DNA of 37,465 bases from Candidatus Cryptobacteroides merdigallinarum (GTDB lineage Bacteria; Bacteroidota; Bacteroidia; Bacteroidales; UBA932). The notes below the pieces were generated by a model. It saw only the letters and a program-made list of their open reading frames with translations. It did not search any database and was not told the DNA's origin. The DNA lies in the NCBI GenBank assembly GCA_017694655.1, contig JADIMQ010000092.1:1-37465 (forward strand), written 5' to 3'. Position numbers and translations under genes: made by a program. Below are positions 1 to 37,465 of this stretch, in pieces. How positions within the stretch are numbered: position 1 is the stretch's first letter; every line of letters begins with the position of its first letter.

Positions 1-60
1 TCCCAGAAGCAGCAGAAACATAATCCGATGATATATAATACCAGTATTCCCTTTACAACC

Positions 61-1197
61 CTACTTCGCATACTCTTCCACAATCTTCTTCATGGCACCG
101 TACTGTTCCTCGATGCTCTGCAGCAGCCGGTACTGCGCACGGGTCCTCACAAGATTGTGCCCCGGATATGCCGTCTTGTAGTATTTGTCCCCGTCGATAT
201 AGTCCATCAGGAACCTTAGGACCTGCTCATAGGTGATGTACTTTGCCGAGAACGCGAGGTTTTCAATCTCGGAGTCCGTGAGGTTGCCTTTCCTCTGGGA
301 AAGGTAGCCCCTGGTATAGGCCTCGAACATGCTTATGGACATGCTTACATTTGCCAGGTCCCTGTCGTCCTCGGCTCCTGTGTTGGTATATGAGCGTATG
401 GCATCCCCGAAATCGTTCAGGGAGGTGCTGCTCATGCAGGTGTCGAGGTCAATGACGCAGAGAACGTCCCCCTTCCCGTCAAAGAGTATGTTGCTTATCT
501 TCGTGTCGTTGTGGGTGACCCTCGTCGGTATTGTCCCGTCCTCCACCTTGCTCCAGAAGTCCAGCATCTCTTTCCGCCGGCTGTCTATCCAGCCAATTTC
601 CTCCGCCAGGTCCTTCACCCTTCCTGCCGCATCTTTCTCCAGTGCCTCGTCCCACTGCCTGAATCTCCACCTTATGTTGTGGAATCCTTTTATGGTCTCG
701 CTGAGGGGTGTGGTGAAGTCGGACAGCTGGGCCTGGAAGCGGCCGATGCCCTCGCCTCCCTTGTAGCAGAGCAGGGGAGTGTCGGCCTTCTCGTATGTCA
801 CCGAGCCTTCTATGAAGAGGCACATTGCCCAGAAGTTGCCGTTCCCGTCCTTGTAGTAGAGATGTCCGGCAGGGGCCTGCCTTTCGCTCTCCGTCATTGT
901 CTCCGGATTCCTGCGGATGACTGTCAGTACCTCCCTGAGGGGGTCGCCTCCGGCCGCGACGACCTTCTTCCTGATGTGGTCCGTGACCATTTCTATATTC
1001 TTCATCATTCCCGGCACATCCGGGAATATGAGGTGGTTCTTCCTCTGCAGGATATACCTTGAGGCATCCTTGCCCTCAGTATTTACTATGAAGGTGTCAT
1101 TTATGAAGCCGGGGCCGAGTGGCCTGATCCCGGATATCTTTCCTGTCGTCTCGAACTTCTGCGCGATGGCGAGCATTTCTTCAGGTGTGTAATTCAT
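61..1197 (-). CDS. Phosphotransferase (APH-fold) resembling N-acetylhexosamine 1-kinase (NahK/LnpB-like)
   Basis: ORF translation from internal ATG (MNYTPEEMLAIAQKFETTG...); motifs GPGFINDTFIVNT, RYILQRKN..IFPDVPGMMKNIEMVTDHI, VTHNDTKISNILFD, CVIDLDTCM, HNLVRTRAQYRLLQSIE resemble bifidobacterial NahK as recalled. The ORF start at 1419 overlaps the next gene, so the 1197 ATG is preferred. Confidence 0.8.
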   Translation of the reverse strand: MNYTPEEMLAIAQKFETTGKISGIRPLGPGFINDTFIVNTEGKDASRYILQRKNHLIFPDVPGMMKNIEMVTDHIRKKVVAAGGDPLREVLTVIRRNPETMTESERQAPAGHLYYKDGNGNFWAMCLFIEGSVTYEKADTPLLCYKGGEGIGRFQAQLSDFTTPLSETIKGFHNIRWRFRQWDEALEKDAAGRVKDLAEEIGWIDSRRKEMLDFWSKVEDGTIPTRVTHNDTKISNILFDGKGDVLCVIDLDTCMSSTSLNDFGDAIRSYTNTGAEDDRDLANVSMSISMFEAYTRGYLSQRKGNLTDSEIENLAFSAKYITYEQVLRFLMDYIDGDKYYKTAYPGHNLVRTRAQYRLLQSIEEQYGAMKKIVEEYAK

Positions 1198-1226
1198 GGT
1201 TCTTGTGTTATTTTTATCTGGTGTTG

Positions 1227-1871
1227 TCAGAAAATGAGCTCCCCGAAAAATTCCGGACGGTGGAAGTCCGGGTGCGGTGTCCCGACCGGATTCCAGCTCA
1301 GGTAGTGAGGATGTGCGGACCCGTCGGCGCACTTGTAGAAATTGGCCCTGACGGATGCAGGAAGCCTGTCCCCGTCCATGCCGATGAGCGAGAACGGTAT
1401 GCAGATTGTCGTCCTCCACTGGAACACCCCGTCCTTCAGGTCGTATTCTTTCCTTTCCAGTGAGGTGTGCCTTGTGACCTGCCCGAGCTCCACGGCGTCA
1501 AAGTACCTGAAGTCGCTGCGGCTTTTCCTCCTGGAGGCCAGCAGGGTGCCGATGCAGTTCATCTCGAAGTTGCAGTATGTCCCGTCCTGGGGGACGGAAA
1601 CGAAGAATTCGCAGCAGCTGTCCTGCCATACCGGCCCGTTGTCCTGGGTCGTGGCCGCCTTCAGGTCAAGGCCTGTTGTCCTGTAAAGGATGACAAGATG
1701 TGTCCTGCTGCGGGCTATCGAGAAGGATGTGTCCGGCGCATAAGGGAACTCTTCCGGCCAGCACACCGTGTCTATGGCTGATTTCGCCGCACCGGTCTCC
1801 ATCTCCAGTTCCAGGGACCTGAAGTCCATCTTTTCAAGTCCGTCAATGAAAGGTATCCTTAATTGTCTCAT
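1227..1871 (-). CDS. Carbohydrate-binding family 9-like (CBM9-like) protein
   Basis: 214 aa; pattern ...VWQDSCCEFFVSVPQDGTYCNFEMNCIGTLLASRR... and ...FRANFYKCAD...HYLSWNPVGTPHPDFHRPEFFGEL typical of CBM9-like proteins. Confidence 0.75.
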   Translation of the reverse strand: MRQLRIPFIDGLEKMDFRSLELEMETGAAKSAIDTVCWPEEFPYAPDTSFSIARSRTHLVILYRTTGLDLKAATTQDNGPVWQDSCCEFFVSVPQDGTYCNFEMNCIGTLLASRRKSRSDFRYFDAVELGQVTRHTSLERKEYDLKDGVFQWRTTICIPFSLIGMDGDRLPASVRANFYKCADGSAHPHYLSWNPVGTPHPDFHRPEFFGELIF

Positions 1872-1899
1872 ATATATTCCAGAATATGTCCGTATTCTA

Positions 1900-1907
1900 C
1901 AAAGATA
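1900..1907 (-). promoter_or_regulatory. Candidate Bacteroidetes -7 element (TATCTTTG) for the CBM9-like gene
   Basis: CAAAGATA on + strand (= TATCTTTG on -), about 30 bp upstream of the start at 1871. Confidence 0.5.
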
Positions 1908-1961
1908 CGAAAATCCGGATATATATGACAGGGGGCTGTCCGGATTTTTCTTGCCGGGCCA

Positions 1962-3797
1962 CTACAGGGCCTGCATGTCATTCAGCTTCTTGTAATACCC
2001 GTCCAGCTTTATCAGCTCCTCGTGGGTTCCCCTCTCCACAATCTCGCCTTCGTGCATCACGCAGATTTCATCCGAATTCTTTATGGTAGACAGCCTGTGC
2101 GCGATGGCGATGGTGGTCCTGGAGGTGGTGAGCCTGTCGAGGGCCTCCTGCACGAGCCTCTCGGACTCGGTGTCGAGGGCGGAGGTGGCCTCGTCGAGGA
2201 TGAGTATCGGCGGGTTCTTCAATATGGCACGGGCAATGCTTATGCGCTGTCTCTGTCCGCCGGATAGCTTGCTGCCCCTGTCTCCGATGTTGGTGTCGTA
2301 TCCCTGTTCCTTCTCCATGATGAAGTCGTGGGCGTTGGCAACCTTGGCCGCGGCCACAACCTGCTCCATCGTGGCGCCTTCCACCCCGAAGGCAATGTTG
2401 TTGAAGATGGTGTCGTTGAACAGGATGGCCTCCTGGTTCACATTGCCGATAAGGCCCCGCAGGCTCTTGATCTTGAGGTCCTTGACATTGTGTCCGTCTA
2501 TCAGTATCTCACCCGAGCTCACGTCGTGGTATCGCGGCACCAGGTCCACAAGCGTAGACTTCCCGGAGCCGGACTGCCCCACGAGGGCTATTGTCTTCCC
2601 CTTCTTTACGGTGATGTTTATGTTCTTCAGGACCTGCTTGCCGTCAGTGTACGAGAAGCAGACGTTCCTGAACTCTATCTTGTCGTCGAAGGAGGTGATG
2701 TCGTAGGCGTCGGGGGCTTCCTTTATATTGTTTTCGGCCTTGAGTATCTTGTCCACCCTTTCCATCGATGCCAGACCCTTCGGTATATTGTACCCAGCCC
2801 TCGCGAATTCCTTCAGCGGGTTCAGGACGCTGTAGAGGATGACCATGTAGAAGATGAAGGTAGGGGCGTCGATAGGGGAGGCTTCGCTCAGGATGAGGGA
2901 GCCGCCGAACCATAGCACGAACATTATCATCACTGTCCCGAGGAACTCGCTCACAGGATGCGCGAGGGCTTGCCTTATGGCCACTTTGCGGGAAGCCGTT
3001 CGGAGCTCGTTGCTGACATTGGTGAACCTTGTCATCATCTTGTCCTCGGCGATGAAGGCTTTTATTATCCTCAGTCCCCCGAGGGTCTCTTCGAGCTGGG
3101 ACATCGTGTCACTCCATTTGCTCTGGGCCTCAAGGGATTCCGCCTTCAGCTTCTTGCCTATCGCGCTGATTCCCCAGGCCATCAGCGGCACTACGGCCAA
3201 GGTAAACAAGGTCAGTTGCCAGCTGGTGGCTATCAGGGTGGCGAAATAGAATATTATAAGTATCGGATTCTTGATGAGCATGTCCAGGGAACTCGTTATG
3301 GAGTATTCCACTTCCCCGACGTCCCCGCTCATCCTCGCGATTATGTCGCCTTTCCTCTCCTGGGAGAAGAACCCGAGGGGCAGGTGCATCATCTTGTTGT
3401 AGACCATTATCCTTATGTCCCGCACGATACCGGTCCTCAAAGGGACCATTATTGCCGACGAACCGAAGTAGCAGGAGGTCTTCAGGGCGGTCATGACCCC
3501 GAGGAAGAGCCCGAGTATCAGCAGGGTCATCGACCCCCCGAACTTGTCTATGAGCTGCGTGACATAGTAATAGGCGTTGTTCATCCCTATGTCCTTCATG
3601 CTCATGTCCGGCGTATCCCACGGGATGAATTCATAGACCGTGGTGTCCATCTTGAACAATATCTGCAGGATAGGGATTATAAGTGTGAACGAGAAGATGT
3701 TGAATATTGCCGAGAAGATGTTCAGCAATACAGCCCCCGCCAGATATTTCCTGTAAGGCGCCACAAAGCGCTTCATTAATTGCCAGAATTCTTTCAT
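1962..3797 (-). CDS. ABC exporter, fused permease/ATPase (MsbA-like)
   Basis: 611 aa; N-terminal TM domain; Walker A GQSGSGKST, signature LSGGQRQRISIARAI, Walker B ILILDEATSALD. Confidence 0.9.
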   Translation of the reverse strand: MKEFWQLMKRFVAPYRKYLAGAVLLNIFSAIFNIFSFTLIIPILQILFKMDTTVYEFIPWDTPDMSMKDIGMNNAYYYVTQLIDKFGGSMTLLILGLFLGVMTALKTSCYFGSSAIMVPLRTGIVRDIRIMVYNKMMHLPLGFFSQERKGDIIARMSGDVGEVEYSITSSLDMLIKNPILIIFYFATLIATSWQLTLFTLAVVPLMAWGISAIGKKLKAESLEAQSKWSDTMSQLEETLGGLRIIKAFIAEDKMMTRFTNVSNELRTASRKVAIRQALAHPVSEFLGTVMIMFVLWFGGSLILSEASPIDAPTFIFYMVILYSVLNPLKEFARAGYNIPKGLASMERVDKILKAENNIKEAPDAYDITSFDDKIEFRNVCFSYTDGKQVLKNINITVKKGKTIALVGQSGSGKSTLVDLVPRYHDVSSGEILIDGHNVKDLKIKSLRGLIGNVNQEAILFNDTIFNNIAFGVEGATMEQVVAAAKVANAHDFIMEKEQGYDTNIGDRGSKLSGGQRQRISIARAILKNPPILILDEATSALDTESERLVQEALDRLTTSRTTIAIAHRLSTIKNSDEICVMHEGEIVERGTHEELIKLDGYYKKLNDMQAL

Positions 3798-3828
3798 CGT
3801 ATGTGTCGGAACATTTGAGTAAGACTTG

Positions 3829-3865
3829 CAAAGGTATATAAAAAAATGTTTTTTTGATATCTTTG
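3829..3865. promoter_or_regulatory. Bidirectional promoter region with near-symmetric -7 elements (TACCTTTG on -, TATCTTTG on +)
   Basis: CAAAGGTATATAAAAAAATGTTTTTTTGATATCTTTG between divergent genes. Confidence 0.5.
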
Positions 3866-3885
3866 CCCCTGTAACATCTTCCCTT

Positions 3886-5004
3886 ATGGAAATATTCTTC
3901 CGGAAAATATGGATGGCCCTCTTCCTGTCCGTTCTTTCCGCAGCCGCTTATGCCGGCGGCCCGGGCATGTCCGTGCTCGGGAGGGAGGATCGCGGCCCTT
4001 ATGACTGTCTCCTCGTGGAGTACGATGTCCCGGGGAGCGGGAAACTGCGTTCCTTCCTCCTGCTCCCTGACGGTGCTTCCGCACAGGAGCCCTGTCCCGG
4101 CCTTGTACTCCTGCATGACCACGGCGCGAGGTTCGACATTGGGAAGGAGAAGCTGGCCAGGCCGATGGCGTCGGCTCCGCTGAATATCCGCCGCTCGGCC
4201 CTGCAGTGGGTCAGGGACAATTTCGACGGGGTCTTCCTGGCGGATTCCCTGGCCGGTCTCGGCTATGCCGTCATTGTCCCGGACATGCTCTATTGGGGTG
4301 GACGCAGTACGGGGCTCGCCCGCAGATGGTCGAGGATGAGGTTTTGCGGGGAGGCTGGGGACATTGATTCCGTGAAGACCGCCTTGTACGAGGGGCAGAA
4401 GGCGGTCTATGACAGCCTGGAAGCCTGCGGTGTCACGTGGGCCTGGAAGACCCTGCAGGAGGATGCCGCCGCTGCCGGCCTGCTGCGCGGGCTGCCCTGT
4501 GTGGACAAGGACAGGATCGCCGTCGCCGGCTGGTCCATGGGGGCGCACAGGGCCTGGATGCTGGCCGGTTTCAGTGACTTCATCGCTTCCGGAGTCTCGG
4601 TATGCTGGATGACCCTGAAGGAGACCCTGCCGCAGCCGTACAAGGCCTCCGACTATGCCATGCTGGTCCCGGAGCTCCGTGCGGAATACGATTTTCCAGA
4701 TATAGCCCGCCGTCTCGTCCCAAGGCCCTACTGTTTCCTGAGCGGCAAGTCGGACAGGCTCTTCCCGGAGGAAGCGGTCCGGGAGGCATTTGCAAGAATG
4801 CAGGATATCTACATGGAAGCAGGGGCCGGGGGACGTCTGGAGACAGCTTTTTTTGATGGAGGCCACCATTGCGGGAAGCAGGTGCAGGGACAGGTTGTGG
4901 ATTTTCTGGAAAAAACAGTACCTTTGCGAAGACGTATCTGTAGCCATGGAGAAGAAGACGGTATGGGACCCGCTGAGGAAGAAGCCTGTGGCACTCACCC
5001 CTGA
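3886..5004 (+). CDS. Alpha/beta hydrolase (dienelactone-hydrolase-like), secreted
   Basis: Signal peptide MEIFFRKIWMALFLSVLSAAAYAGG; VLLHDHGARFD; nucleophile elbow AVAGWSMGAHRA; C-terminal DGGHHCG. ORF open from 3826; 3886 start preferred by signal peptide and promoter position. Confidence 0.8.
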   Translation: MEIFFRKIWMALFLSVLSAAAYAGGPGMSVLGREDRGPYDCLLVEYDVPGSGKLRSFLLLPDGASAQEPCPGLVLLHDHGARFDIGKEKLARPMASAPLNIRRSALQWVRDNFDGVFLADSLAGLGYAVIVPDMLYWGGRSTGLARRWSRMRFCGEAGDIDSVKTALYEGQKAVYDSLEACGVTWAWKTLQEDAAAAGLLRGLPCVDKDRIAVAGWSMGAHRAWMLAGFSDFIASGVSVCWMTLKETLPQPYKASDYAMLVPELRAEYDFPDIARRLVPRPYCFLSGKSDRLFPEEAVREAFARMQDIYMEAGAGGRLETAFFDGGHHCGKQVQGQVVDFLEKTVPLRRRICSHGEEDGMGPAEEEACGTHP

Positions 5005-5362
5005 AGAGGAGGTGAGGCAGTGGTTCATATCCAGGCTCCACGGCCTCATGTCGGTTCCTATGCACATGATGATGAGTGAAGTGGGCTTCAGCCTGGCAGG
5101 CAAGAAGTTCAGGGCTGACATTGTGGTCTACGGGCGGGATGCCTCCCCGGTGGCGGTAGTGGAATGCAAGCGCCCCGATGTGGCTATAGACAGTTCCGTG
5201 CTCGACCAGGCCGTCAGGTACAACATGGTGCTGAATGTGAGGTTCATTTTCATTACGAACGGGGACAGGACCTATGTCTGCCGGCGGAAAGAGGATTCTC
5301 CCGGCCCGGCATACGAGTTCGTGAGCGAGGTCCCGTCATATTCTGAAATGATAAAAAGGTAG
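4946..5362 (+). CDS. Type I restriction enzyme HsdR N-terminal-domain protein (stand-alone nuclease-fold domain)
   Basis: 138 aa from ATG 4946; nuclease-like ...KFRADIVVYGRDASPVAVVECKRPDVAIDSSVLDQAVRYN...IFITNGDRTYVCR. No helicase, HsdM or HsdS nearby. Confidence 0.8.
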   Translation: MEKKTVWDPLRKKPVALTPEEEVRQWFISRLHGLMSVPMHMMMSEVGFSLAGKKFRADIVVYGRDASPVAVVECKRPDVAIDSSVLDQAVRYNMVLNVRFIFITNGDRTYVCRRKEDSPGPAYEFVSEVPSYSEMIKR

Positions 5363-5367
5363 ACAAG

Positions 5368-6876
5368 ATGGCTGTAGTTCAAGGCTTCCTGGATAACAGG
5401 ATTTTCAACCTCGTCTCCGATATAGCCGGTCGGATGGGCGTAAGGGCTTATGTGATAGGTGGATATGTGCGGGATTGTTTCCTCGGGAGGAAAAGCAAGG
5501 ACATAGACATTGTGGTGGAAGGAAGCGGGATAGAGCTGGCCGAGGCTGTAGGCGAGGCTGTCCGCAGCAATGTATCGGTGTTCCGGAATTTCGGGACGGC
5601 CATGCTGAGGTACAAGGGGACAGAGGTGGAGTTCGTAGGGGCCCGGAAAGAGTCCTACAGGAGGGATTCGCGGAAACCGATAGTGGAGAACGGTACCCTC
5701 GAGGACGACCAGCGCCGCAGGGATTTCACTATCAACGCGATGGCCTTCAGCCTACAGAAGGAGGACTTCGGTGCCCTGGTGGATCCGTTCGGCGGGATAA
5801 GGGACCTCGATGCCGGGATCATAAGGACGCCCCTGGACCCGGACACAACCTATAGCGACGATCCTCTCCGGATGATAAGGGCCATTCGCTTCGCCACGAA
5901 GCTGAGCGACGGCGGGAAACAGTTCAGGATTGTCCCGGAGTCCCTAGAGTCGATCAGAAGGAACAGGGACAGGCTAGCGATACTCTCCAGGGAAAGGATT
6001 GCCGAGGAACTGAACAAGATGCTTGTATGCGGCCGCCCTTCAACGGGATTCCGCCTTCTGGACGAGACTGGCCTTCTTGAGCTCATCCTGCCACAGCTTT
6101 GCAGGCTGAAGGGGGCGGAAACGGTGGATGGCCACGGGCACAAGGAGAACTTTTCCCATACCCTCGAGGTCCTGGACAATGTCGCTGCCGCCGAGTCGGA
6201 AGCAATCGCCGCCGGCACCCTGAAGGATTTCGACCCTGCGGAGGGAGCGGACGGTGGAAAGGTCCGGACGGAGCCCAACCTGTGGCTCAGGTGGGCGGCT
6301 CTCCTGCACGATATAGGCAAGCCTGCCACGAAGCGATTCGACAAGGATTCGGGATGGACGTTCCACGGGCACGAGGTGGTGGGGGCGAGGATGGTGCCGA
6401 AAATCTTCAAGTCCCTGAAGATGCCCCTGAACGAGAAAATGAAATATGTCGAGAAACTGGTCCTCCTGCACTTGAGGCCGATAGCCCTTGTGACGGAGGA
6501 GGTTACTGATTCTGCGGTGAGGCGCCTCCTTTTCGAGGCCGGGAACGACATAGACGACCTCATGCTCCTGTGCAATGCGGACATCACCTCAAAGAACCCT
6601 CGCAAGGTGGAGAGGCTGAAAAGGAATTTCGAGACAGTCAGGCGCAAGCTGGCGGAAGTGGAGGAGAAGGATGCGATACGCAACTTCAAGAATCCGGTTA
6701 CCGGGGAATATATCATGGCGCTTTACGGGATTCCTCCGTGCCGCCAGATAGGGGAGCTGAAGGAATATGTCAAGAATGCCATACTTGACGGGGTTATCGG
6801 CAACAATTTCGGGGAGGCCGAAGCCCTGATGCGGGCAAAGGCGGCTGAAATGGGCCTTGTCCCTGTGGAGAAGTGA
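5368..6876 (+). CDS. cca: CCA tRNA nucleotidyltransferase / poly(A) polymerase family with HD domain
   Basis: 502 aa; GGYVRDCFLGRKSKDIDIVVEG, RRDFTINAMAFSL, DDPLRMIRAIRFA, HD motif LLHDIGKPATKRF. Confidence 0.92.
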   Translation: MAVVQGFLDNRIFNLVSDIAGRMGVRAYVIGGYVRDCFLGRKSKDIDIVVEGSGIELAEAVGEAVRSNVSVFRNFGTAMLRYKGTEVEFVGARKESYRRDSRKPIVENGTLEDDQRRRDFTINAMAFSLQKEDFGALVDPFGGIRDLDAGIIRTPLDPDTTYSDDPLRMIRAIRFATKLSDGGKQFRIVPESLESIRRNRDRLAILSRERIAEELNKMLVCGRPSTGFRLLDETGLLELILPQLCRLKGAETVDGHGHKENFSHTLEVLDNVAAAESEAIAAGTLKDFDPAEGADGGKVRTEPNLWLRWAALLHDIGKPATKRFDKDSGWTFHGHEVVGARMVPKIFKSLKMPLNEKMKYVEKLVLLHLRPIALVTEEVTDSAVRRLLFEAGNDIDDLMLLCNADITSKNPRKVERLKRNFETVRRKLAEVEEKDAIRNFKNPVTGEYIMALYGIPPCRQIGELKEYVKNAILDGVIGNNFGEAEALMRAKAAEMGLVPVEK

Positions 6877-6878
6877 GC

Positions 6879-7826
6879 ATGGAGCTTGTCCGGAAATATC
6901 TGGAATACATATCGGCGGTCCGGAGATATTCCGTGAGGACAGCCGGGATCTATGCGGACTGCCTGGAGTCGTTCCGCACCTATGCCGGGGCCGGTTCGGA
7001 CCAGGAACTGGCCGAATCCCTCATCCCGGGCATCATAAGGGGCTATGAAGTGCATCTGCTCGGGATGAAGCTCAAGGCCAGGACGGTAAACCTCCATATT
7101 TCGGTATTGAGCGGGTTCTGCCGTTTCCTTATAAAGGAAGGGGTCCTCAAGTCCAATCCGGTTAAGCTTGTGAAGCGTCCAAGGATGGAGAAACGGCTGC
7201 CGGAGTTTTTCAGGGAGCAGGACCTCGACAACTATTTCGCACGGACGGACATCTACGCCTCCGAAATACCGGACACTTCGCCGGAGGATTACCGCCGGAG
7301 GATGTCCAGGGCCGTGGTGTCGACGCTTTACAACACAGGGATCCGGCGCTCCGAGCTCGTGTCCCTGAAGCGTGGCGACATAGATTTCTCGAGGGAGGTG
7401 ATGCGCGTCAGGGGCAAGGGGGACAAAATGCGTGAAATTCCGCTCCTGCATTCTTTTTGTAAAGAAATTTCGTTATATTTACAATCAGTTGACACGATGG
7501 TGGGTGGTGTGCAGACACCCGGGGCGCCGTTGTTCGTCACTGCGAAGGGACGGGCCGTCTATCCCGAACTTGTGGCCAGGATAGTCAGGCAGGAACTTGG
7601 AAGTGCCGGAGGTTTTGCAGGCAGGAAGTCCCCGCACGTCCTCAGGCATACGGTGGCGACGGAGCTTCTCTCCGGCGGGGCGGACCTGAATTCAATAAAG
7701 GAGTTCCTCGGCCATTCCTCGCTTGCCGCGACCCAGGTCTACACCCATAACTCCATCGAGAAACTGAAAAGTGTTTATGAATCTGCCCACCCCAGGGCTA
7801 AAAACGGAGGTAAAAATGGAGATTAG
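6879..7826 (+). CDS. Tyrosine recombinase, XerC/XerD type
   Basis: About 315 aa; core YNTGIRRSELVSLKRGDID, HVLRHTVATELL, LGHSSLAATQVYTH. Alternative GTG start at 6873 overlaps the cca stop. Confidence 0.88.
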   Translation: MELVRKYLEYISAVRRYSVRTAGIYADCLESFRTYAGAGSDQELAESLIPGIIRGYEVHLLGMKLKARTVNLHISVLSGFCRFLIKEGVLKSNPVKLVKRPRMEKRLPEFFREQDLDNYFARTDIYASEIPDTSPEDYRRRMSRAVVSTLYNTGIRRSELVSLKRGDIDFSREVMRVRGKGDKMREIPLLHSFCKEISLYLQSVDTMVGGVQTPGAPLFVTAKGRAVYPELVARIVRQELGSAGGFAGRKSPHVLRHTVATELLSGGADLNSIKEFLGHSSLAATQVYTHNSIEKLKSVYESAHPRAKNGGKNGD

Positions 7827-8106
7827 AGTACAATCCATCAAGTTCAATGCAGATCAGAAGTTGCTGGACTTCGTAGAGAAGAAACTGTCCAAATTGTCTA
7901 AGTTCTACGATGAGATCATCGGTGTGGAAGTCTCGATGTCCCTGCTTCCGGAGCATGAGAACAAGAATGTGAAGGTGCTGGTACAGATTCCAGGCAATGA
8001 CGTAGTGGTAGAGAGGAACGCAAGGACATTCGAGGACGCGGTGGTGGATTGCCTTGACGTCCTGAAGGAGAAACTTGTAAGGGTAAAGGAGAAAAGGGCG
8101 AATTGA
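7816..8106 (+). CDS. hpf: Ribosome hibernation-promoting factor (HPF/YfiA family, short form)
   Basis: 96 aa MEIRVQSIKFNADQKLLDFVEKKLSKLSKFYDEIIGVEVSM...FEDAVVDCLDVLKEKLVRVKEK; overlaps the recombinase 3' end by 11 bp. Confidence 0.9.
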   Translation: MEIRVQSIKFNADQKLLDFVEKKLSKLSKFYDEIIGVEVSMSLLPEHENKNVKVLVQIPGNDVVVERNARTFEDAVVDCLDVLKEKLVRVKEKRAN

Positions 8107-8179
8107 TATATGGCCGGTGACTCCGGATATCCGGGAACGGAACTGACATCGGAAAGACGATGTGTAATTAATAAGAGAA

Positions 8180-8437
8180 AGGGTGACCCAAAAGGCTTTT
8201 GGGTCACCCTCAAACGTCTTTCTTCGAAAGACAAACCATATCTCAACCCCCTGCACCCCCTATCAGGGGGATCTCGCACCTGCCCGGTGCGGTCCCTGCG
8301 GGACTTGTTAAGGCTTTTGGGTCACCCTCTCTTACGTCTTTCTTCGAAAGACTGGACGAACAGAGAGCAATTGTGCTTGCACAAATTGCCGAGGTGAGGA
8401 TATGGAAAAACTTCAGTTTAACCTGGACCCATCCTAA
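8180..8437 (+). repeat. Mosaic hairpin repeat, copy 1 (modules A-B-spacer-D-right arm-B-C)
   Basis: 31-bp odd palindrome AGGGTGACCCAAAAG-G-CTTTTGGGTCACCCT (8180-8210); GTCTTTCTTCGAAAGAC at 8216-8232 and 8336-8352; D hairpins 8256-8304; arm CTTTTGGGTCACCCT again at 8314-8328; 83-bp C module 8355-8437. Confidence 0.85.
8355..8437 (+). repeat. 83-bp C module, first copy (identical to 9145-9227)
   Basis: gacgaacagagagcaattgtgcttgcacaaattgccgaggtgaggatatggaaaaacttcagtttaacctggacccatcctaa. Confidence 0.95.
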
Positions 8438-8467
8438 TCTCCCTCCTGCGCACCGTATTACCTGACA

Positions 8468-9061
8468 ATGGCGGACAAGATGACAAAAGAACAGCGGCAC
8501 AAATGCATGTCGCATATCCGTAGCCGGGACACCGGTCCTGAACTGGTGGTCCGCAGGGCCCTTTTTGCCGCCGGTTTCCGTTTCAGGGTGAATGTCTCCT
8601 CCCTCCCGGGAAGTCCCGACATAGTGCTGCGGAGGTACAACACCGTGATATTCGTCAACGGCTGCTTCTGGCACGGGCATGCCGGATGCCGGCTCTATGT
8701 GCCTCCCAGGAGCAATGTTGATTTCTGGCGCAGGAAGGTGGAACGGAACCGCAGGAGGGACACTGCCGTGGCATTCAGGCTCGAGGCCCTCGGATGGAAT
8801 GTGGTAACAGTCTGGGAATGCAGCCTGTCCCCGAAGCGGAGGAAGGAGACTCTTGCCCTGCTTGGGGACAGGATAAGGCGGAACGGCGAGACGCACAGGC
8901 AGGAGCTCGCCCGGCGCCGGGAAATGAGGGCCGCACTGCGCTCCGAGCACTCTTTCAGGAAGGCCCGTACCGCCGCCCTCCTCGGCGAGGTTGACAGTAT
9001 CTGCCATATACCTGCGTCGGTGCGCAGGGCTTCCGAGGACGAGGATATGCAGGATTCATGA
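8468..9061 (+). CDS. vsr: Very short patch repair (Vsr) DNA mismatch endonuclease
   Basis: 197 aa; MSHIRSRDTGPELVVRRALFAAGFRFRVN, LPGSPDIVLRRYNTVIFVNGCFWHGHAGC, FWRRKVERNRRRD, LGWNVVTVWEC. Confidence 0.92.
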   Translation: MADKMTKEQRHKCMSHIRSRDTGPELVVRRALFAAGFRFRVNVSSLPGSPDIVLRRYNTVIFVNGCFWHGHAGCRLYVPPRSNVDFWRRKVERNRRRDTAVAFRLEALGWNVVTVWECSLSPKRRKETLALLGDRIRRNGETHRQELARRREMRAALRSEHSFRKARTAALLGEVDSICHIPASVRRASEDEDMQDS

Positions 9062-9088
9062 TTGTCCGAGCAGGAGTACGAATAAAAG

Positions 9089-9301
9089 AGGGCGACACAA
9101 AAGAGATTTTGTGTCACCCTCAAACGTCTTTCTTCGAAGCCATTGACGAACAGAGAGCAATTGTGCTTGCACAAATTGCCGAGGTGAGGATATGGAAAAA
9201 CTTCAGTTTAACCTGGACCCATCCTAACCCCCTATTAGGGGGATATCGCACCTACCCGGTGCGGTCCCTACGGGACTTTTTTGGGGTTTTTGGGTCACCC
9301 T
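9089..9301 (+). repeat. Mosaic hairpin repeat, copy 2 (A-B-C-D-right arm)
   Basis: A hairpin 9089-9120; CAAACGTCTTTCTTCGAA 9121-9138; C module 9145-9227; D hairpins 9228-9276; right arm TTTTGGGTCACCCT 9288-9301. Confidence 0.85.
9145..9227 (+). repeat. 83-bp C module, second copy (identical to 8355-8437)
   Basis: Letter-by-letter identity over 83 bp. Confidence 0.95.
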
Positions 9302-9351
9302 CTTTCTCTTAATCTGTAAGCCTTTGCCGGACTTTTCAGTCCTTTCCTGGC

Positions 9352-12477
<3,126 letters not shown>

Positions 12478-12675
12478 TTAAATATTATTAGTTTTATGGG
12501 TGATTTGCCGGATTGCCGGAAACGGTCTACAAGATAAGAAACAGTTTTGAATCAAAAAAAGATTTCTTGACTGAAATTTCCTGTGACCGGGCACGGTGTC
12601 TGTTTTCTTTTTCATATTGTCCGAATTTTTTTTGAGAAACAGTCCGGGATATGATGTTCCGTTTCTTTAAATGCC

Positions 12676-12683
12676 TATTTTTG
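12676..12683 (+). promoter_or_regulatory. Candidate -7 element (TATTTTTG) upstream of the GH16/HTCS operon
   Basis: Matches TAnnTTTG; about 30 bp upstream of the start at 12714. Confidence 0.4.
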
Positions 12684-12713
12684 TGACATGACAACCCTTG
12701 ATAAAACTGGAAA

Positions 12714-13514
12714 ATGATGAAGAACCGGATTTTTCTTGCGGCAGCGCTCTTTGTGACAGCCGCTTCAGCCTTCAACTGTTCTGTGGAACCGCGGTGGAGG
12801 CTCTCCTGGGAAGAAGATTTTGAATCGGAGACCATAGACTGGTCCGTGTGGAGCCATACCGCCAGGGGGACGGCCGACTGGCAGAACACCCAGTCATCCG
12901 ACCCGGAATGCTTCGGCTTCAGGGACGGCAATCTCCTGCTGAGGGGCATAGTCAACGAAGACAGGACTGCGGATACCGCCGCCTACCTCACTGGAGGGCT
13001 GTGGACAAAGGGGAAAAAGGCGTTCGCGCCGGGCCGTATGGAGGTCAGGGCGAAGCTCCAGGGTGCGACAGGGGCCTGGCCTGCGATATGGCTTCTCCCT
13101 TACGATACCTCCGACCCGGGGAACAGCTGGCCTGACGGCGGGGAGATAGACATAATGGAAAGGCTCAACTACGACACTGTCGCGTACCAGACAGTCCATT
13201 CCCGCTACACCTATACCCTCGGGAAGGGGGACAGCCCGCGCCAGGGCAGCACTGCACCCATCAATCCGGACGATTTCAATGTCTACGGGGTGGACATCTG
13301 GCCGGACAGCGTGGTGTTCCATATAAACGGGGTCAGGAACTTCGTCTATCCCCGCGTCGCGGAGCTCGACTCTCTCGGGCAGTTCCCTTTCTACAAGGAA
13401 ATGTTCCTGCTTGTGGACATGCAGCTCGGCGGCCAGTGGGTGGGCCAGGTGGACCCGGCTGACCTGCCGGTCGAGATGGAGGTTGACTGGATAAGATATT
13501 ACGAGTGGCGATGA
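12714..13514 (+). CDS. GH16-family glycoside hydrolase (endo-beta-glycanase)
   Basis: 266 aa; export signal; catalytic motif GGEIDIMERLN (ExDxxE); WPAIWLLP; C-terminal VDWIRYYEW. Confidence 0.9.
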   Translation: MMKNRIFLAAALFVTAASAFNCSVEPRWRLSWEEDFESETIDWSVWSHTARGTADWQNTQSSDPECFGFRDGNLLLRGIVNEDRTADTAAYLTGGLWTKGKKAFAPGRMEVRAKLQGATGAWPAIWLLPYDTSDPGNSWPDGGEIDIMERLNYDTVAYQTVHSRYTYTLGKGDSPRQGSTAPINPDDFNVYGVDIWPDSVVFHINGVRNFVYPRVAELDSLGQFPFYKEMFLLVDMQLGGQWVGQVDPADLPVEMEVDWIRYYEWR

Positions 13515-16500
13515 GGGCGGTCCTCCTGCTCCTTGTCCTGGCCCTGCCCTGGCTGACTGCAGCTCAGGGCGGGAAAACCGGCTACCAGGTTTTCGAGAGG
13601 ATTCCTGTCAGGATAGATGCGCCTGTCGTGAACGATATAGTGCAGGACACCACAGGGCTGGTATGGCTGGGCACTAACAAGGGGCTGTATGCGTACGACG
13701 GCTTCACTGTCTATGCGTGCAACGGCCCGGACAAGGCCGTGCAGATACAGTGCTCCGTCCTCTCCGGGGACTCCCTGTGGCTCGGGACAGACAGCGGGAT
13801 ACTGCTTTATGACATAAGGACCGGGAAATACCGGGAACATCCCCTGGACGGCAGGACAGAAGGGGTGGTGCGCAGCATCTGCTGCCACGACGGGAAGGTG
13901 TACGCCGGACATGCTTCGGGTATAGCGTGCTATGACACGGGCAGCGGGGAGATAACCGGAATAAGGGTCACGGACTCAAGAGGCGGCAATATGGCCGTCT
14001 ATGTGCTGGCTGCTGTGGAAGGCCGTATCTATTGCGGGACCTTCGACGGACTGTATCTGCTGGAGGGGGACACCGTCCGGAAACTTAACGGGAACCAGAA
14101 GGACATCTTCGTCTACTCCATCTGCCCTGACGCGAAGAGAAGGTGCATCTGGCTCGGTACGCAGAAGGGCCTGTGGAAATACGGCCCCGGCGACTCCTGT
14201 CCCGTCGCGGTGGAAGAGATAAGGCATTCGGTCATAAATGACATCATAATAGACCGGGACAGCAGCCTTGTCATAGGTTCGGACGCCGGACTTTACATTT
14301 ATGACGGGGCCACGATACGTCATGTCGGCCACGATGCGAGAGACCGTTCCTCCCTGTCCGACAACGATGTGGAGTCTCTGTTTGTGGACAGGTCCGGGAA
14401 CACCTGGGCCGGGACCCATGACGGGGTATCCGTCGCCGTATATTCTGACATCGAGGAGTTCATGCCCCTGAGTTCCTTCACCGGGAACGGCAGGGGCATG
14501 CCGATATCCTCGATGATAGTCCTCGGGAACGGGTCCGGCCTCTGGTGCGGCGGCTCCAACGGCATAGTCTACATAGCCGGGGAAGGTCAGGGCAGGTCCA
14601 GGACCTTCGATATCTACGACAGGAGGAACCCTCTGCCCCACAATTCCGTACATTCCATGTTCCGGGATCCCCGCAACGGCGACATCTGGGCGGCATCCGA
14701 CGGAGGTGTCCTGTATTATGACCGCAGGAAGGGCGCATTCCGGAAGACAGGGCCCGGGATAGAGGACTGGAATGCCGAATGGTGCCACGATGTGGCGGTT
14801 GACGGCAGCGGCAAGGTCTGGGTCGGGACATTTTCCTCTGGAGTACTGAAATATGACAGGGCCGCCCTCCTCGGCGGAAAGGACGTGGCCCCGGAACGGA
14901 TTTTCGTGGACAGTACGGGGGCGGGCCAGGTCCGCAGGGTGCTGCCGGATTCTTCCGGTGCCCTGTGGGTCCTGTACTACAACATCCCCGGCATAGGCAG
15001 GATTGCCCCGGGCAAGGACAGCCTGATGATGTTCGACGTGGCCGGTTACATAGGGGAGGACACTGTCCCCCAATGCATGATCTGTGACGGGAGGTGGAAC
15101 GTCTGGGTCGGGTATGACAGGGGCCTGCTGTGCATAGACACCAGGACTCTCGCTGTAACCCAGGTCCCTTTCCCGGAATGGTCCACAGGGGCGGAGGTCC
15201 TGGGCATGGCCGTATCCGACAGGAACATGTGGCTTACCACCTCCGCAGGGGATGTATGGCAGGTGAGCCTGTCCGGGAAGACCCTGCACAAACTGCCACT
15301 TGTATCGCGACGGTACACTTCCATAGGGTACGACCCGTATGCTGACGCCCTCTTCCTCGGGGCGTCTGACGGCTTCTACAAGGTCCGTCTTCCGGTGAAA
15401 AGGACAGCATATACGTCCCGCAGGGCCTATTTCATGACTGCGGAGATCAACGGAAAGGCATTTCCTGCCGGTTCCGCAGAAGGCGGCCCCGGCATCAACC
15501 TCCGTTTCATGAGGGACATGGAGCTTGGCCCGGACGACAACGCATTCTCCGTGTCTTTCGCGTCCATGAACTTCACCTCTCCCGAACTGGACCAGTACGC
15601 ATACAGGCTCGACCCTGTGAGCGACTCCTGGGAGCCGCTGAAGACAGGGGTCAACACGATATCCTTCGTCAGCCTCATCCCCGGGAAATACAGCCTGTCG
15701 GTCTGCCTCCTCGACGACAAAGGGGAGCCTTCGCCCGGCACGGCCAGCACCCTGGGCATAAGGGTCCGTCCTCCGTGGCTGCTCTCACCCGTGGCCTTTG
15801 TCATCTATCTGCTGGTAATCGCGGTGGTCGTGGTGTGGAGCAGGCACTATTCCAGGATAAGGGAAAGGCTCAAGACTGTAAGTTTCGAGAGGGAGGTGCT
15901 CATGGAGCAGGCGTCTGTGAAGGCGGAGTTCCTGACAGGGATATCCCATGACCTCAGGACACCCCTCAGCCTCATAATAGGGCCCCTCGGCAGAATCCTC
16001 ATGATGCCGGGGAACGACGGTATCCGGAAGCAGCTCGAGGTCATGATGAAGAATGCCGAGAGACTGAATACCCTGCTGGGCAGGATGCTGGACTACAAGA
16101 ATGCCGGTTCCGTGGACCATGTCCCGGCGCATTCCGTCATAGACCTTTCGGACCTTGTGCGCAACTTGCTCTCGAGGTATATGCCGGAAGCCGCCTCCAG
16201 GAAGATAAGGATTTCCTTCAACTGCCAGTCCACCCATGTCTTCTACAGCTGTGACAGCCAGAAGCTGGAGTCTGTGGTGGACAACCTGGTCTCCAACGCC
16301 ATGAAATATACTCCTGACGACGGGAGCATCTATATTTCCCTCTATGTGGACGGATATTCCGGGAAGCTGTACCTGACGGTCACTGACAGCGGTATCGGCA
16401 TACCGGAGAGCGACCTCCCGTACATTTTTTACCGTTTCTACCAGTCCTCGGCGACCCGGGGCAAGATAAAGGGGACGGGACTCGGGCTGTACATGGTGAA

Positions 16501-17392
16501 GAAATATGTCGAGGAGCATGGCGGAAGCGTGTCTGTCAGCTCCGGCGAAGGCAAGGGCACCTCCTTCATAGTGGAGCTCCCTCCGGAGGCGAGGCATAAC
16601 ACCGGACCGGCGGAGGATGCCGGCAAGGAAAGGCCTTACACCATCCTTGTGGTGGAGGACAACGAGGACCTCTCCTCCTTCATGTCCGACCTGTTCTCGG
16701 ACCTTGCCTGCGTATATACGGCCTGGAACGGCAGGGACGGGCTCACCCTCTTCCGCAGGATCCGCCCGGACCTCGTCATAGCGGACATGATGATGCCGAT
16801 AATGGACGGCATGGAGTTCTGCCGCAAGGTCAGGGCCGAGGCTGAAGGGGCCGTGGTGCCTTTAATCATGCTTACGGCGAAAACGGACTATCTCACGGAG
16901 AAGGAATCCATCGAGGCCGGGGTGGATGCGTTCATCCCCAAGCCGTTCAATGCGGAGAAGCTCCGTCTCAAGGTGTCGGCCCTCCTCGGCAAGAGCTCCC
17001 GCCTCAGGGAATCCGTTTCCGCCGAGCCTGCGCCGGCCCCGAAGGAGGCCCACCTGATGTCGGCGGACGAGAAGTTCCTTTCCGAGATAGTCAAGATAAT
17101 AGAGGAGAATATAAGCCTGCCGGAACTGAACGTGTCCTTCCTCGCGGAGAAGGCCGGGGTGTCCACAAAGCAGCTGTCGAGGAAGCTGAAGCCGCTTACC
17201 GGCTATTCACCTGTGGACTATATCAAGAATATACGCATAAAGAGGGCTTCCCTGATGCTGGACCAGGCTCATTTCACCGTCTCCGAGGTCATGTACTCGG
17301 TAGGGTTCACCGACCCGTCCTATTTCGCGAAATGTTTCCAGAGGGAGTTCGGGTGCACCCCGAGCCAGTACCTGAAGGACAGAAAGCGGTAA
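13511..17392 (+). CDS. Hybrid two-component system regulator (HTCS): propeller sensor, Y_Y_Y, histidine kinase, receiver, AraC HTH
   Basis: About 1293 aa; repeated propeller motifs (GLVWLGTNKGLYAYDG etc.), ISHDLRTPLSLI, DNLVSNAMKYT, receiver VIADMMMPIMDG, AraC VSEVMYSVGFTDPSYFAKCFQREFGCTPSQYL. ATG overlaps the GH16 stop (ATGA). Confidence 0.93.
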   Translation: MRAVLLLLVLALPWLTAAQGGKTGYQVFERIPVRIDAPVVNDIVQDTTGLVWLGTNKGLYAYDGFTVYACNGPDKAVQIQCSVLSGDSLWLGTDSGILLYDIRTGKYREHPLDGRTEGVVRSICCHDGKVYAGHASGIACYDTGSGEITGIRVTDSRGGNMAVYVLAAVEGRIYCGTFDGLYLLEGDTVRKLNGNQKDIFVYSICPDAKRRCIWLGTQKGLWKYGPGDSCPVAVEEIRHSVINDIIIDRDSSLVIGSDAGLYIYDGATIRHVGHDARDRSSLSDNDVESLFVDRSGNTWAGTHDGVSVAVYSDIEEFMPLSSFTGNGRGMPISSMIVLGNGSGLWCGGSNGIVYIAGEGQGRSRTFDIYDRRNPLPHNSVHSMFRDPRNGDIWAASDGGVLYYDRRKGAFRKTGPGIEDWNAEWCHDVAVDGSGKVWVGTFSSGVLKYDRAALLGGKDVAPERIFVDSTGAGQVRRVLPDSSGALWVLYYNIPGIGRIAPGKDSLMMFDVAGYIGEDTVPQCMICDGRWNVWVGYDRGLLCIDTRTLAVTQVPFPEWSTGAEVLGMAVSDRNMWLTTSAGDVWQVSLSGKTLHKLPLVSRRYTSIGYDPYADALFLGASDGFYKVRLPVKRTAYTSRRAYFMTAEINGKAFPAGSAEGGPGINLRFMRDMELGPDDNAFSVSFASMNFTSPELDQYAYRLDPVSDSWEPLKTGVNTISFVSLIPGKYSLSVCLLDDKGEPSPGTASTLGIRVRPPWLLSPVAFVIYLLVIAVVVVWSRHYSRIRERLKTVSFEREVLMEQASVKAEFLTGISHDLRTPLSLIIGPLGRILMMPGNDGIRKQLEVMMKNAERLNTLLGRMLDYKNAGSVDHVPAHSVIDLSDLVRNLLSRYMPEAASRKIRISFNCQSTHVFYSCDSQKLESVVDNLVSNAMKYTPDDGSIYISLYVDGYSGKLYLTVTDSGIGIPESDLPYIFYRFYQSSATRGKIKGTGLGLYMVKKYVEEHGGSVSVSSGEGKGTSFIVELPPEARHNTGPAEDAGKERPYTILVVEDNEDLSSFMSDLFSDLACVYTAWNGRDGLTLFRRIRPDLVIADMMMPIMDGMEFCRKVRAEAEGAVVPLIMLTAKTDYLTEKESIEAGVDAFIPKPFNAEKLRLKVSALLGKSSRLRESVSAEPAPAPKEAHLMSADEKFLSEIVKIIEENISLPELNVSFLAEKAGVSTKQLSRKLKPLTGYSPVDYIKNIRIKRASLMLDQAHFTVSEVMYSVGFTDPSYFAKCFQREFGCTPSQYLKDRKR

Positions 17393-17400
17393 AAACAGGG

Positions 17401-17450
17401 AAATTGTCCCGTTTGTCCTTTAAATTGTCCCGTTTGTCTTTAAAAATTGT
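17401..17450 (+). promoter_or_regulatory. Tandem direct repeat AAATTGTCCCGTTTGTC upstream of susC (candidate HTCS operator)
   Basis: Units start at 17401 and 17422 (21-bp period), partial third AAATTGT at 17444; followed by TATATTTG at 17463. Confidence 0.6.
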
Positions 17451-17462
17451 AACCTGAAACCC

Positions 17463-17470
17463 TATATTTG
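17463..17470 (+). promoter_or_regulatory. Candidate -7 element (TATATTTG) for the susC operon
   Basis: Matches TAnnTTTG between the direct repeats and the susC start. Confidence 0.5.
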
Positions 17471-17599
17471 CTTACGATGTTTACCTGAAATCCATTTTCG
17501 GTGACATCTTGTAAGAAGATGTTTGAATTTTGTTCCATAAAAGAATTTCCGGAAAAATTCATGCACCTTCCATGTATAAATAGTAAAACTAACTACATT

Positions 17600-20500
17600 A
17601 TGAAACAGCACCGAAACTTTTTCCGCCTGTTGCTCACAGGCCTGATGCTGCTGTCTTCCCTGCTGGTCAATGCCCAGGTGCATACAGTCAAGGGAACAGT
17701 TACAGACGAGACGGGAGCACCTGTCATTGGGGCAGGTGTCCTTATCCAGGGGACAACAACCGGTACGGTAACCTCCATGGACGGTACCTATTCCATAGAT
17801 GTGGCTCCCGGGCAGATACTTGAAATCAGTTGTGTAGGATACAGGCCGCAGACAGTCGTCCCGGGGGACAGGGCAGTTGTGGATATTGCGCTTGAACCGG
17901 ATGCCACTGTCCTTGAGGATGTGGTAGTGGTCGCATACGGTACACAGAAGAAGGTCACCCTGACAGGCGCGGTGTCCGCCGTGTCCGCGAAAGACCTCGA
18001 GGACATCCCTGTCGCCAACACCACGACCCTGCTCCAGGGACGTATGCCGGGTCTCGTGCTCACACAGAACGGAGCGCAGGCCGGAAACGATACCCCGGAA
18101 ATCAGGATAAGGGGAATCGGGACATTCAACAACAACGACCCGATGGTCCTTATCGACGGCGTGGAGGGTACCCTCTCCCAGATATCCGACATCCCGGCTG
18201 CGGACATCGCGAGCATTTCCGTGCTGAAGGATGCGGCTTCCTCCGCCATATACGGAGTGAGGGCGGCCAACGGTGTTATCCTCATAACAACAAAGCGTGG
18301 CGGCGAGTCCCGCACGAAGGTTACATACAACGGCAGCTACACCCTGCAGACCCCGACCGTGCTCCCGGACTTCGTGGACGGGTACAACTGGGCGCTCATG
18401 TACAACGATGCGCAGAGGGCCCAGGGCTCTACCGGCACACTGTATGACGATGTTGCGCTGCAGAAGCTCCTCGACGGGTCCGACCCTGACCGCTATGCAA
18501 ATACGGACTGGCTCCGTGCAGTAATGCGCAATGCCAGCATGCACCAGCACAACCTCTCGGTTTCGGGCGGCACAAAGAACACTCACTACATGGCCTCCCT
18601 CACCTACTCCAACCAGGAAGGTATAATGCTCAACACCGGGGTGGAGAAAATAGCCTTCAGGACAAACCTTGATACCCGCTACAAACGTTTCTTCTTCGGT
18701 ATCAATCTCTCCGGAAACAGGAACAACGTCACTGAGCCTGCCGTGGCCCCTTCAGGGGAAACCAGTATCATGCGCTATGTCTCGTGGTTTACGAGGCCGA
18801 CAGTGCCTGTGCAGTATTCCAACGGTCTTTACGGCTATGTCGACGGCACCATCGCCGATGCCGAGAAGGTGAAGAACCCTATTGACGAGATGAACCGCGG
18901 CTACCGCCTCAACAACTACTGGAGGTTCAACGGCAAGGCATTCGCCGGCATCGACATAATCGACGGGCTCAAGTTCCAGACGAGCATATCCTACAATTTC
19001 GACTACCAGGCCAAGAAGACATACCTGGACAAGAACCACGCGAGGTATGACGCCGACGGCAACGAGCTCAAGGCCCCTGGCGAGACCAATACGCTGACGG
19101 ACTACCACTGGCGCCAGCTCAGGTGGGCGAATGAAAACCTCCTGACATACGACAAGACTTTCGGAAAGCATACCGTAGGCGTCCTCCTCGGACATTCCAT
19201 CCTCGGGAACCAGATATACATCACCGAGGCCTCGAAGCAGGGATTCCCTACCGAGACCATCTTCCAGCTTGACGGCGGTACCCTGAACCCGACGGCTTCG
19301 GGCAGCCTTGAGGAATACTCCCTGCAGTCGTTCTTCGGAAGGGTGAAGTACAGCTATGCGGACCGCTACCTCTTCGAGTTCACGCTCCGCCGGGACGGTT
19401 CCTCACGTATGCCTAAGAACAACAGGTATGCTACATTCCCTTCGGTGTCGGCAGGATGGGTCTTCTCGGAAGAGCCGTTCATGGCAAAGGCAAGGAACTG
19501 GTTCTTCGGAAAGGTCAGGGCATCCTGGGGAACTCTCGGAAACCAGGAGATAGGCAACTATCCTTACTCTGTCACTCTCGGGGCTGACGGCAACTACTAT
19601 TTCGACCAGTCCGGGAACAAGCAGACAGGAGTGGTGGAGACCTCCGTGGCAAACGAGAATATCAAGTGGGAGACGACCCGCACCGTGAACGTCGGCCTCG
19701 ACCTCGGCTTCCTCCAGAACCGTATCACGGCCAGCTTCGACTGGTATGACAAGAAGACCTACGACATCCTCATGCAGCTGGCCATGCCGGGAATCTTCCT
19801 CGGTACGCTGAGTGCCCCTTACCAGAATGTCGGAGCCGTAAGGAACCGCGGATGGGAGCTCTCGATGAACTACCAGGACCACAAGGGGAACTGGAGCTGG
19901 TATGCAGGCTTCAACCTCTCCCATGTGAAGAATACAATCCTGACGATGGGCAACCTGACCGAAAGTATAGGCAGCAACACCATCAACCGTGTCGGGGAAC
20001 CGATAAACTCCTACTACGGGCTCAAGGCCATCGGGCTCTACCGTACGGATGCTGACCTGAACCGTACCAACGCCGAGGGCAAGGTGGTGGCGACCCAGTA
20101 CGGGGCGGCCCCTGCATTGGGAGACATCATGTACGAAGACTTCAACAACGACGGCAATATAGATGACAACGACCGCCAGATCATAGGTAACCCGTTCCCG
20201 GACTTCACATACGGGTTCAATATAGGCTTCTCGTGGAAGAACCTTGACGTGAGCACATTCTGGCAGGGTGTGGCCGGTATATACCGCTACAGCTGGGAGA
20301 CAACTTCCGACATCAGGGGCAACTTCACGGACCGCTGGCTCGACCGCTGGTCTACTACCAATGTGGACGGGTCCCTCCCTGCACTCGGAAGGTCGGTGAA
20401 CGACAAGATGTCCTCATTCTGGCTTGAAAGGTCCGACTACCTCAGGCTGAAGAACCTGGAGGTGGGCTACACATTCCGCCAGAAAGGCCTGGACAAGGCC

Positions 20501-20656
20501 GGCATTTCTCACATCCGCGTATATCTTTCCGGAACCAACCTCCTTACTTTCACCAAGCTCAAGGACTGGGACCCGGAGAAGACATCAGGAGATACCAGGA
20601 ATGACATCCACCCTAACCTGAGGACATATTCTATCGGTGTTAACATTGAATTCTAA
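17600..20656 (+). CDS. SusC-family TonB-linked outer membrane transporter
   Basis: 1018 aa from ATG 17600; signal peptide; carboxypeptidase-like domain; VVAYGTQKKVTLTGAVSAV; plug and barrel with C-terminal YSIGVNIEF. Confidence 0.95.
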   Translation: MKQHRNFFRLLLTGLMLLSSLLVNAQVHTVKGTVTDETGAPVIGAGVLIQGTTTGTVTSMDGTYSIDVAPGQILEISCVGYRPQTVVPGDRAVVDIALEPDATVLEDVVVVAYGTQKKVTLTGAVSAVSAKDLEDIPVANTTTLLQGRMPGLVLTQNGAQAGNDTPEIRIRGIGTFNNNDPMVLIDGVEGTLSQISDIPAADIASISVLKDAASSAIYGVRAANGVILITTKRGGESRTKVTYNGSYTLQTPTVLPDFVDGYNWALMYNDAQRAQGSTGTLYDDVALQKLLDGSDPDRYANTDWLRAVMRNASMHQHNLSVSGGTKNTHYMASLTYSNQEGIMLNTGVEKIAFRTNLDTRYKRFFFGINLSGNRNNVTEPAVAPSGETSIMRYVSWFTRPTVPVQYSNGLYGYVDGTIADAEKVKNPIDEMNRGYRLNNYWRFNGKAFAGIDIIDGLKFQTSISYNFDYQAKKTYLDKNHARYDADGNELKAPGETNTLTDYHWRQLRWANENLLTYDKTFGKHTVGVLLGHSILGNQIYITEASKQGFPTETIFQLDGGTLNPTASGSLEEYSLQSFFGRVKYSYADRYLFEFTLRRDGSSRMPKNNRYATFPSVSAGWVFSEEPFMAKARNWFFGKVRASWGTLGNQEIGNYPYSVTLGADGNYYFDQSGNKQTGVVETSVANENIKWETTRTVNVGLDLGFLQNRITASFDWYDKKTYDILMQLAMPGIFLGTLSAPYQNVGAVRNRGWELSMNYQDHKGNWSWYAGFNLSHVKNTILTMGNLTESIGSNTINRVGEPINSYYGLKAIGLYRTDADLNRTNAEGKVVATQYGAAPALGDIMYEDFNNDGNIDDNDRQIIGNPFPDFTYGFNIGFSWKNLDVSTFWQGVAGIYRYSWETTSDIRGNFTDRWLDRWSTTNVDGSLPALGRSVNDKMSSFWLERSDYLRLKNLEVGYTFRQKGLDKAGISHIRVYLSGTNLLTFTKLKDWDPEKTSGDTRNDIHPNLRTYSIGVNIEF

Positions 20657-20675
20657 TCATTCGGAGGAACATAAG

Positions 20676-22325
20676 ATGAAAATGAACAATATATTTTCAA
20701 TCGTCTTGTCTGCGGCTGTCCTGACGACTGCGGCATCCTGCTCGGATTTCCTGCAGAAAGACAACCCGAACCAGCTTTCCCAGAATACGTTCTGGAAGAC
20801 CGAGGCCGACGCGCTCATGGCGCTGACGGCATGCTATGACGCCCTTCAGACTATAAACATGTACAATGACAATGTGGATGGCGGCGGTTTCGGTGTCATC
20901 AGGAGGGAGTCTTCCACAGACAACGGCTGGCACAGCTGGGGAACATGGTGCGCCGGGGCGGAAATCTCCATGGGGACGTACGCGACGAGCTACGGCCATA
21001 TAAACAATTACTGGAAGGGAAACTATGAAGGGATAAAAAGGTGCAATACCCTTATCCAGAATATAGACCTTATACCTGGACTGGCCGATGACGCGAAAAA
21101 TGTCTATGTCGCCGAGGCCGTTGCCCTGAGGGCTCTGCTTTACTGCAACCTCATCTCCACTTTCAGGGACGTCCCATACCTGACGAAACCCCTGACCCTC
21201 TCCGAGGCGACAGCCCCGAAGACAGCCAAGGCCGATATAGCCAAGGCCCTCCTTGCCGACCTGGGTACCTATGTGCCCATACTTCCTCCGAAGAGCTCCG
21301 CTCCTGTGGGCCGCATGAGCCAGGAAGCCGGCTACGCCATAATGGGACGGATCGCCCTCTACACTGAAATGTGGACTGAAGCCATAGAAGCATACAACAA
21401 GGTCTACGGGAAGGTGGAGCTTTTCAAGTCCGGCGACGGGACTGACTACAAGGCCAATTTCGCGGATCTTTTCAAGACCGAGAACGAGACCTGTGACGAG
21501 ATACTTTTCAGTGTGCACTATGTGGGCCCTGGACAGGGCGAGGGCAGCACCTTCGGTATAGCATGGAGCGCCCCTCTGAACGCTGCCGAGGCATCCTTCG
21601 ACCTTGCGGACGACTTCTACTTCACGGACGGGCTCCCGATAGGGCAGACTACGCTTTACCCTGCAGACAAGGCGGGTAATTATGATGTGAACAACCCGGA
21701 CCTTGCGCGCTGGGAGAACAGGGACCCTCGCTTCTACGCCACTATAATGGCCCCTGGCATGGAGTGGAACGGCAAGGTCTACGACTATTCGGATGATACG
21801 AAGAAGCTGAAGGCCAAATCCACCTGCCATATACGCAAGTTCTTCACTCCGTGGGACACTGCCAACGAGTACGACGGCACGATGGACTATTATGTAATAA
21901 GGTATGCCGAAGTCCTCCTGTCGCTTGCCGAGGCCATGAACGAGAAGGGAGGTTACCAGCCTTCCGAAATCACCAAGTACATAAACGAGGTCAGGGCCCG
22001 CGTGGGCATGCCTTCTGTCGAGGATGCTGAGGTTACCAAGATGGGTATTGCCCTCGACCAGTCCACCCTCCGGGATATAATCCGCCATGAAAGGAGGATC
22101 GAGCTGGCTTTCGAGGACCTGAGGTTCGCCGACCTGTACCGCTGGAAGGACAGCAATGGAAAGACGATGTGGGAGGTGAAGAATACCGGCATGAAGGATA
22201 CCGAATTCGGCATATCCGTCTACAACAGGAGCTTCAGGGGGCCGCAGGATACTGTATGGCCTATCCCGCAGACCGAGATAGACACGGGCGGAGGAGTCCT
22301 TGTGCAGCATGATGAATGGAAGTAA
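20676..22325 (+). CDS. SusD/RagB-family outer membrane glycan-binding lipoprotein
   Basis: 549 aa; lipobox ...TTAASC|SDFLQKDNPNQ; C-terminal IIRHERRIELAFEDLRFADLYRWK...WPIPQTEID. Confidence 0.95.
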   Translation: MKMNNIFSIVLSAAVLTTAASCSDFLQKDNPNQLSQNTFWKTEADALMALTACYDALQTINMYNDNVDGGGFGVIRRESSTDNGWHSWGTWCAGAEISMGTYATSYGHINNYWKGNYEGIKRCNTLIQNIDLIPGLADDAKNVYVAEAVALRALLYCNLISTFRDVPYLTKPLTLSEATAPKTAKADIAKALLADLGTYVPILPPKSSAPVGRMSQEAGYAIMGRIALYTEMWTEAIEAYNKVYGKVELFKSGDGTDYKANFADLFKTENETCDEILFSVHYVGPGQGEGSTFGIAWSAPLNAAEASFDLADDFYFTDGLPIGQTTLYPADKAGNYDVNNPDLARWENRDPRFYATIMAPGMEWNGKVYDYSDDTKKLKAKSTCHIRKFFTPWDTANEYDGTMDYYVIRYAEVLLSLAEAMNEKGGYQPSEITKYINEVRARVGMPSVEDAEVTKMGIALDQSTLRDIIRHERRIELAFEDLRFADLYRWKDSNGKTMWEVKNTGMKDTEFGISVYNRSFRGPQDTVWPIPQTEIDTGGGVLVQHDEWK

Positions 22326-22390
22326 TCCGCTGAAACTTTGAGAAAAGTCCAGGCAGGTTCTCTGTTTCTTGCATAAAATTTTTATATTAG

Positions 22391-22438
22391 GGGCGTGTCA
22401 TGATGAAAGTGTAGCAGAATCTGCATTGTGACACGCCC
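22391..22438. other. Inverted repeat GGGCGTGTCA...TGACACGCCC between susD and GH20
   Basis: Perfect 10-bp arms at 22391-22400 and 22429-22438; inner GCAG-AAT-CTGC. Confidence 0.7.
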
Positions 22439-22458
22439 TGCTTGACTTTCCAACAGAT

Positions 22459-24156
22459 ATGAATATGGATAATAGATTCTTGAAAACAGCCCTTGTCGCT
22501 GTCTCTGTACTGTCGGTCTGCGCTTGCCGCCAGACGGTACCTGTAAGCATAGTGCCTCAGCCTTCCGAAGTGAAGCAGAGCCACTCTACTTTTGAAATCC
22601 AGCCGGACGGTCTTTCCGTCTGCCCGGCGGACGCCTCCCTGGAAGGCCTCGTGGCAGTATGGGCCGAGACCATGGAGAAGCCGTATGCCCCGGGTACCGT
22701 GGACCTGCCTACGGGATTCACGCGGATAGTCTCCGCCGTGTCCCTTCCTCCGGTGGCGGCTGCCGCTGACCGCGCGGAGGCGGACGTCCTCCTGGCCCTG
22801 GACCCTTCCCTTGCGGAGGAGGAATATGTGCTGGAGATTTCCAGGAAGGGCATATCCGTGACCGGAGGTACATCCAGGGGCGTATGGTGGGGGCTCCAGA
22901 CCCTGGGCCAGGTCCTGGTGCAGTCGGCAGGGGCCGCTGCTCCCGGAACGGCTTTCACGGTCCCTTGCCTGACTGTCAAGGACAAGCCTCATTTCTCATA
23001 CCGCGGGGCACATTTCGACCCTTGCAGGCATTTCTTCACGGTCGACGAGCTCAAGACCTTCATAGATATAATGGCTCTTCACAAGCTGAATACCCTGCAC
23101 TGGCATCTGACCGATGACCAGGGCTGGAGGCTGGAGATAGAGAAGTACCCGCTGCTTACAAGCAAGGGGGCCGTGCGCAAGGAGACCAAGGTAGGCCTGT
23201 ACGGGGACAAGAAGGCCGGCTATGACGGGACTCCTTACGGGGAAGGGTGCTACTACACCCGTGAAGAGGTCAGGGATATCGTGGAATACGCCTCCGCCAG
23301 GCAGATTACCGTGATACCGGAGATAGAGATGCCGGGACATGCCGTGGCCGCCCTTTCCTGCTACCCGTGGCTGGGCTGCACAGGCGGGCCTTACGAGGTG
23401 CGTACCACCTGGGGCATAAGCGAGGACGTGTTCTGCATCGGGAAAGAGACAACCTTCGGCTTCCTCGAGGATGTGCTGGACGAGGTCTGCGACCTTTTCC
23501 CTTCTGAATATATCCATATCGGGGGCGACGAGTGCCCTTCGGTAAGGTGGGAGAAATGTCCTGCATGCCAGAAGCGCATGAAGGAGGAGGGCCTTGAGAA
23601 CGAGCGCCAGCTCCAGGGCTACCTGCTCCACCGCATAGAGCAGTATCTAAACTCCAGGGGCCGGAAGATAATCGGCTGGGACGAGATTCTCGAAGGAGGG
23701 GTTACCCAGTCCGCCACGGTAATGTCCTGGAGAGGTCCTGAAGGCGGCATAAACGCCGCAAGGCAGGGCAACGACGTGATAATGGCCCCGAATACATTTT
23801 TCTATCTCGACTATTACCAGACGGCGGACCCTGAAGCGAACGGGGAGCCTCTCGGTATCGGCGGATATGTGCCTCTGTCGAAATGCTACTCCTTCGACCC
23901 TTACGACCAGCTCGACGAGGAGGTGAGGAAGCATATCAGGGGTATTCAGGCGAACACGTGGACAGAATACATTGCCACGTTCGACCACATGCAGCACATG
24001 GACCTTCCGCGTTTCGCGGCCCTGTCCGAGGTGGCATGGAGCGAGACCAGGACCGGTTATGACGGTTTCCTCGCCAGGACTGCGGCTTCCATGAAGCCGA
24101 TGTACGAATATTTCGGCTACATCTATGCTCCTTACGCGTTCGAGGGTATAGAGTGA
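22459..24156 (+). CDS. GH20 beta-N-acetylhexosaminidase, lipoprotein
   Basis: 565 aa; lipoprotein-like N-terminus (VSVLSVCAC); FSYRGAHFDPCRHFF, LNTLHWHLTDDQGWRLEI, IHIGGDECP, IIGWDEILEGG. Confidence 0.94.
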   Translation: MNMDNRFLKTALVAVSVLSVCACRQTVPVSIVPQPSEVKQSHSTFEIQPDGLSVCPADASLEGLVAVWAETMEKPYAPGTVDLPTGFTRIVSAVSLPPVAAAADRAEADVLLALDPSLAEEEYVLEISRKGISVTGGTSRGVWWGLQTLGQVLVQSAGAAAPGTAFTVPCLTVKDKPHFSYRGAHFDPCRHFFTVDELKTFIDIMALHKLNTLHWHLTDDQGWRLEIEKYPLLTSKGAVRKETKVGLYGDKKAGYDGTPYGEGCYYTREEVRDIVEYASARQITVIPEIEMPGHAVAALSCYPWLGCTGGPYEVRTTWGISEDVFCIGKETTFGFLEDVLDEVCDLFPSEYIHIGGDECPSVRWEKCPACQKRMKEEGLENERQLQGYLLHRIEQYLNSRGRKIIGWDEILEGGVTQSATVMSWRGPEGGINAARQGNDVIMAPNTFFYLDYYQTADPEANGEPLGIGGYVPLSKCYSFDPYDQLDEEVRKHIRGIQANTWTEYIATFDHMQHMDLPRFAALSEVAWSETRTGYDGFLARTAASMKPMYEYFGYIYAPYAFEGIE

Positions 24157-24177
24157 CGGAAAATCCAAATACTTTTC

Positions 24178-24185
24178 TATCTTTG
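24178..24185 (+). promoter_or_regulatory. -7 element TATCTTTG just upstream of holA
   Basis: TATCTTTGC eight bases before the ATG at 24193. Confidence 0.55.
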
Positions 24186-24192
24186 CAAAGTT

Positions 24193-25233
24193 ATGGCAAA
24201 AGGCTTTGGAGAGATAGATGCGCAGTGTCGCGATATAGCTGAAGATGTCCGTAAGGGCATCTTCAGTCCTGTCTATCTGCTTATGGGAGAGGAGCCCTAC
24301 TATCCCGAGACTGTCTGTGCCGCCATCATGGAGAACGCCCTGGAGGACAGCGAGAGGGATTTCAACCAGACCGTCTTCTACGGTACCGATACCGACGCCG
24401 ACAAGGTTGTGACGGCGGCCATGCGCTATCCTGTCTTTGCGGCGAGGCAGCTTGTCGTGGTCAAGGAGGCCCAGGCCATGAAGACCATCGACGCCCTGGC
24501 GAAATACTGCCTCAACCCCATGCCGACCACGGTCCTCGTCCTGTATCTCCACGGTGCGTCGCTCGACAAGAGGAAGGAGCTCTACCGGAACATAAGGAAG
24601 ACCGGCACCGTGGTCGAGTCAGTCCCTGTCAGGGACTACGAGATGGTACGCTGGATAACTTCGTTCTACAGCGGGAAGGGCCTCTCCATAGCACCTGACG
24701 CAGCCGCCCTCCTGGCCGAGTTCGCGGGTACCGACCTGAACAAGATCGCCATCGAGACGGAAAAGATGCGCAAGAACCTTCCGGAAGGGACGGCAGTGAT
24801 AACGGCTGAAGACATAGAGCAGAATGTCGGGATCAGCCGGCAGTACAGCATATTCGAGCTTACGAGGGAGCTTTCCTCGAGAAATGCCGCCCGGGCCATG
24901 AAGATAGCGGCCTATATGGGCAACGCCCCGAAATTCATGCTACTGCTTGCCACTGCCCCCCTGTTCAACCATTTCTACAGGATATTGAAGTATGAGGCCT
25001 TCATGATGAAGAATCCCAGGGCCACGGCTCCGGAAAAGGCCGCAGTGCTCGGGATAAGCCCGTATTTCCTGAAGGAATACGAGACTGCGGCGGCGAACTA
25101 TCCTCCCCGGAAATGCCTGGGGATAATCACCCTCATAAAGGAATATGACTTCAAGGGGAAGGGCGGGAATGCCGGGGAAGCGACCCAGGCCGGGCTGCTC
25201 ATGGAACTTGTGGCCAGGATACTCGGAGCCTGA
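24193..25233 (+). CDS. holA: DNA polymerase III delta subunit
   Basis: 346 aa; PVYLLMGEEPYYPE, VLVLYLHGASLDKRKELYR, VGISRQYSIFELT. Confidence 0.88.
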   Translation: MAKGFGEIDAQCRDIAEDVRKGIFSPVYLLMGEEPYYPETVCAAIMENALEDSERDFNQTVFYGTDTDADKVVTAAMRYPVFAARQLVVVKEAQAMKTIDALAKYCLNPMPTTVLVLYLHGASLDKRKELYRNIRKTGTVVESVPVRDYEMVRWITSFYSGKGLSIAPDAAALLAEFAGTDLNKIAIETEKMRKNLPEGTAVITAEDIEQNVGISRQYSIFELTRELSSRNAARAMKIAAYMGNAPKFMLLLATAPLFNHFYRILKYEAFMMKNPRATAPEKAAVLGISPYFLKEYETAAANYPPRKCLGIITLIKEYDFKGKGGNAGEATQAGLLMELVARILGA

Positions 25234-25262
25234 TTTGTGACGGAATATAAAATATTTGCAAT

Positions 25263-26177
25263 ATGTCGATTATACAGTGCAAGGATGTCTGCAAGAGTTT
25301 CGGGGAGAAAATAGCTCTCGACCACGTGTCGCTCGAGATCCCGAAAGGCAATATCTTCGGGCTCCTCGGCCCGAACGGGGCCGGCAAGACCACCCTGATA
25401 AGGATAATTAACAGGATAACTATACCCAACGGAGGGACCATCTTTTTCGACGGCAGGCCGATAACCCAGAAGGACGTGAGGCGGATAGGCTACCTCCCGG
25501 AGGAAAGGGGCCTGTACCGGAAGATGAAGGTGGGGGACCAGGCGATGTATTTCGCGAGGCTCAAGGGGATGACTGCCCGGGACGCCGCCTCCGAACTCCG
25601 GAAGTGGTTCAGCAGGTTCGGCATAGAAAGCTGGTGGGGAAAGAAGGTGGAGGAGCTCTCCAAGGGCATGGCGCAGAAGGTGCAGTTCATCACGACCGTG
25701 GTGCACAGGCCCTCGCTGCTTATTCTCGACGAGCCTTTCTCCGGCTTCGACCCGGTGAACGCGCAGGTCATACGTGACGAGATACTCCGGCTCAAGGAGG
25801 AGGGCGCTACCATAGTCCTCTCCACCCACAACATGGAATCGGTGGAGGAACTCTGCGACAACATAGCCCTTATAAACAAGTCCCATGTCGTTATAACCGG
25901 GGGTGTAGACGAGGTGCGGCGCAAGTACGGGCAAAACCATTTCGAGCTGGTCTATACCGCCCGTGAGCCGGTGGCCTCCGTCCCTGGCAGATACCGGGTG
26001 CTCTCCGACAGCGACGATTCCGGAAGGCATACGGCCGTCCTCGCCTTTGAGGACTCCACGGACAGGTCTGAAGTCCTGAAAAGCCTTGTGGAGCTGCCGA
26101 TTGTAATCAATTCATACCGGGAGCTCGTCCCGAGGATGAACGACATTTTCATCAAATTAGTCACAGAGGAGGAATAG
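25263..26177 (+). CDS. ABC transporter ATP-binding protein (NatA-like)
   Basis: 304 aa; GLLGPNGAGKTTLIRIINR, ELSKGMAQKVQFI, LLILDEPFSGFDPVN. Confidence 0.9.
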   Translation: MSIIQCKDVCKSFGEKIALDHVSLEIPKGNIFGLLGPNGAGKTTLIRIINRITIPNGGTIFFDGRPITQKDVRRIGYLPEERGLYRKMKVGDQAMYFARLKGMTARDAASELRKWFSRFGIESWWGKKVEELSKGMAQKVQFITTVVHRPSLLILDEPFSGFDPVNAQVIRDEILRLKEEGATIVLSTHNMESVEELCDNIALINKSHVVITGGVDEVRRKYGQNHFELVYTAREPVASVPGRYRVLSDSDDSGRHTAVLAFEDSTDRSEVLKSLVELPIVINSYRELVPRMNDIFIKLVTEEE

Positions 26178-26180
26178 AAT

Positions 26181-27563
26181 ATGGATTTTCGTACGGTAAA
26201 TGTCATCATATCAAGGGAATACCTGACAAGGGTAAAGAAGAAGTCCTTCCTTCTCACCACGTTCCTCGGGCCGATATTCTTCGCGGCCCTGTGCATCCTG
26301 CCGAGCCTCATAATGTTCATGGCCGAGGACAAGGGACGTGAGATAGGGGTCGTGGACAGGTCCGGAATTGTCATCCCGTACATGACCGGCAACGCGCAGT
26401 ACAGCTATACCGACTATTCTTCCGAGCCGGTGGATTCCATGAAGAGCAGGTATTTCGACCTCGGGCTGGACGCCCTGGTGGTGATTTCCCCGGTGGACAC
26501 GGCTACAAAGACTGTATCTGTCTCGGCATATTCCCACAAGCCATTGAGCGTGGACATGAAAGAGGAATTGAGCCGCAATGTGAATGCCGCGGTGGAGGAC
26601 TACCGCCTTGCCACCTACGACATCAAGGGCCTGAAGCAGATTCTCGAGGATGTGAAGGCGGACATTCCGGTGGCTACCTATACCATGGATGACAGCGGAC
26701 AGGAGAAGATAACCTCCTCGGAGGTCTATATGATTGTATCACTGGTACTTGCCATAATCATATACATGTTCATTGCCATGTTCTCGGCCATGGTGATGCA
26801 GAGTGTCATCGAGGAGAAGTCCAGCAGGGTGGTGGAGGTGCTCATATCCTCGGTCAACTCGCTCGAGCTCATGTTCGGCAAGATAATAGGGGTGGCGGCA
26901 GTCGCGCTGACGCAGTTCTTCCTTTGGATAATCCTCACGGCTGTGCTCGTCACAGGCATAGGTTCATTCATCGGGATGGATTCCCTTGTCTCCTCTGCCG
27001 GGATGCAGGGCGAGCAGATGACACAGATGGCCGAGGGCCTCGGGGTGGACCCGTCCGTGATCGACCCTTCCGGGATGACGGCCGGCCAGCTGGCAATGCC
27101 GCAGGACAACGAGCTCTCGGCGGTGGTGTCGACCCTCGGAAGCCTGAACTACGGTGAAATCCTGTTGAGCTTCATCATCTATTTCGTGCTCGGCTACCTG
27201 CTCTACGCCTCCCTGTTCGCGGCCATAGGCTCGGCGGTGGAGAACGAGGCGGATACCCAGCAGCTGCAAATGCCGGTCACCATACCCCTGCTCATAGCCT
27301 TCTTCATAGCGTTCTATGCCTTCAAGGCCCCGGACAGCCAGATAGTGTTCTGGGGTTCCATGATACCGTTCACTTCCCCTATCGTTATGCTCGCGAGGAT
27401 ACCGTTCGGGGTGCCTTTGTGGGAGCTGGCCCTTTCCATGGCGCTCCTGCTCCTGACATTTGTGGTGATGGCGTACATATCGGCCAAGATCTACAGGATC
27501 GGGATACTGATGTACGGGAAGAAGACGACATTCAGGGATCTTTACAAGTGGCTGAAACAGTGA
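26181..27563 (+). CDS. ABC transporter permease (NatB/ABC-2-like)
   Basis: 460 aa; MVMQSVIEEKSSRVVEVLISSVNSLELMFGKIIGV; multiple TM segments. Confidence 0.88.
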   Translation: MDFRTVNVIISREYLTRVKKKSFLLTTFLGPIFFAALCILPSLIMFMAEDKGREIGVVDRSGIVIPYMTGNAQYSYTDYSSEPVDSMKSRYFDLGLDALVVISPVDTATKTVSVSAYSHKPLSVDMKEELSRNVNAAVEDYRLATYDIKGLKQILEDVKADIPVATYTMDDSGQEKITSSEVYMIVSLVLAIIIYMFIAMFSAMVMQSVIEEKSSRVVEVLISSVNSLELMFGKIIGVAAVALTQFFLWIILTAVLVTGIGSFIGMDSLVSSAGMQGEQMTQMAEGLGVDPSVIDPSGMTAGQLAMPQDNELSAVVSTLGSLNYGEILLSFIIYFVLGYLLYASLFAAIGSAVENEADTQQLQMPVTIPLLIAFFIAFYAFKAPDSQIVFWGSMIPFTSPIVMLARIPFGVPLWELALSMALLLLTFVVMAYISAKIYRIGILMYGKKTTFRDLYKWLKQ

Positions 27564-27580
27564 CCTCCCTCCGGAAGGGG

Positions 27581-27603
27581 CCGGGCGGATGGTTTCCGCC
27601 CGG
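27581..27603. other. Perfect inverted repeat CCGGGCGGA-TGGTT-TCCGCCCGG
   Basis: 9-bp stem, 5-nt loop in the intergenic region after the ABC permease. Confidence 0.75.
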
Positions 27604-27617
27604 AGAATGCTTATACA

Positions 27618-28475
27618 ATGGACATTGACATGAGAAAAATAACCGTTATTATTGCCTTGTGCTCCTGTATGGCATGGGGCGCGGAGGCTTACGGACAGGA
27701 CGGCGGGAGTGCCTTCGGCTGGTCGAGGGCCAGGATGGACGGCTCGCGGACAGGGTGCGTGTCTCCCTCCGCCGACGATGTGGAGAAATCTGTCGGCAGG
27801 GTGAAAGGGCGGACTTACTATGCCCCGAACGGCAGGGTCTACAGGGGCGGGACGGTGGCTGCCGTGGCCTCTGCAGTCCTGGATGCCCAGCCGGCGATGG
27901 CCCCGGTGAAGAAGGTGATAGGGCATGCTCCCGAGGCGATGGTGCGGGAAGCTCCAGAATGTGCCCTTTCGGATATGTTCATCGACACAATAATGGCCGC
28001 GGTGGAGGAGAAGTCCGGGAAGAAGGTGGATGTCGGCATAGGGAATTTCGGCGGTATCCGTGTGGATCTCCCGGAGGGGGACATATTGCTGGACGACATG
28101 CTCTCGATGTTCCCTTTCAAGAACAGCATTGTGTATGTGGCCCTGAAGGGAAGTGACCTGCGGGCCATACTCGAGCAGATGGCCGCCACGAGGATACAGG
28201 TGCTCGGGGGAGTGAGGATCAAGGTTTCCGGGGGAAGGCTGGTTTCGGCCACAGTGGACGGGGAGCCTCTGGACGACGGGAAGGTCTACGGGGTGGCTAC
28301 CATCTCCTTCCTGCTGGACGGAGGGGACAACCTGCATGTAGGGAAGAATGCCCTGGAGACGGAGGTGTACGATGATGTGGACATCATCGACGTGATGCTC
28401 GGCTACATAGAGTCCGAGACTGCTGCCGGACGAGATATAACCTATTCTGTTGACGGCAGGGTGACGGTAGAGTAA
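27618..28475 (+). CDS. 5'-nucleotidase C-terminal domain protein
   Basis: 285 aa; signal peptide; VGIGNFGGIRVDLPEGDILLDDMLSMFPFKNSIVYVALKGSDLRAIL. Confidence 0.85.
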   Translation: MDIDMRKITVIIALCSCMAWGAEAYGQDGGSAFGWSRARMDGSRTGCVSPSADDVEKSVGRVKGRTYYAPNGRVYRGGTVAAVASAVLDAQPAMAPVKKVIGHAPEAMVREAPECALSDMFIDTIMAAVEEKSGKKVDVGIGNFGGIRVDLPEGDILLDDMLSMFPFKNSIVYVALKGSDLRAILEQMAATRIQVLGGVRIKVSGGRLVSATVDGEPLDDGKVYGVATISFLLDGGDNLHVGKNALETEVYDDVDIIDVMLGYIESETAAGRDITYSVDGRVTVE

Positions 28476-28487
28476 AGGAATAAGGAT

Positions 28488-29306
28488 ATGAGGAAATTGA
28501 TTCTTACGGCCGCTCTTGCCGGGCTGTGCATGGCTGCGGCGGCCCAGGACCTGGTGATACTGCATACGAATGACACCCACAGCCACATAGACCCGGTACG
28601 GTCCGGGGAATATGCCGGGCTGGGGGGAGTCATAGAGCGTGCCGCATACGTGGACAGCGTAAGGGCCGCGATGGGGAGGAACAGGGTGCTGCTGGTGGAT
28701 GCCGGCGATTTCAGCCAGGGTACCTCCTACTTCACCCTGATGAAAGGGGACGTGGAGACGGCCTGCATGAATGCCATGCGCTATGATGTGGCCTGCCTCG
28801 GCAACCATGAGTTCGACAACGGGCTCGACGAACTTGCGCGAAGGATTGAAAGCCTGGATTTCCCGGTGGTCTGCGCCAACTATGACTTCGACCACGAGAA
28901 GCTCGGGAAGCTTGTGAAGCCCTGGTGCATACTGCGCCGCGGCGGGTTCAGGATAGGGGTCATAGGCGTGCTGACGGACCTTACCGTGGTGGTGGACCGT
29001 AAGATAGCCGACAAGATGAAGTACCTCGACCCGGTGGAGACAGTGTCGAAGTACGCGGATTTCCTGAAAAACAGGAAGAAGTGCGACCTTGTGATATGCC
29101 TTTCACACCTCGGCTATGAAGGGGACTTCTTCACCGACCCGGAACTTGTGGCCGGGGTGGAGAACGTTGACATGGTGATAGGCGGCCACTCGCACACGTT
29201 CCTGGAGAAGGCGGAGATGGTCAGGGACAGGTCCGGGAAAGAGGTACCTGTGGTGACCGACGGGTGCTGGGGCCTCTACATCGGTAAAATCACCCTCGGG
29301 GAATAG
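28488..29306 (+). CDS. Metallophosphatase (5'-nucleotidase N-terminal/UshA-like domain)
   Basis: 272 aa; VILHTNDTHSHID, DAGDFSQGT, CLGNHEFDNG, VICLSHLGYEGD, VIGGHSHTF. Confidence 0.9.
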   Translation: MRKLILTAALAGLCMAAAAQDLVILHTNDTHSHIDPVRSGEYAGLGGVIERAAYVDSVRAAMGRNRVLLVDAGDFSQGTSYFTLMKGDVETACMNAMRYDVACLGNHEFDNGLDELARRIESLDFPVVCANYDFDHEKLGKLVKPWCILRRGGFRIGVIGVLTDLTVVVDRKIADKMKYLDPVETVSKYADFLKNRKKCDLVICLSHLGYEGDFFTDPELVAGVENVDMVIGGHSHTFLEKAEMVRDRSGKEVPVVTDGCWGLYIGKITLGE

Positions 29307-29352
29307 GGTCCCGGGGCTGCAAGGGAACAGACAATATAACTGCATAATCATC

Positions 29353-31440
29353 ATGAAACTGAAACAGACAGTATGGATCATTGCCGCTGCTGTGGCGGTA
29401 TCCGCGTCCTTTTTCTTTTCCGTCCAGGAGGCTGCTGCCTACGAGGAGCGGAACTTTATCCACAAGGCTTATGCAAAAGCCCTCCACGAGTCCGGGGACA
29501 CCACTCTGGTGAAGGCAGGGGGCGGCTGGTTCCCTTATCCCGGTTACGGTGACAGGGCCGCATGGCAGAAAATCTTCGCCCAGGACGCCGGGCGCATCAT
29601 TTCCCTCGGGGAGGGCTACCTCGGCTACGAATGGAAGATAATCCCGGCCACGGCGTATCTCGAATACGAGAGGAGCGGGAACCGGAAGGTCATGGAAGAC
29701 CCTCTGGAAGCCAACAGGAAAGCCCTGAACACCCTTATCCTGGCGGAGCTCGCGGAAGGCGAGGGACGTTTCATCGACCAGATAGCCGACGGGCTCTGGA
29801 TGAGCTGCCAGATGACATCCTGGGTGCTTTCCGCCCATAATCCACGCCAGTCGAGCAATCGCGCCCTGCCGGACCCGAGGGAATATATCATAGACCTCGG
29901 CTCTGCCGGGTACGGTGCCACTGTAGCCATAGCCTACCATTTCTTCAAGGACAAGCTCGGTGAACTGGACCCGTCCATAAATTATTGCATAGAGGAGGCC
30001 GTAAGGGAAAGGGTACTGGACCCGTTCATGGACCTTACTCCGGAAGTCAGGAAGGCCAACTGGTGGATAGCGGACCAGTGGAAGCCCGGGGAGATAATCA
30101 ACAACTGGAACCCGTGGTGCAACTCCAATGTCCTGCTGTGCTACCTCCTCATGGAGAAAGACCAGGCGAGGCTCGATGCGGCCGTGCACCGCTCCATTAT
30201 CTCGGCTGACATGTTCCTGAATTTTGTCAAGAGCGATGGGGCCTGCGAGGAAGGCCCGTCCTACTGGGGTCATGCCGCCGGGAAACTGTATGACTATCTG
30301 GAGATACTGTACGATGCCACGGGCGGCCGGGTATCCCTTTTCGACAATCCCCAGATAAGGAAGATGGGGGAATATATCTCCAGGTCCTACATAGGTGATT
30401 CCAAGGTCGTCAACTTTGCCGATGCCACGGCCTCCCTGGTGCCTGACGTCTGCCTTACATACCGCTACGGAAGGTCCATGGACAGTGCAGAGATGGAGGA
30501 TTTCGCCCTGTATCTCCTGTATGACGGGAAGACGGGCCGGTTCCGTACCCCGTCGGTGCCCATAGGGAACGATACTTACCGGTCTCTCGAGGCCGCGTCG
30601 GTCCTGGTGGAGATGACAGGCAAGGTGGAGGACCTGAACAGGGAAGCCGGGACTGTCCCGGTGGAGAGTATCCTGGGCAGCCTGCGTTCTGGCGTGCCTG
30701 ACGCGTCCTGGTATCCGGAGACCGAGTTCTGCTACCTCAGGGACGGCCTCGGGAACTTCTTCGCGGCAAAGGGCGGCTTCAACAATGAGAGCCATAACCA
30801 CAACGACGTGGGTACTTTCATCCTCTACTGCGGCACCCGTCCACTCCTTGTGGATGCCGGCGTCGGTACTTACACGAAGAAGACTTTCAGCCCGGAGCGG
30901 TATACGATATGGTCCATGCAGAGCGACTGGCACAGCCTGCCCCTGATAAACGGGGTCTCACAGAGTTTCGGAGGGGAATACCGCTCCTCGGATGTCTCCT
31001 GCAACCCCGGAAAGCGGGAGTTCAGCCTCGACATGAGCGGGGCATATCCTGAAAGCGCGTCCTGCTCCTTGTGGGAGCGCAGCTACAAGCTGCACGACGG
31101 GCGTCTCGTGATAAAGGACCGCTTCCGCCTCGATGAAAGGAAGGCCGCGGACGTGGAGAACTTCATGGTGCTCGGGGAAGTGTACCTTCCAGGGGAGACT
31201 TTCGTCCATGACGGACAGGAGAGGACCGTACCTGCCGGGAAGGTAGTGGTGGTTGGAGACGGGGCCGCGGCCGGGATCTCCTATCCAAGGTCGCTGGAGC
31301 CGTCCGTGACTGTCAAGGCCCTGGAAGACCCGCGCCTGAACAATGTCTGGGGGCCGGAACTGCGCCGCATATCCTTCACTTCGGCTGCGGATGCCCCTCT
31401 CTCCGGTGTCTACGGTTTCGAGATAGAGATATTGCAGTGA
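29353..31440 (+). CDS. Heparinase II/III-family protein (polysaccharide lyase-like)
   Basis: 695 aa; signal peptide; N-terminal alpha/alpha domain with CEEGPSYWGHAAG; C-terminal KGGFNNESHNHNDVGTFILYCGTRPLLVDAGVGTY. Confidence 0.85.
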   Translation: MKLKQTVWIIAAAVAVSASFFFSVQEAAAYEERNFIHKAYAKALHESGDTTLVKAGGGWFPYPGYGDRAAWQKIFAQDAGRIISLGEGYLGYEWKIIPATAYLEYERSGNRKVMEDPLEANRKALNTLILAELAEGEGRFIDQIADGLWMSCQMTSWVLSAHNPRQSSNRALPDPREYIIDLGSAGYGATVAIAYHFFKDKLGELDPSINYCIEEAVRERVLDPFMDLTPEVRKANWWIADQWKPGEIINNWNPWCNSNVLLCYLLMEKDQARLDAAVHRSIISADMFLNFVKSDGACEEGPSYWGHAAGKLYDYLEILYDATGGRVSLFDNPQIRKMGEYISRSYIGDSKVVNFADATASLVPDVCLTYRYGRSMDSAEMEDFALYLLYDGKTGRFRTPSVPIGNDTYRSLEAASVLVEMTGKVEDLNREAGTVPVESILGSLRSGVPDASWYPETEFCYLRDGLGNFFAAKGGFNNESHNHNDVGTFILYCGTRPLLVDAGVGTYTKKTFSPERYTIWSMQSDWHSLPLINGVSQSFGGEYRSSDVSCNPGKREFSLDMSGAYPESASCSLWERSYKLHDGRLVIKDRFRLDERKAADVENFMVLGEVYLPGETFVHDGQERTVPAGKVVVVGDGAAAGISYPRSLEPSVTVKALEDPRLNNVWGPELRRISFTSAADAPLSGVYGFEIEILQ

Positions 31441-31459
31441 CCCCGGGGCAGGGACGGAG

Positions 31460-32455
31460 TCATTCCGGTATGCCGTCCCGGAATACTTGCAGACAGAACT
31501 CCTTCGGGACAGAGTCCATAGAGGCTGCATCCCGGAGGAGTCTTTTTATGAAGCGGATAATCTGTGAGGCTGACATCCCGTATGTCTTCTTCAGGTACAT
31601 TGCCAGGGTCATGCAGAGTGCGGCCGTGTAGAAAGGGTAGGATATGCGGCTCATATAGTCCCTGACATCCATGAGCCGGTTGAGGTGGTGTATGTAGACC
31701 GGTCCAGTGCGCGAGGCATGCCTGTTCACCGAAGCGCTGACTTTGTGGTATATCCGGGCCCCGGTCACGCAGGCCATCCGGACCTTCCTGCGCTTCATCC
31801 TGAGGGCGAGCTCGAAGTCCTCCTCGCCGTAGAAGAATTTTTCGGTGAAGATGCGGCCGTCTTCCGTGAGGATGTCGGGAGTGAAGAACATACAGCAGCC
31901 AGTGACGAAGGAGCATCCGATGATCTCCCCTTCCTTTACCGTGGAGACGTCCATGTTCCTGTAGTTGTATCTGCGGAATCCCCAGCGGATATCTCCGCCG
32001 CAGTTCCATATCCGGTCCTTGTCCCTGAAATAACTGATGAGGGGCGTCAATATCCTGTACTCCGGCCTGGCTCTGTGGAATCCTGCCAGTATGCCGAGGA
32101 AGTCCGGCTCCACTACAGTGTCGTTATTGAGCAGCAGGAAACTGTCAGGGGAGTAGTGCGAGGCATACCGTACCATGAGGTTGTTGGCCTTGCTGAAGCC
32201 GTTGTTTTCCAGGAGGTCGTACAGGACGACATCCCTTTTCCCAAGTTCCGGGAAGGTCTCCTCGCCGAGGCGGACACTGTGTGTCCTGGTGCCTTTCCCG
32301 GCACAGAAGTCCTGCAGCCTGCCGAGGGAGCCGTCTTCCGACCCGTTGTCCCCGAGGACTATGAAATAGTCGCCGAAGGTGCTCTTCATCAGCGATTCAA
32401 GGCATTCTATGGTGTCGTTGCACCCGTTCCAGTTAAGTATTGCTATGCAGACCAT
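31460..32455 (-). CDS. Glycosyltransferase family 2 (rhamnosyltransferase-like)
   Basis: 331 aa; VCIAILNWNGCNDTIECLESL, NNGFSKANNLMVRYA, LLLNNDTVVEPDFL, FFYGEEDFELALRMKR. Confidence 0.88.
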   Translation of the reverse strand: MVCIAILNWNGCNDTIECLESLMKSTFGDYFIVLGDNGSEDGSLGRLQDFCAGKGTRTHSVRLGEETFPELGKRDVVLYDLLENNGFSKANNLMVRYASHYSPDSFLLLNNDTVVEPDFLGILAGFHRARPEYRILTPLISYFRDKDRIWNCGGDIRWGFRRYNYRNMDVSTVKEGEIIGCSFVTGCCMFFTPDILTEDGRIFTEKFFYGEEDFELALRMKRRKVRMACVTGARIYHKVSASVNRHASRTGPVYIHHLNRLMDVRDYMSRISYPFYTAALCMTLAMYLKKTYGMSASQIIRFIKRLLRDAASMDSVPKEFCLQVFRDGIPE

Positions 32456-32513
32456 TGGCGGATATCGGTATATGGTTGTGCAGGCCGGTCCCGGGGAGCC
32501 GGGCCGGGAAGGT

Positions 32514-33410
32514 CTACAGGATATTGAGGGTCTGTTCCTTGATCTTTTCCAGCTCGTCCTTCATCTTGACCACTATCTTCTGTATATCGCTGTGGTTGGC
32601 CTTCGATCCGGTGGTGTTGATCTCCCTTCCCATCTCCTGTGCTATGAAGCCGAGTTTCCTGCCCGGGCAGGGCTCGTTCTCTATTGTCTCCATGAAATAT
32701 TTGCAATGCTGGCGCAGCCTTACCTTCTCCTCGTTTATGTCAAGCTTCTCAAGGTAGTATATCATTTCCTGCTCCAGCCTGTTGCTGTCCGGGGAGGCCC
32801 CGATTTCGGCGAGCCTGGCGACTATCCTCTCCCTGACCGCCTCGGTCCGCTCCTTTTCATGCTCTTCAATGAGGGGTATGTAGCCGAGGATGTTCTTTAC
32901 CTTCGATGTCACGTCTGCATAGAGGGATTTCCCTTCCTCGGTCCGGTACTCGCATATCCTTTCCAGGGCTTCTGCAATGCAGTCGCGCACCTTCTCCCAG
33001 TTGTCGTCGTTGATTATGTCCTGTTTCTTGCTCTGGTCTATTATGTCAGGAAACCGCATGACCGACCCTAGTATACGGGCGGCGTCCACATTCCCTTTCC
33101 CCGGGAACTCCTTCTCTATCATTCCGTTTATGTCCATTATCTGCCTGAAGTAGGACATCACGAGGCCGCTGTTTATCTCTTTGGCCGTCTCCGCGGCGTC
33201 TGCCTCGTAGGTGATGAAGAAATCTATGTTCCCTCTCTGGAGCTTCTGGGCAATCATCTGCCGCACGGAAATTTCCTTGTCTTTCGGGAGGAGCTGTGAC
33301 TTTATGCTTATATCAGCGTTCTTCCCGTTCAGTGATTTGATCTCTACCGTGATCTTCCCGGTCCCTATGGTGGTCTCGGCCTTGCCGTAGCCTGTCATTG
33401 ACTGTATCAT
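32514..33410 (-). CDS. YicC/YloC family endoribonuclease
   Basis: 298 aa; MIQSMTGYGKAET, IEIKSLNGK, C-terminal PGRKLGFIAQEMGREINTTGSKANHSDIQKIVVKMKDELEKIKEQTLNIL. Confidence 0.93.
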   Translation of the reverse strand: MIQSMTGYGKAETTIGTGKITVEIKSLNGKNADISIKSQLLPKDKEISVRQMIAQKLQRGNIDFFITYEADAAETAKEINSGLVMSYFRQIMDINGMIEKEFPGKGNVDAARILGSVMRFPDIIDQSKKQDIINDDNWEKVRDCIAEALERICEYRTEEGKSLYADVTSKVKNILGYIPLIEEHEKERTEAVRERIVARLAEIGASPDSNRLEQEMIYYLEKLDINEEKVRLRQHCKYFMETIENEPCPGRKLGFIAQEMGREINTTGSKANHSDIQKIVVKMKDELEKIKEQTLNIL

Positions 33411-33432
33411 CCTGTATTCCAGTTTAAAAAGG

Positions 33433-33440
33433 CAAAGATA
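33433..33440 (-). promoter_or_regulatory. -7 element TATCTTTG for the YicC-family gene
   Basis: CAAAGATA on + strand, 23 bp upstream of the start at 33410. Confidence 0.55.
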
Positions 33441-33617
33441 AATATTCTTGACTTTTGCTGTGTAAATTTTCCGGGAAAATCCATGGAAGTATTTTTTTGA
33501 AAAATTCAGGCAGCTGCCTGTTACTTTTTATGGTTCCAGCCTCCAGTTTCGGCGGTGCATCAGGAGGAGGACGGTATGCTCAATTTGCTCATCAATTTGC
33601 TCTCCCGAGGCGCAACA

Positions 33618-33752
33618 GGGGGTGACCCCAAAGCCCAAAAAAGTCCCATAGGGACCGCACCGGGTAGGTGCGAAACCGACGCCAGACCGAACGGAATGGT
33701 TTCGAAGAAAGACGTTTGAGGGTGACACAAAATCTCTTTTGGGTTCACCCTC
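33618..33752 (-). repeat. Mosaic hairpin repeat, copy 3 (inverted orientation; A-B-variable cargo-D-right arm)
   Basis: Reverse complement gives GAGGGTGAACCCAAAAGAGATTTTGTGTCACCCTC-AAACGTCTTTCTTCGAA-[unrelated ~28 nt]-CGCACCTACCCGGTGCGGTCCCTATGGGACTTTTTT-GGGCTTTGGGGTCACCCC. Confidence 0.85.
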
Positions 33753-33783
33753 TTCGCGGTGTGTCAGAATGCGGATTTTAGTA

Positions 33784-33791
33784 TATCTTTG
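33784..33791 (+). promoter_or_regulatory. -7 element TATCTTTG for the CreD-like gene
   Basis: TATCTTTGC about 64 bp upstream of the ATG at 33855. Confidence 0.5.
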
Positions 33792-33854
33792 CGCTGGACA
33801 CACCACTGGCAGGCGTATGGACCTGCCGGAATATTCAATGAAAATTTTTGGGTT

Positions 33855-35096
33855 ATGAAAAATGAAATCAGGAAAAACCTCTTTGTGAAAGGTATAGTCG
33901 TGGTCCTTACCGCATGTCTTATGATGATTCCCATCCTTATGGTCAGGCTCGTCGTAAATGAGAGGGAGGACCTTTCGGAAAAAGTGAGGGAAGAGATTGC
34001 AGCCTCCTGGGGTTACCGTCCGGTGATACATGCGCCTGTCCTGAAGATACCGTGCAAGGACAGGGATACATATCAGGACGCGGTCTACAGTGACGGCTTC
34101 CATGTCTGCCATTCAAGGAATGTTGAAATAGCCGCCGACGTGTCCGTGGAGCTGCTGCACCGGTCCATATACGATGTCCCGGTCTACCGTGCCGACCTGG
34201 ATTTCTCCGGGTCTGTAGTCATACCGGACAGGGAGCTCGTGGATGAAGCCGTACAGAACGGAGGATGCTGGCTCTACCTCGAGCTTGACGGACTGAAGGG
34301 GATAGAGGGGCGTCCGGTGGCTGAAATCGGGGGCAGGACGCTGGACTTCTCCACATCGGGCACATCGCTCAGGGTCAGGATACCTGCCGACGTGCTCCAG
34401 GCCGGTGTCCCGATAGATTATTCCTTTTCCCTGAAGCTCAAGGGCAGCGAGGGCCTGAACTTCTCCCCTGACGCCGATTCTTTCCGGCTGGCAATGAAGT
34501 CGGACTGGTACTCCCCGGGATTCAACGGGGGATACCTGCCGTCGGAACGGAACGTTACAGACTCCGGTTTCGAGGCGGAATGGGACATTTCATCCATGGG
34601 CCTTGCCGGAAGCAGCTATGACCCGGCGATTTTCGGCGTGGACCTTGTCGTGCCGGTATCCCAGTACCAGCAGACAGTCCGGGCGATGAAATATGCTTTC
34701 CTTGTCATCATCCTTGTCTTCATGGGCATCTTCCTTGTCGAGCAGGTATCCGGGAAAAATGTCAGCATAGTCCAGTACATTGTCACCGGATTTTCATTGA
34801 GCCTTTTCTATCTCCTGCTCCTGTCGTTCACGGAATATATCCAGTTCGGGCTGGCGTACCTGCTCTCGGCTCTTCTGACGGTTACCGCCCTGGGTGCCTA
34901 TTTCCGGGCCATACTCCGTTCCGTCCATGCCTATGCCTTCGCCGGTTCGGTGGCCGTATTCTACGGGTTCATATATCTGCTGCTGAAGCTCCAGACCGGC
35001 AGCCTGCTCGTGGGAAGCCTGGCATTGTTCGCGGTACTGTGCGTGATAATGTATTTCACGAGGAACGCAAACGGGAGCGGGACTCCTGGACAGTGA
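33855..35096 (+). CDS. creD: CreD-family inner membrane protein
   Basis: 413 aa from internal ATG; VYRADLDFSGSV, FNGGYLPSERNVTDSGFEAEW, FGVDLVVPVSQYQQTVRAMKYAFLVIILVFMGIFLVE, then several TM helices. These features characterise CreD. Confidence 0.85.
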   Translation: MKNEIRKNLFVKGIVVVLTACLMMIPILMVRLVVNEREDLSEKVREEIAASWGYRPVIHAPVLKIPCKDRDTYQDAVYSDGFHVCHSRNVEIAADVSVELLHRSIYDVPVYRADLDFSGSVVIPDRELVDEAVQNGGCWLYLELDGLKGIEGRPVAEIGGRTLDFSTSGTSLRVRIPADVLQAGVPIDYSFSLKLKGSEGLNFSPDADSFRLAMKSDWYSPGFNGGYLPSERNVTDSGFEAEWDISSMGLAGSSYDPAIFGVDLVVPVSQYQQTVRAMKYAFLVIILVFMGIFLVEQVSGKNVSIVQYIVTGFSLSLFYLLLLSFTEYIQFGLAYLLSALLTVTALGAYFRAILRSVHAYAFAGSVAVFYGFIYLLLKLQTGSLLVGSLALFAVLCVIMYFTRNANGSGTPGQ

Positions 35097-35208
35097 CCCC
35101 TGCCCTGTAAACCTTCCCTGGACAATATGGAAAGAGTGCAGAGGAAGGTGCAAATCCCGAATTTATCATTATCTTCGCAGTTTGTTAGGAAATAATCGGA
35201 TATTTGAT

Positions 35209-36885
35209 ATGGAAGAGATGAAAAATGAGGCGGTCGAGCCTCGTAACCTTAACTTTCTTGAAGAAATCATAGAGTCGGATCTCGCGTCCGGGAAATGTGA
35301 AAGCATAATGACCCGTTTCCCTCCGGAACCCAACGGCTACCTCCATATAGGGCACGCCAAGAGTATCTGCCTCAATTTCGGCCTTGCCAGGAAGTATGGC
35401 GGCAAGACGAACCTCCGTTTCGACGACACCAACCCTGTCAAGGAGGATACGGAATATGTGGATTCCATCAAGGAGGACATAAGGTGGCTCGGTTTTGAAT
35501 GGGAGAATGAAAGGTATGCCTCCGATTATTTCGACCAGCTGTACGAGTGGGCTGAAGAACTGATAAAGAAAGGCCTGGCCTATGTGGATGACCAGACCCA
35601 GGAGGAGATAAGGGCAGGCCGCGGGACTGTGCAGACCCCAGGGGTGGAAAGCCCGTGGAGGAACCGTTCCGTCGAGGAGAACCTGAAGCTGTTCCGCGAG
35701 ATGAAGGCCGGGAAATATGCCGACGGGGAGAAGGTCCTCAGGGCGAAGATAGACATGGCCCACCCTAATATGCTTTTCCGCGACCCCCTGATGTACAGGA
35801 TTATACATGCCAACCACCACAGGACCGGAGACAAATGGTGCATTTATCCGATGTACGACTATGCCCACGGGCAGTGCGACAGTATCGAGCATATAACACA
35901 TTCCATCTGCACCCTTGAGTTCGACGTGCACCGGCCGCTTTACGACTGGTTCATAGAGAAGCTCGGGATATTCCCTTCGCACCAGTACGAGTTCGCCAGG
36001 CTGAACCTGACATATACAGTGATGAGCAAGAGGAAGCTGCTCGAGCTGGTGAAGAACCATTATGTCAGCGGATGGGACGATCCCCGCATGCCTACGATAT
36101 GCGGTATCCGCAGGAGGGGCTATACCCCGGAGGCGGTAAGGATGTTCGCCGAGAAGGTGGGGGTGGCCAAGCGTGAGCAGCTGATAGATCTCCAGCTTAT
36201 GGAATGGTGCGTACGGCAGGACCTTAACGAACGTTCCAACAGGTATATGGTAGTGCAGGACCCGGTGAGGCTGGTCATCACGAACTGGGAACCGGGCAAG
36301 GTGGAGTGGTTCGACGCGCCTCTCAACCCTGCCAGCCCTGAAGGCCCGTTCCGCAGGGTGCCTTTCACGGGGGAGGTCCTTATAGAGCGTGCCGACTTCA
36401 TGGAAGAGCCGCCTAAGAAATATTTCCGCCTCAAGCCGGGCGGGGAAGTGCGGCTCAAGTATTCCTATATCGTGAAATGCGAGGAAGTTGTCAAGGATGC
36501 CGACGGTAATGTCACTGAAATAAGGTGTACCATGGACCCGGCCTCGAAGCCCGGGGCAGGTGAGTGGCGTTCCGTGAAGGGGACCATCCACTGGGTGTCT
36601 TCCTCCCATTGCAGGGAAGTCGAGCTGCGCCTTTACGACAAGCTTTTCACAGAGGCGCAGATGGGATCCATCCCGGAAGGGAAGGATTACAAGGAATACC
36701 TTAACCCGGATTCGCTCGTCGTGACTGCGGGATATGCCGAGCCGGCCCTGCTCGAGGACAATTCAGGTATTGCCGTCCAGTTCGAGAGGACGGGATATTT
36801 CTTCAAGGACCCTGACTCGACAGAGGAGAGGCCCGTGTTCAACAAGACTGTATCACTTAAGGATTCCTACAAGTTCGGCGCGTGA
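35209..36885 (+). CDS. glnS: Glutaminyl-tRNA synthetase
   Basis: 558 aa from ATG 35209; RFPPEPNGYLHIGHAKSICLNFGLA, RFDDTNPVKEDTEYV, MSKRKLLELV, WDDPRMPTICGIRRRGYTPEA. Confidence 0.95.
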   Translation: MEEMKNEAVEPRNLNFLEEIIESDLASGKCESIMTRFPPEPNGYLHIGHAKSICLNFGLARKYGGKTNLRFDDTNPVKEDTEYVDSIKEDIRWLGFEWENERYASDYFDQLYEWAEELIKKGLAYVDDQTQEEIRAGRGTVQTPGVESPWRNRSVEENLKLFREMKAGKYADGEKVLRAKIDMAHPNMLFRDPLMYRIIHANHHRTGDKWCIYPMYDYAHGQCDSIEHITHSICTLEFDVHRPLYDWFIEKLGIFPSHQYEFARLNLTYTVMSKRKLLELVKNHYVSGWDDPRMPTICGIRRRGYTPEAVRMFAEKVGVAKREQLIDLQLMEWCVRQDLNERSNRYMVVQDPVRLVITNWEPGKVEWFDAPLNPASPEGPFRRVPFTGEVLIERADFMEEPPKKYFRLKPGGEVRLKYSYIVKCEEVVKDADGNVTEIRCTMDPASKPGAGEWRSVKGTIHWVSSSHCREVELRLYDKLFTEAQMGSIPEGKDYKEYLNPDSLVVTAGYAEPALLEDNSGIAVQFERTGYFFKDPDSTEERPVFNKTVSLKDSYKFGA

Positions 36886-36898
36886 CGGCTGGTGGTTG

Positions 36899-37465
36899 CT
36901 ACAAGGCAGGGATTACCGTCTCCATCCTGGTCCCGCGGGAGCCTTTGACCAGGATGGTGTTTCCTTTGACTGGGTGGCTTGTGAGGTAGGATGCAAGGTC
37001 TTTCGAGGTCAGGAAGAAGCCTGTAGCATGTCCGTTCCCGTCTTTCAGGACCACGGATGAGCATACGGTATCCCCCGGGCCGCACGGCAAGGCAGGTATC
37101 CTGCTGTCTGCCGTGGCTGCCGCTTTCCAGAATTCTTCACCGACAAAGAATGCTGTGGCGGCACCGAGGCTTTCCACCTTTCTGATGATTTTACTGTGCT
37201 CGGCAGCGGATTCACTCCCGAGCTCGAGCATGTCGCCCAGCAGGACACATTTGGTACCGGCACTTATTCCTGCAAAATTGTCCAGGGCGGCTTCCATGCT
37301 TGTAGGGTTGGCATTGTAGGCATCGACTATGAGGACATTTCCCTCTGTCCTGATCATCTGGGAACGGCTGTTTGCCGGAACATACGCGGCAATCGCCTTC
37401 GCGGCGTCGGCATGGCTGATCCCGAAATACTCTCCCACGGCGAGGGCTGCCATGACATTGTCGGC
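36899..37465 (-). CDS. murF: UDP-N-acetylmuramoyl-tripeptide--D-alanyl-D-alanine ligase (MurF), C-terminal part; runs off the right edge
   Basis: ...VLIVDAYNANPTSMEAALDNFAG...CVLLGDMLELGSESAAEHSKI...ILVKGSRGTRMETVIPAL. Confidence 0.92.
   Translation of the reverse strand, partial: ADNVMAALAVGEYFGISHADAAKAIAAYVPANSRSQMIRTEGNVLIVDAYNANPTSMEAALDNFAGISAGTKCVLLGDMLELGSESAAEHSKIIRKVESLGAATAFFVGEEFWKAAATADSRIPALPCGPGDTVCSSVVLKDGNGHATGFFLTSKDLASYLTSHPVKGNTILVKGSRGTRMETVIPAL

Follow-up and report, generated by a model that had tools for sequence, protein, structure and literature searches.

The three intergenic repeat loci of the window (the whole 37-kb contig analysed, part of the draft genome G000, which is 2.33 Mb in 135 contigs and 85% complete) belong to a family of hairpin repeats far larger than these loci. 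We put at roughly 60% the probability that this family is a genus-specific, non-autonomous mosaic element sitting in the terminator slot of gene ends, spreading and recombining in the form of hairpin modules, and probably terminating transcription in both directions. A first-pass annotation of the window had proposed a mobile or recombining non-autonomous element, or a structured RNA family, with a fixed frame and a swapped interior. Mobility or recombination is supported by presence/absence differences at orthologous sites between sister species, the swapped interior by exchange at the same orthologous locus and by chimeras joined at the frame arm, and the structured character by stems that covary across about 25 genomes. 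That annotation had also considered that the three loci might be the only copies, that relatives might show neither polymorphism nor covariation, or that a known family might be matched; none of these was found to be the case.

All of the module positions named earlier were borne out by direct reading of the window sequence (Table 1). The commonest unit is ~155 bp long and consists, in order, of a terminator-like hairpin A (GAGGGTGACNCAAAA-loop-TTTTGNGTCACCCTC), usually a hairpin B (CGTCTTTC-TNC-GAAAGACG), the spacer TGGACCCATCCTAA, the core hairpins D1 (CCCCCT-RTY-AGGGGG), D2 (CGCACC-TACCC-GGTGCG), and D3 (GTCCC-TNC-GGGAC, then T's), and a right arm, CTTTTGGGTCACCCTC, which repeats the 3′ half of A after the core. 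The middle base of the three-base loops of B and D3 takes all four values while its neighbors are nearly fixed (D3 loops in G000: TAC 14, TGC 7, TTC 5, and TCC 4); on the opposite strand these read as C-GNA-G loops. Loops of that type are unusually stable in DNA hairpins, a property that B and D3 may share. Extra modules were found at fixed places: (i) C between B and the spacer; (ii) E in the D1 loop; (iii) G before D1; and (iv) F outside the unit. Module E is inserted at the identical base of D1 in G000 and the distant genome G231, and its own stem shows matched changes between the two (AAGCAATTTCATTGCTT vs AAGCTATTTCATAGCTT). Module F (CTCGGCTTCTGCGTATATT..ATATACTGTTGCGCCTCGG) is an abundant, partly tandem hairpin family in its own right (L067, L069, L108, L109, and L212), whose inner stems appear to covary (AGCC/GGCT, GGAC/GTCC, and TACGC/GCGT). 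A putative short frame in module C, GAGGTGAGGATATGGAAAAACTTCAGTTTAACCTGGACCCATCCTAA (MEKLQFNLDPS*), is the same in both window copies.

Table 1. Positions of the three repeat copies and their modules in the window
Feature	Position	Strand	Remark
Copy 1, hairpin A, palindrome AGGGTGACCCAAAAG..CTTTTGGGTCACCCT	8180-8210	+	terminator-like on - strand, T-rich tail
Copy 1, hairpin B, CGTCTTTC-TTC-GAAAGAC	8215-8232	+	module B at 8215-8228; loop center T/G/A/C across copies
Copy 1, core	8245-8304	+	D1 8256-8270, D2 8275-8291, D3 8292-8304; core covariance model R2 matches at 8256-8304
Copy 1, right arm	8314-8329	+	repeats 3′ half of A; 20-nt direct repeat to 5′ flank of core
Copy 1, second B and module C	8335-8437	+	B 8335-8352 (module B at 8335-8348), C 8353-8437; tandem partial unit, one arm in common with first unit; arrangement recurs at C20:41444-41680
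Second-family remnant at left edge of copy 2, GGAGTACGAATAAAAGAGGGCG	9073-9094	+	copy 2 starts within it
Copy 2, whole	9089-9303	+	
Copy 2, A	9089-9121	+	
Copy 2, B	9125-9138	+	
Copy 2, C	~9139-9225	+	
Copy 2, D1-D3	9228-9276	+	
Copy 2, right arm	9286-9302	+	
Copy 3, whole	33617-33754	-	inverted; 98 bits; D1 absent
Copy 3, A	33718-33752	-	
Copy 3, B	33701-33714	-	
Copy 3, other cargo	33673-33699	-	
Copy 3, D2	33656-33672	-	
Copy 3, D3	33643-33655	-	
Copy 3, right arm	33618-33635	-	

The search of the genome and its relatives that had been suggested for the modules revealed how widely they are dispersed. A 260-bp query from copy 1 gave 80 matches in G000, 49 of them at about E ≤ 1e-9; module B (CGTCTTTCTTCGAA) occurred 43 times at no more than one mismatch vs 3 for its reversed-pattern control, and the A arm occurred 75 times vs 2. 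Sequence searches and fetched stretches together placed the element at about 45 loci of G000, a lower bound because many copies lie at contig ends; MAG assemblies often break inside the repeat, and many of the contig ends of G000 fall within it. At least 11 copies were found in the genus-mate G041 (CALVDQ01, uncultured Bacteroidales), including six that are 98-99% identical to the consensus and stand at unrelated genes, even though the flanking genes have diverged by roughly 8-17% between the two genomes. A covariance model of the copies (R1), likewise among the checks proposed, matched in 56 of 250 genomes of the genus, several with 10 or more copies. Across 394 genomes of the order (206 genera), the core model (R2) detected no credible member outside the genus, its two matches there being weak and both inside a coding sequence. 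The exact D2-D3 pattern was recovered among 85,462 species from G041, G061, and one Frateuria record, the last rejected as a family member on account of its unrelated context. No IMG/VR contig carried the D2-D3 motif, and a single D1 match (L216) was rejected as phage carriage for its lack of D2 and D3. By these searches the hairpin family appears to be genus-specific, and no published description of it was found in a brief search of the open-licence literature.

The stems of the unit are conserved as pairs rather than as sequences. In a 27-copy alignment from three genomes, 96.8% of pair cells hold standard pairs, and one G041 copy and copy 2 of the window folded 7.6 and 4.8 sd better, respectively, than their own shuffles. 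D2 was seen as CGCACC, CGAGCC, CGGCCC, CGGACC, CGCGCC, and CGCGAC, and D3 as GTCCC, GTCAC, GTCGC, GTCAT, and GCCCC, each with a matching partner arm; the subfamily of G061 (CALVDM01) is distinguished by other D2 stems (CGAGCC-TNC-GGCTCG), and in one clade (CGCTCC..GTCGCG) D2 is imperfect. D2 and D3 were found to covary in a set of 35 cores drawn from about 25 genomes, with 42 doubly changed cells vs 14.7 ± 2.7 in shuffles and a covariation score of 0.192 vs 0.075 in shuffles and at most 0.066 in slid controls. No Rfam 15 covariance model matched in the window; around related cores, Rfam matches were tRNA and 5S neighbors and otherwise sub-threshold eukaryotic and plastid families only.

By location, the elements are associated with the ends of genes. 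With tRNAs included, the 29 intergenic sites comprised 13 convergent, 14 tandem, and 2 divergent gene pairs, compared with 3, 47, and 14 for element-free gaps of >30 bp, a convergent enrichment (Fisher P = 8e-6) that is based on home-made gene calls. Several copies were also found directly 3′ of tRNA genes (Glu, Leu, Val, Lys, and Arg). Left flanks are purine-rich and right flanks pyrimidine-rich; complementarity of the flank arms beyond this composition was weak (P = 0.04), and pair-specific flank complementarity was set aside on that value. In the two copies on the + strand, terminator-like scores were obtained for A on the - strand and for D3 of copy 2 on the + strand. With a hairpin rich in G+C, a T run after it, and a position downstream of genes, the element agrees in sequence and location with an intrinsic terminator, and it probably acts as a bidirectional one. 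A strand-specific RNA is unlikely, because element orientation in tandem gene pairs showed no clear bias (about 7 same and 6 opposite).

Comparison of orthologous intergenic regions, which the first-pass annotation had recommended as a search for empty sites, did uncover element-free slots in sister species, and the same gene-end slot was found to hold a plain intrinsic terminator, the element described above (element 1), or a second element (element 2). Copy 1 adjoins the 3′ end of an S30AE/hibernation-factor gene, at which G041 has a plain terminator, GGCGGTCCGGAAAACGGGCCGCC-TTTTTT, and G061 carries its diverged subfamily in tandem. At L103, G041 reads ACGAGA-(element)-TTCTTAATTTCTG and G000 reads ACGAGA-(TCCGGACGATGCACATTCGTCCGGA)-TTCTTAATTTCTG, a clean swap of hairpin for element, while at L044 the outer stem AAAAGATG..CATCTTTTG and the T run are kept in both genomes and the tip is replaced. 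Plain hairpins stand at L045 (tRNA-Arg) in G041 and G061; at L052 the element is absent in both relatives, with no clear terminator in the sister species. The slot at L107, beside a gene which we take to be ppdK-like, holds element 1 in G041, an element-2-type terminator in G000, and a plain terminator in G061. Five G000/G041 copies, full or partial, have orthologous flanks on both sides (L044, L045, L052, L103, and L107), and in all five cases the sister species was without the element, although this is a comparison between species on MAG assemblies, in which parallel deletion or replacement could underlie a difference in presence. No short target-site duplication was detected at canonical copies, L103 and L044 being hairpin replacements and L052 having none.

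The two families meet in the same slots. Element 1 in G041 corresponds to element 2 in G000 at L102 (tRNA-Glu), where the latter has the hairpin GAGGGCGGGTCAAAAGTCAGACTCGCCCTC, the interior ATTCGTACTCCTGATGGAGTCCGGTTCCAAATATTC..., and the right arm CACCCTC; L118 likewise has element 1 in G061 and element 2 in G000. Chimeras of both families, joined at the common arm, were found at L013, L055, L058, and L068. Element 2 was recorded in G000 at L074, L075, L077-L080, L246, L253, L055, L058, and L068 (at least 8 copies); it has outer arms GAGGG..CACCCTC as in element 1, a terminator hairpin of its own, and a different interior. A reading of the AGGGTGACCCGAAA matches as unrelated sequence was rejected, as these are arms of this second family.

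A structured RNA or terminator family under selection for its fold could have evolved in place, its copies being vertically inherited 3′-end structures of transcripts and its apparent mobility being gene conversion among paralogous terminators. Such an origin would agree with the covarying stems, the 3′-end location, and the presence of a diverged subfamily in the same slot at the ortholog of copy 1 and at L105 in G061 (L105 holds element 1 in G041 and G061 and is plain in G000). However, the absence from sister species of all five copies with both flanks orthologous, and the six near-identical G041 copies at unrelated genes, make it seem unlikely to us.

In other genomes, the core often follows strong site-specific palindromes unrelated to A. 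Of 31 cores (A-type cores included), 24 have a strong hairpin in the 85 nt upstream, vs 0.9% of control windows, and 22% of cores are flanked by an exact direct repeat of at least 12 nt, vs 4% with swapped flanks. At L182, L183, and L189, a stretch of 21-27 nt from the local palindrome is found again beyond the core, and L214 is a tandem of the hairpin 3′ half plus core; only a minority of copies have the local palindrome repeated on the flanks of the core. At L214, L182, and L188, the terminator hairpin and the core are separated by an inverted copy of the 3′ end of the adjacent tRNA gene, which forms a long palindrome with the tRNA end. Together, the direct repeats and inverted tRNA ends may be consistent with target duplication or self-primed copying. 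In the latter case, a strand ending in a terminator hairpin would fold back and copy a few bases of its own upstream flank, and the broken or displaced strand would then switch template to a core elsewhere and rejoin, leaving inverted gene-end copies and direct hairpin repeats such as those at the loci just named. As a general account this is rather improbable, in that few loci show such signs and neither an enzyme, an intermediate, nor matched empty sites were found.

The inverted arms of 15-16 bp (GAGGGTGACCCAAAAG..CTTTTGGGTCACCCTC; over 27 copies, 83% of arm pair cells are formed), the uniform size of ~155 bp, and the high within-genome identity would all suit a classical MITE, which derives from a DDE insertion sequence, is bounded by TIRs, and moves in trans. 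Yet L103 and L044 show substitution for a hairpin with no short duplication, and in other genomes the flanking hairpin is locus-specific and only the core is common, which leaves a MITE quite improbable. Beside the copies, no transposase with these arms was seen. For the fixed frame of the first-pass annotation, a terminator hairpin in a terminator slot is a better reading than simple transposon ends. Scarcely credible are BIME/REP-type elements moved by a RAYT (Y1 transposase), which in enterobacteria and pseudomonads are similarly intergenic palindrome mosaics, mostly between unidirectional and convergent genes (PMC3733652), since PF01797 was without match at E ≤ 1 in G000 (85% complete), G041, and G061 while control genomes were positive, and the unpaired GTAG or CGTC tag that marks a REP palindrome of 20-40 bp was seen in none of the copies. 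A CGTC-tagged REP (PMC3733652) was rejected because the CGTC of B is paired within its stem. The earlier view that this is not simple REP sequence agrees with the lack of a Y1 transposase in the three genomes. Among the candidates examined, no transposase or other mobilizing agent was identified, nor was one found beside any copy. An apparently interrupted gene for an Rpn-type PD-(D/E)XK nuclease 'transposase' (PF12784) is flanked by two same-orientation cores at L179 (1656-2569, G107); Rpn (PDDEXK_2) was rejected as the mobilizing enzyme, as it is near no other fetched core.

For the mosaic element of the terminator slot, which we favor, the outer frame would be a terminator-like hairpin, with its 3′ arm present once more beyond the core, and the interior would consist of B, the core D1-D2-D3, and, as optional hairpin modules, C, E, F, and G. 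Within a genome, spreading copies would take the place of existing terminator hairpins or insert next to them, and would later be lost again, while interiors would be shuffled by exchange at common arms and by insertion or replacement at hairpin loops. Replacement may be tolerated because the occupant most likely still terminates in both directions; mosaic elements would thus compete for terminator slots while termination is kept. Copy number, covarying stems, gene-end location, the turnover of slots between species, and the chimeric arm joints were observed as such; termination, active movement, and the route of recombination are inferred. More doubtful is the broader proposal that terminator hairpins are themselves the units exchanged by a class of mobile DNA, in which cores would be copied onto the ends of existing gene-end palindromes in a structure-directed, possibly self-primed manner without a dedicated transposase, so that terminators would continually be replaced and reshuffled genus-wide.

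Mosaic intergenic palindromes as such are of an already known kind, represented by BIMEs, Neisseria mosaics, and MITEs. The element differs from BIMEs/REPs in its ~155-bp unit of 4-6 distinct hairpins and in outer arms that act like a terminator slot common to two unrelated interiors. Neisseria intergenic mosaic clusters contain dRS3 and CGTC-1 repeats (PMC3733652). Their repeats are similarly interleaved, whereas the unit here is tied to terminators. The dRS3 motif, ATTCCCN8GGGAAT, was absent from the window. In Porphyromonas gingivalis, BrickBuilt is a MITE containing a minisatellite (PMC4596501); it resembles the present element in its Bacteroidales host, non-autonomy, and inverted-repeat ends, and differs by description in that covarying hairpin modules here stand in place of a tandem minisatellite core. 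Sponge mitochondria have dispersed, intergenic, repetitive hairpin-forming elements (PMC2800124). These and double-hairpin elements are alike in being dispersed intergenic hairpin-forming repeats, the sponge elements differing in being mitochondrial. We know of no terminator-slot relation for either. Group IIC introns target intrinsic terminators and thus also use terminator stem-loops as landing sites, but the element here, which encodes no protein, falls short of the length of an intron or ribozyme. What is new is the terminator-slot relation, the ability of a single frame at one orthologous locus to hold either of two interiors, the genus-wide covariation with turnover, and the lack of a RAYT partner. 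If this is true, the terminators of this large uncultured genus would be slots rather than fixed gene parts, and hairpin elements that are interchangeable and spread would occupy them. With the two families, sister genomes, and chimeras as a natural series, one slot can be followed, which makes it possible to test how terminators evolve and how palindromic repeats spread in the absence of a known transposase.

Two further features of the window loci were observed. Copies 1 and 2, which share one orientation, enclose a vsr mismatch-endonuclease gene (PF03852; 8468-9061) that was possibly carried in between them; the G041 site after the S30AE gene has neither vsr nor element. In the region of 33411-33616, copy 3 has divergent genes on its two sides, one yicC-like and one creD-like, and may mark a deletion, because the matching G041 interval (~1.7 kb) holds other sequence resembling two genes.
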